Source: Bacteroidota bacterium (GTDB lineage: Bacteria > Bacteroidota > Ignavibacteria > Ignavibacteriales > Ignavibacteriaceae). Taken from it: a stretch of DNA of 64,000 bases. Shown one piece after another: positions 1 through 64,000 of this stretch. The stretch's first letter is position 1. Each line of letters starts with the position of its first letter. The notes beneath the pieces were generated by a model that was not told the DNA's origin, did no database searches, and was given only the letters and a program-made list of their open reading frames with translations. Where the stretch lies: assembly GCA_021831685.1 (NCBI GenBank), contig JAKBMG010000004.1, positions 1-64,000 on the forward strand, given 5' to 3'. The translations under genes were made by a program, and so were the position numbers.

Positions 1-11
1 CAATAAATACT

Positions 12-52
12 GGGCTTCAGCCCCATTTGTGCTATTTATGTGGCTAAAGCCA
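12..52. repeat. Two short intergenic hairpins, GGGCTTCAGCCC (12-23) and TGGCTAAAGCCA (41-52)
   Basis: Both inverted repeats read directly; intergenic. Confidence 0.6.
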
Positions 53-74
53 TAATTATCTTTTTTACACTAAT

Positions 75-115
75 CCCCGCCATAAACCTGCCTGACCGGT
101 AGGCAGGTGGCGGGG
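75..115. repeat. Nested hairpin: CCCCGCC/GGCGGGG outer arms enclosing a CCTGCCTGACCGGTAGGCAGG palindrome
   Basis: CCCCGCCATAAA-CCTGCCTGACCGGTAGGCAGG-TGGCGGGG read directly. Confidence 0.75.
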
Positions 116-464
116 CAATTGATGAATAAATTTTAAGTAATAAAAATTAAAATGGCTTATACAAAAATATTAATATTTATTCTTTGAAAACTAATTTTCA
201 CACAGGCTCTGAAGTCGTGGGCTACTTGATCAAGACGCAATAAATCAGCCGTTTTAACGGCTTACCTTCAACGGCGATCAACTTGAGTTAATAAACTGAA
301 TTTACGCCGTAATAAGTTTTGGGAATCGCGGAGTAATGTAATGTTGGAATAATGAAAAATAGTAGTCTATCCTAACATTCCAATACTCCATTATTCCACT
401 ACTTGTTGGCGGTATCCCGTTATTTAATAGAAAATATTTCATACTAAAACATATTCTGAATTTT

Positions 465-1445
465 ATGGACGATCTTAACACAAACCCAATTCAAAACAGC
501 ATACCGGATAATAATAATCCGGAAGAAGGAAAGCAGGGAAGTAATCTTCCCGGGAAAAACATTCAGCCGCGTATATCACCAATAACTGCTGCGTTCATCG
601 GCTTGTTCGGAGGATTTTTCCTATACCAAATTGTCGGCGGACTTTTAACCCTTGCCGTTTTTGGTTTTGATCTAAAGAGCGCTCCAGCGCAAAGCGTTAG
701 GTTAATGACTATGGCAGGACAAATTTTATTTATCCTGCTTCCGGCTCTGATTTTTGCCAAATGGTTTTATGAAGATGTCACCGAGATAATAAGATTCCGG
801 TTACCCCGTTGGGAAGAAATTCTTTTGTTTACATTAGGTATTGTAATTTTAACCCCATTGCTTCAATATTATTTATCTATCCAAAACTATTTTATTAATC
901 AGTGGGCAATATCTTCTCCGTTAATTCATTCCTTAAAGTCATCACTTGACAAATTGAATGATATGGTTGACAAAACTTATGGTAGTTTGCTGACTGTGCA
1001 TACCGTATTTGGTGGACTGCTTGTTATTATTGTAGTGGCTATTGTTCCCGCAATATGTGAAGAAGTAATGTTTAGAGGCTATATTCAGCGTAGTTTTGAA
1101 TTTAGACTAAAACCATTTTGGGCTGCTCTCGTCACAGCGGTATTTTTTGGGATTTATCATTTCAACCCTTATGGATTGCTCCCATTAATAGCTCTGGGTT
1201 TTTATTTCGGTTATGCTGCTTATATGAGTAACTCGATTGCCGTGCCTATGTCACTTCATTTTTTTAACAATTTTACTGCGGTGATATTTTATTTTATATT
1301 CGGACAGGATGATTCTTTAAGTAGTTCAGTTGACAAAAATTTTGATTTGAATTCTTCGTTATTAATTCTTGTTGCCTTAATTTTTCTTTTCGGTGTTGTA
1401 ATGTATTTGATAAATAAGTATTATGCAAAAGTAAAAAACGCTTAG
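465..1445 (+). CDS. CPBP family intramembrane glutamic endopeptidase
   Basis: Multi-TM protein with EEVMFRGYIQ and later FGIYHFNP / HFFNNF motifs typical of CPBP proteases. Confidence 0.85.
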   Translation: MDDLNTNPIQNSIPDNNNPEEGKQGSNLPGKNIQPRISPITAAFIGLFGGFFLYQIVGGLLTLAVFGFDLKSAPAQSVRLMTMAGQILFILLPALIFAKWFYEDVTEIIRFRLPRWEEILLFTLGIVILTPLLQYYLSIQNYFINQWAISSPLIHSLKSSLDKLNDMVDKTYGSLLTVHTVFGGLLVIIVVAIVPAICEEVMFRGYIQRSFEFRLKPFWAALVTAVFFGIYHFNPYGLLPLIALGFYFGYAAYMSNSIAVPMSLHFFNNFTAVIFYFIFGQDDSLSSSVDKNFDLNSSLLILVALIFLFGVVMYLINKYYAKVKNA

Positions 1446-1453
1446 GAGGTCTT

Positions 1454-1798
1454 ATGCCAGTATGCCCAAATTGCAGTTATGAATATATTGAGGGAATAAC
1501 AATTTGTCCGGATTGCGGGATAAATTTGGTTGACGAGAAATCCTTTGTCAAACCCGAAGAATGGACCGAGCAAAATTGGGAAGTAGTGTTTACTTCTGAT
1601 CTTGAATATGAAGCCGAAATGATGAAGGATAATCTTGAAGGAGCGGGAATTCATTCAGCGATTCTTTCTCAAGCAGATAGAAGTTTTCCTGCACCAGGTG
1701 ATCTTTCGGTAGTAAAACTTCTTGTTCCTAAAAAGGATGTCCAGGCTGCATTAAATTTTATAGAGCAACTTAAAAATCGTCCGGATGATCAGGACTAA
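1454..1798 (+). CDS. Zinc-ribbon plus DUF2007-like signal-transducing domain protein
   Basis: N-terminal CPNC...CPDCG zinc ribbon and DUF2007-like C-terminus; AGGAGG SD upstream. Confidence 0.7.
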   Translation: MPVCPNCSYEYIEGITICPDCGINLVDEKSFVKPEEWTEQNWEVVFTSDLEYEAEMMKDNLEGAGIHSAILSQADRSFPAPGDLSVVKLLVPKKDVQAALNFIEQLKNRPDDQD

Positions 1799-1806
1799 GA
1801 ACCGTA

Positions 1807-2628
1807 ATGGCTTTTAGTAACACAACACAAAGAGTATTGGTTGCCATTGCCGCAATTCCAATAATCCTAGCCGCCTGCTATTTCGGAAACTTATTATTCT
1901 TTTTGTTCGTACTTGCCATAGCGTTATTAGCATATTATGAATTTTACTCTTTTGTATTAAATAAAAACGCCCACGTTAATATATGGCTTGGCGAACTGAT
2001 AATATTTGCTCTATTACTTAATCAATATCAGTTTTTTATTAGCTACCAATCTCTTTTTCTGGTAATTGTTTTCTTGATTTCTTTGGTTGAACTTTTTCGC
2101 AACAACGGTTCGGCAATTATAAATATTGGGGCAACACTTCTAGGAATATTTTATATCGGTTTATTTTCTTCGGCAATCATCGGAATAAGAGAATTTTATT
2201 TCGGAGAGGTGAGATATTATGACGGCGGTTATTTAATAATTTCCATTCTTGTAACAATATGGATTTGCGATTCTGCAGCCTTTTACGGTGGCACCGCATT
2301 TGGGAAGCATAAGCTTTTTCCCCGGGTTAGTCCTAAAAAAAGTTGGGAAGGTGCAATTTTTGGTTTTATATTTGCTATACTATCAATGATAACAGCACAC
2401 GAAATCTTCCTGAATTTTGTACCATTATCAGAAGCTATTATCTTCGGAATTATTATCGGGACAATCGGGCAGCTTGGAGACTTGGTAGAGTCCCTCTTTA
2501 AACGGGATGCAGGGGTGAAAGATTCCTCCAGCCTAATTCCGGGTCACGGTGGACTTTTTGACCGGTTTGATTCACTTCTTTTTGCAGCACCGGTTATCTT
2601 TTTGGTCTTAAAATATTTTGGGAAATAA
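1807..2628 (+). CDS. cdsA: Phosphatidate cytidylyltransferase
   Basis: CdsA signature: SPKKSWEGAIFGF ... GQLGDLVESLFKRDAGVKDSSSLIPGHGGLFDRFDSLLFAAP. Confidence 0.93.
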   Translation: MAFSNTTQRVLVAIAAIPIILAACYFGNLLFFLFVLAIALLAYYEFYSFVLNKNAHVNIWLGELIIFALLLNQYQFFISYQSLFLVIVFLISLVELFRNNGSAIINIGATLLGIFYIGLFSSAIIGIREFYFGEVRYYDGGYLIISILVTIWICDSAAFYGGTAFGKHKLFPRVSPKKSWEGAIFGFIFAILSMITAHEIFLNFVPLSEAIIFGIIIGTIGQLGDLVESLFKRDAGVKDSSSLIPGHGGLFDRFDSLLFAAPVIFLVLKYFGK

Positions 2629-2640
2629 AATTTTGCTTCG

Positions 2641-3939
2641 ATGAAGAATAAAGAAAAAATAAATATAATTACTCTCGGCTGCTCAAAAAATACCGTGGAC
2701 TCGGAAAGATTATTAAACCAGATTCGCGCTAATAATTTTAAATTGACCGAAGATCCTAACAACGCTGAAACTATTATCATAAACACTTGCGGCTTTATTG
2801 AAGCTGCAAAAAAGGAGTCGATTGATACTATTTTAAGTGCAGTGGCATTAAAGCTTGAAGGAAAAGTTAACAAAGTTATTGTAGCCGGCTGCCTATCGGA
2901 ACGTTATAAAAATGAATTGGTAAAGGAAATCCCTGAAGTAGATGCTTACTTTGGTACGGAAAATTATGAGGCGATCTTAAAAGAATTAGGCGGTGAGTTA
3001 AAGTACAATTTGCTCGGGGAGAGGTTATTGACTACGCCGTCCCACACAGCATATCTAAAAATTTCTGAAGGATGTGATCATCCTTGCTCATTCTGTGCAA
3101 TTCCCTTAATGCGTGGAAAACATAAATCAAAGCCTATAGATGATCTTTTGAAAGAAGCAGAGTTCTTGTCAAAAAATGGCGCTAAAGAAATTGTAATTAT
3201 TGCGCAAGATACTACCGACTATGGAAAAGATATTTATAGCAAGCGATCCCTGGCTTCGCTTCTTAAACAGTTAACAGCCATCGAAGGTATTGAATGGGTG
3301 AGATTAATGTATGCCTACCCTTCTCATTTCCCTAATGATGTTATTGACGAGATTACCTCTAATCCAAAAATTTGCAAGTATGTCGATTTACCTCTTCAGC
3401 ATATTTCAGATAATGTTTTAAAATCAATGCGAAGAGGTGTAACGGGCAAAATAACGCGGGAGCTTCTCGCTAAGCTTCGTGAAAGAGTCCCGGATATTAC
3501 AATCAGGACTACTTTTATCGTTGGGTATCCTAATGAGACGGAAAAGGATTTTGAAGAACTTTGCGAATTTGTAAAGGATATTAAATTCGACCGTTTTGGA
3601 GTTTTTCCATTTTCAGTTGAAGAAAACACTTCAAGCTTTATTCTCGGAGATCAAATTCCGGAAAAGGAAAAGCAAAGAAGAAAAGACAAATTGATGGAAA
3701 TACAAAAAGAAATTTCTCTTGAAAAAAACAAATCTTTTGTAGGAAAGAAATTGAAAGTCTTGGTTGAAACAAAGGAAGGCGAATATTATGTCGGCCGCAC
3801 TTATCGTGATGCTCCTGAAGTTGACGGGGAAATATTAATTCCGTTAAATGACGAGAAAATTATTTTAGGTAAATTTTATACCGTTGAGGTTTTTGATTAT
3901 AATGAGTATGATCTTTTTGGAAAATTTTCTGAAAAGTAG
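2641..3939 (+). CDS. rimO: Ribosomal protein S12 methylthiotransferase RimO
   Basis: MTTase N-terminus (TLGCSKNTVDSE), radical SAM CDHPCSFCAIP, TRAM-like C-terminus. Confidence 0.93.
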   Translation: MKNKEKINIITLGCSKNTVDSERLLNQIRANNFKLTEDPNNAETIIINTCGFIEAAKKESIDTILSAVALKLEGKVNKVIVAGCLSERYKNELVKEIPEVDAYFGTENYEAILKELGGELKYNLLGERLLTTPSHTAYLKISEGCDHPCSFCAIPLMRGKHKSKPIDDLLKEAEFLSKNGAKEIVIIAQDTTDYGKDIYSKRSLASLLKQLTAIEGIEWVRLMYAYPSHFPNDVIDEITSNPKICKYVDLPLQHISDNVLKSMRRGVTGKITRELLAKLRERVPDITIRTTFIVGYPNETEKDFEELCEFVKDIKFDRFGVFPFSVEENTSSFILGDQIPEKEKQRRKDKLMEIQKEISLEKNKSFVGKKLKVLVETKEGEYYVGRTYRDAPEVDGEILIPLNDEKIILGKFYTVEVFDYNEYDLFGKFSEK

Positions 3940-3950
3940 GAGGATAAAAA

Positions 3951-5234
3951 ATGAAGATAATTTTTACATTTTTATTGCTCATACTCGGGTTCAATTTTAC
4001 AAAAGCGCAAATTGAAAATGCCACAGAGCAAAACGCCTTTAATAGCAGCCCGAAATTTTATGAAGACCTGTTGAACTTTTCATCCGGAAAACAAAATACT
4101 ACGCGTGTTGATGTTTTTATAGAAGTCCCATACAGCACTGTTCAATTTGTTAAGAATGATTCGGGATTTACAGGCGGCTTCTCGGTATCCGTATCTGTGT
4201 TTGATAAAGACAAAAATAAATTGATTGAAGAAAAAACATGGACGGACAAGCTTTTTGTCAATGAATTCAATCAAACCATTTCTAAAAATAATTATAGCTT
4301 AAACTTAAAATCGTTTTACCTTACGCCCGGGAAATATTTTATTCGTACCGCTGTTGACGATAAAGAATCTAAATCAGAATATCCGCTCGAAATATTTTTC
4401 AATGTTAGAAACCTGTTGGCTACACCTGTTTCACTTAGTGATATTATGATTCTTGAAAAAAGGACAGAAGAACAAAACAAAAATAAAATTATTCCAAATG
4501 TTTCCGGCAACGTTGCTTCACTGAAAAATGGTTTGCCGGTTTTCTATGAACTTTATTCAATTTCGGCTCAAAAACTAAACATAAGTTATGAAGTTCTTAA
4601 TAAAAACCTTAAGACTATCTTTCAAGAAAATCAAAATCAGTTTGTTGATTCAGGTAAAACTCAAATTTTCTACACCTTGAAGGATAGTAGTTTCAGCTTA
4701 GGATTGTACAATCTAAGGGTAGTAGTTAAAAATAGCGAGGATAAGAAACTTGTTTCTATTCAAAGACCTTTCTTTTCACGCTGGGTAGGGCTTCCCACAA
4801 ATGTGGTTGATCTTGATAAGGCAATTGAACAACTCATCTATATTGCATCAACTTCGCAAATTAATTACATAAAGGAAGGTAAAACTAAAGAAGAAAAATT
4901 AAATCGTTATAAAGCTTTTTGGAATACAGAATTCCCCGAACCAAATATCGAAGAAAATCCTATTTTCAATGAGTATTATAGACGAGTGGCATATGCAGAC
5001 GCTCACTTTTCACAATATTTTGCAGGTTGGAAATCGGATAGAGGAATGGTTTTTATTCTTCTCGGACCGCCGGATAATGTTGATAGGCATCCTTTTGATA
5101 TTGATGCAAAACCGTACGAAGTATGGCAATATTATAATTTGAATATAAGCCTTATATTTCTAGATCGTACCGGCTTCGGTGATTACAGATTAATTACACC
5201 GCTAACAGGTGATCTCTACCGTTTTAGAAGATAA
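3951..5234 (+). CDS. GWxTD domain-containing protein
   Basis: Signal peptide; C-terminal YFAGWKSDRGMVFILLGPPDNVDRHPF...YEVWQYY typical of GWxTD proteins; preceded by AGGAGG SD. Confidence 0.8.
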   Translation: MKIIFTFLLLILGFNFTKAQIENATEQNAFNSSPKFYEDLLNFSSGKQNTTRVDVFIEVPYSTVQFVKNDSGFTGGFSVSVSVFDKDKNKLIEEKTWTDKLFVNEFNQTISKNNYSLNLKSFYLTPGKYFIRTAVDDKESKSEYPLEIFFNVRNLLATPVSLSDIMILEKRTEEQNKNKIIPNVSGNVASLKNGLPVFYELYSISAQKLNISYEVLNKNLKTIFQENQNQFVDSGKTQIFYTLKDSSFSLGLYNLRVVVKNSEDKKLVSIQRPFFSRWVGLPTNVVDLDKAIEQLIYIASTSQINYIKEGKTKEEKLNRYKAFWNTEFPEPNIEENPIFNEYYRRVAYADAHFSQYFAGWKSDRGMVFILLGPPDNVDRHPFDIDAKPYEVWQYYNLNISLIFLDRTGFGDYRLITPLTGDLYRFRR

Positions 5235-5294
5235 TATTTCAAGGTTTGACTGTATGATAGTTGAAAATTCCCATTCACCACAAATATTTTTTTT

Positions 5295-6260
5295 ATGGTT
5301 TTAACAGTAACACTAAACCCGCTTTTAGAACGCCGTTATAAATTTAGCCGGATTAACTTTAGTCAAGAAAACCGTAACGGGATTTTAGAGATTAAAGCCG
5401 GTGGAAAAGGTATAAACGTTAGCCGTCAGTTGAATCATCTAAATGTTGAAAATATTGCTTTAACATTTTTAGGTGGCGCTAACGGTAAACAGCTTAAGGA
5501 GATTTTAATAAAAGAGAACATTAAAATTACTTCGATAAGAACCGAAAGCAACACACGCGATGCCGCTATAATTATAGACGAAACATCCAATGGTATCTCA
5601 ACATTTTTCAGTTCAAATTCCAAAATTACTTCGCTTGAAGTTGAAGAATTTAAATCAAAAATGGATAAGATGATTCAGAATTGTGAAATAGTAGTTTTTG
5701 CCGGAAGTTCTCCATGTGATGAAGCCGATTCAATCTTTCCATTCGGAATTGAAATTGCAAAACGGTATGATAAAATTTCCATATTAGATACTTACGGCAA
5801 ACATTTTAATGCTTGTTTAGAATCTCAGCCGACGATCATTCATAATAATATCTCTGAGATGGAGAAATCTCTTGATGTAGTCTTAAAGAATGAAAAAGAG
5901 AAAGTCGATTTATTGAAAACTTTGTACAAGAACCAAATTAAACAGGTTTATCTAACTGACGGAGGCAACGAAATCGTTACTTCAAATTTTGATTTTCATT
6001 TCAAGGTTCTTCCGCCGCCTACAAATCCGGTAGATCCAACAGGGAGTGGCGATGCTTTTGTTGCCGGTTTAATCTACGGCATGACTCACGATCTAAGATT
6101 TGAAGATACTCTGCAAACTGCTGTATCACTTGGCTCTCTCAATGCGAACCGATTTGAAGTTTGTTCCGTTTCAATTGAAGAGGTTGATGCGCTGAAATCT
6201 CAAGTAATTGTTCAACCAATCGGCAAAAAAATGAAAATCGTAGATGTTTCGCCTAATTAG
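5295..6260 (+). CDS. 1-phosphofructokinase family hexose kinase (PfkB)
   Basis: N-terminal TVTLNPLLERR, GGKGINVSRQL, C-terminal DPTGSGDAFVAGLI. Confidence 0.88.
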   Translation: MVLTVTLNPLLERRYKFSRINFSQENRNGILEIKAGGKGINVSRQLNHLNVENIALTFLGGANGKQLKEILIKENIKITSIRTESNTRDAAIIIDETSNGISTFFSSNSKITSLEVEEFKSKMDKMIQNCEIVVFAGSSPCDEADSIFPFGIEIAKRYDKISILDTYGKHFNACLESQPTIIHNNISEMEKSLDVVLKNEKEKVDLLKTLYKNQIKQVYLTDGGNEIVTSNFDFHFKVLPPPTNPVDPTGSGDAFVAGLIYGMTHDLRFEDTLQTAVSLGSLNANRFEVCSVSIEEVDALKSQVIVQPIGKKMKIVDVSPN

Positions 6261-8007
6261 TTTCACCCTGTTATTTTTCTTTACCTTTTCTTTTACTTAT
6301 CCTCAAACAGTTGAATCTATTCAAGTAATTGGAATCCATGTTTTTTCGCAGGATAATGTTTTGCGATGGGGCCAGGTTAGTACAGGAACAAAAATATTTC
6401 CAGGATACCTGGATTCAATAAAAACCCGACTCGCATTGCATTTTGGCGCCGAAGGTTATTTCCATGCTGAATTTCAAGGCTCAAAAATTGAGTTATCGCC
6501 CGATTCGCAGCACGTAAAATTGATTATTAAAATTGATGAAGGCGAGCCGACTTACTTAAAGAAAATATTCTTTACCGGCTTAGACACTGCTTCCGATAAT
6601 AATATTTTCTCCTCATTCGATTTCCTTGAAAATCATATTTATAGCAAGTCAAACCTGGAAGAAAACATTTTATCTGCGCTAAATTATTTTCAGAACAACG
6701 GCTATCCGTTTGCGAAAATTATTATCTCTTCATTTTATTTTTATTCTGATCCGGCAAAGAAAGATTATTTTGCCGATATTCATATAAATATAAATAAAGA
6801 ACGCTTTTGCAGGATTGATAAAATTGAAATAGTGGGTAATAATAAAACTCAATCATACGTTATTCAAAGAGAACTTCGACTAAAGCCCGGCGAAGTATAT
6901 TCTCAAAAAGTCATTGATGATTTACCTAGCCGTTTAAACCGGCTTGCCTTTTTTGAGCCTGTCGGTAATCCTAAATATTTTGTGGATTCAAAAAACGAGG
7001 GTATCCTTAGAATTGAAGTCAAAGAGAAGGTAACAAATAATTTTGACGGCATTATCGGTTACATTCCTTCGACTGTCTCCAATCAAAGTGGATATTTAAC
7101 CGGACTTGTAGATGTTAGCCTCCGGAATCTTTTTGGTACCGGTAGAGCCGCAGCAATTCACTGGCAACAATATAATCGTTCATCGCAGGACTTACAGTTA
7201 AAATATCTTGAACCTTGGTTGTTTGGTTATCCCTTCAATTTGAACTTAAGCTTATTTCAGAGGCAGCAAGACAGTACTTACGTTCAAAGAACTGTTGAAG
7301 CTTCCCTGGAATATTTAGCCACAGATAATGTTTCTGCTTCCGTTTTCATTTCTACGGATGCTGTTATTCCGACCGATAACGGGAACCAAATATTTACTGT
7401 ATATAATTCAAGCTCTCTAACTACCGGCTTAAACATAAAAGTTGATACGCGTGACGATCCTTACGCACCTACAAGGGGAATTTTGTTTTTAAATTCTTAT
7501 TCGTTTAGCAAAAAAACGATATCCGGTCCGGTTCAATTTTTTACGCCGGATCTTGCAACCAGTATTAATTTACAGCGACTGACACTTGATATTGGAGGTT
7601 ATTATGAATTATTTAACCGCCAGGTCATTGCGCTTGGTTTGCATGGAAGAGAATTGCGAGGACAATTTTTTGAAAATAGTGACCTGTTCCGGCTCGGAGG
7701 TGCAAGTTCACTTCGTGGTTACAGCGAAAGTCAGTTCCTTGGAAACCGGGTTATGTGGACAAATTTGGAATTCCGCTCTTTGCTAACAAAACGTTCGTTC
7801 GTATTTTTATTTTTGGATACAGGATATTATTTACGCAACGCAGATCCATCAAGAAATATTTTGAAAGCCGAAGGATTTAATGTTGGTTATGGATTGGGAA
7901 TGAACATTGAGACCGGGTTGGGTGTTTTGAGTGTTAGCTTCGCTCTTGCTAAAGGAGACTCTTTTTCAAATGGTAAAATTCATTTTGGAATTGTAAATCA
8001 GTTTTAA
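6244..8007 (+). CDS. BamA/TamA-family outer membrane protein (POTRA plus surface-antigen beta-barrel)
   Basis: POTRA-like repeats and C-terminal barrel with FRLGGASSLRGYSESQFLGNR. Confidence 0.87.
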   Translation: MFRLISFTLLFFFTFSFTYPQTVESIQVIGIHVFSQDNVLRWGQVSTGTKIFPGYLDSIKTRLALHFGAEGYFHAEFQGSKIELSPDSQHVKLIIKIDEGEPTYLKKIFFTGLDTASDNNIFSSFDFLENHIYSKSNLEENILSALNYFQNNGYPFAKIIISSFYFYSDPAKKDYFADIHININKERFCRIDKIEIVGNNKTQSYVIQRELRLKPGEVYSQKVIDDLPSRLNRLAFFEPVGNPKYFVDSKNEGILRIEVKEKVTNNFDGIIGYIPSTVSNQSGYLTGLVDVSLRNLFGTGRAAAIHWQQYNRSSQDLQLKYLEPWLFGYPFNLNLSLFQRQQDSTYVQRTVEASLEYLATDNVSASVFISTDAVIPTDNGNQIFTVYNSSSLTTGLNIKVDTRDDPYAPTRGILFLNSYSFSKKTISGPVQFFTPDLATSINLQRLTLDIGGYYELFNRQVIALGLHGRELRGQFFENSDLFRLGGASSLRGYSESQFLGNRVMWTNLEFRSLLTKRSFVFLFLDTGYYLRNADPSRNILKAEGFNVGYGLGMNIETGLGVLSVSFALAKGDSFSNGKIHFGIVNQF

Positions 8008-8022
8008 CTAATTAAATCACAT

Positions 8023-8868
8023 ATGAAACGCATTAAAAAATTACCGGCACTTATAAAAATTTCACGTCCGGTAAATGCTTTGATGACCTTTCTATCTATA
8101 GTTATTGCTTCGGTTGTATGCACAATTGATGATTTTAGCTATACAAAAGTATTTTTAGCTGCTTCTGCCGGCGCTTTAACTGCAATTGGCGGAAATATTA
8201 TAAATGATATTTATGATATCGAAATTGATAAAATAAATATGCCGGAAAGACCTTTGGCGAAAGGTATTCTGTCTAAAAAGGAAGCAGTTGTATTTTACAT
8301 TACCGTAAACATTATTGCACTCACCCTTTCTATTTTCCCCGGTGTTTATTCTTTTATAATTGTTCTCACTGCCGAAGTGATTCTTTTTTTCTATTCATAC
8401 ATTCTTAAAGGAATAATTTTAGCCGGGAATATTTCCGTGGCTTTTTTAACCGGACTGGCTTTTTTTTACGGCGGTGTGGTAGTCGCCAATTGGAAATATT
8501 CTTTGTTGCCGGCAGGCTTCGCCTTTTTAATAAATCTAATCAGAGAAATTATTAAAGATATGCAAGATATAGCTGGCGACTCACAGCAAGGTGTTATTAC
8601 ACTGCCTCAGAAATATGGCTTTGGCTTTTCAAAGAGAATTATTGCCGGGCTTTCAATTCTACTTGTTGCTGCTACTATTTTCCCGTTCTTTTTGAGGATT
8701 TATAAGATAGAGTTTCTTATTATTGTAATGGTGCTTGTAAATCCGATGCTGATTTATTCTCTTAAATTACTATTTGATGAGGATTCGACAAAGAATTTGA
8801 AAAAAATAAGCTCAATGTACAAACTAAGCATGGTAATAGGACTAATTGCAATTTATTTTGGGAAATGA
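8023..8868 (+). CDS. UbiA-family prenyltransferase (geranylgeranylglycerol-phosphate geranylgeranyltransferase-like)
   Basis: NDIYDIEIDKINMPERPLAKG and DMQDIAGD prenyltransferase motifs in a multi-TM protein. Confidence 0.8.
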   Translation: MKRIKKLPALIKISRPVNALMTFLSIVIASVVCTIDDFSYTKVFLAASAGALTAIGGNIINDIYDIEIDKINMPERPLAKGILSKKEAVVFYITVNIIALTLSIFPGVYSFIIVLTAEVILFFYSYILKGIILAGNISVAFLTGLAFFYGGVVVANWKYSLLPAGFAFLINLIREIIKDMQDIAGDSQQGVITLPQKYGFGFSKRIIAGLSILLVAATIFPFFLRIYKIEFLIIVMVLVNPMLIYSLKLLFDEDSTKNLKKISSMYKLSMVIGLIAIYFGK

Positions 8869-9470
8869 AAAACTTCGATAATTCATTTTTAACAGATCAC
8901 ATACAACTAATTGCAGGAGTTGATGAAGTAGGCCGGGGACCACTTGCTGGCCCTGTTGTTAGCGCCTCGGTAATTTTTTCTCCGGATGTATTTATTGAAG
9001 GGGTAAATGATTCAAAACAACTATCTGAAAAGGATAGGGAAGAGCTACTTCCGAAAATATTAGAGAAAGCAATTTCCTATTCGGTGGCGGCAGTTCCTCA
9101 TGGTAAGATAGATGAGATAAATATTTTACAGGCTTCTTTACTGTCAATGAAAATTGCAGTAGGCAGACTGCAGACGCAACCGCATTTAATACTCGTTGAT
9201 GGGAATAAATCTTTCAGCTATACCGTTCCGGCTGTTCCCATTGTTAAAGGAGACTCAAAATCCTTCGCGATTGCTGCTGCCTCGATAATAGCCAAAGTTT
9301 CGCGCGATAGACTTATGAAAAGATTAGATAAATATTATCCCAACTATCTTTGGTGGAAAAATAAAGGTTACCCGACAAAGGAACATATTGAAGCTATAAA
9401 AATCTACGGAGCTTCACCGCTTCACAGAAAGTCTTTCCTGAAAAAGGTACTTTTTATAAATAAATTATAA
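8865..9470 (+). CDS. rnhB: Ribonuclease HII
   Basis: AGVDEVGRGPLAGPVV, NDSKQLS, SRDRLM motifs. Confidence 0.95.
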   Translation: MKNFDNSFLTDHIQLIAGVDEVGRGPLAGPVVSASVIFSPDVFIEGVNDSKQLSEKDREELLPKILEKAISYSVAAVPHGKIDEINILQASLLSMKIAVGRLQTQPHLILVDGNKSFSYTVPAVPIVKGDSKSFAIAAASIIAKVSRDRLMKRLDKYYPNYLWWKNKGYPTKEHIEAIKIYGASPLHRKSFLKKVLFINKL

Positions 9471-9512
9471 AACCTTTTCAAAAGGTAATTTTTCTAATCA
9501 GAATGGAAAAAA

Positions 9513-9878
9513 ATGGGAAAAACAAATAAAGAAATTGGTGACGAAGGGGAGCAATTGGCGGTAGATTTCTTAAAATCCAGAGGCTATGAAATTATCATAA
9601 AGAATTACCGCTTCGGTAGGGGAGAGATAGATATAATCGTAAAAGACCCGAATGATGGATTCCTTGTTTTTGTTGAAGTCAAATCGCGCCAAAATTTAGA
9701 ATATGGCGAGCCCGAATATGCAGTTACCCAAAGCAAAATAAAGCAGCTAAAAAAAATGGCCCGGCTTTATATATATGAAAATAAATATGAAGAAATAGAA
9801 TGCCGGTTTGATGTTATAGCTATTCTCTTTAAGGAAGAATTACCACCCGAAATAACTCATATTGAAAATGCTTTCTAA
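9513..9878 (+). CDS. yraN: UPF0102 / YraN family endonuclease-like protein
   Basis: GEQLAVDFLKSRGYEII.KNYRFGRGEIDIIV....FVEVKSRQ. Confidence 0.92.
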   Translation: MGKTNKEIGDEGEQLAVDFLKSRGYEIIIKNYRFGRGEIDIIVKDPNDGFLVFVEVKSRQNLEYGEPEYAVTQSKIKQLKKMARLYIYENKYEEIECRFDVIAILFKEELPPEITHIENAF

Positions 9879-10186
9879 CATACATTTCCTCTATGAAAAG
9901 TCTTGAGATCTTGTTAAGTGGAAATCTAATACTATAACAGTGAACTTTTCACCGTGTTCCAAAACTCTAATTTGCTCTCCAGCTCTCGTTTTTGATGTTT
10001 TTTAAGGCTTTTTCCTCCTTCTTATCTGATAAGAAATTAAAAAGCCAACCAAAACACCTAATAAGTCGAATAATTGGTAAACTTGGCTAACAGCGGTTTT
10101 TGGGGAAATACATATTGAAATTCCATAACATCAAACCTAACTTTGGATAGTCAAAAGTATGTTAAACTAAAAATAAGAGGTACTTA

Positions 10187-10681
10187 TTGAGGTCATTATT
10201 AAAAGTGTTAATCATAATGGTGATGGTTTTGTTGGTGGGGTTTACGATTGTAACCAATGAGACGTCAAAATCACCTTTTCCGGTTAATAAAACCGAGAAC
10301 ATAACGGTTAACAATGACGCAAGTATAGTAAACTCCTCGATAGTGAATTATATTAATAAAGGTACAATGTTAGCGTCCTGGTATGGACCCCATTTTCATG
10401 GAAAGCAAACAGCAAATGGTGAGATATACAACCAGATGGCATTTACGGCGGCAAGCAAGAGTCTCCGGTTTGGTACCCTTTTGAAGGTTATCAACCCAAA
10501 GAATAACAAATCCGTCATCGTAAGGGTCAACGACAGAGGACCATACATACCCGGCAGGCAACTTGACCTTTCCAAAGCGGCTGCATTATCTTTAGGCATG
10601 GTGAACAGGGGTGTTGTTCGAGTAAAAGTCGAGCAGCTAAGCCTAAAAGGTGTAAACTTTCCGGTTATCAACCTAAATTAG
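10187..10681 (+). CDS. rlpA: Septal ring lytic transglycosylase RlpA family protein (TTG start)
   Basis: ASWYGPHFHGKQTANGE, FGT.LKV.NP.N.KSV.VRVNDRGP, R.LDLSKAAA.SLGM motifs. Confidence 0.9.
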   Translation: MRSLLKVLIIMVMVLLVGFTIVTNETSKSPFPVNKTENITVNNDASIVNSSIVNYINKGTMLASWYGPHFHGKQTANGEIYNQMAFTAASKSLRFGTLLKVINPKNNKSVIVRVNDRGPYIPGRQLDLSKAAALSLGMVNRGVVRVKVEQLSLKGVNFPVINLN

Positions 10682-10707
10682 TATAGATTTACTATCAAAC
10701 TATAAAA

Positions 10708-10733
10708 GCCCGGCATTAGCCGGGCTTTTTAGT
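10708..10733 (+). terminator. Rho-independent terminator after rlpA
   Basis: AAGCCCGGC-attA-GCCGGGCTT followed by T-rich tract. Confidence 0.8.
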
Positions 10734-10798
10734 TTAATCTAAATCATACCAATATTTATGAATAAATCATTAAATTTGAGCTAACAACTAAAAAGAAT

Positions 10799-11359
10799 AT
10801 GAAACTTAACTTAGGCTGCGGCAAAGATGTTAAAGAAGGCTATATTAATCTTGATATTGTAGATTATGGCGGAAATAAAATCCACGACATCAATTCCTTT
10901 CCTTACCCTTTTGCTGACAATACTTTTGATGAGGTTTTTGCCTCTCATGTTTTGGAACATTTAGATAGCTTTCATAAAACCATTACGGAGCTTTACCGAA
11001 TTATAAAGCCGAACGGTTTGTTAATTGTCTATGTTCCATTCTTTCTAAATACAAAATATTTCGGCGAACCGGATCATAAAATCCCTTTCTCTATCCGTTC
11101 GTTTGATAATTACGAGTATATCGGTAACCGAAAACTTAAATTTTATGAAAAGTGGAAACTGAATCACCGTACTAATTATGAAGGAAAAGCACAGTTTGAA
11201 GTTTTGGAGAAGAAATTTCTTACCTCGCACTTCGTTCCGTTAAAATGGATGGATCATATCTTGAACATTGAACCTGTAATTTATGAAAGATTTTTTGCCG
11301 GAATATTCTCACCGGAGGAGGTCTATTTTAAACTTAGAGTCGTAAAGGAAATCAAATAA
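10799..11359 (+). CDS. SAM-dependent methyltransferase (class I)
   Basis: LNLGCGKDVKEGYINLDI and FDEVFASHVLEHL motifs. Confidence 0.85.
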   Translation: MKLNLGCGKDVKEGYINLDIVDYGGNKIHDINSFPYPFADNTFDEVFASHVLEHLDSFHKTITELYRIIKPNGLLIVYVPFFLNTKYFGEPDHKIPFSIRSFDNYEYIGNRKLKFYEKWKLNHRTNYEGKAQFEVLEKKFLTSHFVPLKWMDHILNIEPVIYERFFAGIFSPEEVYFKLRVVKEIK

Positions 11360-11372
11360 TTCAGTAAATCAC

Positions 11373-11711
11373 CTAACGCAGGATTTCTCTCAAAAAGCTT
11401 ACCCCACCGAAGGGCGTAATGATTGCAAATCCGGTAACTTGAGTTATCGCGTATAAATAAAGTGAAAAAGAAAAAAGGATTATTCCAATCAAAAAGAACA
11501 AAGCGCTCTTAAAAAACTTTGTGTTCCCGCTTATAGCGATCGCAAGAATAGCAACTGCGTGAATCAAGTGATACATTACGCCGGTCTTATAAATTTCCAT
11601 CGATTCAGGAGACACAATATTTTTTAACCCGTGGGCTCCGAAAGCTCCGATTGCTACACCGGTAAATCCTGCCAACCCGGCAATAATAATCCATACCTTT
11701 GTGTTTTTCAT
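11373..11711 (-). CDS. DUF423 family membrane protein
   Basis: GAFGAHGLK and C-terminal TPFGG motifs. Confidence 0.8.
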   Translation of the reverse strand: MKNTKVWIIIAGLAGFTGVAIGAFGAHGLKNIVSPESMEIYKTGVMYHLIHAVAILAIAISGNTKFFKSALFFLIGIILFSFSLYLYAITQVTGFAIITPFGGVSFLREILR

Positions 11712-11806
11712 CTTTGCCTCTTAGGAAGTTTGAAAGTAAATAAATACATTTAATCGCCAACTTGAAATTAGTAAATTTATCCCGAAAGATTTTTGTTAAA
11801 GAATAG

Positions 11807-13825
11807 ATGAAGCAATTTGAATTACACTCAAACTATCAGCCATCCGGTGATCAACCGAATGCAATAAAAGAATTGGTTGAAGGAATTAATCGCAACGATA
11901 AATTCCAAACACTATTAGGCGTTACCGGCAGCGGAAAAACATTTACAATTTCAAATCTTATTCAGCAAGTCAACAAACCGACTCTCATCATTTCCCATAA
12001 TAAAACGTTAGCGGCACAGCTTTATTCCGAGTTTAAAAGTTTCTTCCCGAATAATGCCGTTGAATTTTTTATAAGCTATTATGACTATTATCAACCTGAA
12101 GCTTACGTCGTTTCAAGAGACCTTTTTATCGAAAAAGATTTTTCCGTAAACGAAGAAATCGACCGGCTAAGACTGAAAGCAACCACTGCCCTTATAGAAG
12201 GAAGAAGCGATGTTATTGTTGTTGCAAGCGTTAGCTGTATATACGGGATCGGAGCGCCCCAAGAATATGCAAACCAAATAATATTTTTAAGAAAAGGAGA
12301 AAAGGTATCACGGAAAAAACTTCTTCGTGATTTAATTGATATTCACTATGTCCGCAATGATATTGACTTTACACGCGGGACTTTTCGTGCACGCGGCGAT
12401 GTAGTAGAAATTATTCCCGCCTATCAATATGAAGAAGCAATAAGAATAGAATTTTGGGATGAGGACATTGAGAAGCTCTCTATAATTGATGCGGTAACAG
12501 GCGAAGTATTAAGAGAAACTGACTCTGTTCCTGTTTATCCAGCAAAATATTTTGTTTCGAATCGCGAACAGGTTCAAAAGGCAATCTATGGAATTGAACA
12601 AGAGCTGGACGAACGCCTGAAATACTTTTGGAAGGAGGAAAAGTATGTTGAAGCTCAGCGAATTGAGCAGCGCACGAAATTCGATATAGAGATGATGAAA
12701 GAGATTGGCTATTGCGCCGGTATTGAAAATTATTCGCGTCACATGGATGGGCGCGCACCGGGCTCACGACCTTATAATTTATTTGATTATTTCCCTAAAG
12801 ATTTTCTTTTAGTCATTGATGAATCTCATGTTACCATGCCGCAGCTTCGTGCGATGTACAAGGGTGATAGGTCACGCAAAGAAAATTTAGTCGAATATGG
12901 ATTCCGGCTTCCTTCTGCACTGGATAACAGACCGATGAAGTTTGAAGAATTTGAAAGCATGCTTAACCAGGTAATTTTTGTTAGTGCTACTCCTTCCGAT
13001 TATGAGCTTGAAAAAAGCGGTGGTGTAATTGTTGAACAAATCATTCGCCCTACCGGTTTACTTGATCCTGAAATTGAAGTAAGACCGATAAAAGGACAAA
13101 TCGATGACCTTATCGGCGAGATTAGGAAAAGAGTTGTTCTGAATGAAAGAATTCTTGTTACAACTCTTACAAAAAAGATGGCGGAAGATCTTTCTGATTA
13201 CCTGGATAAAATCGGGATAAAGGTAAGATATATTCACAGCGATATAGATTCGCTTGAGCGCGTGGAAATTTTAAGGAACTTGCGACTCGGTGATTTTGAT
13301 GTTCTTGTCGGTGTAAATCTTTTAAGAGAAGGCCTTGATCTTCCCGAAGTTTCTCTTGTTGCAATTATTGATGCAGACAAGGAAGGATTTTTAAGAAGCG
13401 CAAGGTCGTTAATGCAAACAGCCGGCAGAACCGCTCGTAATGTTAATGGCAGGGTTATTATGTATGCTGATATTATGACAGACTCCATGAAAAAAACAAT
13501 TGATGAAACAGAGAGAAGAAGGAAGATTCAAACGCAATATAATCTTGAACATAATATTAATCCGCAGACGATATATAAAAGCATGGAAGAAATTATGTCT
13601 TCTACTTCGATTGCCGATGTCCGCAAGAAAGAAGAAAAGGAAAATTTTTCTTTTACTAAAGTTTCCGAACCTATATTAAAATATATGGACTCTGGCCAGA
13701 AAAAAGATTTAATAGAACAATTGACTTTTGAAATGCATCAGGCAGCTAAAGACTTAGAGTTTGAAAAAGCCGCTTCCTTAAGAGATGAAGTTAACCGTTT
13801 GAAGAAAATGGTGAGTGGAAAATAA
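11807..13825 (+). CDS. uvrB: Excinuclease ABC subunit B
   Basis: Full-length Uvr[27 protein letters not shown]-terminal UVR domain. Confidence 0.98.
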
Positions 13826-13890
13826 AGTATTGTTTTTATTGATGTGCACACTTGATTGAAGGAACCAAAGATAAAAGTTTTTCAATATTA

Positions 13891-13917
13891 GAGCCGCTGT
13901 GAAGCGGCTCTTTTTTC
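13891..13917 (+). terminator. Rho-independent terminator downstream of uvrB
   Basis: AGAGCCGCTgtgAAGCGGCTCT followed by T-tract. Confidence 0.8.
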
Positions 13918-13983
13918 AGTTTTTGTATTTCTCCTCTTACCTCTTGAGGCTACAAGTGTGTTAGCGACTACCACAATGTTTTT

Positions 13984-16431
13984 TTACAGTGTTTTATCTT
14001 TGCCCTCTCTTGTCTCAATCATTTTAACGGACTTTTCCGCCGCTCTAAGTATGAAATTATTGTTGGCATTTTTTGCAACATTGTTAAGCGTAATAATATC
14101 GGATTGATTTCCAAGCCTACCTAACTCGTTGACGGCAATCAGCCTGACAATCCAATATGAATCGGTCAGGCTTTTCCTGATTAATTGAAGTGATTTTTCT
14201 TTATTATCCTTAGACATTGCAAGTGAAACTAAGGCTCTTATCCGCAGAGGGTCAGGCTGACCGTATTGAAGGTATTTTTGAGCTTCAATAAATCCTTTTT
14301 TGGGATCAACTTTTATTAAAGCTTGAAGCGCTGCTGCGCGCACTGTTTCCTGGTGTGAATTTATTTTGAAAGCTTTATCGATGTATGGAATTGCATTTGT
14401 GGAATCTACAGACGCAAGCGAAGTTATTGCAGCAGCGCGGATAAAATAATTTTTTTTATCATCAAATATTTTCTTTAAGAGACCGGAAATATTTTTATCG
14501 TCCTTAAAGTTTGCTAATTGATTAATTGCATCAACATCAACTCTTTTATCTTTATCATTTACCGCCGCAATCAATTCATCTCTAACACCGGAGGAATGGA
14601 ACATACCTAAAGCATTTATGCACGCTTCCCTAACTCCCCAAAACTTATCATTCTTTGCAGACTTGATAAGAGAGGGAACCGCATCTTGCATCGATAATTG
14701 TTTCGCTGCCCAGACCCTTCCTGAAACATCAGGGTCATTCTTAAGCTGATATGATAATTCGTCGGCAGATTTCTTAAAATTAATTTCTGCAAGAAGAGAA
14801 TGTCCCTCATCAAAATTTACCATTACCGGTTTTTCGGTTAAGTCAAACGAATAAGAATTTTTTAATAAGTCCACCCAAATCATTTTATTGATCTTTTGAC
14901 CGGCAATAGCGATATAAATATTAACCGGCATTTTATAAACAGGAGTAAGGCTGTCAACCTTCTGAGTTTGATCGACGTTAAGAATAAGCTTGCGATTTGC
15001 TTCATCATAATTATAATTTACATCATAAACAGGATGACCGCCTTTATATAGCCACTCGTTGTAAAACCAATCCAGATTTTCTCCCGTTGCTTCGCGGACA
15101 GCATCGGTAAAATCGTGAGTATCAACATTATGGAATTGAAATTTTTTCACATAATATTTTATTGCTTTAAAGAACAAGTCATCGCCGAGCATTTCTCTCA
15201 TCATATTTAATATTGAAGCACCGCGCGGATAAATATAGACTCCAAAAACGTCTTCCGGAGATTTATATCCATTCCAAACCGTCGGACGCCGCTCAAATTT
15301 ATCTGCATTTATTACCTGGTTATGATCTTTAGTCATTTCAAAATTAAAATGGTCGTTGCCGAAAGCATGTTTTCCGTAAAGCGCTTCAAAGAAAGTTGCG
15401 AATCCTTCATTAAGCCACGCATTCGCCCATGACCGGCACGTAAGCAAATCGCCGAACCATTGATGCGCGGTTTCGTGCGAAACTAAATCGGTGCTTGTTA
15501 TTTGCGGCTCAGCATTAAGACTGTGAAGAGTATTATCAGTTAAAGTAATTGCAGAGACATTTTCCATTCCGCCTTCGGTAAAATTTGTTACGGTTGAAAG
15601 AGAAAGTTTTTGCCATTCATAATGATGTCCCGTTACTTCGGAAAAATATTTGAGAATATCCGGAGTGTGGGAGAAATTTTCTTTTGCATTTTTAGCATAT
15701 TTAGGGAGCACATAATAATAAATAGGAACATCATCCCATTTATCTTTTACGATTTTAAATTCCCCAGCAACGATTGAATTTAAGTAAACAACATGCGGTT
15801 TATCTTCAACCCATGTAAAAGTCTTTGTTTTATCTTTTTTATCTGTTGTTTCCTTTTTTAGAAGACCGTTTGAAACAACGACCCAATTTTGCGGAACAGT
15901 TGCGGTTAAAGAACTTGTTCCGAAATCATCTGGATAATCATGACAAGGATACCAGTAGTGCGCATCTTCAGATTCACTTTGACTCCATAATTGCGGGGTG
16001 CGTTTAGGATAAGCGCTGTCGGGAAGAACAAAAAATATTCCTTTGCTTGGTATAGTTGAATAAATGATGGAATAAATAAGAGTGTCGTATAACCCATAGT
16101 TCTTACCAAGCTCGATTGAAAGAATTTTACCGTCATACTTGAAAGGCACATTTGCATTATCGAATTCTATTTTGTCAATTTTCATATCTGAGGCTTCAAG
16201 ATGAACGGTATTATAATTTTCACGAAGAGGGACAATTTTTTCCGTAGCAACTCCAAGCACCTCTTTTTTAGTTAGGTTAAAATGAAGGTTAAGGTTCAAG
16301 TTAATCATGTGAAATTCTTTATTAGGGGCTTGTTGTTCAAGGTGATGATGTGAGTTTGAATTATTTTGCGCAAGTAGAAATTGGGTTGAAAGAATTAAAA
16401 CGATAAAAAAATAACAAAGCCGTTTCATCAT
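13984..16431 (-). CDS. M1 family aminopeptidase with C-terminal HEAT repeats
   Basis: VSHETAHQWFGD...NEGFATFFE zinc-binding motif; C-terminal armadillo/HEAT-like repeats. Confidence 0.92.
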   Translation of the reverse strand: MMKRLCYFFIVLILSTQFLLAQNNSNSHHHLEQQAPNKEFHMINLNLNLHFNLTKKEVLGVATEKIVPLRENYNTVHLEASDMKIDKIEFDNANVPFKYDGKILSIELGKNYGLYDTLIYSIIYSTIPSKGIFFVLPDSAYPKRTPQLWSQSESEDAHYWYPCHDYPDDFGTSSLTATVPQNWVVVSNGLLKKETTDKKDKTKTFTWVEDKPHVVYLNSIVAGEFKIVKDKWDDVPIYYYVLPKYAKNAKENFSHTPDILKYFSEVTGHHYEWQKLSLSTVTNFTEGGMENVSAITLTDNTLHSLNAEPQITSTDLVSHETAHQWFGDLLTCRSWANAWLNEGFATFFEALYGKHAFGNDHFNFEMTKDHNQVINADKFERRPTVWNGYKSPEDVFGVYIYPRGASILNMMREMLGDDLFFKAIKYYVKKFQFHNVDTHDFTDAVREATGENLDWFYNEWLYKGGHPVYDVNYNYDEANRKLILNVDQTQKVDSLTPVYKMPVNIYIAIAGQKINKMIWVDLLKNSYSFDLTEKPVMVNFDEGHSLLAEINFKKSADELSYQLKNDPDVSGRVWAAKQLSMQDAVPSLIKSAKNDKFWGVREACINALGMFHSSGVRDELIAAVNDKDKRVDVDAINQLANFKDDKNISGLLKKIFDDKKNYFIRAAAITSLASVDSTNAIPYIDKAFKINSHQETVRAAALQALIKVDPKKGFIEAQKYLQYGQPDPLRIRALVSLAMSKDNKEKSLQLIRKSLTDSYWIVRLIAVNELGRLGNQSDIITLNNVAKNANNNFILRAAEKSVKMIETREGKDKTL

Positions 16432-16500
16432 TTATCCACTCCGTTCTTTTTAATATTGTTCAAAAATAATTTTAAAGTCCTAATTGATTTTTGTTCGGAA

Positions 16501-17292
16501 TCACTCTGGAAGATTTGAAATCTTTATCATTGACTCGAGTAAACCGTTTTGCTTGTCCCCCTGATAATATACTTTCTCCAAATATAAGCCTGATGGTGGA
16601 GCCGTAAACTTTGCCGGCTCGTTTGAAAAATTGTTAAGATAAAATTCTATATCGCGGATTGTTTTTTTATTTCTTCCTACTTCAACCAAAACACCGGTAA
16701 CTCTTCTAACCATTTTCCAGATGAAGTGTGAACCCTGAATTCGGAGAAGAATTAAGTCGCCGTGTTCTTTAAGTTGAATGCCTTCCACCAAGACTTTTTT
16801 TGACTTATCCTCTTTGTCTTCTTCCGCAAATGATGAGAAGTCATGCATACCGGTAAAGAGTTTAGAAGCTTCATCCATCGCCTTAAAATTTAATTTATCT
16901 TTTATCCACCAAACATAGTTTTTCCCGAAAGCGGTTCTTCTCCTTGAAATTTGATAGAGATAACTTCTTGAAACTGCATCATGGCGTGCATGAAAAGTTG
17001 GTTTAGCTTTTTCTATTTCCAAAATATTTATATCGTGCGGAAGTTTATCGTTAATCTTTAGTTTCAATATCTCCGGTGCAAGCATAGTTCTAACCTCAAG
17101 GTGAGCAACCTGGCAAAGCGCGTGGACGCCGCTATCCGTTCTTCCCGATCCTTGAAAATCAAAGTTTTCACTTTCGAATATTTCGGATAAAACTTTTATT
17201 ATTGAGCCTTGAATTGTCTTAGCGTTATTTTGCTTTTGCCAACCGCTATAGCGGGTACCGTCATATTCTAGATAGATTTTAAATTTTGACAT
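16501..17292 (-). CDS. truA: tRNA pseudouridine(38-40) synthase TruA
   Basis: YDGTRYSGWQKQ, GSGRTDSGVHALCQVAH; start trimmed to MSKFKIYLEYDG from the longer ORF-track call. Confidence 0.93.
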   Translation of the reverse strand: MSKFKIYLEYDGTRYSGWQKQNNAKTIQGSIIKVLSEIFESENFDFQGSGRTDSGVHALCQVAHLEVRTMLAPEILKLKINDKLPHDINILEIEKAKPTFHARHDAVSRSYLYQISRRRTAFGKNYVWWIKDKLNFKAMDEASKLFTGMHDFSSFAEEDKEDKSKKVLVEGIQLKEHGDLILLRIQGSHFIWKMVRRVTGVLVEVGRNKKTIRDIEFYLNNFSNEPAKFTAPPSGLYLEKVYYQGDKQNGLLESMIKISNLPE

Positions 17293-17432
17293 TATTTTAA
17301 CCAATGTTAAATAAAATTTAGTTAATGAGAATATCAAACTCACTCATATTACACAACCCTTGGAAAATTGGGGTCATAGAATTGACTGATATTTCATCAT
17401 TCCAAAGAGCTGTTTCTACATAGGGTAAGTAA

Positions 17433-17849
17433 CTAAATAGAAATTTCTTCTTCGGCGTAATCATCCGGCGTTTCACAAACGCGAACTTTAATTTTGTGAA
17501 TATTTTGTGGCATCTTAGACTTTTTAATTTCTTCAAGAAAAAATCTTGTGATGTTTTCTACGGTCGATTGAAAATTAACTATCATTTTTTTTGAATTCAT
17601 TTTAATTAAAAAATCAATTACATCCTTGTCTTCTTCATACGCAAGGAAAGCATGATCTAATTTATCAACGAGAGGCTCGATAGCATCTTTCAGATGATAA
17701 TAATCCATTACCATCCCGTTTTCCATTACATCACCTTCAATTTCGACAAGCATTTTGTAAGAATGCCCGTGAATATTTTTGCATTTACCGAAATGTTCCG
17801 GAAGCCGGTGTCCCATTTCCCAATTAAATTCTTTTGCTATTTTCATCAA
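17433..17849 (-). CDS. queD: 6-carboxytetrahydropterin synthase
   Basis: PTPS fold: MGHRLPEHFGKCKNIHGHSYK, VMDYYHLK, LDHAFL. Confidence 0.9.
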   Translation of the reverse strand: MMKIAKEFNWEMGHRLPEHFGKCKNIHGHSYKMLVEIEGDVMENGMVMDYYHLKDAIEPLVDKLDHAFLAYEEDKDVIDFLIKMNSKKMIVNFQSTVENITRFFLEEIKKSKMPQNIHKIKVRVCETPDDYAEEEISI

Positions 17850-18484
17850 ACACCTTTAGTTGTTGGTTCCCAAATAATTTTATGCATTTGAAGCTGAAAT
17901 CTTACATCAAGCTTATCTTCTAATATCCATTTAACTAATCTTACCGGTTCAAGCTCGCCAAATACAACCGAGAAAAGTATGATGCATTTCTTCATCAAAT
18001 TATATTTCTGAATAATTTCTTTTGTCCACTCATAATCTTCTCTTGTGCCGATAACAAATTTTATTTCATCTGAAGGCTTAATAAAGTCAATATTCTTATA
18101 ATAATTTTTTTTCATCATTCCACTGGAAGGACATTTTAGGTCCATAATAATTTTCACCCGGGGATCAATTTCTTTTATGGATAAACTGCCCCCAGTTTCA
18201 AGAAGGACTTCGAAGCCCTCATCGCATAATCTTTGCATTAGGTTAATTGCATTACTTTGTACAAGTGGCTCCCCACCGGTAATTTCGACAAGCTTGCAGT
18301 CAAATTTTCTAATTCCGGAAATAATTTCTTCTATTGATAATTCCTTTCCCTCATAAAAAGCATATTCCGTATCGCAATATTTGCATCGGAGGTTGCAATA
18401 GGTTAACCTAACAAAAACACAAGGAAGCCCTGCTTTTGTACTTTCACCTTGAATAGAGAAGTAGATTTCGTTTATTTTTATCAT
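17846..18484 (-). CDS. queE: 7-carboxy-7-deazaguanine synthase
   Basis: IFFSIQGES.KAG.P..FVRL..CNLRCKYCDTEYA radical SAM motif; adjacent to queD. Confidence 0.92.
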   Translation of the reverse strand: MIKINEIYFSIQGESTKAGLPCVFVRLTYCNLRCKYCDTEYAFYEGKELSIEEIISGIRKFDCKLVEITGGEPLVQSNAINLMQRLCDEGFEVLLETGGSLSIKEIDPRVKIIMDLKCPSSGMMKKNYYKNIDFIKPSDEIKFVIGTREDYEWTKEIIQKYNLMKKCIILFSVVFGELEPVRLVKWILEDKLDVRFQLQMHKIIWEPTTKGV

Positions 18485-18614
18485 AAATAGCTTAGTAAAA
18501 TGGATTTAGCTTTAATTTTGAGTGCAAATTTAAAGAAGTAACATTTGACATCAAACAGAGGTTTGGCTATATTTGGACGCAATTTTTCAATATCTAATTA
18601 AAGGTTATTATAAT

Positions 18615-18878
18615 ATGGCAAGCCACAAATCAGCAAAGAAAAGAATACGTACTAACGCTAGGAAAAGAAAAGTTAATAAAGTTGCCGAATCAAAAATTAA
18701 AACAGTGGTAAAAAAAGCTCTTGATGCTAATGATAAAGAACAAGCCGAAAAATTATATAAAGATGCGGTTGCAATTCTTGATAGAAGTGCAACAAAAGGA
18801 CTTCTCCACAGTAATACTGCATCCAGGAAAAAATCAGCTTTAACTAAACATATAAACGGCTTAAAATCAGAAAAATAA
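18615..18878 (+). CDS. rpsT: 30S ribosomal protein S20
   Basis: MASHKSAKKRIRTNARKR...; start trimmed from ORF-track 18573. Confidence 0.96.
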   Translation: MASHKSAKKRIRTNARKRKVNKVAESKIKTVVKKALDANDKEQAEKLYKDAVAILDRSATKGLLHSNTASRKKSALTKHINGLKSEK

Positions 18879-18903
18879 TTTTGTCCTAACTTACCTTTCT
18901 TTT

Positions 18904-18937
18904 TGAAGGCTCTTTAGTAATTAAAGAGCCTTTTTTC
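18904..18937 (+). terminator. Rho-independent terminator after rpsT
   Basis: AAGGCTCTTTAgtaatTAAAGAGCCTTTTTT. Confidence 0.85.
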
Positions 18938-18973
18938 TACCCTAATATTTTTGTTAGAAACCCGGCACATAAT

Positions 18974-20470
18974 TTATAAATCTTCAACGGCGTCAATTCC
19001 TTCAGGCATTGGAAGATAAAATTTTACCGGTTGAATAGAACCGTCTCTTTTTATAAGACGATCTACACGTTTTTTTATTATAACGCTATGTTCGATGTGA
19101 ACGTCGTCTTCGATTATAGAACCAAAAATATAGCTGGTTCCCTTAATAAGTACACGCTTTCCAACTCTAAGAGGATATTCATCGTTCCCTGTCATATTTA
19201 CGCTTGATTCAATTCTCGATCCTTCACCAATGATAATATTTCCCTTTATAATATCTCCTGAAAGAATTTCGACATTGTCACCAATCAGAAACGCCTGACC
19301 TTCAAAACAAGAAAGCGAAACGTTTTGGCTTACCCTTACATTCTTTCCAAATTGAACATTACCTTCTACAAAAACATTTTTCATCAGCTCGAGATTATAA
19401 TTTAATTTAACGCCTTTCCCAATGTAAACACCTTTCCCTATACTGATGTCAAGCGGCACGTTATTGCCATCCATGCTAATTATTTGATCAACAACACTTT
19501 CGTCAATAAAAAAATCTTCAGGGTCATTTATCTCAATAATATCTTTTAATCTTTCATAGACCTTATTGCGGGCAACATCCGCCATTTCTTTTAAGACGGA
19601 TTTGTTGTTAAAACCCATGACAACATATTGTTCCCGGGGGCTTACTGCCTGCACAGTGTATTTATTTTGATTGAATATCGAAATAAGGTCTGTAATATAG
19701 ATTTCATTTTGTACATTATTGCTTGTAATTGAATCTACCAACTCATTTAGCTTTGTATACTTAAAAGCATATACTCCGGAGTTGAATTCGTTATTCTCTA
19801 TTAATTCCTTTTTTGAATATGAATAATTTTTTCCGTTGAACATAACACGGTAAGGAACACCATCAGAAATGGAAAGAATATCTTTGTACTCAATAATTTC
19901 TATTACATTTCCGAAATCTTTCCCGGCAGAATTACCGTTTTCATCTTCAGATTTTACCCGGATAATTCTCCCGTAATAATTCTCTTTCGGATCCCCTTCA
20001 AAAATTCCAGTGAGTACCATCATGTCGGAATCGCTATGCACAAATTCATCCCTAAAGCTTCTCATAGTTTCGGCATTGATCAACCCCATGTCTCCCGGCA
20101 AAATATAAACAATACCGTCAAAATTTTTCGAATCTATTTTTTTCAAAGCAACTTGCACTGCATGACCGGTTCCGTTCTGTTTTTCCTGAAATGCAAAAAT
20201 TGTGGATTGCCTTTTTCCGACAACCTTCATCACATCTTCGGCTTTAATTCCTACAACAACAATCAAATTAATATTCTCTATCCCTGTACGGCAAGCATTA
20301 TAGACACGCTCGACTGTTGGAATTCCCCAAATTTTATGCAGCATCTTTGATCTTTGCGATTTGATCCTTTTACCGTGCCCGGCAGCTAAAATTATTCCTA
20401 CTTCGTGAACGTCATGGTTCATCGGCGAAGATAACTTTTTAGCTAAATCATAAATTTCATTTACTTCCAT
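18974..20470 (-). CDS. GlmU-like bifunctional nucleotidyltransferase / left-handed beta-helix protein
   Basis: IILAAGHGKRIKS..SKMLHKIWG, QEKQNGTGHAVQVA; hexapeptide-like C-terminus. Confidence 0.85.
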   Translation of the reverse strand: MEVNEIYDLAKKLSSPMNHDVHEVGIILAAGHGKRIKSQRSKMLHKIWGIPTVERVYNACRTGIENINLIVVVGIKAEDVMKVVGKRQSTIFAFQEKQNGTGHAVQVALKKIDSKNFDGIVYILPGDMGLINAETMRSFRDEFVHSDSDMMVLTGIFEGDPKENYYGRIIRVKSEDENGNSAGKDFGNVIEIIEYKDILSISDGVPYRVMFNGKNYSYSKKELIENNEFNSGVYAFKYTKLNELVDSITSNNVQNEIYITDLISIFNQNKYTVQAVSPREQYVVMGFNNKSVLKEMADVARNKVYERLKDIIEINDPEDFFIDESVVDQIISMDGNNVPLDISIGKGVYIGKGVKLNYNLELMKNVFVEGNVQFGKNVRVSQNVSLSCFEGQAFLIGDNVEILSGDIIKGNIIIGEGSRIESSVNMTGNDEYPLRVGKRVLIKGTSYIFGSIIEDDVHIEHSVIIKKRVDRLIKRDGSIQPVKFYLPMPEGIDAVEDL

Positions 20471-20533
20471 TTTTCCTCTTGTTGAACAAAATTAAATTTT
20501 AGATTAATATGAATTTCCCAGTTACATTATAAG

Positions 20534-21717
20534 CTAAGATAGTCTTTTATTGCCCAAAAACTTTCCGTCGTTTAAAAATAATACTAACGAAAAAAGAGAT
20601 AAGAAAAAAGCAAACTCAATTGATAGTACAGGCGAATCAATAAATCCTGCTGTAATTGCTGAGAGTATTAAGGCAGTAACTGAAAGAAGAATTCCCAATG
20701 TAAAATTTTTCTCTTCTTCGTTGTTTTGTTTGCTGCGAATAATTTTTAATCCATAATAAATTGCTGCGGCAATAATAGCAAGGAAAGATAAAAATCCAAT
20801 TAATCCACTTTCAAAATAGACTTGAACAAAATCGTTATGCCAACTTCCTATACCTTTGTCTGCCAATTCATTTTTGTATGGGAAAATATTGTGGAAAGTT
20901 CTTGGGCCGAAGCCTAAAATCGGGTGGGTTAATGCTAATTCTTCGGCTCCTTTCATAATAATATTCCTATCCGATAACGTAGTCGGGTTTTCAACTCTTT
21001 CAGTAATTTCTTTTCTATTATTTGAAAATGAAATAAGTGAAATTAAGGAAGTCACAATAATTATTAGTACTGCTGATTTCAAATTAATTTTCTTAAAAAC
21101 CATTCCGGCAATGAAAACCAATCCGGCAACAGCTATGTTAGTACGCCCTTGCGATGCGATAATCCCGGAGAGCAAAAATGAAATTCCCAGCAGCCAAAAG
21201 AGCTTTTCATTCTTTTCTGAATTCGGGGATGAAGATACTAGAAACAAACCCAACGCAGCCAAAAGGAAAGATGAGTAAGTTGCATAACCCGATGAAAAAG
21301 CTTGGGCTCTGTCCACAACCTTTAAGTTAAATTGTACTAGCCCAATGATGGAAACCAGCACTGCGCCGGCAATAAATGCTAGTATTATTTTTTAATTTTT
21401 TCTTTGTCCAACACTTTTAGGTAGAAGCTCATCGAAAAGAAAGCAAGATAGAAAAGTGCATCTTTGTAAAAGGCTTGATAGCTGACTGATGGAAAATTCG
21501 AGAAAATAATAGAAAGAATTCTTACACTTCCGAAAACAATAATAAGCCACGCAAAAATATCTATCGCTTCTTTTTTGTTTTTGCCGCTTTCAAATAACCA
21601 AAACAAAGACAAAATACCTGCAAATAATTGTAGCAGAAATAATGAAACCATCATACTAAAAACGGTGACAATGAAAAGGTAAAAAATAATATTTAGGTTG
21701 AACCTTGATGAAATCAT
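20534..21717 (-). pseudogene. O-antigen ligase-like membrane protein, split into two ORFs by a one-base frame discontinuity
   Basis: N-part ORF 21385..21717 and C-part ORF 20534..21361 join as KEKIKK-IILAFIAGAVLVSIIGLVQF if one A is added to the A6 run (plus-strand T6 at 21388-21393). Confidence 0.75.
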
Positions 21718-21732
21718 AATAAATAATTTTAG

Positions 21733-23589
21733 TTAATCTCTAAACTGCATCTCATAAAATTTCCTGTATAGTCCACCGGTATCTCCAATTAATTCGTCGT
21801 GAGTTCCTGTTTGAATAATAGAACCTTTATCTAATACTAAAATTTTTGTTGCATTTCTAATAGTACTTAACCGGTGAGCGATAACAAAAGTAGTGCGGTT
21901 AACCATTAATCTTTCAATTGCTTCTTGAACAAGTAACTCGGATTCGTTATCAAGCGCGGAAGTTGCTTCATCAAAAATCATTATCTCCGGGTTTTTCAGC
22001 AAAGCTCTCGCAATTGAAAGTCTCTGGCGTTGCCCACCGGAAATTTTCAATCCTCTTTCACCTATAACGGTCTCATAGCTATCCGGCATTTCCATTATGA
22101 AGTTGTGGGCGTTTGCGGTTTTTGCCGCTTCAATTATTCTTTCCATTGGGTAATTGCCTAGTCCATAAGCAATGTTACTTTTAATACTTTCGTTAAATAA
22201 GAATGTTTCTTGAGTTACAATTCCAAGTAATTGACGAAGGCTTTTAAGTTTCACATCCTTAATGTCAATACCGTCAATCAAAATTCTTCCAGAGGTTGGG
22301 TCAAAAAATCTTGGGATTAAATCAACAAGAGTAGATTTACCGCCACCGCTCGGACCCACGAGTGCAATAATTTCACCTCGCTTAACGGAAAAATTCAAAT
22401 CGTTTAAAACCAAATCAGTTGAATCTTCATAATGAAAAGAGAGGTGATCAAATGCTACCGAATCTTTAAATTCAGTTAATTCAATTGCCTCCGGCTTATC
22501 TTTGATTGAAGGTTCTGTGTCAATTATTTCAAAAATTCTATCGCCTGCTGCGCTTGATTCCTGAATCCGATTATTAACAGTGCTTAATTCCTTAATCGGC
22601 GGCATTAGCTGGAATATAGCGAAAAGAAATCCAAAAAATTCACTTGCCTTTAATGTGTTGCTTTGAAGAACAAGCACACCGCCGTAATAAATAATTACTG
22701 CGCCTACTGTTACGCTTAAAAATTCAGTAAGAGGAGAGGAAGCATTTCTTATTCTATAAATTCTTAACATTGTCTTGAAAAAACTCTTTGTCTCGGTGGT
22801 AAATTTTTTGTTCTCATAGTCTTCCATTCCGAACGCTTTAACTATTTTAACTCCTGAAATAGTTTCTTGAAGAATGCTCGTTATATCAGCCATTTTAGCC
22901 TGTACAATTGTACTGTATTTTCTAAGTTTTAATCCTATTCCTGCAATTATCAGCATTGAAAAAGGAAGGACAACAAAGGAGAGCAATGTAAGCTGCCAGC
23001 TAATGCTGAGGGCTATTCCGACCAGGACAACTATGGTTAACGGTTCTCTAATTAAATTTAGAAATGCTGCAGAAATACTGTTCTGAACAACTGTAACATC
23101 GTTTGTAATCCTGGAAATTAAATTTCCAATCCGTTCTTGTTTGAAATAACTCATAGGCAGCTGATGAAGGTGCATATAAGCTTTGTCGCGTATGTCTTTC
23201 ATCGTCCCTTGTTCTACATAAGAAAGGAAATACGCCTGGAGATAACCGAAAATATTCTTGAATAAAAATGTAAATACAACGAGTAAACATATTCTGAAAA
23301 GTGCATCAATTTTGTTGCCGCTGAATACAAAGCCGTTAAAGGTTGTCGTTACATCGTGTTCTATTCTTAGAACCCAATTGGGAAGAAGGCTTGATGCATT
23401 TTCTAAGGCGGCAGGCTGTTGTACTGATTCTTGAGTTCCTGATTGTTGGAATAAAGTATCAAGAAGAGGAATGGTTAAATAAACGGAAAGCGCATTTAAA
23501 ATTGCGAAAAGAATTGTGCAGATGATCGAGATTACCAAGTGCTTCCAGTAAGGTTTTACAAAAGACAATATCCTAAAATATGTTTTCAT
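21733..23589 (-). CDS. ABC transporter ATP-binding/permease protein (MsbA-like)
   Basis: TM domain plus GPSGGGKSTL, ISGGQRQRLSIARALL, IMIFDEATSALD. Confidence 0.93.
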   Translation of the reverse strand: MKTYFRILSFVKPYWKHLVISIICTILFAILNALSVYLTIPLLDTLFQQSGTQESVQQPAALENASSLLPNWVLRIEHDVTTTFNGFVFSGNKIDALFRICLLVVFTFLFKNIFGYLQAYFLSYVEQGTMKDIRDKAYMHLHQLPMSYFKQERIGNLISRITNDVTVVQNSISAAFLNLIREPLTIVVLVGIALSISWQLTLLSFVVLPFSMLIIAGIGLKLRKYSTIVQAKMADITSILQETISGVKIVKAFGMEDYENKKFTTETKSFFKTMLRIYRIRNASSPLTEFLSVTVGAVIIYYGGVLVLQSNTLKASEFFGFLFAIFQLMPPIKELSTVNNRIQESSAAGDRIFEIIDTEPSIKDKPEAIELTEFKDSVAFDHLSFHYEDSTDLVLNDLNFSVKRGEIIALVGPSGGGKSTLVDLIPRFFDPTSGRILIDGIDIKDVKLKSLRQLLGIVTQETFLFNESIKSNIAYGLGNYPMERIIEAAKTANAHNFIMEMPDSYETVIGERGLKISGGQRQRLSIARALLKNPEIMIFDEATSALDNESELLVQEAIERLMVNRTTFVIAHRLSTIRNATKILVLDKGSIIQTGTHDELIGDTGGLYRKFYEMQFRD

Positions 23590-24641
23590 TAAGCGTTATA
23601 ACCCGGAGTTTGTGTAACACCTTGCAAGCCGCATCCTCCTTTAATTTTTATAGAATTGAAGTATTTTTGTGATCTAATCTTGAAGATTTCTATGGAAGAA
23701 GTATTCCCAAACCCATTGTCAAAAATCAAAAAATCATTTATAAGTAAAAAATTCACTACTCCGCTGACATTCCATTGGAGGATAATTTTGTTTTCTCTTA
23801 TCGAATAAACAAAAATGCCCGACATTCCGCTTCCCAGTTTATTAGTTAAATTTTCAGTTGGAGTATTCGCTGTAGAAAAGACTGCAAACTTTCCATCATC
23901 CGTCCAGCTTGTTTGCTTCAAATCCTGATTCACTGATGTTATTAAAATATTTTTTCCAGAAGAAATTATCTGCAAAAAGATCGAAGTAGATATAGAATCG
24001 GCAGAAAATATTCTATACTTGCCGTTCGGTGAAATATTATTGCCTTTAGTTTTAGGCGGATTCGGGTAGCCGTCCTTAGTGATATCGTATGTTTTTGTTT
24101 GCACCATTAATTCTTTTCCGTAGGTGTTAAAATATCCGGTAGTTTGATTTACGTAAGTCACATTACCTTTATCGGGTGAATTAAGAATAATTTTAAAGGC
24201 ATTCTTTGTTTCCCACGAAGTGAAAACCTGAAACCCGCTGCCGATATTCTCTAAGAAAAAAACCTCCGAAGATTTTGCATTTAAAAGATAAAGCCTAACA
24301 TTCGTGAGATATGAAAAAATTCCTAACTTGCTTATATTTTCAGCGGTTATGAAGAATGCGAAATTTTTATCCGGTGAATATGAAAGTTGAAGGACATTTT
24401 CATATTTATTAAACCAGAATTTTGCAGACTTTTTCGAAGAAAAATTATATTTGTATAATCCTGGCTTTTCATTAATTATTCCCACAAAGTAAAAATATCC
24501 TGAGCTTCCGGAGGATTTTTTCTCGTTCTTTTTTAAGCTACTTTGCGCGTTATCGTTATTACTCTTTTCATTACAGCCGGAAAATATTGAAACATAAAAA
24601 ACAATTGAGATGAATAATAAATATCTAAGCTTAAACATCAA
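23589..24641 (-). CDS. Hypothetical lipoprotein with beta-propeller-like repeats
   Basis: Lipobox-like FSGC; repeated NGKYRIFSAD / DGKFAVFST strings. Confidence 0.6.
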   Translation of the reverse strand: MMFKLRYLLFISIVFYVSIFSGCNEKSNNDNAQSSLKKNEKKSSGSSGYFYFVGIINEKPGLYKYNFSSKKSAKFWFNKYENVLQLSYSPDKNFAFFITAENISKLGIFSYLTNVRLYLLNAKSSEVFFLENIGSGFQVFTSWETKNAFKIILNSPDKGNVTYVNQTTGYFNTYGKELMVQTKTYDITKDGYPNPPKTKGNNISPNGKYRIFSADSISTSIFLQIISSGKNILITSVNQDLKQTSWTDDGKFAVFSTANTPTENLTNKLGSGMSGIFVYSIRENKIILQWNVSGVVNFLLINDFLIFDNGFGNTSSIEIFKIRSQKYFNSIKIKGGCGLQGVTQTPGYNA

Positions 24642-25348
24642 CTAAGGCCTGCAATTTTCAATAACAAATTTAATATTAAGTTTATGAAATTCATAAAATA
24701 TCCCCACAAAGGGCTGTATATTAAGAACATCAAAATTATTGAACCATAGATTCCTAACCTCAAAATTTGCGCAGTATATTTATTTGGAAACAGATCGAAC
24801 AAAATAAAAGAACCGTCAAGCGGGGGCACTGGAATTAAATTAAAAGCAAATAAAAATATATTTAGAAATACGCCGTACCAAAGAAAGTTTAATAAATATT
24901 TAGACTGCCCGTAACCCGACTTAAAAACAGTTACGAAAGCAATAAAAAATAAAATTGATAAAATAAAATTTGAAGCAGGACCGGCAAATGAAACTATTGC
25001 ATCATCTTTGTAAGGATCTTTAAAGTTGGATCTCTTTACCGGCACCGGTTTTGCCCAGCCAATAAGCGCAAACCCTGAAGCAAAAGAAGCAATGGGCATT
25101 AAATAAGTGCCTATTAAATCCGCGTGCTTAAATGGATTTAATGTTAGCCTTCCTTGATTTTTTGCAGTGTCGTCTCCAAACAAACTTGCCGTAATAGCAT
25201 GAGCAAATTCATGAACCGAAATTGAAATAAAAAATATTGGCAAAAATGTTAAAAATGAGATTAATTTATCGCTAACGTGTATTCCAGACAATTGTTTATC
25301 CTCTCGGGTGAAAATCTTTGTGAACTTGTTTAATGTATTCTCTGTCAA
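24638..25348 (-). CDS. Site-2 protease family (M50) membrane metalloprotease
   Basis: SVHEFAHAITASLFGD...G.LTLNP, NL.PVPPLDGS; true start may lie downstream of the listed one because it overlaps xerD. Confidence 0.87.
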   Translation of the reverse strand: MTENTLNKFTKIFTREDKQLSGIHVSDKLISFLTFLPIFFISISVHEFAHAITASLFGDDTAKNQGRLTLNPFKHADLIGTYLMPIASFASGFALIGWAKPVPVKRSNFKDPYKDDAIVSFAGPASNFILSILFFIAFVTVFKSGYGQSKYLLNFLWYGVFLNIFLFAFNLIPVPPLDGSFILFDLFPNKYTAQILRLGIYGSIILMFLIYSPLWGYFMNFINLILNLLLKIAGLS

Positions 25349-26186
25349 TGTGTGTATAGATTTGCGTTGTTGAAATATCTACATGACCAAGCATTTCTTG
25401 CACAGCGCGAAGGTCTGCCCCTCCTTCTAACAAATGTGTTGCGAAGGAATGTCTAAAAGTATGCGGATGAATTTTTTTGTTTATCCCGGCTTCTTTAGAG
25501 TATTTTTCCACAATTTTCCAAACTCCCATTCTTGAAAGCTTTGTGCCGCGATTATTTAAGAAAACATAATTTTCGCTTTTTGTTTTTTTTTCAAGTAGAG
25601 GACGACTTTGATGCAAATACTTTGTAATCCAGTTAACCGCGCTGCTGCCTATAGGTATTAGCCTTTCTTTCGAGCCTTTGCCGAAAACCCTTATCACATC
25701 TTCCTTAAAAAAAAGATCTGACAATTTTAAATATGCTAATTCCGAAACCCTTGTTCCGCAAGCGTATAATAACTCCAAAAGTGCTCTGTCTCTTAGTCCT
25801 AACTTTTCATCAACTTGAGGCATAGACAAAATTGAATCGACTTCTTGTATGGAAAGAACCGACGGGAGGCTTTTTTTTAGCTTTGGAGATGAAAGTTTTT
25901 CGACGGGGTTATTTTTTATGTATTTGTTCTTGTAAAGAAAAAGAAAGAATCCTTTTATTGATGAATAATATCGTGCTGCCGAATTTACTGAAAGCCCAAG
26001 ATTGCTCAACGCCTTGAAAAATGCAGCTAAATGTTTATAATACACAAGCGATGGATCGTTAATGCCAAATTCTTCCAAGAAGCGGATGAAAGCAGTTATA
26101 TCGCTTTTATAAGATGAAACTGTATTTTCGGAAAGATTCTTTTCTAATCTTATAAGAGATAAATATTCTTTTAAAAATATTTCCAT
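25296..26186 (-). CDS. xerD: Tyrosine recombinase XerD
   Basis: R...H-R-H...Y catalytic set: ATRVSEL, HTFRHSFATHLLEGGADLRAVQEMLGHVDISTTQIYTH. Confidence 0.92.
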   Translation of the reverse strand: MEIFLKEYLSLIRLEKNLSENTVSSYKSDITAFIRFLEEFGINDPSLVYYKHLAAFFKALSNLGLSVNSAARYYSSIKGFFLFLYKNKYIKNNPVEKLSSPKLKKSLPSVLSIQEVDSILSMPQVDEKLGLRDRALLELLYACGTRVSELAYLKLSDLFFKEDVIRVFGKGSKERLIPIGSSAVNWITKYLHQSRPLLEKKTKSENYVFLNNRGTKLSRMGVWKIVEKYSKEAGINKKIHPHTFRHSFATHLLEGGADLRAVQEMLGHVDISTTQIYTHIDREYIKQVHKDFHPRG

Positions 26187-28387
26187 TATTCCAGTTTCTC
26201 GTCCGTACTTTTTTCTAATTCATCTTGCTTTGGGTAACGTATCCTGTGGTGGCGTTGCCCTACCAAAATGCTTGTAAACGACTCTTTGATTCTCGTTAAA
26301 TCATGGAAGGTAATTGGCGCATCATCAAGTTGATTTTCATCTATCCTTGTTTGAATTATATGTCCAATTACATTTTCAACTTTTAGCGGGTCAGGATCTT
26401 CAATCGATCTAACGGCTGATTCGCAGCCATCAGCAAGCATAACAATTACAGTTTCCTTAGTGTTGGGTTTTGGACCAGGATATCGATAATTATCAATATC
26501 TACTTTCCCTTCTCCGTAAAGTTTTTTTGCCTTATCGTAGAAATAAGAAATTACAGTTGTGCCGTGATGCATAGGAATAAAATCTATTATTTCCTTCGGA
26601 AGTCTATATTCTTCACCGAGGACGATTCCTTCTTTTACATGTTTAACAATTAAACTAACGCTTTCTTCAGGCGAAAGATTTTCATGGACATTTAAATTGT
26701 TTAATTGATTCTCAACAAAATTTTGCGGCATTATGGTTTTACCGATATCATGATAATAAGCGCCCACTCTTGCCATTAAAGGATTTGCTCTTATACTTTC
26801 AGCCGCAGCTTCGGCAAGTGTCCCCATTGTCATTGAGTGATTGAATGTCCCAGGCGCTCTTCGGGCTAAGTCTTTTAATAACGGACGGTCAAAGTTTGAT
26901 AATTCAACAAGCGTAAGGTCGGTTGTAATTTTAAAAATCTTTTCAAAAAAGATTAACAATCCGTAAGTAAGCACCGGACTTATCAAAGCATTCGTTCCGG
27001 CAAATGCGGACTCTATCAAAATTTGGTTTAAAGGAGCAAATCTCTCTAATCCGAACGCTAAAATTGTTGTAAGATAACCGATCAAAACAAAGAGAAATGA
27101 TCTGAAAATTTGAGAACGGTTTTTAATATCTCTAACTGAAAAAACTGATAGCACACCGGCGAATAAGTTCATGACTGCAAAAGTATAATCATTGCTTCTT
27201 AATGCGCCGAGAATTAAAACCGTAATTACCGTACAGTAAAATCCAACTCTTGAGTCGAAAATTATTGTTAATAGCATCGAAGAAACGGGCACAAATATTA
27301 AAAACTGCAGAGGAAAATCAACCGATACTTGATTGATCATATAGGCAATGAAAGAGATGAATACAAAATTTAAAGCCAGCAGTAAAATCTTGATGTTATC
27401 ATGGAAGATTTTTTTTCTGAATAAGAAAAGATAGATTACAAGGAGAGTTAAAAGTGAGGAAATATGCAGAATCTTACCTAGGAATTGAAGTAGATTACCT
27501 TCACTGCCTACCCGATCGCCTTTGGCAGCTTTATATGAATCTATTTTTAATTTTGCCTCTTTTGTTATCCTATCATGCTTGGCTATTATTCTTTCGTTCT
27601 CATTAACAATTCCGCTGTATCTTGAAACATTACTTACTGCTTGATTAGTCTCTTCTTTTGTTAAATCGGGGCTGAAAATTACATTTGCATAAATAAAATG
27701 ACCAATGTACTCATATAAAGCCTTTTTAATTTCCGGAGTTAAAGGAAGCTTGTGAATTGCATTTTCAGCTTTAACTTGCATGGAACCTATATTTCCAATA
27801 TCTCTTATATTTTCTATTTGATCAATATTACCTGTTCTGATTGCTATGCTGTCGTGAAGCGATGGCGTTTGTGTTGTGTCAATTATATTACTATGATAAA
27901 CACTTTCTAAAATGTCTTCTGTAGGCAAAAATATTAGTCTTGTAAAAATGTTTTGAATGGAGTTTCTTTTATCTTCTTTTGCAAAATTCCGAAAAGTCTT
28001 AAATGATTCGTAACTTAAGAATGTAGGATTTAGCCCAGTTGAATCCTCCTTTCTGGAAGAAGACTCAATATATTTTATTAGAAATTTATCATAATTTTTT
28101 AGTGAGTCTATAGCTCTTTGCCCAGTGTCGATTTTTTTTAGATAAACAGGATAAATATTCCCTTTGGCCGCTTTGACTTGGGCCTTATATGCTTCGGGGT
28201 CTTTTAAAATTGGGAAACTAAAAGGCGCTATTAAATCATCGTGAATCCATATTGAACCAACCGCCACTTCCGATTCGATCGATTCGCCTTTCGGAAACAT
28301 AAGTGCAATAAGTAAAACCATAACTATTCCGATAATGAGTTTTACCCGGAGACTTGTTCTATATTTAATTTCTACTTTTTTTGCCAT
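26186..28387 (-). CDS. HDIG-domain 7TM receptor-type phosphohydrolase (PgpH-like)
   Basis: 7TM-HDED N-terminus plus PGTFNHSMTMGTLAEAAAE...YYHDIGK. Confidence 0.9.
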   Translation of the reverse strand: MAKKVEIKYRTSLRVKLIIGIVMVLLIALMFPKGESIESEVAVGSIWIHDDLIAPFSFPILKDPEAYKAQVKAAKGNIYPVYLKKIDTGQRAIDSLKNYDKFLIKYIESSSRKEDSTGLNPTFLSYESFKTFRNFAKEDKRNSIQNIFTRLIFLPTEDILESVYHSNIIDTTQTPSLHDSIAIRTGNIDQIENIRDIGNIGSMQVKAENAIHKLPLTPEIKKALYEYIGHFIYANVIFSPDLTKEETNQAVSNVSRYSGIVNENERIIAKHDRITKEAKLKIDSYKAAKGDRVGSEGNLLQFLGKILHISSLLTLLVIYLFLFRKKIFHDNIKILLLALNFVFISFIAYMINQVSVDFPLQFLIFVPVSSMLLTIIFDSRVGFYCTVITVLILGALRSNDYTFAVMNLFAGVLSVFSVRDIKNRSQIFRSFLFVLIGYLTTILAFGLERFAPLNQILIESAFAGTNALISPVLTYGLLIFFEKIFKITTDLTLVELSNFDRPLLKDLARRAPGTFNHSMTMGTLAEAAAESIRANPLMARVGAYYHDIGKTIMPQNFVENQLNNLNVHENLSPEESVSLIVKHVKEGIVLGEEYRLPKEIIDFIPMHHGTTVISYFYDKAKKLYGEGKVDIDNYRYPGPKPNTKETVIVMLADGCESAVRSIEDPDPLKVENVIGHIIQTRIDENQLDDAPITFHDLTRIKESFTSILVGQRHHRIRYPKQDELEKSTDEKLE

Positions 28388-28627
28388 AATTGATAAATTT
28401 AATTAGAAATATTTAAGATCATCACCGTATCATTCTGCAAAAACTTCTTATTAAATTGTATTTAATATAACAATTTTACAAATATAACTCATGCCAGGAC
28501 GCAAAGTATTATAAGATACCTCTAAAAACTAAATCTTTTGATACCCCTTTTTTATTGAACACTGCTATTAGTGCTTTGCAAAGAAAAATCTGTGCAAAGA
28601 TTTACTTATTTGAATGAGACTGTGTCA

Positions 28628-28772
28628 ATTTTGTCACACTATTTTTTCTGCAATTTTTAGGTACGAATTATGGGCTTGGTGGAGGCTTGTTATAGGCTTG
28701 TTAGAAGCCTGGTAGAAATGAAGAAAATTTAGGCAAAAAACAGAGGGGAAAAAGACTAAGGTGTGACAAAAT
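28628..28772. repeat. 145-bp intergenic segment bounded by perfect 12-bp inverted repeats ATTTTGTCACAC / GTGTGACAAAAT
   Basis: Terminal sequences read directly; contains an internal 4 x 11-bp tandem repeat at 28673-28716. Confidence 0.7.
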
Positions 28773-29129
28773 GGCCGACATCATCATGCTATGGGAAAGA
28801 CGCATAGATTATATTTAATTAGCTATTATTATGCAGAAAATTTTAGATATAATGGGAATCTCTATAGACTGGAAGACTGGAATAATGGGAAATTCCACTT
28901 GGTTTGGCAGAGAAGTTATTGGTTGTGCCCTAAATTGAAAAAATAGGCAAAATATTACCCAGCAACATTAAATATAAAAAATAATCAATGCCTTAATTTT
29001 TTCAACCTCAAATTTTCTTCCTTTGGTTAAAGAATAATTAACCTTAAATTTCATTATTAAAAATTTTTATAGAAATACCGGGTTTACAAAACTCCCAACA
29101 TTTATAAATCAAAGTAAAGTGAGGTTAAT

Positions 29130-30383
29130 ATGTTTGACGGTAATTACAAATTCACCTGCGTTGATCGATTTCTAAAATATGTAAAATACGATACCCAATC
29201 AGATGAAGAATCTACAAGTTTTCCATCTACTGCAAAGCAAAAAGTTCTTCTTGCTGATTTAGCTGAAGAATTAAAAGAAATGGGGTTGAAAGACTCTCAC
29301 ATGGATGAGTGGGGCTATGTAATGGCAACGCTACCATCAAACACAATTAAGAAAGTTCCGGTAATCGGATTTATTGCTCACGTAGATACTTCTCCTGCTG
29401 TTACCGGCGCGAATGTTAATCCCCAAGTTCATAGAAATTATCAAGGCGGAGATATTAAATTACTAAATGACCCAAACCAGGTAATTAAAGTTTCCGATAA
29501 CCCTGATCTTGCAGGCATGATCGGTTATGATATTATTACCACTGACGGCACAACTTTGCTTGGAGCTGATAATAAATCAGGAGTTGCCGAAATTGTGGAT
29601 GCCGTAAATTATTTTTTATCCCATCCCGAAGTTAAGCACGGCGAAATTAAAATTTGTTTTACGCCGGACGAAGAAGTCGGAAGAGGTACTGAAAAATTTG
29701 ATGTGAAAAAGTTTAACGCTTTTTGCGCTTATACTGTTGACGGGCAAACGCGTGGCGAAGTTGAAATTGAATCCTTTAGCGCAGACTCTGTTTCGATCAA
29801 AATCCATGGGAAAAATATTCATCCCGGTTATGCAAAAAATAAAATGGTCAACGCTATCAAAGTTGGCACTACATTTCTCGATTCTCTTCCCAAAGACCGA
29901 TTGTCTCCAGAAACAACCGAAGGACGCGAAGGCTATGTCCATTGCACAAACTTTAATGGCAACGAGGAATTAACAATCTTAAAATTTATTATCCGGGATT
30001 TTCAAACGAGCAAGTTAAAAGAGTATGAAGAATTTCTAAAGGACTTAGCAGAGAAAGCTGTTTCTAAATTCCCAGGAGCAAGATTGGAATTTGAAGTATT
30101 TGAGCAATATCGCAACATGAGGGAAATTCTTGATAAACATGCTGAAGTAGCTGGTAATGGACTTGAAGCAATGAAAAGGCTTGGAATTGTGCCTATTCAA
30201 AATCCAATACGCGGCGGAACGGACGGTTCAAGGTTATCCTTTATGGGGCTCCCGACGCCTAACATTTTCGCGGGCGAACATTCATACCATTCAAAGTTGG
30301 AATGGGTAGCTATTCAAGATATGGAAATGGCGGTAAAAGTTATTGTTGAAATTAGTAAGGTTTGGGAAGAGAAGGCCTATTAG
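29130..30383 (+). CDS. pepT: Peptidase T
   Basis: YDTQSDE, GFIAHVDTSP, FTPDEEVGRG, IRGGTDGSRLSFMGLPTPN. Confidence 0.95.
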   Translation: MFDGNYKFTCVDRFLKYVKYDTQSDEESTSFPSTAKQKVLLADLAEELKEMGLKDSHMDEWGYVMATLPSNTIKKVPVIGFIAHVDTSPAVTGANVNPQVHRNYQGGDIKLLNDPNQVIKVSDNPDLAGMIGYDIITTDGTTLLGADNKSGVAEIVDAVNYFLSHPEVKHGEIKICFTPDEEVGRGTEKFDVKKFNAFCAYTVDGQTRGEVEIESFSADSVSIKIHGKNIHPGYAKNKMVNAIKVGTTFLDSLPKDRLSPETTEGREGYVHCTNFNGNEELTILKFIIRDFQTSKLKEYEEFLKDLAEKAVSKFPGARLEFEVFEQYRNMREILDKHAEVAGNGLEAMKRLGIVPIQNPIRGGTDGSRLSFMGLPTPNIFAGEHSYHSKLEWVAIQDMEMAVKVIVEISKVWEEKAY

Positions 30384-30453
30384 TTTGTAGTGTGTGATTT
30401 GTAGTTTGTTGTAGCTTGGATTCGATAAAGTAATTATTAAACGGGGAATATAA

Positions 30454-30819
30454 ATGAGTACGAAATATGAAGAATTGGATATCTATAAACTTTCTGAAAA
30501 TCTTTCGGATAAAATTTGGGATATAGTTATCACCTGGAATAATTTTGAGAAAGATGTTTTGGGTAAGCAATTAGTAAAAGCTACCGACAGCATCAGTTCA
30601 AATATTGTCGAAGGCTCAGGGAACGGTAGCTATGTTGACTATAAAAGATATCTGAAAATCTCCAGAGTATCACTGTTTGAAACAAAGCACTGAGTTTATA
30701 AAGCTTTTAAAAGAAAATTGTTAAATGAAGCCGATAAAGATACTATTACAAAAATGATTGATGAATTGATTCCAAGATTAAGTGCTTTTATAAATTATAT
30801 GGATACCAAATCTAAGTAA
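30454..30819 (+). pseudogene. S23-type four-helix bundle protein interrupted by in-frame TGA
   Basis: ORF 30454..30693 reads LYKLSENL...QLVKATDSISSNIVEGSG..SYVDYKRYLKISRVSLFETKH*; same frame continues VYKAFKRKLLNEADKDTITKMIDELIPRLSAFINYMDTKSK to TAA at 30817-30819. Confidence 0.8.
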
Positions 30820-30820
30820 A

Positions 30821-32068
30821 ATGATTAATCTGCCACTACAAGCTATAAACAACACACGACAAACTACTCCCGAGCTTATGGCTCCCGCGGGAGACTGGAC
30901 TATGCTTGTTACTGCTGTTAATGCAGGTGCAAATGCTGTCTATTTCGGTGTGGAAAAATTAAATATGCGCGCTAAAGCGGCTAACTTTACAACTGAGGAA
31001 CTTCCGAATGTTACAGCCTTTTGTAAGGAGCGAAACGTTAAAACCTATCTTACTCTTAACACAATAATTTATGAAGAAGAAATTGCCGAAGCTGAAGAAA
31101 TTATCTCTGCCGCTAAAAATTCCGGAGTAGATAGAATAATTTGCTGGGATCTTGCAATTACCCAAATATGCCACAAATATGATATGCCGTTTTGTATTTC
31201 TACACAGGCATCTATCTCAAATTCTCTAAGTGCTAATTTTTTTAAAAGCCTCGGAGCTGTAAGGGTTGTACTTGCAAGAGAATGTTCGCTAGAAGAAATA
31301 AAAAAAATTCGTACTTCAACTGATCTCGAAATTGAAGCGTTCATCCACGGAGCTATGTGCATTGCTGTTAGCGGACGCTGTTTTATGAGTCATCATCTTT
31401 TTGGAAAAAGCGCAAATCGCGGTGAATGTATTCAACCTTGCCGCAGAGAATATGAAGTTATTGATAACTCAATTGATAAATCAATGATCATAGGAGAGGA
31501 TTATGTTTTATCGCCTAAAGATTTATGCACCATAGAATTTATAGATCAGCTAATTGAAGCCGGAATTGATTCTTTCAAAATTGAAGGAAGAAAAAGAAGT
31601 CCCGAATATGTCGCAAAAGTAGTCTCTGTTTACCGCAAAGCAATCGATTTATATTTTGAAGGTAAACTTACCGCCGAAATAAAAAAAGATTTTCTTGCTG
31701 AATTAGAAAAAGTATATAACCGTGGATTCTCTGCAGGATTCTATTTTGATAAACCAAGTTCTTCTGAGTATGCCGATATATACGGCAGCAAGGCAACGAC
31801 ACGCAAAGCATACGTCGGCAAAGTTCTTAACTATTTTAAAAAAGCAAACACAGTATTTGTATCGCTTGAATCGGGTAAAATAAAATTAGGTGATGAGATT
31901 TTAATTATAGGTGCAACGACAGGGGTTGTTTCCATTAAAATAAATAATATTTTGAAAGATGATGTTGCAACACATGAAGCGTCAAAGGGGGACAAAATAA
32001 CCTTTCCATGTCAAGAATTAGTCCGCCCCCATGATTCGGTTTATATCGTTATTCAAATTGTTTCTTAA
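30821..32068 (+). CDS. U32 family peptidase / RNA-modification-type protein
   Basis: ELMAPAGDWTML.TAVNAGANAVYFG, EAFIHGAMCIAVSGRCFMSHHLFGKSANRGECIQPCRR, DSFKIEGRKRS. Confidence 0.92.
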   Translation: MINLPLQAINNTRQTTPELMAPAGDWTMLVTAVNAGANAVYFGVEKLNMRAKAANFTTEELPNVTAFCKERNVKTYLTLNTIIYEEEIAEAEEIISAAKNSGVDRIICWDLAITQICHKYDMPFCISTQASISNSLSANFFKSLGAVRVVLARECSLEEIKKIRTSTDLEIEAFIHGAMCIAVSGRCFMSHHLFGKSANRGECIQPCRREYEVIDNSIDKSMIIGEDYVLSPKDLCTIEFIDQLIEAGIDSFKIEGRKRSPEYVAKVVSVYRKAIDLYFEGKLTAEIKKDFLAELEKVYNRGFSAGFYFDKPSSSEYADIYGSKATTRKAYVGKVLNYFKKANTVFVSLESGKIKLGDEILIIGATTGVVSIKINNILKDDVATHEASKGDKITFPCQELVRPHDSVYIVIQIVS

Positions 32069-32693
32069 ATTTCTCAAACTGATTTTTCAAATCTTCTAAT
32101 TTTGTTTTTAATAATTCATGTTCTTTTTGTAATTCTTCAATCTTATTTAGTTCATTCATGGCTGCACTATCCTTTTGGTCGTCGCTTCTTTCAGTATCCG
32201 GCATACCTGAAAGCAAATGCGCATAACGCGATTCCTTCATTCCTGGTTGTCTCGGAAGTTTTACAATCAAAGGATTTTCCAATTCCATTAAATTTTTTAA
32301 AATCTCCTCAACTCGTGCTAAGCTTTCAAAGTTAAACATTCTTCCGGTACGTCCTTTAATTTCGCCGGTAGTCTGTGCTCCACGAAGCATTAGCACACAC
32401 ATAATAGCTGTTTCTTCCGGCGATAAATTTAAGTTCTCAGTAAAAGACTGCCGGTATTTTGCTACTCGTATATCGCTTCCAGTTACTCTTCTTGCCAATG
32501 TTTTGCTGCGAAGACTATCCAAAGTTGTACCAATTATTTTTTCATCAAATGAAACAACAGGGTCCCTATTTGTTTTTTGATTGCAAGCATTCATCAAAGA
32601 ATTTACCGTTAACGGATAATATTCAGGGGTTGTCAATTCTTTTTCAATGAGCGTTCCGATGATGCGAACTTCCTCAAAAGTCAAATCTTTCAT
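32049..32693 (-). CDS. YceH / DUF480 family protein
   Basis: VRIIGTLIEKELTTPEYYPLTVNSLMNACNQKTNRDPV. Confidence 0.9.
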   Translation of the reverse strand: MKDLTFEEVRIIGTLIEKELTTPEYYPLTVNSLMNACNQKTNRDPVVSFDEKIIGTTLDSLRSKTLARRVTGSDIRVAKYRQSFTENLNLSPEETAIMCVLMLRGAQTTGEIKGRTGRMFNFESLARVEEILKNLMELENPLIVKLPRQPGMKESRYAHLLSGMPDTERSDDQKDSAAMNELNKIEELQKEHELLKTKLEDLKNQFEKFKKQFE

Positions 32694-32795
32694 CTAAATT
32701 CCTTAATATAATTTGTAATTGCTTAATCATAAAAATATAAATGCGGCATTAAAAGGGAAAATGGAAATTTTACAAGTCTATTTTGAATAGTTTAA

Positions 32796-33938
32796 TCAAT
32801 TGTCAAATACTTTTATAAACTTACTTACCGCCCCGCATCCATTTTGTAGGAATTCTTTATCTATATTTTCAATATAACTCTGGTAAATGTTTTTATTCCC
32901 TAAAATTCCAGTAATAAGTTTGGGAAGTTTTTTAATGTTCGGCTCGTAAATCCCCATTTTTTTTTCAACGAGATATTCCATGTTCCCCTTTTCCTGTTCC
33001 CAAATATAGTTTGTAATAACCTGGATCTTCTTACACATTAAAATTTCCATGAATGTCGAAGCGCCGCATTTTGTTATAACAATATCCGAAATATTTAATA
33101 TCTCATAAATAAAGTCTATATATCCGTAAATTTTCAAATTAATTAAATTATTTTTCTCTTTAAGGTATAATGATTTCCTGTATAGTGACTCATTCTTGCC
33201 GCATATAATTGCAATCTCGATTTCCTTTAAATTGTTTGAAAGAATTTTTAATATCCTTAGCCCCTGCGGTATCCCGTCTCCGCCGCCTAATATTATAATA
33301 ATGTTCTTATTGATGTCAAAACCCAATTTCTTTTTTAATATAGGAATTTCATTTGATTGAATCGGGTTTGAAAATTTCTCGTTAAGTATGAATGGAAATA
33401 AGTGAAGTTTATCCCTGCTTATTCCTTTATTTATGCACCAGTTTTTTAGTCTCTCGCTAAAGACAATAAAATCCTGATTTTTATTTAAAAACCATAACGG
33501 ATGTGCAGTGTATGGATCGGTAACTACAGTGATTACAGGAATTGATATTTTAAGTTCTTCTAAGACTTCATGCAATGGTTGAATCAGGAAAAAATGGAAT
33601 ATGATTACTTTATCCGGTTTTGTTGCACTAAAAATTTCACGTAAATAAGGTTTAACATGAAATGAAATCGTATTGCTGCTAATTTTTCCTATAATGAAAA
33701 CCTTATATATTGCATATATGGTCTGATATAACCATCTTGCCTTTGCTTGCAAAATTCTATAACCGTCCTCAATTACCCATTTAACAATTTTGTTTGTCTT
33801 AGTAAAACCATCAATGAGGATAGGCTCTACTTCATCTCCAAAATTTTGTACCAGTGTATTAGCTATCGATTTAGCCGGCGCTAAATGACCGCCACCGGTT
33901 TTAAGATATAATAAAAAATATTTCTTCTTTTGATTCAT
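32796..33938 (-). CDS. MGDG-synthase-like glycosyltransferase
   Basis: N-terminal LKTGGGHLAPAKSIANTL and C-terminal GGGDGIPQGL...KCGASTFMEIL GT-B features. Confidence 0.75.
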   Translation of the reverse strand: MNQKKKYFLLYLKTGGGHLAPAKSIANTLVQNFGDEVEPILIDGFTKTNKIVKWVIEDGYRILQAKARWLYQTIYAIYKVFIIGKISSNTISFHVKPYLREIFSATKPDKVIIFHFFLIQPLHEVLEELKISIPVITVVTDPYTAHPLWFLNKNQDFIVFSERLKNWCINKGISRDKLHLFPFILNEKFSNPIQSNEIPILKKKLGFDINKNIIIILGGGDGIPQGLRILKILSNNLKEIEIAIICGKNESLYRKSLYLKEKNNLINLKIYGYIDFIYEILNISDIVITKCGASTFMEILMCKKIQVITNYIWEQEKGNMEYLVEKKMGIYEPNIKKLPKLITGILGNKNIYQSYIENIDKEFLQNGCGAVSKFIKVFDN

Positions 33939-33944
33939 AATTTA

Positions 33945-35261
33945 TTAACGAAGAATAGGTGAATCTTCATGAGACATTTTGCCTGTCTCAAGTACTTCAA
34001 GAATTTTATAAGTTCCAAGTTTTCTTGCTTTTAAGAAGCCCGACCACGCTGCTTCTGCAAGCCTTCCTCTATTAAGCAAATCAAACAACCATTGATCAGT
34101 GTATTCCGGGTTTTCCTGCTTAATGCCCGCTTGTATTTCAAACAACCATTTTGCATTAAATTGTTCCTGCGATCCGATAGGTGGCGTCATAATTATTGGA
34201 AGTCCTAAACCAGCATAAAACGACAGTTCACTCGGCTTCGTCCATAATATGTCTGTTGTACGAATCGCCTCGTTAAACTTAACAAAATAATTCTCTAATT
34301 TATCCGAATAAATAATATTTATATTCTCATTTGCCGGACTGATTTCTTTCTTAACATTCTCAAAATAATTCTTTACTGTTTCTTTTGTGCCTGCGGCTAA
34401 GTTCAATCTAATTTCTCCTGATTGCAATTTTCCTTTTAAGCTTAAAGCAATAGTTCTACCCATTTCCTTTTGAGCACCTGCTCCTCCGACACTAAAGGTG
34501 ATGGTGAGCTTTCGTGTATCTTTAAATTTACAATTATCTTCGCCAAGGAAATATTTTACGCCCATTTCATGCATTTCCCAAAATCGATTATTTGGATCGA
34601 GGTAAAACAATCGCTGCGTTAAGTCAGCTTTTAATATTCTCAAATCCTTTCCACCTAGCAAATTATCCGACAGCGGAAATCCTGTGGTAAAAATCCTTTC
34701 AGTGGGAACACCGTAAGCACTTAGTCTTTGTGCTGCTTTTCCGCATGGTGCAAAATAAATTATTCTGCTTTCCCATGGCTCCTCCGCCACCCAAACCCTG
34801 TTTAAATCGGCATCGCAAATAATACAATAGATACTGTCGTATCCGTTTATATCCGCAGCTATTGCAGGAGCAAAAAAGGAGGTTACCAATGGTAAATGTT
34901 TCGTGCTGATTTTTTTCAACATTCCCGAGCATAGTCCCTTTTTTATACTCGATGTTAAAAGGTCAACTTGAAAAGTTTTGTTAGATAAATTTCTCATCGG
35001 ATAAAATGAAGGGATGCGAAGAAATGAATCCAAAATATTAAATACTGGGTTCCCTATAAACGGAATACCTTTGGCGCGTGAAAGAAATTCATAGACGTAA
35101 AGAAGCCTTTCCCATAAGATTTTTTCTGATGGCGATACTCCATCGTTAGCGCCTACTAAAATAATTTCTTCTTCGGCTATTTTGCTTAATGGATCTACCG
35201 CTCGAAGATGACCATATCCCATACTTGCCGATACAACCCACGCCTTTATTTCTGATTCCAA
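33945..35261 (-). CDS. Uncharacterised protein with GT-B-like SMGYGHLRA N-terminal motif
   Basis: SASMGYGHLRA motif reminiscent of MGDG synthase/MurG-type N-termini; lies 3' to 5' with the preceding GT. Confidence 0.5.
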   Translation of the reverse strand: MESEIKAWVVSASMGYGHLRAVDPLSKIAEEEIILVGANDGVSPSEKILWERLLYVYEFLSRAKGIPFIGNPVFNILDSFLRIPSFYPMRNLSNKTFQVDLLTSSIKKGLCSGMLKKISTKHLPLVTSFFAPAIAADINGYDSIYCIICDADLNRVWVAEEPWESRIIYFAPCGKAAQRLSAYGVPTERIFTTGFPLSDNLLGGKDLRILKADLTQRLFYLDPNNRFWEMHEMGVKYFLGEDNCKFKDTRKLTITFSVGGAGAQKEMGRTIALSLKGKLQSGEIRLNLAAGTKETVKNYFENVKKEISPANENINIIYSDKLENYFVKFNEAIRTTDILWTKPSELSFYAGLGLPIIMTPPIGSQEQFNAKWLFEIQAGIKQENPEYTDQWLFDLLNRGRLAEAAWSGFLKARKLGTYKILEVLETGKMSHEDSPILR

Positions 35262-35499
35262 TTTGCAATCCTGTTAAAAATATTTTTCCTAAGACATTGT
35301 AAATATAAAACTTGAATTATTAAGAAGATGTTAAGAATTGACCATCCAATCCGGTATAGGGTTACTCTCTGATGCTTTATTTTAGATACCGTTATTTTTA
35401 TTTACTTAAGTTTTGTCCTAAATTCTATTATATTTCAACCGAAAAGTTAACCGGTCTTCAGTTGTAAATCTATTTTTGAAAATTTCCTAGAAGATTTTT

Positions 35500-38400
35500 A
35501 TGAATTATAAATTAAACAAAGCCATTGTCTTCCTATTAGTATCCATAGCTTTTTCGGTTACCTTAAAATTATTTGCTCAGATAAACGATCCGAATTTTAA
35601 TGAACGATTCAATCTTTCAAGCTATACGGTTTTTACTCCCGGCAGTGATGTAACAGTAAATCTTTTCTCTAACTCAAAAACTGATAATAATTTTCAATTC
35701 AGACTTTTTAAGATCACCGATCCGGTTAATTTTTTTTCAAAAATAGATAAGAATTCCCTCAGGATAAACTTTGATATCTGGGCAAATGACAGGCAAATTT
35801 TGCTGAAGTATACAAAGCTGGTTAAGCAATGGAATGCGGAAATAAATACTTCCGGAAATTTTGGGGCTAATAATAATCTTGACGTAGGAAAAATTGACGA
35901 AGCAGGCACTTATATTCTCCAGGCAATAAAAGGGAACTATGTTGCTTATTGCGGAATTGCGGTTACAAACACAGCTATCATCTATAAAAATAGCGGCAGG
36001 CAGGTTCTTGCCTTTGTTGCCGATTCCAAAACCGGTGATGTAATTAAAAATGTCAAATTCAGTTTATATAACGACAATAAACTCATTGCTAAAAAAGATG
36101 CCGATAGCTCAGGTTTAGCTCTATTTTCAATTAAGGGAAATATTGACTTCAGCGACGAGAATGCGTTGCTGGTTGCCCAAACTAAAGACGAAACAATTTT
36201 AAGCGATCCTTATTTTTATTTCCGGCTCGACGCAAAACCCTACACCGCCTATATCTATACGAATCAGCCTGTTTATCGCCCCGGGCAAACTGTTTTTTAC
36301 AAGGCTATCATCCGTGAACGAAAGGGCAATAGCTTGATAAATGTTGCCGGTGAAAAATTTAAAATCATAATAAGAACGCAAAAGAGGAAAGATATTTTTT
36401 CTCAAGAGATGACAACAAACGAGTTCGGCGCAATATCCGGAAGTTTTAAGCTTAGCGATGATGCCGAGCTTGGAAATTATTCCGTCATTGTTGCCAAAAA
36501 TAATCAACCTTACTTTGGTTCATTCAGTGTCGAAGAATATAAAAAACCTGAATATTCGGTCACGGTTTCAACTGCTAAAAATCAATATGCGGTAACCGAC
36601 ACTATAAATGCGACGATTTCTGCTAAGTATTATTTCGGCTCTCCTGTTACGGCTGGAACGGTTAATGTAAAAGTATTTAGACAGCGTTATTGGAGACCCT
36701 GGTGGCATGGTTCCGCGTTTGCATGGTTCTATAACTCATTCAATATGGGGAAAATTAACTATCATAGTCCAAATGAATTAATTACTCAACAAGAAGGAAC
36801 GCTTGATAAAAACGGTCATTTAATTTTCCATTATACAGTTGATTCAACTTTAAGTAATGACTTTACCTATACTATTGAAGCTGAGGTGACTGATAATTCG
36901 CGCCAAACCGTCTCAGGCTCTGAGGATATTTTTGTAACAAGAGGCAGTTTCAATATATCTACTTCTCCGGATAAATATTTTGTTGAAGCCGGAAGACCGA
37001 TTGACCTAAATGTTACTGCATCCGATTTTATAAACAAACCTGTAAAGACTGAATTCGAATTAGTTGTAAATTACCCGGAACAAAATATTCATGGTAAAAA
37101 TTATTTCAGACCTCCGGACGACACGATTCACGGTTCAACGGATTCTACAGGAAAAGGCGTTATCTCTTTTCTTCCGCGACAGCTTTATCAGGGAAGCTAT
37201 AATTATTTGGTCATTGCTCACGATGAAAAAGGTAGAAAAATTACTGCTGCCGGTTATTTTACCATCGGCGCTTTTCACGGAAATACATTTGAGGGGAATA
37301 GGTACGGAGTTCAGATTGAAACAGATAAAGACTCGTATATCAAAGGAGATACTCTCACAGCTGCCATTTTCCTTTCTCAGCCAAACGCACAGATTCTTGT
37401 TAGCTACGAGGCGGCTAATTTTCTTGGCTATAAAATTTATGACGTAAAAGGTACTTCGCTGAATATAAAAGAAAAGCTAACAACTGATTTTGCGCCAAGC
37501 TTCAATATTTCCGTTACCTTTATGAAAGATAAACAGCTTTACACAAGCTCGAAGTTGATCGGAGTGCTTGATAAAGACAAGCTGCTTAACATTTCTTTGA
37601 AGCCGTCAAAGAAAATCTTTAAGCCTGGCGAAGAAGCTTCTTATAAAATATTGGTGACGGACCAAAAAGGAAAGCCGGTTAAGAATGTATATCTTTCTTT
37701 TGGTATGATTGACGAGAGTATTTATTCTATCATGAAAGATAACACGCCGGAGATTCAAAACTTTTTTTATGCACCAAAATATTCTTTCATGCCGGTTTAT
37801 AGCTCGCTTCAAAATAATAATTACAACGGCTCCAGCCGAAGGCTGCTGCTAACGGATAAAGTTTTATATAATGCAAAAAAACTTAGCGAAAAAGGAAACG
37901 CCGGTCTTTCAGGTAAACTAATTTCCCGCCCCGGTTTTGTAAAATATGATAATATTTTTGTCCTCCTTAGCGGTGAAAAGTATTTTTACAAAATTAAAGC
38001 TGATTCCCTCGGCAATTTTAATTTTAATGATATTGTAGCCAGTAATTATGATTTTTATATCCTTCTTGATAACGCCGAATTGCTTTACAAAGGAAAAGTT
38101 GACGTAACCGGAATGGCTTCTCAAAACTTTGATATGGGGGATTTTCAAAACACAATTCCAACCCCGCCCTCTCCACGATTTCTTGGCGGGCAAGATTTTG
38201 TTAAAATGAATTCCGGAATTTCTCGGACTATAGCGACACAACAAGGAATAATGTTCAGGGGAATGAGCGAAACACAATATATTCAACCGCAGCTAAGATC
38301 AAATTTTGTCGATGCGCTTATCTGGAAACCTGATGTAGTTACTAATGAAAACGGTATTGCCGATGTTAATTTCAAAATGCCGGATAATTTAACTACCTGG

Positions 38401-40497
38401 CGAGCTACAGTTAAAGGCATAACTGCAAACACGGAAGCCGGGCAGCAAGAGGATAAAATTATTTCAAGAAAAAATTTATTGATACGAATAGAAGCTCCGA
38501 GATTCTTTAGGCAGGGTGATGAGGTTACCATTTCAACAATCGTTCATAATTATTTAAACGGAATAAAGAAAGTTAAAATTTCTTTTGCACCCAAAAATAT
38601 TCAACTTGTTGAATCGAAAATTGATCAGCCGGGATCAAGTAAAAATGAAAAATGGGAGAAAAGAAATTCCTATTCAATTCCGGTTCAAAATAATTCCGAA
38701 GTAAGAATTGATTGGAAAGTAAAAGTTACTGCACCCTCAGATAGTGCGGTATTGCTTGCAGAAGCATTGACTAATGAAGAATCAGATGCAGTGGAAATAA
38801 AAATCCCGGTACATCCAGCAGGTATAAAAGAAATTAATCCATTAATTGCAGATATTTCCGGCAACAATTCCAGTAAGGATATTGATTTTATCATTCCTAA
38901 GAACTCAGATGTTCGAGCCGCGAAATTTTCTTTCTCGGTTTCACCTTCACTTGCCGGGACAATATTAAAAGCGCTTGACGATCTCGTCGGCTATCCTTAC
39001 GGTTGTGTTGAACAAACAATGAGCCGGTTCTTACCATCAATAATTGTCGCAACTACTTTTAAAGAAATAAATGCTCCTTTAAAAGCGGAAACCTTAAAGG
39101 AACTTCCGGTGGACGTTGATGCGGGGTTAAAAAGATTGTATGGCTTTCAGCATCCCGATGGAGGTTGGGGCTGGTGGACGAATGACCAGACAAATCCATA
39201 TATGACTGCCTATGTTATTTACGGAATGAGCCTTGCTAAAAACGCCGGATTCTCAATAGATTCAACTTCGTTTAATTATGGAATAGAAAACCTGACAAAA
39301 CAATTAAAAAATTATAATAGCTTAGATCCGACAACAATTGCTTTTATGATTTATGCATACACGACGGCAATGGCTGGAAATAATTTTGATCATTTAACCT
39401 ATGTCAAAATTATAGATGAACTAATTCAGAAAGATTTGAACCCATATTCTCTCGCTTTGATTTCTATAGCTTTGAATAATATGAACTCCCGAACACTTCT
39501 CTATTCCGTTTTAGAAAAATTAAAAAAGTTGGTTCAAGAAGAAAAATCATTTGCTTTCTGGAGCGGTAAGGAATGGCACTATTCATGGCAAGAAGATAAA
39601 GTTCAAACTACAGCGTTTGCAGTAAAAGCTTTGTTGAAAAACAATTTTGATCCTGAGCTTATTTCCAAAGCAGTAAGGTGGCTGTTAAACCAGAAGCAGG
39701 GATTTTCATGGCAGTCAACACAACAAACCGCCAGTGTTATTTTTGCTTTATCAGATTATCTTAAATCGACTAATGAACTTAATCCCAATTTTGACGTTTC
39801 TGTTTTTTTGAATGGCAAAAAACTTTTTACTAAGCAATTTACTAAAGAAGATATTTTTAGCGATGAGTCGACAATTAAAATTGATGGCTCCAAAGAGGAT
39901 TTGTTGAAAAAAGGTATAAACAAAATTACAATAAAAAAATCAGGCAGCGGTAAATTATATTTTAGCGGAGTAAATGAGTTCTATTTGCCTGAGAAAAAGA
40001 TTGCTGATCCAAATAGCAAAATTGATGTAAAGCGCGAATACTTTGTTCTGAGACCGCAGCAAAGTGATAATAAAATCATTTATTCAAAAGAAAAACTTAA
40101 CGGTACGGTAGAGTCTGGCGATTTAATTCTTGTTAAAACTCATGTAGAAATAGACGAAAATAATCTTCAATATTTAATTCTTGAAGATATGCTTCCTTCC
40201 GGTTTTGAAGCTGTAAAAGATGAAAACAATTTCCAGATTGAAGGTGAAAACAATAACCGCTTTTACGGCGGATTTGGATTTAGACCAATGAACTGGTTTT
40301 ATGCTGATAAAGAATATCATGACGACAAAGTCTCCTTCTTTGTAACCAACTCTACAAAATCAATGAATTTTTCGTACATAATTCGGGCAGAAATACCCGG
40401 AGACTTTAAGGTTTCCCCGGCTCGATGCTATCTAATGTACTATCCGGAAGTTATCGGAAGAAGCGCTTCCACAGAGATAAAAGTTCGCGATCGGTAA
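35500..40497 (+). CDS. Alpha-2-macroglobulin family protein with thioester motif
   Basis: MG domains, YRPGQTVFYKAIIRE, PYGCVEQTMSRFLPS thioester-type motif, HPDGGWGWW terpenoid-cyclase-like domain. Confidence 0.92.
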   Translation: MNYKLNKAIVFLLVSIAFSVTLKLFAQINDPNFNERFNLSSYTVFTPGSDVTVNLFSNSKTDNNFQFRLFKITDPVNFFSKIDKNSLRINFDIWANDRQILLKYTKLVKQWNAEINTSGNFGANNNLDVGKIDEAGTYILQAIKGNYVAYCGIAVTNTAIIYKNSGRQVLAFVADSKTGDVIKNVKFSLYNDNKLIAKKDADSSGLALFSIKGNIDFSDENALLVAQTKDETILSDPYFYFRLDAKPYTAYIYTNQPVYRPGQTVFYKAIIRERKGNSLINVAGEKFKIIIRTQKRKDIFSQEMTTNEFGAISGSFKLSDDAELGNYSVIVAKNNQPYFGSFSVEEYKKPEYSVTVSTAKNQYAVTDTINATISAKYYFGSPVTAGTVNVKVFRQRYWRPWWHGSAFAWFYNSFNMGKINYHSPNELITQQEGTLDKNGHLIFHYTVDSTLSNDFTYTIEAEVTDNSRQTVSGSEDIFVTRGSFNISTSPDKYFVEAGRPIDLNVTASDFINKPVKTEFELVVNYPEQNIHGKNYFRPPDDTIHGSTDSTGKGVISFLPRQLYQGSYNYLVIAHDEKGRKITAAGYFTIGAFHGNTFEGNRYGVQIETDKDSYIKGDTLTAAIFLSQPNAQILVSYEAANFLGYKIYDVKGTSLNIKEKLTTDFAPSFNISVTFMKDKQLYTSSKLIGVLDKDKLLNISLKPSKKIFKPGEEASYKILVTDQKGKPVKNVYLSFGMIDESIYSIMKDNTPEIQNFFYAPKYSFMPVYSSLQNNNYNGSSRRLLLTDKVLYNAKKLSEKGNAGLSGKLISRPGFVKYDNIFVLLSGEKYFYKIKADSLGNFNFNDIVASNYDFYILLDNAELLYKGKVDVTGMASQNFDMGDFQNTIPTPPSPRFLGGQDFVKMNSGISRTIATQQGIMFRGMSETQYIQPQLRSNFVDALIWKPDVVTNENGIADVNFKMPDNLTTWRATVKGITANTEAGQQEDKIISRKNLLIRIEAPRFFRQGDEVTISTIVHNYLNGIKKVKISFAPKNIQLVESKIDQPGSSKNEKWEKRNSYSIPVQNNSEVRIDWKVKVTAPSDSAVLLAEALTNEESDAVEIKIPVHPAGIKEINPLIADISGNNSSKDIDFIIPKNSDVRAAKFSFSVSPSLAGTILKALDDLVGYPYGCVEQTMSRFLPSIIVATTFKEINAPLKAETLKELPVDVDAGLKRLYGFQHPDGGWGWWTNDQTNPYMTAYVIYGMSLAKNAGFSIDSTSFNYGIENLTKQLKNYNSLDPTTIAFMIYAYTTAMAGNNFDHLTYVKIIDELIQKDLNPYSLALISIALNNMNSRTLLYSVLEKLKKLVQEEKSFAFWSGKEWHYSWQEDKVQTTAFAVKALLKNNFDPELISKAVRWLLNQKQGFSWQSTQQTASVIFALSDYLKSTNELNPNFDVSVFLNGKKLFTKQFTKEDIFSDESTIKIDGSKEDLLKKGINKITIKKSGSGKLYFSGVNEFYLPEKKIADPNSKIDVKREYFVLRPQQSDNKIIYSKEKLNGTVESGDLILVKTHVEIDENNLQYLILEDMLPSGFEAVKDENNFQIEGENNNRFYGGFGFRPMNWFYADKEYHDDKVSFFVTNSTKSMNFSYIIRAEIPGDFKVSPARCYLMYYPEVIGRSASTEIKVRDR

Positions 40498-40528
40498 TGA
40501 AGTAACGTTATTAAGTGACTCTTGGAAA

Positions 40529-40550
40529 ACCTGTCTGCCGCCAGGCAGGT
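40529..40550. repeat. GC-rich imperfect palindrome ACCTGTCTGCCGCCAGGCAGGT
   Basis: Read directly; related to palindromes at 87 and 53799. Confidence 0.7.
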
Positions 40551-40810
40551 TGGAGAAATGGAATTATGCAGTATTTTCATTACCCCAATACTCCATTTCT
40601 CCATTTTTCCGCCACTCCATCTTTATTTCCCACGATTCCTCCTTCTTTCCCTCTTATAAGAAATAATCAGGCACTTTAGTTATAAGTTCTTAATTATGAA
40701 AACCTTCCTTTGAATAATTCTTTGAAAATTTTGAATAAACTGGTTGGCATATATATTGATTTTTAATTGCCATCTGTTAAAGTCTATTTTTTAACAAAAA
40801 AGATTGAAAA

Positions 40811-41047
40811 ATGATTAAGGGAACTGTAATTATCGACCGGGATATTTGTAAAGGATGTGAACTCTGTATAGTCGCATGTCCCCAAGAAAGTCTTGGATTA
40901 TCTAAGCAAATTAACATAAACGGGTACCGCTTTGCTGAACTTGTTCAGGATAATTGTACAGGTTGTGTCAATTGCGCTCTTGTTTGCCCAGATGTGGCAA
41001 TAACTGTTTACCGTCAGCCAAAATCGGCAATAAAAAATGCCGGTTAA
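40811..41047 (+). CDS. 4Fe-4S ferredoxin subunit of 2-oxoacid:acceptor oxidoreductase
   Basis: CKGCELCIVACP and CTGCVNCALVCP; heads kor-type operon. Confidence 0.88.
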   Translation: MIKGTVIIDRDICKGCELCIVACPQESLGLSKQININGYRFAELVQDNCTGCVNCALVCPDVAITVYRQPKSAIKNAG

Positions 41048-41079
41048 ATAGTAATCTATGACCTAAAAACTTTTAATGA

Positions 41080-42207
41080 TTGGTTTTACAAATGGAACAA
41101 GAAAAAATATCGAAAAACGAAGCCAGCCAAAACGGTAGGGAAGCCCGGCTTATGAAAGGTAATGAGGCATTAGCCGAAGCCGCAATAAGAGCAGGAATTG
41201 ATGCGTATTTTGGATACCCAATAACTCCTCAATCTGAAGTGCTGGAATACTTTACAAACGAAATGCCTAAACGCCACGGCGTAGTTCTCCAGGCAGAAAG
41301 CGAAGTTGCCGCAATCAATATGATTTACGGTGCTGCCGGCGCCGGCGGACGGGTTATGACATCGTCTTCAAGTCCGGGAGTAAGTCTTATGCAGGAAGGG
41401 ATTTCTTATATTGCTTCTGCTCAGTTGCCTTGCCTAATTGTTAATGTAAGCCGCGGAGGTCCCGGATTAGGCACAATCCAACCTTCTCAAGGTGATTATT
41501 TTCAGGCTGTTAAAGGCGGCGGACATGGTGATTATCATTTAGCCGTTCTCGCCCCTTCTTCTGTTCAAGAAATGGCTGATTTTGTTTTTGACGCTTTTCG
41601 CCTTGCAGAAAAATATCGAATTCCCGCTATGATATTAGCCGACGGAGCTTTAGGACAAATGATGGAAAAGGTTATACTCCCCGAAGAAGGCTCTCTTCCA
41701 AAAATGCAAAAACCCTGGGCTACTACCGGTAAACCCAATTCTCGTGAAAGAAATATTATTACTTCTCTTTTCATTGAACCTGAAAAAATGGAAATGATAA
41801 ATCTGGGACTTCAGGAAAAGTATCGCCAGATGCAATCAGAAGTCCGGTTTGAAGAATTTGCTCTTGATGATGCTGATATTGCTCTTGTGGCTTTTGGTCT
41901 TTCAGCGCGGATCTGTCAAAAAGTTGTTGACCTCGCAAGGGAAAAAGGTATTAAAGCCGGATTGTTAAGACCAATCACCCTCTACCCTTTCCCTAAAGAT
42001 ATTTTAAGCAAACTTGCCGAAAAGGTAAATTTTATGCTCGTTGTTGAAATGAATGCCGGACAAATGATTGAAGACGTAGCATTGGCGGCTAATGGAAAAT
42101 GTCCTGTCTATTTTAAAGGTAGAATGGGCGGAATGATTCCCTCGCCGGAAGAAGTTCTAAAAGAATTGGAATCTCTTGTTGAAAAACAAAGCGTAAGTCA
42201 AGATTAA
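41080..42207 (+). CDS. 2-oxoacid:acceptor oxidoreductase alpha subunit
   Basis: GNEALAEAAIRAGIDAYFGYPITPQSE, SSSPGVSLMQEGISY. Confidence 0.9.
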   Translation: MVLQMEQEKISKNEASQNGREARLMKGNEALAEAAIRAGIDAYFGYPITPQSEVLEYFTNEMPKRHGVVLQAESEVAAINMIYGAAGAGGRVMTSSSSPGVSLMQEGISYIASAQLPCLIVNVSRGGPGLGTIQPSQGDYFQAVKGGGHGDYHLAVLAPSSVQEMADFVFDAFRLAEKYRIPAMILADGALGQMMEKVILPEEGSLPKMQKPWATTGKPNSRERNIITSLFIEPEKMEMINLGLQEKYRQMQSEVRFEEFALDDADIALVAFGLSARICQKVVDLAREKGIKAGLLRPITLYPFPKDILSKLAEKVNFMLVVEMNAGQMIEDVALAANGKCPVYFKGRMGGMIPSPEEVLKELESLVEKQSVSQD

Positions 42208-42219
42208 AAGGAAAAATCT

Positions 42220-43005
42220 ATGGAAATGATAATGGAAACAGAAACAGCAACTACTTTAAATGGTTTTGAACTGGTTTACAAAAAACCTTCTACATTGACT
42301 GATACACCTTTTCATTATTGCCCCGGATGCGGACATAGTGTTGTGCATAGACTTCTGATGGAAGTAATAGAAGAATTGGGGATTCAGGAACAAACCGTTG
42401 GTGTCGCTCCTGTTGGATGCTCGGTCTTTGCCTATAATTATATGAACATCGATATGCAAGAAGCAGCTCACGGAAGAGCCAGTGCTGTAGCGACCGGGAT
42501 CAAAAGAATTTTACCTGATAAGTTTGTGTTTTCTTATCAAGGTGATGGAGACTTAGCTGCCATTGGAACAGCCGAAACGGTTCATACAGTGAATCGCGGT
42601 GAAAATATTTTAATGATTTTCATTAACAATGCAATTTACGGAATGACCGGTGGGCAAATGGCGCCAACTACTTTGCTTAAACAAGTTACGTCAACTTCTC
42701 CTTACGGAAGAAATAAAGAAGCAATGGGTTATCCGCTAAAAATAACTGAACTTCTCGCTCAACTTCCAGGCGCATACTATGTTTCAAGACAAGCCGTTTA
42801 CAATGTAAATGCTGTAAGAAAATTAAAGAAGGCAATTGAAAAATCTTTTGCCTATCAAAAATTAAATAGAGGAACAAGTTTTATTGAAGTCGTTTCAAAC
42901 TGTCCATCCGGTTGGAAGATGACACCGGTTGAAAGCAATGTATGGCTTGAAAAAAATATGTTTCCGCAATATCCTTTGGGCGATATTAAAACGCCGAAAG
43001 ATTAA
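42220..43005 (+). CDS. 2-oxoacid:acceptor oxidoreductase beta (TPP-binding) subunit
   Basis: YCPGCGHSVVHRL, SYQGDGDLAAIGTAE, NNAIYGMTGGQMAPTT. Confidence 0.93.
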   Translation: MEMIMETETATTLNGFELVYKKPSTLTDTPFHYCPGCGHSVVHRLLMEVIEELGIQEQTVGVAPVGCSVFAYNYMNIDMQEAAHGRASAVATGIKRILPDKFVFSYQGDGDLAAIGTAETVHTVNRGENILMIFINNAIYGMTGGQMAPTTLLKQVTSTSPYGRNKEAMGYPLKITELLAQLPGAYYVSRQAVYNVNAVRKLKKAIEKSFAYQKLNRGTSFIEVVSNCPSGWKMTPVESNVWLEKNMFPQYPLGDIKTPKD

Positions 43006-43038
43006 TAATCCTAATAATGTTTTGAAGGAATTCATAAA

Positions 43039-43608
43039 ATGGATAAAGCTCATGAAATAATCTTTGCAGGTTTCGGCGGTCAGGGAATCCTGTCAATGGG
43101 ACAAATTATTTCCTACTCCGCTATGATCGAAAATAAGGAAGTAAGCTGGATGCCTTCCTACGGGCCTGAAATGCGTGGCGGTACTGCAAACTGCGTTGTA
43201 ATAGTTTCTCCATCTAGAATTAGCTCCCCGATTATCTCAAGATTTGATTCCGCCATTGTTCTCAATCAGCCTTCTCTTGAAAAATTTGAACATGAAGTTA
43301 AACCTGGCGGACTTTTGATTTATGAAGAATCTACCATTATTAATCCGCCCAAAAGAAATGATTTGGAAATTTTATGTGTTCCTGCTAATGAAGAAGCGCA
43401 GAAACTCGGCAAGAAGCAGGTTGCAAATATGATTTTAGTCGGAGCTTTTCTTGCAAGGCGTCCTATAGTAAAAATTGAGACCATAATAAAAGCTTTGAAA
43501 AAAGTTTTACCTGAACGTCATCATCATTTAATTCCCCTTAATGAACAAGCTTTGATGATCGGACAAAAAATAGCAAACCAAATGGAAAAGGAAATTATTC
43601 AACTTTAA
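43039..43608 (+). CDS. 2-oxoacid:acceptor oxidoreductase gamma subunit
   Basis: IFAGFGGQGILSMGQI, SYGPEMRGGTANC. Confidence 0.92.
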   Translation: MDKAHEIIFAGFGGQGILSMGQIISYSAMIENKEVSWMPSYGPEMRGGTANCVVIVSPSRISSPIISRFDSAIVLNQPSLEKFEHEVKPGGLLIYEESTIINPPKRNDLEILCVPANEEAQKLGKKQVANMILVGAFLARRPIVKIETIIKALKKVLPERHHHLIPLNEQALMIGQKIANQMEKEIIQL

Positions 43609-43643
43609 TATGATGTCATTCATCATAGAAAAGAGAAAGAAAG

Positions 43644-43913
43644 ATGAAAATAGAAGATGTAAGATGTGTTCATGCCTGCAAAAACACCTGTGCAATGTTG
43701 AATGAATCGCTGCGTAAGGAAGCTGCAATTGTTCGTTTTTATGAAAGCATCCTGGAAGATTGTAATTTGCCTGAAGTTAGAAGCTTTGTAGAAACCACTA
43801 TTGAAGAAAGAAGAAAGAGTATATTAAAAATCATTCAAAAGCTGAATGAGATACATGCACGCTCCCAGGTTGTAGATGGAATGATTTCAAGCTTTAATAA
43901 TATTGACGGATAG
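43644..43913 (+). CDS. Small Cys-rich/helical conserved-looking protein at the end of the oxidoreductase operon
   Basis: 89-aa ORF with C-x3-C-x3-C N-terminus (CVHACKNTC) and Glu-rich helices; co-directional, 36 bp after gamma subunit. Confidence 0.6.
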   Translation: MKIEDVRCVHACKNTCAMLNESLRKEAAIVRFYESILEDCNLPEVRSFVETTIEERRKSILKIIQKLNEIHARSQVVDGMISSFNNIDG

Positions 43914-43985
43914 GGGAAGCGTCAATATTATTATAGTTTGACTAACGGTAAATGAATGAGTATATTTACATACTAAATTTAACAT

Positions 43986-44058
<73 letters not shown>

Positions 44059-44065
44059 CTAAGAA

Positions 44066-44092
44066 AGCCTGATTAAAATATCAGGCTTTTTG
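44066..44092 (+). terminator. Terminator of tRNA-Met
   Basis: AGCCTGATtaaaatATCAGGCT followed by T-tract. Confidence 0.85.
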
Positions 44093-44144
44093 TTTTTTAT
44101 AAAGTCAGGACATTTTAGTTATACTACAAGTATAGTAGAATTAT

Positions 44145-44225
44145 ACGAGGGTTGTAGGTTCAATTCGCCGCGGCGAACTGCCCCCGCTACTAAGAAAGCC
44201 TGATAAAAAAATCAGGCTTTTTGTT
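44145..44225 (+). pseudogene. Truncated tRNA-Met 3'-half plus terminator, T-loop replaced by palindrome TTCGCCGCGGCGAA
   Basis: cgaGGGTTGTAGGTTCAA-[palindrome 44164-44177]-CTGCCCCCGCTACTAAGAAAGCCTGAT...ATCAGGCTTTTTG matches tRNA at 43986-44092 outside the palindrome. Confidence 0.85.
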
Positions 44226-44292
44226 TTTATAAGACTAAGATTTTAAGCTATTCTAAAAACAGACTAGACTGATAATAATTAAAAATGGTTTT

Positions 44293-44550
44293 ATGACCAT
44301 AACAAGAAAAACATATTATGCATATGTAATCCGAAGTCAAGAGGGCTATCACTATACAGGAATGACTGAAGATTTAGAAAAGAGGTTATTAGAACATAAT
44401 GAAAAAAGACTTTCTTTCTGGACTAAAAGAGGAAACAATTGGAAATTAATATATAAGGAAGAATTTGTAAATAAATCTGATGCATTAAAAAAAGAAAAGT
44501 GGTTAAAAAGTGGAGTGGGACGAGAGTATATAGAAAACCTAGTAAAATAA
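44293..44550 (+). CDS. Small standalone GIY-YIG (URI-like) nuclease domain protein
   Basis: YYAYVIRSQEGYHYTGMTEDLEKRLLEHNEK...ALKKEKWLKSGVGREYI; stop codon lies within tRNA-homologous ATAACCC. Confidence 0.88.
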   Translation: MTITRKTYYAYVIRSQEGYHYTGMTEDLEKRLLEHNEKRLSFWTKRGNNWKLIYKEEFVNKSDALKKEKWLKSGVGREYIENLVK

Positions 44551-44631
44551 CCCGAAGGTTGTAGGTTCAATCTGCCGCGGCAGACTGCCCCCGCTACAAA
44601 AAAAAGCCTGATAGAAAAATCAGGCTTTTTG
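44547..44631 (+). pseudogene. Second truncated tRNA-Met 3'-half plus terminator, T-loop replaced by palindrome TCTGCCGCGGCAGA
   Basis: ATAACCCGAAGGTTGTAGGTTCAA-[palindrome 44571-44584]-CTGCCCCCGCTAC..AGCCTGAT..ATCAGGCTTTTTG; homology begins inside the anticodon. Confidence 0.87.
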
Positions 44632-44672
44632 TTTTTTATTAGATCACGACCCCTCTATTTAGCAAACTATGC

Positions 44673-46511
44673 TCATTTAAGCAAAACTAATTTCTTAGTT
44701 GCTACAAATGATCCAGCCTTAAGACTGTAGAAATAAACTCCGCTTGCTAGATTCGATGCGTTAAATTCTACTTTATAATTCCCTGCTGGCTTCTGCCCAT
44801 CAACTAAATTCGCTACTTCTCTTCCTAAAATATCATATATTTTCAAACTGACACTGCTTCTAAAAGGTAAGCTGTAGCTAATAATAGTAGTCGGATTGAA
44901 AGGATTAGGATAATTTTGGCTTAGGTAAAAAGTTGATGGTGCGGCAGTTATATTATCCTTATTCGAAATTCCCGTCAAAAGGGAATTATTATAATCAGCG
45001 GTTAGCACTTGTCCTCTTATTTCGCCTGCGGGAAAGTTGGATGTATGCACGTTTATATATACTCCTTCCCTGAATATATCCGGTAAAATATCGTCGCTAA
45101 TATTCGCCCAGAAAGAATCAGTAGTGCTGTCAGTGTAAGAAATCGGTTCAATCACACCGCCGTTGGAATCTGAAGGAGCTAGATGGAAGTGTGCTGCCGT
45201 AAGTTTGGATGATAAACCGGCAACAGTTATTCTATAGAATAAAGTGTTGTTACTATAAAGCAGCCACGCAGTCCCCGAACCTTCAGTAGAAACTGGTGGT
45301 ACATCAAAACTTCCGCCTAAATTAGCTATAAATGTTTCTCCTTCGGTTAAATTAACTTGTCCTCTGATTTCTCCTCCGGTATGTGTTGTAGAGTGAACAT
45401 TAACATATATTCCTCCTTTTATCAGATCAGCTGCTAAAGTATCCGGAATATTTGTCCAAACGCCTGTAGCTGTATTGCCATTGAATGTAGTAATAGGCTC
45501 AACTACACCCCCGCTTACACCTGGCATACCGATATGAAAATGAGATCCAGTAAATCCGCCTGAAAGATTTGCGTATGTTATACGGTAAGCTAATGAAGTT
45601 CCATCATCTGATAACTCAAACCAGCCTGTACCTGATGCGCTTGTATTTACCGCAGGTGTCTCATTGCTGCCGTCTAAAGATGCTGTAAATGAAATTGATC
45701 CGATTCGGTTAAGTTGACTTCTTATTTCACCTCCCGGATACACTGTTGAGTGAACATTAACATATATACCTCCGGTTATTAAATCAAAAATATCCGTATT
45801 GGTCAAATTGCTCCAGGTTCCGTATGCAGAGCTATCTGTAAAGGTAATTGGTTCCGCAACTCCGCCGTTTGTTCCGCTTTGTCCAAAATGAAAATGAGCA
45901 GCAGTTAAAGTTCCCGATAATCCTGCAATAGTAATTCCGTAGGATAACGAAGCAGTTGAATTTGAATCTGTAAGAACTGCCCACCCGGTTCCTGTTGCAG
46001 TAGATGAGTCAGCTGATGTCACCCCTGAAGCGTCAAGCGACATAACGAAAGCTATTCCTTTCGCAGGTTCTAATTGCCCTCTTAATTCACCGCCTGGATA
46101 TTTGGTTGTGTGGATATTAACATAAATTTCTCCCTTAAGTAATTTGGAGAATATACTATCCGGAATATTTGACCAACTTCCACTTGCAGAATTACCATTA
46201 AATGAGTTTATACCTTCCACAACACCTCCAGATACCCCCGGCATCCCTAGGTGAAAATGTGCTGCGGTAAATGATGATGTCAAACCAGCATAGGTTATAT
46301 GGTATGACATGGTGGTCCCGTCCGGAGACAGTTCTCCAAAAAATGTTGCTGTCCCATGAGAGGTGTCGGAAGGACTTTCCTGTGCTGCATTCAAGGATGC
46401 TACAAAAACAGTTTGAGGAGCAGGGGGAGGCGGTGTCATTGCTTGAGAAAAAAGTTTTATTGTAAATACAACTATTATAGACAGAATAATTAAAGGTAAG
46501 GTCTTTTTCAT
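44673..46511 (-). CDS. Secreted protein with four CHRD domains and T9SS type A sorting domain
   Basis: Four repeats ending YVN(I/V)H(T/S)..(Y/F/H)..GE(L/I)R(G/S)Q; C-terminus NYPNPFNPTTIISYSLP...LVLLK. Confidence 0.9.
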   Translation of the reverse strand: MKKTLPLIILSIIVVFTIKLFSQAMTPPPPAPQTVFVASLNAAQESPSDTSHGTATFFGELSPDGTTMSYHITYAGLTSSFTAAHFHLGMPGVSGGVVEGINSFNGNSASGSWSNIPDSIFSKLLKGEIYVNIHTTKYPGGELRGQLEPAKGIAFVMSLDASGVTSADSSTATGTGWAVLTDSNSTASLSYGITIAGLSGTLTAAHFHFGQSGTNGGVAEPITFTDSSAYGTWSNLTNTDIFDLITGGIYVNVHSTVYPGGEIRSQLNRIGSISFTASLDGSNETPAVNTSASGTGWFELSDDGTSLAYRITYANLSGGFTGSHFHIGMPGVSGGVVEPITTFNGNTATGVWTNIPDTLAADLIKGGIYVNVHSTTHTGGEIRGQVNLTEGETFIANLGGSFDVPPVSTEGSGTAWLLYSNNTLFYRITVAGLSSKLTAAHFHLAPSDSNGGVIEPISYTDSTTDSFWANISDDILPDIFREGVYINVHTSNFPAGEIRGQVLTADYNNSLLTGISNKDNITAAPSTFYLSQNYPNPFNPTTIISYSLPFRSSVSLKIYDILGREVANLVDGQKPAGNYKVEFNASNLASGVYFYSLKAGSFVATKKLVLLK

Positions 46512-46824
46512 GATATCACCATGCTATTGTTAATTAATTATTTATTTTAATATCCAGCCAAATAATCGCAACATATTTAATAGCTATTCGAAAATTAATT
46601 CTTCGATTAGAAGTAGTTTGAAAATAACAATTACTAAATGATGTAGTATTTCCGCGGAGAGAAATTAGTATTTGAAAATTAAATTCAAAATGATGTAAGA
46701 TAACTTGTGGGTAAGAATATGACCTGCGGTATTCGGAATCACACTTTAATAATTTTAATCTACAAAAGACATCTATAAATTTCTAAAAATCATTCTTATA
46801 AAATCTTTAACAATATTCCAATGA

Positions 46825-47739
46825 TCATTTCGAACTATCTATAATTTGGATAATTCCTGAATGATAATCAGTAGCTTTGAAGAAGTGATTTTCAAAATCG
46901 CTGCTGTCGAAAAGATAATCATATTCTTGCTGATACAACATTTCAACATATTCTTTAATAATCGGATTGAATAATCCCGTCATTTGCAGCATCCATTTTT
47001 TGAGTACCATGTATTTGGGCTTAACTTTATATGCTGCAGCAACAGCTTCAACAAATTGTTTACCGGTCATCGCATCCCTATCTGTAGGTAAATGCCAAAC
47101 GCGATTGTATGCGCTAACTGTATTTCCAAGCATTGCTGTAGCTCTTGCGGCATCCGGGGTAAAAGTTAATGAATGTTTTGTTTTATCATTTACGAGCACC
47201 TGTGCAGATTGACCATTCCTTAATTTTTCAAACACAGTTGACCACAAAAATGAATTTGAAGTATTTCCGTAAAAATCCGCTGCACGCGCAATTAATGCCT
47301 TAATGTTTCCTTTCTTAACCTCATTCATCAATTGTTCGGCTATCTTTGCCCTGACTTCTCCTTTTTTGCTTGAAGGATTTATTGGGGTGTTTTCTTTCAT
47401 CCACCCATTTACTTTACCGTACATATAAACATTGTCAAAAAAAACTAACCTACAATTATTTTTTTTACATGCAGTAATTACGTTCGTCATTATTTTCGGC
47501 CATAGGTCTTGCCACACTACGAACTTATATTGCAATCCAACAGTAAGATAAACTACTTCCGAATTTCTTACAGCATCCTCTGTTTGCGATGCATCCGATA
47601 AATCAGCTTTAAATAATTCATCTGTTGGATGAATAGCTTTTGGATTTCTGCTTACTAATCTAATTTTATCAGTGTACTGAGGAAGAATTTTTGCGAGTTC
47701 ATTTCCTATTACACCACCTGTACCTAATATTGTTTGCAT
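46825..47739 (-). CDS. NAD(P)-dependent epimerase/dehydratase-like SDR
   Basis: N-terminal ILGTGGVIGNELAKIL Rossmann motif, VFFDNVYMYG. Confidence 0.8.
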   Translation of the reverse strand: MQTILGTGGVIGNELAKILPQYTDKIRLVSRNPKAIHPTDELFKADLSDASQTEDAVRNSEVVYLTVGLQYKFVVWQDLWPKIMTNVITACKKNNCRLVFFDNVYMYGKVNGWMKENTPINPSSKKGEVRAKIAEQLMNEVKKGNIKALIARAADFYGNTSNSFLWSTVFEKLRNGQSAQVLVNDKTKHSLTFTPDAARATAMLGNTVSAYNRVWHLPTDRDAMTGKQFVEAVAAAYKVKPKYMVLKKWMLQMTGLFNPIIKEYVEMLYQQEYDYLFDSSDFENHFFKATDYHSGIIQIIDSSK

Positions 47740-47892
47740 ATAGTCTCTCTATTTTATTACTCCTTACCCGAAGGGTCAACTTTATTCATATCTGCTTTCT
47801 AAGAAGTAAACCTTATTATTTAATCTGACTTATTGTAAAAAAATAATTAATAATTAAAGTTACGCATAAATGTATTTTAACAGAAAAAAAAT

Positions 47893-47985
47893 CCATATCT
47901 GTCATTCCCACTAAAGTGGGAATCCATTTTTTCGTTTGTTTTAGCAAAGTAGATACCCGCTTTCGCGGGTAGGACATGCAGTTTT
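47893..47985. repeat. Dispersed-type intergenic repeat with hairpins CCCACtaaaGTGGG and TACCCGCtttcGCGGGTA
   Basis: GTCATTCCCACTAAAGTGGGAATCCA...AGATACCCGCTTTCGCGGGTA; overlying ORF 47816..48109 (MSYPRKRVST...WIPTLVGMT) is a repeat translation. Confidence 0.7.
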
Positions 47986-48198
47986 TACGATTTTGCGTAA
48001 CTTCAGTTAATAAGATAATAAGTTTTAATAATAAAATCCAAGAAGTGAAAAAAGATTTGTAAATTTCCCAACTCCAGCATTTCAATACTACGGTGCCCAA
48101 CGACCACACTAATAAAGGAATCCGTTTTTGCTGGTTTGTAAGGAATAATGATTCTTTGGAGGCAAATATAGATGTTATTTTTTTGAACTACCTTAGTG

Positions 48199-48651
48199 CT
48201 ATTCTTCTTCCAACAACTTTTTTATTTCAATCAATATTGGATTCCATCCTCCGCCCTGGATTGTTTCGTTGTATCTTTTTTCTCCGTCTCCGACAGTTGC
48301 ATAATCCCCCTGGCTTACTGTTAAAATTGTTTCTCCCTTTACTTCCGATAAGGCATAAGTTACTGTTAGATAGTTTTCAAGTATATCAGCAATTCCAGAA
48401 TTTGGATCAATAGTAGTGTATTCTAAAAATTTTCCTTTATCAATTTGAACAATATTTCCTTTTACAGCCACCATTTCTTTACCGCCAAAAACTCCTTTCC
48501 ACAATAACGGACTGCCTGCTTTCCAATCGGAAACAGTTTCACAGCCGAACATATATTTTTTCGTTTGCTCCGGGTTTGTCAGCGCATCCCAAACCTTTGA
48601 AGCCGGCGCTTTAATAGAAATGCTGTTTTTTACAATAAGTTGTTTACTCAT
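48199..48651 (-). CDS. SRPBCC / AHSA1 domain protein
   Basis: ISIKAPASKVWDALTNPEQTKKYMFG...SDWKAGSPLLWKG. Confidence 0.85.
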   Translation of the reverse strand: MSKQLIVKNSISIKAPASKVWDALTNPEQTKKYMFGCETVSDWKAGSPLLWKGVFGGKEMVAVKGNIVQIDKGKFLEYTTIDPNSGIADILENYLTVTYALSEVKGETILTVSQGDYATVGDGEKRYNETIQGGGWNPILIEIKKLLEEE

Positions 48652-49396
48652 ATTGATCTCCTTGTGAATTAGTGTCGTCCATAAATATTACTTCTTTAGG
48701 CAGAATGTACCTATAAAACTGTAATCCGCCCGGGTGAATAATAGAAATTAATTAATGTTTTTAATACCATATTAATTTATTATTCCATGATATTATTTTC
48801 CAGTGATTTCATCTCTCATTTCAACATTCATCTTATCAAAACTAAAAAGTAAGTCTTTATAAGGACAGTTGTTTTTGCGAAAATCACAAGAACTTATTTT
48901 GAAAAATCAATTCAAATAATTGAATAAAATATTTTTATATCCTAATAAGACTGAACTCATTGGTGATTTATATTCTGCAGAATTACAATTAAAAGAATTA
49001 CGGTTCGATGTTGGTTTATAATTGATAGATTTACAAGTAATCAAAAAGAAAGATACCGGTCTAAATCATCACCTAGATTTTTCTTTACCTTTAAAGTATT
49101 TACACCCCAATTGATAGCATTCATAAAAATATTTTTCCCCACCTAAATCAGAACCAATATTAAAGAGAAACAAATTTGCCTTATAAGAATAGAAATAATA
49201 ATTATTTTTAATCCCTAAAATTTTCTTGTTTATTCAACTTGACGGCTTATTGAGGTAATTAATTATTCTAAAATAATTAACCCTGTCAAAAACCAAATAA
49301 TGATATTTAACAAAAAGGATTTGCCCTCAGAGTTTTTCTACCTTTCTATAACATTTCTTAACAGATAGTTAATACAGAATAACAAGGAATTTTTAT

Positions 49397-51769
49397 ATGT
49401 ACTTAGAGGAAAAACTTTCCCTTACATTCTTATTTTTTGCTTTACTAACCTTCACCTGCTTTGGACAAACGAAAAATATTTCCACAGTCAGCGGTTTTGT
49501 CTATGATAAATCAACGGGCGAGTCTTTAATCGGCGCTAATGTATATATCCCCGGTACTCAACTTGGTAATATTACGAATAACAGTGGCTACTTTGTTATA
49601 TCTGATATTCCCGGAGGGAAACAAAAATTAATTGCAAGCTACGTTGGCTATAACACTATGGTAAAAGAATTATCGCTAAACGGTGAGCAGCAGCTTTTAA
49701 GAATTTATTTGGTTCCGAAGGCATATAAAATCGGTGAGGTTTTAGTAAAAGGTGATTCTATGAAACTTGCTGATAAACTTTTTGCAAAACCATTATCTAC
49801 TATAGTTATGAGTTCCCGCCAGGTAAATGAAATTCCAAAAGTAGTTGAAGCTGATCTTCTACGCGCCTTGCAAACAATGCCCGGCATAACCTCACTGTCT
49901 GATTTTTCTTCCGCTATTTATGTACGCGGCGGAACACCGGATCAAAATCTTTATCTTGTTGACGGCGCTGAAATATATAACCCTGAACACGCCTTTGGCA
50001 TCTTCTCAACTTTTAATACTAATGCAATTAAAAGGGTGGATGTTTCAAAAGGCGGTTTCGGCGCAGAATATGGCGATAAGCTTTCATCGGTAATTGATGT
50101 TACTAACCTTGACGGCAATAGGAGAAAATTTGAAGGTAATTTTAATTTAAGTCTTATCGCAGCCAATTTAACTTTGCAAATGCCTCTTGGCTCCTTCGGT
50201 TCATTATCAGGTTCTTTCCGGCGAACTTATATAGATCAAACATATTCCAGGTTTATTAAAAACTTACCCTCTTATTATTTTTATGATGGAAACTTAAAAG
50301 GCTTCTTCCAGCTTGGCGATAAGGATAACCTTACTGCAAGCTACTTTGGCAGTAAAGATAATCTTAATTTTCAGGTCAACAATACTTCACCCCAAAGTCC
50401 TCACGTACTTTATAATTGGGGAAATACAATAGGATCAATTAACTGGGAACATCTCTTTAGCGATAAGATTTTTTCAAGATTCATGCTTTCAACCAGTAAT
50501 TTTAATTCTAATTTTAGCTTCAACCAATCACAACCGATAGAAGAAAATAATTCTTTAGCTGACTATACTGCGAAAGGATCACTTGAATATTATATAACCA
50601 ATCAGCTTAATCTGAAAGCAGGTGTGGTGTATAAACAACTTAATCTATTATACAATTTTAACTGGAATGCAGGACTTGTAAATATCAACAATAAAGCTAA
50701 TGAAGCAAATGCTTATACAAGCCTGTTGTGGAAACCTGATCCCGTGTGGGATATCGAAGCCGGTTTTAGATTCAACAAGTTTGCTTCAGATAAAACTTTT
50801 ACAAATTATGAACCGCGCTTTTCTATCAAGTACAGACTATCGGAATCAAGCAGCTTAAAATTTGCCACAGGATTATACGACCAATACCTCGATAGTATCC
50901 AAAGGCTATTCATCTCAAGTATCTGGATGGCGGCTGATAAAAATATAAATAGCTCGAGCGCAACGCATTTTATCTTTGGCTATGAAAAACAAGTGAACAA
51001 CTTTTTTGTCTTTGAAGCGGAAACATATTTAAAGAATTATAAAAACCTCTATATCTTCAATCAGAATTTTAATGCTGAAATAGCTCCAAACTATTATGAG
51101 CCAAACGGCAATCCTGTATATACTTCATCGCAAAATTTATTTACTCGCGGAGACGGTAGATCATACGGGCTTGAACTAATGTTAAGAAAAGATATTGGAG
51201 CCGTTACTGGCTGGATTTCATATTCGCTGTCTCAGACAAAATATACTTTCGACGGCATAAATCAAGGCAATGCGTTTGAACCAAGACAGGACAGAACTTC
51301 AGTCCTAGATTTCGTCTTGAACGGGAACGTTACTGATATATTCAATGGGAATTGGAATGGAAGCGAAACAAAGCATTCATCAAACTGGTTGCTTGGATTG
51401 AGTTTCATTTATACTTCCGGTCAACCTATTACTGTCCCTGCATCGGCTTACTTTGTAAATTCTCTTCCGGCTTGGGATAATTATGGCACCGGCAGCCAGG
51501 ACCTCCCAAGTTATAAGTTATACCCGGGTGCAATTGATACTTATAGGCTTCCCGCTTATATAAGATTAGATGTAAGCATTACATGGGAAAAAGATTACGG
51601 CTCCTGGTCTTTTTCACCGTATCTTCAAATATTTAATATCGGTAATAGAAAGAACGTTTGGTTCATTAGCTACAGTAGTAACATTACCAATGGTGCGATT
51701 GTGCAAAATGTATCAACCGTAGATATGCTTCCATTTCTTCCAAGTCTCGGTGTAACAATTAAATTCTAA
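49397..51769 (+). CDS. TonB-dependent receptor with N-terminal carboxypeptidase-like regulatory domain
   Basis: SGFVYDKSTGESLIGANVYIPGT, plug domain YVRGGTPDQNLYLVDGAEIYNPEHAFG. Confidence 0.92.
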   Translation: MYLEEKLSLTFLFFALLTFTCFGQTKNISTVSGFVYDKSTGESLIGANVYIPGTQLGNITNNSGYFVISDIPGGKQKLIASYVGYNTMVKELSLNGEQQLLRIYLVPKAYKIGEVLVKGDSMKLADKLFAKPLSTIVMSSRQVNEIPKVVEADLLRALQTMPGITSLSDFSSAIYVRGGTPDQNLYLVDGAEIYNPEHAFGIFSTFNTNAIKRVDVSKGGFGAEYGDKLSSVIDVTNLDGNRRKFEGNFNLSLIAANLTLQMPLGSFGSLSGSFRRTYIDQTYSRFIKNLPSYYFYDGNLKGFFQLGDKDNLTASYFGSKDNLNFQVNNTSPQSPHVLYNWGNTIGSINWEHLFSDKIFSRFMLSTSNFNSNFSFNQSQPIEENNSLADYTAKGSLEYYITNQLNLKAGVVYKQLNLLYNFNWNAGLVNINNKANEANAYTSLLWKPDPVWDIEAGFRFNKFASDKTFTNYEPRFSIKYRLSESSSLKFATGLYDQYLDSIQRLFISSIWMAADKNINSSSATHFIFGYEKQVNNFFVFEAETYLKNYKNLYIFNQNFNAEIAPNYYEPNGNPVYTSSQNLFTRGDGRSYGLELMLRKDIGAVTGWISYSLSQTKYTFDGINQGNAFEPRQDRTSVLDFVLNGNVTDIFNGNWNGSETKHSSNWLLGLSFIYTSGQPITVPASAYFVNSLPAWDNYGTGSQDLPSYKLYPGAIDTYRLPAYIRLDVSITWEKDYGSWSFSPYLQIFNIGNRKNVWFISYSSNITNGAIVQNVSTVDMLPFLPSLGVTIKF

Positions 51770-51789
51770 ATCAACATTGCTAAGACTAT

Positions 51790-52692
51790 ATGGAAAAAAT
51801 TTATCTTAAAAAGAGGTCTTTTATGAAGTATATAAAAATATTATTTCCGCTTTTTATTTCATTTATGTTTATGGAATGCGGCAACCCCGGCGTTAATGTA
51901 GATAACGCACCTTATGAGCCTAAAATAACCGTTGAAGGATATTTATATTGCGGTGAATCAATCAATAATATTAAGCTAATGAGGAATTACGCACTCGGTA
52001 CTCCTGTCGATCAGAGCGGTCTTTATCTTACGCCTGCATCCAATAATGTAACTGCTACGATAAATGGTTTACCTCTCACCTTTGATCCCCAGACCAATAC
52101 TTATTATAACGGCCAGGTCATTGTAGATTACGGTAAAGCATACACACTCGAAGTTTATGCTACAATAGATGGAAAGAGGCTTCATACAACATCAACTACA
52201 ACAACACCGCAAAAAGGATTTCTAGTTCTCAATAAGAACCTAGGTCAGTTTGCCTATAACACAAACCCTATTATTATAAATTTTAATACTTCTCCCGGAA
52301 CAGGCTTTTATATTTTCTCAGTCGTTCCGGATTCTGCAAGCACAAATAATTTTATTTACAATAACGTTTTTAGATCAAATCTGGATTCTGCTAAGGTGGA
52401 GAGTAATCTTAATGATTATAAATTTAGATATGAAACTTTGAATAATATTGATTCTTATACCGGTAGTATTTATCCCTTTACTATAAACATTAGAGATACT
52501 TGGTTCTATAGCACATACACCGTTATTGCTTATGCAGGCGATACAAATTTCAAAGACTATTTAATGACCGCTCCGTCGGTGCAGGAATTTGACGGCAACT
52601 TTCATGAGCCTGTTCAAATATTTAACGGCGATGGCATCGGAGTATTTGCTTCAGCTATAAAAGACACGGTTACTTTTTCAATAATTAAATAA
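51790..52692 (+). CDS. DUF4249-like lipoprotein, partner of upstream TonB receptor
   Basis: Lipoprotein signal FMECG; VEGYLYCGESINNIKLMRNYALG; adjacency to TonB receptor. Start may be the internal ATG at 51823. Confidence 0.7.
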   Translation: MEKIYLKKRSFMKYIKILFPLFISFMFMECGNPGVNVDNAPYEPKITVEGYLYCGESINNIKLMRNYALGTPVDQSGLYLTPASNNVTATINGLPLTFDPQTNTYYNGQVIVDYGKAYTLEVYATIDGKRLHTTSTTTTPQKGFLVLNKNLGQFAYNTNPIIINFNTSPGTGFYIFSVVPDSASTNNFIYNNVFRSNLDSAKVESNLNDYKFRYETLNNIDSYTGSIYPFTINIRDTWFYSTYTVIAYAGDTNFKDYLMTAPSVQEFDGNFHEPVQIFNGDGIGVFASAIKDTVTFSIIK

Positions 52693-52756
52693 TCTAAGTA
52701 ATTATTGTGAGTCTAACTATTATCCTTAACTTTTTGAAAAGTTACTCTCCCGGCAA

Positions 52757-53494
52757 TTAATCTTCGAAATATTCGGTTCCGGATTTAGCAAGATATCCCC
52801 ATTTGCCTCCGGAGTTGACTATCACGAGAGTATCATTTCTATCTGTAATTTCATCATACTTTATCGGGGTTATTCCTCTTCCTTTGATATTAATTAAGCC
52901 CCACCAACCGTTTAATTCTACCTTTGCAACTCCATCCATAAACTCACTTACCGATGAATAGTTATTATTGATTACCATTCTTCCTTCCATGTTAATGTAA
53001 CCCCATTTGCCATCCAGTTTAACGGGTACTAACCCTTCACTGAATTTCCCAATATCTTCATATTTCGGAGAAATCATTTGTTTCCCTGTTATATCTACAA
53101 ATCCCCATTTCCCATTTAACATTACTGGAAATAAGTCATTAAAATATTCTCCGATACTATTATATTGCGCCGGTATAATTTCCTGACCGCTTGAATTAAT
53201 CACTCCCCATTTTCCGCTGAATACTTCAGATCCTTCTTTCCTTTTTACACCGAAATTGATCTTTGCAAACCCGTTTCTGAAATCTTCGACTTCGTCATAT
53301 TTAATATCTGTTATCTCTTTGCCGCTCTCATTAATAAAACCCCACTTATTGTTCAACTGTACCCTTACAAATCCCTCATGAAAATCACCTACAAAATCGT
53401 ACTGAACCTGTATAATGATTTTTTTATTCTTATCACAGAAACCCCATTTATCTTTTTTCCTGTAAGGGATCAGTTTATGCTTTGGGTCATTCAT
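52757..53494 (-). CDS. WG repeat-containing protein
   Basis: Repeats of kWGfin..G..I....Y. Confidence 0.92.
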   Translation of the reverse strand: MNDPKHKLIPYRKKDKWGFCDKNKKIIIQVQYDFVGDFHEGFVRVQLNNKWGFINESGKEITDIKYDEVEDFRNGFAKINFGVKRKEGSEVFSGKWGVINSSGQEIIPAQYNSIGEYFNDLFPVMLNGKWGFVDITGKQMISPKYEDIGKFSEGLVPVKLDGKWGYINMEGRMVINNNYSSVSEFMDGVAKVELNGWWGLINIKGRGITPIKYDEITDRNDTLVIVNSGGKWGYLAKSGTEYFED

Positions 53495-53784
53495 AATGTT
53501 CTACTCCTATTATAATTACTACTCCTCACCTTACGCAGTAACCACTCTTTGGAATTATGAAATACCAGAATAATGAAAAATACTGTTTAATTCCATTATT
53601 CTATTACTGCAGTATACCAGGAGTTGCGTAACGTGAATTATTTATGTGAAACTTGTGCTTTTTCTTTTAAAGAACAAAGAACAATCTCAAGATATATTAT
53701 CTCCTATGAATTTCAATGGCAAAAGTTTGCAGTCAGCCCAAAATAAAAATGAAGTCATTAGTACAAAATCTCTTAATTATTCGT

Positions 53785-54120
53785 GTCATTTCGACTGAAC
53801 CTGCCTGTCCGGTAGGCAGGTCATCAAAGGAGATGTCCCATAATATTCATGTCATTTCGACTGAGTCATCGAAGGAGAAATCCCATATACAAGCTCAACT
53901 CTCATGATAATCATGGGATATCTCAGTCGATGATTTATCCCGTATGCGGGACTCCTTCGATATGACAGAAGGAAGCAGCTGTCATTCGACCGGAGGGTCT
54001 GCCCCGTATGCGGGGAGAAATCCCATGAATAGCCCAGATACAAGAATTGAACAAGATATATCTCCCCCGCAAAGGAGGTAGGCGCTCGATGGCTTATCCC
54101 GTATGCGAGATTCCTTCGAT
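53785..54120. repeat. Cluster of dispersed-type intergenic repeats (GTCATTTCGACTGAgtcatCGAAGGAGAAATCCC) with embedded hairpins
   Basis: Repeat cores in both orientations at 53785, 53850, 53910 and beyond; hairpins at 53799-53821, 53938-53951, 54002-54015, 54097-54110. Confidence 0.8.
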
Positions 54121-54187
54121 ATGACAATGGTGGATTCTTAGATAGATGAATAAAACATTCAATCAAAAATCATCCACTGCGTCTTTC

Positions 54188-54874
54188 AGCCGCAGAGCGG
54201 TGATACATTAGTAGAAGGATATACCGAAAAAGAATTAAAGCTCCGGAGGAGCGACACATAACCATTGTGAACAAGATTATCGATTTTCATGTCAAACCCT
54301 TTCGCAATTGTATCGCCACTCTGTGGCTCTTTTATTTTTTTGTTTGCTATTGTTCTACTAATATGCCGCACCTCTGGTGCTTTTCCCTAAAAATGATGAA
54401 TCTCTTTTATATAATTTTAGCAAACTACAATACAGCGCATCATTTCTATCAGACTTCCAATCATCCAATCTTCCATTACACAATACTGTCTCACAGCCGC
54501 AGAGCGGCGACACATTAGTAGAAGGATATACCGAAAAAGAATTAAAGCTCCGGAGGAGCGACACATAACCAATGTGAACAATATTATTGACTTTCATGTC
54601 AAATCCCTTTGCAATTGTATCGCCACTCTGTGGCTCTTTTATTTTTTTGTTTGCTATTGTTCTACTAATATGCCGCACCTCTGGTGCTTTTCCCTAAAAA
54701 TGATGAATCTCTTTTATATAATTTTAGCAAACTACAAAGCAGTGAAACATTTTTAGCAGATTTCCAATCATCCAATATTCCATTGCGTTTTATCGTCTCA
54801 CAGCCGCAGAGCGGTGATACATTAGTAGAAGGATATGCCGAATAAGAATTAAAACTCCGGAGGAGCGACACATA
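54188..54874. repeat. Tandem repeat, period about 306-307 bp, about 2.2 copies, rich in short hairpins
   Basis: CAGCCGCAGAGCGG recurs at 54188, 54494 and 54801 with near-identical sequence between; ORFs here are repeat translations. Confidence 0.9.
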
Positions 54875-55132
54875 GTTTGAATTATATTTGTCAAGCTTGC
54901 ATGCCTATTGATGAGGCAGTCTTAACACCTCAAAATGTCATTAGCACTTTGCTGATAAGTTAAAAAAAAATATTATTATATTTATTATTATGATAAAAAA
55001 AGCTTGATGAGGTTCAGGCAGTGACTCCAACTTTGCACACTCTAAAATCCCGGAAGTGATTAGTCCGGCATTTCGCTTTCTGGACTTGCTCATACAGGCA
55101 TATAAATTAAACCAACATGAGGAATATCTAAC

Positions 55133-57280
55133 ATGTATAAAATTTTTAGCAAAACCTTAATGTTCATTATATCATTAAGTATTGTATCAATTATAATGGC
55201 AGCCTCAAATAATAACCCATCAAAAAATAATATGGGAACCAGCTCCAAGAATCCATTCTTTGAGCCCAGTAACCTTCCTTTCCAGGCACCGCCGTTTAAT
55301 AAAATCAAGGACAGTGATTACAAACCAGCGATAGAAGAGGGAATGAAACAGCAATTATTTGAAATTGAAAAGATTGCCGATAATCCTGCTCCACCTACAT
55401 TTGAAAATACACTTGTAGCTCTTGAAAAAAGCGGTCAATTGCTTGCTAGAGTCACAATGGTATTTAATGCTGTAACTGGTGCTAATACAGACTCATTATT
55501 GCAGGCTGTTCAGGAAGAAGAAGCACCCAAGCTTGCAGCACATAGTGATGCCATTTTTTTAAATACAAAACTATTTGAAAGAGTTAAATCAATTTATCAA
55601 AAACGCAATCAGCTAAAACTCAATCATGAGTCACAGAAACTTATTTCATATTATTACAATAAATTTGTACATGCCGGTGCAAATCTATCCAATGAAAATA
55701 AAACTAAACTGAAAATGCTGAATGAAGAAGAGGCAACACTTATTGCCAAATTTATTAACAAACTTTTAGCCGGAACCAAAGCTGGTGCATTAGTTGTTAG
55801 CAATAAAGATGAACTGGCTGGACTTTCTACCTCGGAACTCGATGCGGAATCACATGAGGCATCTGCACGAGGCTTTTCAGGAAAATGGCTTATCTCTTTA
55901 CAGAACACAACTCAGCAGCCTAATCTTCAATCTCTACTCGACAGAAAGACCCGTAAAGAGCTGTTTGAAGATTCCTGGAACCGGTGCGAACACAATGATG
56001 CAAATGATACCCGTTCCGATATAGAGCGCATTGCAAAAATACGTGCTGAGAAAGCAATGCTATTAGGATTTTCCAATTTCGCTGCTTGGAGACTCGAAGA
56101 TCAAATGGCTAAAACACCAGAAGCAGTGGAAAAATTTCTTGCCGGGCTTGTTCCCGCTACAGTTGCCAATGAACATAAAGAAGCTTCAGATATCCAGGAG
56201 TTTATTGATAAATCAGGTAAAGACTTTAAGCTTGAGCCCTGGGATTGGTCTTATTATGCTGAAAAATTGCGTAAGGCGCGCTTTAATTTGGATGACTCGC
56301 AAATCAAGCCTTACTTTGTTCTTGATAATGTGCTGCAGAAAGGTTTATTCTACGAAGCTCACGAGCTCTATGGACTGACTTTTAAGGAGCTCCACAACAT
56401 TCCTGTTTACCAGAAAGATGTTCGAGTCTTTGAAGTATTCGATAAAGATGGTTCACCCCTTGCACTTTTTTATGCTGACTATTTTAAGCGTGACAATAAG
56501 TCGGGAGGTGCGTGGATGGATAACATGGTGCAGCAATCAAAACTGCTTGGTACAAAACCGGTAGTTTACAATGTTACCAACTTTACCAAACCTGCACCTG
56601 GGCAGCCGGCTTTGTTAAGTTTTGACGATGTAACAACTATGTTCCATGAATTCGGTCATGCTTTGCATGGAATATTTGCCGACGAGGAATACCCAAGTCT
56701 TTCCGGTACAAACGTGCCCCGCGACTTTGTAGAATTCCCTTCGCAGTTCAACGAACACTGGGCGCTTTACCCAAAAGTGCTGGAACATTATGCATTAAAC
56801 TACAAAACCGGGAAACCGATACCTCAGGAACTTGTTGATAAGATTAAAAAGGCTAACAATTTTAATCAGGGTTATGATTTTACCGAACTGCTGGAAGCTG
56901 CTGATCTGGATATGGCATGGCATACGTTACCTGCAAGCGCACCGGAGCAAAACGCAGATAAGTTTGAGACTGCTAGCCTGAAGAAAGATAATTTATATAT
57001 CCCGCAAGTACCTCCGCGTTATAGATCAAGTTATTTTCTGCATATCTGGGGAAACGGATATGCCGCCGGTTATTATGCTTATCTATGGTCTGAGATGTTA
57101 GACGATGATGCGTTCAACTGGTTTATGAATCACGGCGGACTTACCCGTGAGAACGGTGACCGTTTCCGTAAGATGATACTCTCACGCGGCGCCACTGAAG
57201 ATTACAGTAAGATGTTTCATGAATTTGCCGGTCATGATCCCCAAATAGAGCCGATGCTAATAAATCGCGGTCTTAAATAG
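55133..57280 (+). CDS. M3 family metallopeptidase (peptidyl-dipeptidase Dcp-like)
   Basis: TMFHEFGHALHGIFADEEYPSLSGTNVPRDFVEFPSQ. Confidence 0.93.
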   Translation: MYKIFSKTLMFIISLSIVSIIMAASNNNPSKNNMGTSSKNPFFEPSNLPFQAPPFNKIKDSDYKPAIEEGMKQQLFEIEKIADNPAPPTFENTLVALEKSGQLLARVTMVFNAVTGANTDSLLQAVQEEEAPKLAAHSDAIFLNTKLFERVKSIYQKRNQLKLNHESQKLISYYYNKFVHAGANLSNENKTKLKMLNEEEATLIAKFINKLLAGTKAGALVVSNKDELAGLSTSELDAESHEASARGFSGKWLISLQNTTQQPNLQSLLDRKTRKELFEDSWNRCEHNDANDTRSDIERIAKIRAEKAMLLGFSNFAAWRLEDQMAKTPEAVEKFLAGLVPATVANEHKEASDIQEFIDKSGKDFKLEPWDWSYYAEKLRKARFNLDDSQIKPYFVLDNVLQKGLFYEAHELYGLTFKELHNIPVYQKDVRVFEVFDKDGSPLALFYADYFKRDNKSGGAWMDNMVQQSKLLGTKPVVYNVTNFTKPAPGQPALLSFDDVTTMFHEFGHALHGIFADEEYPSLSGTNVPRDFVEFPSQFNEHWALYPKVLEHYALNYKTGKPIPQELVDKIKKANNFNQGYDFTELLEAADLDMAWHTLPASAPEQNADKFETASLKKDNLYIPQVPPRYRSSYFLHIWGNGYAAGYYAYLWSEMLDDDAFNWFMNHGGLTRENGDRFRKMILSRGATEDYSKMFHEFAGHDPQIEPMLINRGLK

Positions 57281-57292
57281 TTGATATTCAAT

Positions 57293-57326
57293 GAAAGGAA
57301 ACGGACTCAAAGGTTCGTTTCCTTTC
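57293..57326 (+). terminator. Hairpin terminator after M3 peptidase
   Basis: GAAAGGAAACG...CGTTTCCTTTC. Confidence 0.7.
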
Positions 57327-57394
57327 TAATATTTTTACCTTATAAAAAAATCTAAAAGGGTAAACAAATCAAAATAACCCTCTGTAAGAAATCT

Positions 57395-57438
57395 GAATGC
57401 ACTATGAATGCACTCTGAATACACTCTGAATGCACTTT
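57395..57438. repeat. 4 x 11-bp tandem repeat, consensus GAATGCACTCT
   Basis: GAATGCACTAT GAATGCACTCT GAATACACTCT GAATGCACTTT. Confidence 0.92.
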
Positions 57439-57649
57439 CCTTCCGTATATAAAGGCTTACTATTTCCCCTCTAACTCTATCTTCTGAAATCTCCGGTTAT
57501 ATTGTCAATAATATCTTCTAAAATCTGATTAACTTTATAATATTCCACTGCATGCGGCTGGATAGTTGATTGAACTCAACTCCCGCTAACTTTCTCTAAA
57601 ATAATTTTATAGTTATCTTTACATATTGCTTTAATAATAAGAGTAAATA

Positions 57650-58645
57650 ATGGTAAACTTTTCTGTTAAAAGACTTAATGAGCTAAAAAAGAAATTTAAG
57701 GGCCTAAAAATTGCCATCGTGGGCGATATGATGCTTGATTGTTATTTCTGGGGTGATGTCAAAAGAATTTCACCCGAAGCACCGGTTCCGGTTGTTGAAG
57801 TCGGAAATGAATTTTACCGCTTCGGCGGCGCTGCTAATGTCGCTCTGAATATTCTAAAACTTAACGGCCTGTCCATCCCCATCGGTGTTTTGGGACGGGA
57901 TAATTATGGCTCTATTTTCTCATCGCTTATTGAAGAATCAGGTATTTTAAGCGAAGGCCTCATTGTTGATGAACGAAGACCTACCACAGCTAAAACGCGT
58001 GTAATTGCCGATAATCAGCATGTCGTTAGAATCGATAAGGAAAGCAAAGAATATTTGTCAAATGATATTCAATCTAAAATTTATAATTATATCGAAAAAA
58101 ACATCACTCATTTCGACGGAATTATCCTTCAAGATTATAATAAGGGTGTGTTAACTCCTTCTCTTATTGAAAAGATAATCTCTCTTGCTAACAAAAAGAA
58201 AATATTAATTACGGTTGACCCAAAGTTTAATAATTTTTTTAAATATAAAAATGTTTCCGTATTTAAACCTAACCGTAAAGAAGCCGAGGATGTACTCGGA
58301 ATGAAGATTAAATCTAATGAGGATATTACTCAAGCCGGTAAAAAATTATTAGAAATACTAAATGCCAGGAATGTTTTGCTTACTTTGGGCGAAGGTGGAA
58401 TGGCTTTGTTTGAGAAAGGGAAAAAGGAAATGCGGCTGCCGACCAAAGCCCGCAATGCCGCCGATGTCTCCGGTGCGGGCGATACCGTGATCTCAACTTT
58501 AACTATGGCACTTGCATCAGGAGCTAATATTGCTGAAGCCTCGTATCTTGCAAATTATGCCGGAGGTCTTGTCTGCGAAGAAATTGGTATTGTCCCTATA
58601 GAAATTGAGAAATTGTTTAATGCTGTATCAAAGGATAAAAAATGA
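57650..58645 (+). CDS. rfaE1: D-glycero-beta-D-manno-heptose-7-phosphate kinase
   Basis: GDMMLDCYFWGDVKRISPEAPVPVVEV, RFGGAANVALN, DVSGAGDTVISTL. Confidence 0.93.
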   Translation: MVNFSVKRLNELKKKFKGLKIAIVGDMMLDCYFWGDVKRISPEAPVPVVEVGNEFYRFGGAANVALNILKLNGLSIPIGVLGRDNYGSIFSSLIEESGILSEGLIVDERRPTTAKTRVIADNQHVVRIDKESKEYLSNDIQSKIYNYIEKNITHFDGIILQDYNKGVLTPSLIEKIISLANKKKILITVDPKFNNFFKYKNVSVFKPNRKEAEDVLGMKIKSNEDITQAGKKLLEILNARNVLLTLGEGGMALFEKGKKEMRLPTKARNAADVSGAGDTVISTLTMALASGANIAEASYLANYAGGLVCEEIGIVPIEIEKLFNAVSKDKK

Positions 58646-59121
58646 ACGCAGTAAAAACACTCGACGAAATTATGATCCTTCGTAAACAATTTAAAAATGA
58701 AAATAAGAAAGTGGTCTTTACCAACGGAGTTTTTGATCTTATACATGCGGGACATGTTGACTATCTTATTAAAGCCAAATCGTTGGGTGATGTACTCATA
58801 GTTGGAATGAACAGCGATGCCTCTGTGAAAAGAATTAAAGGAAATAGCCGCCCAATCTTAGCTGAAAAGGAAAGGGCATTTATAATCTCAAATCTGAAAC
58901 CTGTAGATTTTGTAACGATTTTTGAGGAAGATACACCGGCAAATTTAATTCAAAATATTATTCCCGATGTTTTGGTTAAAGGAGCGGATTGGTCGCTTGA
59001 TAAAATTGTCGGACGCGAAATTGTTGAAGTTGCCGGAGGCGAAGTGAAAGCTATCCAGTTTGTAAACGACCAATCCACTTCAAAAATTATAAAATCAATT
59101 TTAGAGAAGTATAAAGCTTAA
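58642..59121 (+). CDS. rfaE2: D-glycero-beta-D-manno-heptose 1-phosphate adenylyltransferase
   Basis: FTNGVFDLIHAGHVDYL, VGMNSDASVKRIKGNSRPI; overlaps rfaE1 by ATGA. Confidence 0.94.
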   Translation: MNAVKTLDEIMILRKQFKNENKKVVFTNGVFDLIHAGHVDYLIKAKSLGDVLIVGMNSDASVKRIKGNSRPILAEKERAFIISNLKPVDFVTIFEEDTPANLIQNIIPDVLVKGADWSLDKIVGREIVEVAGGEVKAIQFVNDQSTSKIIKSILEKYKA

Positions 59122-59252
59122 TAGATTTCAGTTAATTAGTTAACTTCATATATTCCATAAAGATTGCCCTTTGCCTCTGTAGTGAATAACTTTCTTACCG
59201 GCGGGGTAACGAAAGGCAATAAGAATAATCGTTAAATATAATAGACCAAATC

Positions 59253-62200
59253 TTGGCAGAAAAAGAAATAAAAATAAAGAAGAAACGTTCACTGTTCCGT
59301 AAGATAGTAAACTTTTTCTTATACGCAGGAATAGTTCTGCTCGTTATTTTGTTGATCGCTTTGGGATTTAGCCAAACATCAACTTTTCGCGAATATCTTC
59401 GCGGGACTGTGGTTAATCTTGCCAATAAAAATCTTAACGGCAACTTAAGCATAGGGAAAATCGACGGCACAATCTTTTCCTCTCTTTTAATTAGGGATGT
59501 TTCTGTTAATATGGGGAGCGACACTTTGTTTAAGGCTGAAACTATTGTCGTGAAAGTAAGCCCCCTTAGGATATTACTCAAAACTATCTATGTAAGAGAT
59601 ATAGAAGTAAAAAATGCAAAAGTAAAATTTATAGGGGATAGCTCCGGTGTTCTTAATATTGCAAAATTGTTTCCGCCTACCCCGCCAAGTAAAACACATT
59701 CAAAATTCCCATTTAAAATTGACGTTGCGGAGCTCTCTCTGCAGCACGTCGACTTTTCAATGCAAGGTTTTAATAAAAAGGGAAGCAATGAAGTTTACGC
59801 CAATCTTAATACTCAAGATTTAAGACTAAAAGATGTTAACCTCTCCTTAAGCAGCGAAGCTGATATTGCCAATAACGATTATGAATTGGACATAAATAGT
59901 TTTTCGTTCACTCCTAATTTGAAATATTTTGATTTGAAAGATTTATCCGGAAAATTCTCGGTAAACGAAAAGGGCATTAATGTTAAGAATCTTACCCTTC
60001 TTACAGATAATTCAGATTTGCATTTATCTGCACAGTTAACTAATTATAATCTTTTTGACACCACTGCTATCAAAAAAATTGAGCAAGCCGGATTAAACAT
60101 AAACCTTGAAGCACCCAAATTTAATTTTGATAATTTGTCTTCATTCACTGCTTCTACTAATATTTTGAAGGGAACTATTGCGGCTGATATAAATGCAAGT
60201 GGAACGTTAAAGAACTTAAACCTGGACCTTCTTAAGGTAGATTATTTGGATTCACATCTTGAAGCTAAAGGAAATATCCGTGAGATTACCGAGCCGGATG
60301 ATATCTTTATTCGCACAAGTTTTTTTAACTCCAGAATTAAACCAGCTAATTTAAATAAACTGCTGCCAACATTATTAGGCACTCATGTTTTTAATGCCGA
60401 CATTGTGAATATTGATACTCTAACTTATTTAGGCAAACCGAATAATTTCACAACAACTTTATTTGCCAGGAGCGGCAACGGAAGTATCAACCTAAAAGCT
60501 GCGCTTGATTTACGGAAGAAAGATTTGGGCTACAATGTCTCGTTTGATGCAAAAAAGATGGATATCTCTGCTTATGTCGGCTTTCCTCTTATTGTAAATT
60601 CTAATACAACCTTAAAAGGAACCGGACTCAATCCTGAAACTTTAAATTCCTCTGCAAGAATTATCGCTGATGGTTCCGTGATAAATAGTAAAAGATTGGA
60701 TACCCTAAGGCTTTCTGCAGATGCGCAAAATAAAAAAATAAAATTTGGGCTGGACGTTGAACACAATAATTCTCTCGCTTCTTTTACCGGAACGTTTGAC
60801 TTGAACAAAAAAAATGACCCAGTTTACGATATAGCCGGCTTTGTTAAAAACTTGAACCTTGCAGACTTTATCCCTGACTCTTCTTTCCAAAGCAAAATCA
60901 ATTTTACTGTAAATGCAACCGGCGATAATTTTGATGTTGATAAGGCAAACCTTTTCCTCGATTTGAATGTCTATAATTCAATTATTCAGGGCAGTCCATT
61001 CGACAGCACTCGAGCAATTGTGGATATCAGAAGCAACGATAACGGTGAAAGAATTATTAACCTGGTTTCGGATTTAGCGGACGTTACGTTTCAAGGAAAA
61101 TTTTCAATTAAGCAGACATTAAGTTTATTGAGCAACGAATCCGGTTTGATTGCCAAAGAAGTTAAGTACAAGCTAAATGAAATTTTCCAACCGCAAAGTA
61201 ATTTTAATAAGCAAGTTCAAACCGGTATATCAATTCCTATCAACAAAAAAGTAAATACTCCTTCTTATTCCAGTTCCGATATTAAATATCAAGTTGAGTT
61301 TAAGAGTTTTGCTCTGATTTCCATCTTTATGAGAAATAACCATTTAAGTCTTAGCGGAAACTTAAATGGCGAAATAAGAAATAACCCGGACAGTATTTAC
61401 ATTTCACTCGCCGCTAACTTTGACTTCATTAAATTCTGGAACGACCGGGATGTTTTCTTTACATCAGGATTAAACTTTAATATAAATTTGTCCAATAACC
61501 TTTTGGCGCAATCACTTAAAAATATAAACACAAATGTCTCACTTAATGCCGGCAGAATATTTTCTGGCTCCGATATTCGCGATCTGTCATTCAAAATGAA
61601 TTTAATTAATGAAGTTGCCGACCTAAATTTTAGGGCTAATGTGCAAAACAAAATTGACGTCCGCTTAGCAGGCAAGGTTGGTTTTATGGGAAACATACTC
61701 CAAGCGGATTTTGATAGCCTGGTGATGACATATAATCGGTTTACTCTGCAAAATCAAAAGAAAATGTCGATACTTTATTCGCAGGATAGAATTGACGTGA
61801 AAAACTTTACTTTTGAAAGAGATAGCTCTATTATTGATGTCGAAGGGTTTCTCTCTCGCACCGGCAATCAAAATTTGAACATAACAATTTCAAAGCTTAG
61901 TGGATTTGATGTCGGCACGGACCTCTTTAATATAAATCCCGAAAATGACCTTGATGCTAACTTAAATCTTCTTGCAAACATCACCGGTAATTTTTCGGCG
62001 CCGGTGATAAAATTAAATTTTAATGCCCGTGATGTTTCTTTTAAAGATCAAGCCTTTGGTTCTTTGAAAAGCCAATTAAATTATGCCGATCAAAACTTAA
62101 ATGTTGATTTAAGATTTTTAGATTCTACTTTGAATGATGCGAAACCAACTCTGCTTCTTACCGGAAACGTCCCCATTGATCTTTCTTTTACCGGTGTTCA

Positions 62201-63758
62201 AGAAAGAATAATAAAATCGAAGCAGATGGATTTAATACTTACGGCGAATAATTTTAATTTATCCGCCCTAGGAAACATAATTCCAAAAGTAAGCAAACTA
62301 AGGGGACTGGTTAATGCAGGCTTAAAGCTTACCGGAACCATCGATGAACCTATTCCCATTGGGCAGTTTGCGATTACCAATGCAGATTTTCTGCTCGATG
62401 CAAATAACCTTGCTTATAATGCCGGCTTAAAGGTAAGTATTGATAATCAGTCTCTTTCGGTTGATAGCTTGTCGATTGCAAATAGCCCGGATACTAAGAA
62501 CGGCGGTACAATTCGCGGTAACGGGAAAGCTACTTTAAATAATTTTAGCATAACCTCTTCACAATTTAAAATAAATGGAAACTTAAAAGTATTAAGCGAA
62601 GATTCTAAAGCGGTCAGCCCCGCCGTTTATGGCGAACTTGTTATCGCAACTAATGGCGACATTGCATTTACGGCAGATTCTACGGGAGAATTTTTACATG
62701 CTCCGATCATTATTCAAAATGCACAACTTACTTTTCCTCCGGTTCAGTCGGGGTATCAAAATTCTGCAAGCAATTTTATTTACCGTTATGTATCCGACAC
62801 AACCAAAACGAATAAAAAAGAAATTGATTTTGAAAACTTGGTTGAACTTTCTCAAGCCCATAATGCAGGTAAGAAATTACATGCCGCCAAAAAAAGATAT
62901 TTTAATTACAGCATAAATGTTGAAGTTCAGAAAGAAGCTATGTTGAAGTTTGTAATTTCAAAAGAGCTTAATCAAAGTCTAACCGCTCTGTTAAAGGGTA
63001 ATTTCCAGTATGAAAATATTAATGGAATGACGAATGCTCAGGGCGAATTGACTTTGCTTGACGGATCAAACCTTGAATTTTTAAAAACATTTGATGCTAC
63101 TGGCACTATCAGGTTTGAAAGCGAACTTAGCAATCCTTACTTGAATGTGGTTGCAACTTATATCAATTATTATATTCCCCCTACAGCTCCCAATACCGAG
63201 GAGAAGGTTGCGGTGAAGATTAAGTTGAAAGGACCATTAAAAGACCTTTCCAAAAATTTTATTCAAGACAAGAATAATATTTCAGTTTATGTCGGCACTG
63301 ATAATATAAATAATGATGTATCCGATCCTACCAAAGATGTTTCCGATGCGGTAATGTTTATATTGCAGGGACAGTTTGTTGCTGACCTAACACCTCAGCA
63401 GCAATCAACAGCCTTAAGACAATCCGGCGCGATAACAGGCACTGCTACTTCATTAGCAGGTTCGTTGTTAGGTGGGTTCTTAAATCATTATCTTGGCGAT
63501 TATGTTAAAGGCGTGGAACTAAGAAGTGTTGGTTCTACAACTAAATTTAATCTAGTCGGTAAAATTAAAGATGTAAAATATACAATCGGCGGGTCGACAG
63601 ACGTATTTCAGGATCTTAGCCAGGCGAATTTTAAAATAGAATATCCTCTATATCAAAGTTTGTTGCTAAAACTTGAGCGGAAAGATGCAATAACTCAGAC
63701 AACCATTTCCAGCGAAATGATTAACGAGATAGGTTTACAATATAAATTTGAGTTTTAA
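59253..63758 (+). CDS. TamB-family (DUF490) translocation/assembly module protein
   Basis: N-terminal TM anchor, very long beta-rich AsmA/TamB-like repeats, C-terminal DVFQDLSQANFKIEYPLYQSLLLKLER. Confidence 0.88.
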   Translation: MAEKEIKIKKKRSLFRKIVNFFLYAGIVLLVILLIALGFSQTSTFREYLRGTVVNLANKNLNGNLSIGKIDGTIFSSLLIRDVSVNMGSDTLFKAETIVVKVSPLRILLKTIYVRDIEVKNAKVKFIGDSSGVLNIAKLFPPTPPSKTHSKFPFKIDVAELSLQHVDFSMQGFNKKGSNEVYANLNTQDLRLKDVNLSLSSEADIANNDYELDINSFSFTPNLKYFDLKDLSGKFSVNEKGINVKNLTLLTDNSDLHLSAQLTNYNLFDTTAIKKIEQAGLNINLEAPKFNFDNLSSFTASTNILKGTIAADINASGTLKNLNLDLLKVDYLDSHLEAKGNIREITEPDDIFIRTSFFNSRIKPANLNKLLPTLLGTHVFNADIVNIDTLTYLGKPNNFTTTLFARSGNGSINLKAALDLRKKDLGYNVSFDAKKMDISAYVGFPLIVNSNTTLKGTGLNPETLNSSARIIADGSVINSKRLDTLRLSADAQNKKIKFGLDVEHNNSLASFTGTFDLNKKNDPVYDIAGFVKNLNLADFIPDSSFQSKINFTVNATGDNFDVDKANLFLDLNVYNSIIQGSPFDSTRAIVDIRSNDNGERIINLVSDLADVTFQGKFSIKQTLSLLSNESGLIAKEVKYKLNEIFQPQSNFNKQVQTGISIPINKKVNTPSYSSSDIKYQVEFKSFALISIFMRNNHLSLSGNLNGEIRNNPDSIYISLAANFDFIKFWNDRDVFFTSGLNFNINLSNNLLAQSLKNINTNVSLNAGRIFSGSDIRDLSFKMNLINEVADLNFRANVQNKIDVRLAGKVGFMGNILQADFDSLVMTYNRFTLQNQKKMSILYSQDRIDVKNFTFERDSSIIDVEGFLSRTGNQNLNITISKLSGFDVGTDLFNINPENDLDANLNLLANITGNFSAPVIKLNFNARDVSFKDQAFGSLKSQLNYADQNLNVDLRFLDSTLNDAKPTLLLTGNVPIDLSFTGVQERIIKSKQMDLILTANNFNLSALGNIIPKVSKLRGLVNAGLKLTGTIDEPIPIGQFAITNADFLLDANNLAYNAGLKVSIDNQSLSVDSLSIANSPDTKNGGTIRGNGKATLNNFSITSSQFKINGNLKVLSEDSKAVSPAVYGELVIATNGDIAFTADSTGEFLHAPIIIQNAQLTFPPVQSGYQNSASNFIYRYVSDTTKTNKKEIDFENLVELSQAHNAGKKLHAAKKRYFNYSINVEVQKEAMLKFVISKELNQSLTALLKGNFQYENINGMTNAQGELTLLDGSNLEFLKTFDATGTIRFESELSNPYLNVVATYINYYIPPTAPNTEEKVAVKIKLKGPLKDLSKNFIQDKNNISVYVGTDNINNDVSDPTKDVSDAVMFILQGQFVADLTPQQQSTALRQSGAITGTATSLAGSLLGGFLNHYLGDYVKGVELRSVGSTTKFNLVGKIKDVKYTIGGSTDVFQDLSQANFKIEYPLYQSLLLKLERKDAITQTTISSEMINEIGLQYKFEF

Positions 63759-64000
63759 TGAAAAAGAAAATTATAGCGTTTTTTAAGAAAAATCCCGGAA
63801 GAGATTTTAAAAGTAAAGAAATCGCAAAGAAGCTTGATCTAACTTCAAACTACGAATACGATTCTCTTAAATCTGCAATGTATAGTCTATTTGAAGAAGG
63901 ATTTCTTTTGAAGTCAGGGAAAAATTTCCGTCTTAATCGCATTCCTTCATCAAACACAGTCAATGGCGTGCTTCAGATAGTTAACGGAGGGTTTGGATTT
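63758..64000 (+). CDS. rnr: Ribonuclease R N-terminal part, truncated by window edge
   Basis: MKKKIIAFFKKNPGRDFKSKEIAKKLDL...NTVNGVLQIVNGGFGF; TAATG overlap with TamB stop. Confidence 0.75.
   Translation, partial: MKKKIIAFFKKNPGRDFKSKEIAKKLDLTSNYEYDSLKSAMYSLFEEGFLLKSGKNFRLNRIPSSNTVNGVLQIVNGGFGF

Follow-up and report, generated by a model that had tools for sequence, protein, structure and literature searches.

How did a small nuclease gene come to lie between pieces of a tRNA gene, and is it part of a mobile element? The question is raised by the ORF at 44293..44550 (+ strand) of the window, by which the whole analysed stretch of 64,000 nucleotides is meant. A preliminary description of this DNA had proposed a minimal mobile GIY-YIG element directed to tRNA genes, which inserts at the anticodon loop and re-supplies the 3' half of the tRNA. 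The proposal of a mobile, tRNA-directed minimal element is strongly supported by the analyses presented below, while its target-repair role and the generality of the anticodon breakpoint are not.

The tRNA-Met locus and its nuclease gene

The sole intact tRNA gene detected by ARAGORN in the window is an initiator tRNA-Met(CAU) (43986..44059, + strand; also matched by Rfam RF00005), the presumed target and host gene, which has the same sequence at the empty sites of related genomes. It is followed by a terminator hairpin (AAAGCCTGAT..ATCAGGCTTT and then a run of T; 44064..44096, + strand), and this hairpin is found three times, once behind each tRNA piece. The first partial tRNA copy (copy A; approximately positions 45-73; 44150..44190, + strand) belongs to a unit without an ORF and consists of exact tRNA blocks of 14 and 13 nt flanking the palindrome TTCGCCGCGGCGAA (44164..44177); the second terminator hairpin (44194..44226, + strand) is a 96% repeat of the first. 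As a terminator stands behind each tRNA piece, copy A looks like an older unit that has lost its ORF.

The 85-aa ORF runs into the second partial copy (copy B; A35 to the 3' end; 44547..44597, + strand), which comprises a 24-nt exact match and CTGCCCCCGCTAC and carries the palindrome TCTGCCGCGGCAGA (44571..44584); behind it lies the third terminator hairpin (44603..44634, + strand; ~89% repeat of the first). The 24-nt tRNA-Met block ATAACCCGAAGGTTGTAGGTTCAA recurs exactly at 44547-44570, and thus the stop codon TAA of the ORF (44548-44550) lies on tRNA-derived sequence, as had been noted before. The sequence GGTTGTAGGTTCAA is present three times in the window, against 0.01 expected from shuffles. 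The comparison also agrees with the earlier placement of the left breakpoint of tRNA homology between C34 and A35 and of the ORF between tRNA pieces, both of which are palindrome-broken 3' copies of tRNA-Met(CAU). In each of them, a perfect 14-bp palindrome takes the place of three T-loop bases; these palindromes are absent from the first description. Because the palindrome interrupts the T loop, neither copy is able to restore the tRNA, and the idea that the downstream piece re-supplies the 3' half has to be abandoned; the intact tRNA is a separate whole copy.

Upstream of the tRNA-Met gene lies an operon resembling 2-oxoacid:ferredoxin oxidoreductase (40811-43913, + strand). It ends with a gene for a conserved 89-aa protein (43644-43913) with no Pfam match, present in 63 of 80 genomes of the family, mostly just upstream of tRNA-Met. 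Convergent with the element is a gene (44673-46511, - strand) whose 612-aa product combines four CHRD domains with a Por-type secretion tail.

The assignment of the ORF to the GIY-YIG proteins was confirmed with PF01541, which matched residues 8-73 with 47.6 bits (cut-off 22.6; E 2.2e-12); there is no other domain. All 21 aligned members match the same profile, and among the 21 homologues Y11, Y21, G23, R31 and H35 are invariant and E68 is nearly so. The domain search found no DNA-binding region besides the GIY-YIG domain in the window protein or in the aligned members. Element nucleases are 77-90 aa long, and their closest solved structures by profile are UPF0213 (PDB 1zg2 and 1ywl), SLX1 and, weakly, I-TevI. 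The pooled dN/dS of ~0.08, calculated from overlapping and partly or nearly saturated pairs, shows purifying selection on the nuclease.

A group I intron or another RNA element around the ORF was rejected, as loci L001-L004 gave no credible Rfam match other than tRNA. The same applies to a group I intron endonuclease: the intact tRNA is separate and the protein scores below the TIGR01453 cut-off. No integrase gene was found, the GIY-YIG gene being the lone ORF between the tRNA pieces; palindromes are present, but the one gene of the unit is this nuclease and not a transposase.

The window protein has three paralogues in its own genome, and the same arrangement occurs there twice more, at tRNA-Pro(CGG) and tRNA-Val(TAC). 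The tRNA-Pro(CGG) paralogue starts right at the 3' end of the tRNA and is followed by a 3' tRNA-Pro copy whose anticodon arm is replaced by TCCCGATTCAATCGGGA; a 5' copy upstream of this site bears the same palindrome. The tRNA-Val(TAC) paralogue lies downstream of its tRNA, and behind it a decayed copy of tRNA-Val contains TCCCGACAAATCGGGA. No tRNA lies near the third paralogue, which is UPF0213-like.

Occurrence at tRNA genes in other genomes

All short GIY-YIG matches in 10 related genomes (48 loci) were read in their context. At 24 of these 48 loci, a tRNA or tmRNA gene on the same strand lies within 400 bp, against 0.3 expected from ~43 tRNA genes per genome (binomial P ~5e-40). Two of the loci are at tmRNA, and their nucleases form a branch of their own. 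In these two (L077 in genome G034 and L099 in genome G003), the element lies downstream of the tmRNA on the same strand, and the nuclease branch is well supported.

The first alignment (A1) was too diverse for a scan of a collection of named genomes, and a narrower one (A2), biased to relatives of the Asn, Asp, Ser and Met types, was used, giving 80 loci. A tRNA gene was found within 300 bp at 62 of them, a rate that applies to this branch and not to all GIY-YIG proteins, since the search profile was built from tRNA-associated members; the strand was shared in all 62. A second partial copy of the same tRNA lies beyond the ORF at 56 of the 65 loci with a tRNA within 400 bp, a copy being scored as positive if it exceeded all 50 shuffles of its own flank. 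The preliminary description had named a lack of tRNA 3' fragments beside homologous genes elsewhere as an observation that would speak against the element; the opposite, an enrichment, was found.

The hosts include Bacteroidota, Ignavibacteria, Neomarinimicrobiota, several Patescibacteria, Omnitrophota, Zixibacteria and a Woesearchaeon. In a second search, confined to one phylum, 124 of 198 genomes, representing 72 of 103 genera, had the type. Among the best 30 loci of this phylum-wide search, 27 are at tRNAs, all 27 on the same strand and 26 with a partial copy; two of the three remaining loci are at contig ends. The side of the tRNA on which the element lies differs among hosts, being mostly downstream in Bacteroidota and nearly always upstream in Patescibacteria, Omnitrophota and Zixibacteria (L178, L184, L202, L207, L209, L211, L212, L224 and L227). 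The anticodon breakpoint seen in the window turned out to be lineage-specific rather than a general rule: other copies begin elsewhere, and some elements lie upstream with a 5' copy.

At seven loci (L105, L084, L085, L110, L169, L176 and L216), the start codon of the nuclease is 1-8 nt past the 3' end of the tRNA, and a trailer released there may be a nearly leaderless mRNA. In the Met type, the tRNA terminator ahead of the ORF would hold expression low.

Palindromes, alleles and tandem arrays

Of the 56 partial tRNA copies, 47 have a GC-rich palindrome whose arms measure 6 bp or more; shuffles gave a mean of 4.0 and a maximum of 8, which rules out a chance origin, and the intact tRNAs have such a palindrome in 7 of 56 cases. 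The positions, assigned by hand, are discrete: the anticodon arm, positions 38-47, the T arm or the D arm. The anticodon loop, formerly taken as the insertion site, is thus merely one among several. In elements of the Pro, Gly, Lys, Val and Ala types and in some of the Met type, the palindrome takes the exact place of the whole anticodon arm (27-43); most Bacteroidota Met/fMet elements have it at 38-47. In the latter type the stems covary among hosts, with 98% of cells paired and 13 compensatory cells against 2.8 in shuffles (0 of 500 as high). The narrow Met-type palindrome pattern was found in 3 of the 198 genomes phylum-wide, and its exact form is therefore uncommon.

Most TCCCGA palindromes of genome G031 belong to pseudo-tRNA copies located next to tRNA genes; an ORF is often absent, and these ORF-less copies look like scars of past elements. 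A general genome-wide repeat unconnected with tRNA was rejected for this genome, as most of the palindromes adjoin tRNA genes. One of its loci (L087, positions 1500-1970) has six tandem 73-bp pseudo-tRNA 5' copies directly before the intact tRNA-Met, each preceded by its own upstream sequence and containing a TCCCGA..TCGGGA palindrome, whose loops vary while the stems stay paired. At a tRNA-Asp type locus (L072, positions 2343-2358), the ORF terminates at the TAG in the middle of the palindrome TCCCGACTAGTCGGGA, and therefore the reading frame runs into the tRNA-derived copy.

The discrete positions in tRNA arms, with exact replacement of the anticodon arm in several isotypes, might also suggest that mobility resides in the palindrome and that the GIY-YIG protein mobilises it, comparable to RAYT and REP: the enzyme would cut the bounding palindrome hairpins and so move or multiply the unit, and tRNA genes would be favoured on account of their inverted repeats. 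The ORF-less recurrence of palindromes, with the G031 clusters mostly in pseudo-tRNA copies, the identical palindrome at both ends of the tRNA-Pro site of the window's genome, and SLX1, a structure-specific nuclease, among the closest solved structures besides UPF0213 are consistent with it. Nevertheless, palindrome sequences vary among loci, even between the neighbouring units of the window, and no free palindrome-bounded unit devoid of tRNA sequence was seen; we consider this explanation unlikely.

The constant strand makes co-transcription with the tRNA probable, and the palindromes are hairpins with covarying stems. Both observations would also suit a toxin or defence nuclease that acts on tRNA rather than DNA, with the co-transcribed, arm-swapped copies as decoys or RNA antidotes. 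This is very improbable: to our knowledge, GIY-YIG enzymes of known substrate cut DNA, the copies often lack one side, and they decay freely to ORF-less scars, and presence among congeners is patchy. Moreover, in PADLOC the window protein had no match, and two paralogues had only weak partial ones.

Filled and empty alleles were compared at two sites. At the tRNA-Pro/yajQ locus, several genomes are empty, with the tRNA directly before yajQ, while others are filled downstream or upstream and some have only pseudo-tRNA copies. Many genomes lack an element at the tRNA-Met locus found in the window; in the sister genomes the locus is filled or the ORF is frameshifted, and a few genomes have scars. 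The alleles at both sites form a pattern of gain, decay and loss.

Exact or near-exact tandem arrays, with up to five units, are found at many of the census loci. Examples from single-contig genomes are five units of 315 bp after tRNA-Asp, five of 450 bp after tRNA-Leu and three of 317 bp before tRNA-Pro. Many of the source genomes are metagenome-assembled, which could raise the suspicion of an assembly or binning artefact; given the elements in single-contig genomes and in cultured isolates (e.g., Draconibacterium, Sunxiuqinia, Mucilaginibacter, Pedobacter and Flavobacterium), its probability is negligible.

Nuclease lineages, proposed mechanism and known systems

The tree was built from 125 GIY-YIG proteins and 87 columns, and many of its forks are weakly supported. 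On this tree, the tRNA isotype requires 38 changes against 64.6 when shuffled (0 of 200 as low), and the palindrome position 18 against 40.4 (minimum 35). Host class requires 36 changes against 41.3, hardly an improvement on the shuffled labels, and isotype on the same rows 25 against 37.2. Isotype and palindrome position are thus better reflected in the nuclease lineages than host class is. A separate branch holds 14 UPF0213-like and KNYYVYIL-type proteins, none of which is encoded at a tRNA.

These results bear on the notion that an inert UPF0213-like gene was trapped in tRNA-mediated tandem duplications, recombination alone having built the arrays and the nuclease playing no role. The arrays are indeed exact tandem repeats with tRNA homology, but the strand-biased enrichment over many genera, the purifying selection, the isotype-tracking lineages and the finding that no UPF0213-like or KNYYVYIL paralogue in these genomes lies at a tRNA make such an origin extremely improbable.

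The alleles, arrays, relics, dN/dS and isotype-tracking tree all point to a mobile selfish element. The region probably belongs to a family of minimal selfish elements that is widespread and whose members home by putative tRNA-gene cleavage and recombination. A unit comprises a GIY-YIG gene of ~80 aa and a partial copy of the adjoining tRNA gene, ~300-450 bp altogether, usually with the tRNA terminator included, one arm of the tRNA copy being broken or replaced by a short palindrome. The nuclease would cut the tRNA gene, or its hairpin or cruciform, in an element-free allele, and recombinational repair from the element-bearing copy would insert the unit. Because tRNA loss is lethal, an intact tRNA would be retained, and selection would favour repair products with one intact tRNA. 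The palindrome-altered copy would no longer be a target; the palindrome may shield it, or the nuclease may cut at the palindrome itself. The tandem arrays and pseudo-tRNA scars could arise when the intact tRNA is cut again and again and repair is misaligned. The intact tRNA-Met is identical in filled and empty congeners, so the presumed target is intact in the donor, and self-cutting must therefore be weak or tolerated. Two further points speak against homing: the two alleles must meet in one cell, and the search for a phage or plasmid vehicle gave 14 weak phage matches and one plasmid match, likewise weak, but no vehicle; and the proteins have no DNA-binding domain beyond GIY-YIG.

By analogy, the mechanism may resemble the intronless homing of SegB and other free-standing GIY-YIG endonucleases from T-even phages (PMC2988022). 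The segB gene sits in a phage tRNA cluster, cleavage by active SegB followed by recombination leads to tandem arrays of a 718-bp tRNA-Tyr and segB unit, and the gene is enriched in the vicinity of phage tRNAs of many isotypes (PMC13096335). The elements share with these endonucleases the GIY-YIG domain, a free-standing gene beside tRNAs of many isotypes and presence or absence between relatives. Occupied and empty alleles of one conserved site, as expected of Seg-type endonucleases, were found at both tRNA-Pro/yajQ and tRNA-Met. Unlike SegB, the elements are chromosomal, in Bacteroidota-group bacteria, Patescibacteria and an archaeon; they have a fixed strand, tmRNA as a second target and, in nearly every case, a partial copy of their own tRNA in which one arm holds a palindrome. 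Their proteins also differ from both SegB and I-TevI in having no separate DNA-binding domain. It is possible, though rather doubtful, that they represent a distinct class, spread across bacterial phyla and archaea, whose single-domain GIY-YIG nuclease is structure-specific, recognising tRNA- and tmRNA-gene hairpins instead of a long sequence, and which is defined by the arm-for-palindrome swap in its own tRNA copy.

Other systems share single features with the elements. Fungal mitochondrial endonuclease elements, e.g., that of Allomyces atp6, bring a replacement gene end; there too a nuclease gene stands at an essential gene along with a duplicated piece of it, but in a protein gene of an organelle and without the palindrome signature. 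Integrative elements that encode tyrosine recombinases likewise make use of tRNA genes and duplicate the tRNA end, whereas the elements described here have no integrase, are ~300-450 bp long and carry a palindrome-broken copy. REP/RAYT palindromes, Rickettsia palindromic elements and yeast mitochondrial GC clusters are short GC-rich mobile palindromes, often in stem-loops; the palindromes of the elements are likewise short and GC-rich, but there is no RAYT-type gene in the unit, and they are located in tRNA-derived copies beside a GIY-YIG gene.

In the open-licence literature on GIY-YIG proteins with tRNA genes, palindromes, Bacteroidetes, CPR and UPF0213, the arrangement was not found described, and the family is apparently large and undescribed. 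An element of ~300-450 bp with one gene of ~80 aa, whose relatives occur both in distant phyla and in 72 of the 103 genera sampled within one phylum, thus appears to be unrecognised so far. It offers a natural model of a selfish nuclease that targets essential genes while the host survives, and it is a source of pseudo-tRNAs and tandem repeats that trouble annotation. Should one GIY-YIG domain suffice to recognise the structure of tRNA genes, it would be a structure-directed nuclease of very small size.

Regarding the closest solved structures, SLX1 differs in being a larger DNA-repair enzyme. UPF0213 proteins are the best solved relatives and have the same single-domain size, yet the UPF0213-like paralogues of the same genomes branch off apart in the tree and lie away from tRNA genes. 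At six loci (L064, L070, L073, L092, L109 and L112), UPF0213-like or KNYYVYIL genes are located in intergenic repeat arrays (e.g., GTCATCCTGAA..TTCAGGATCTG or GTCATCTCGAGCGGAGTCGAGAGATG) and not at tRNAs, and some of the genes in such arrays are also tandemly duplicated.
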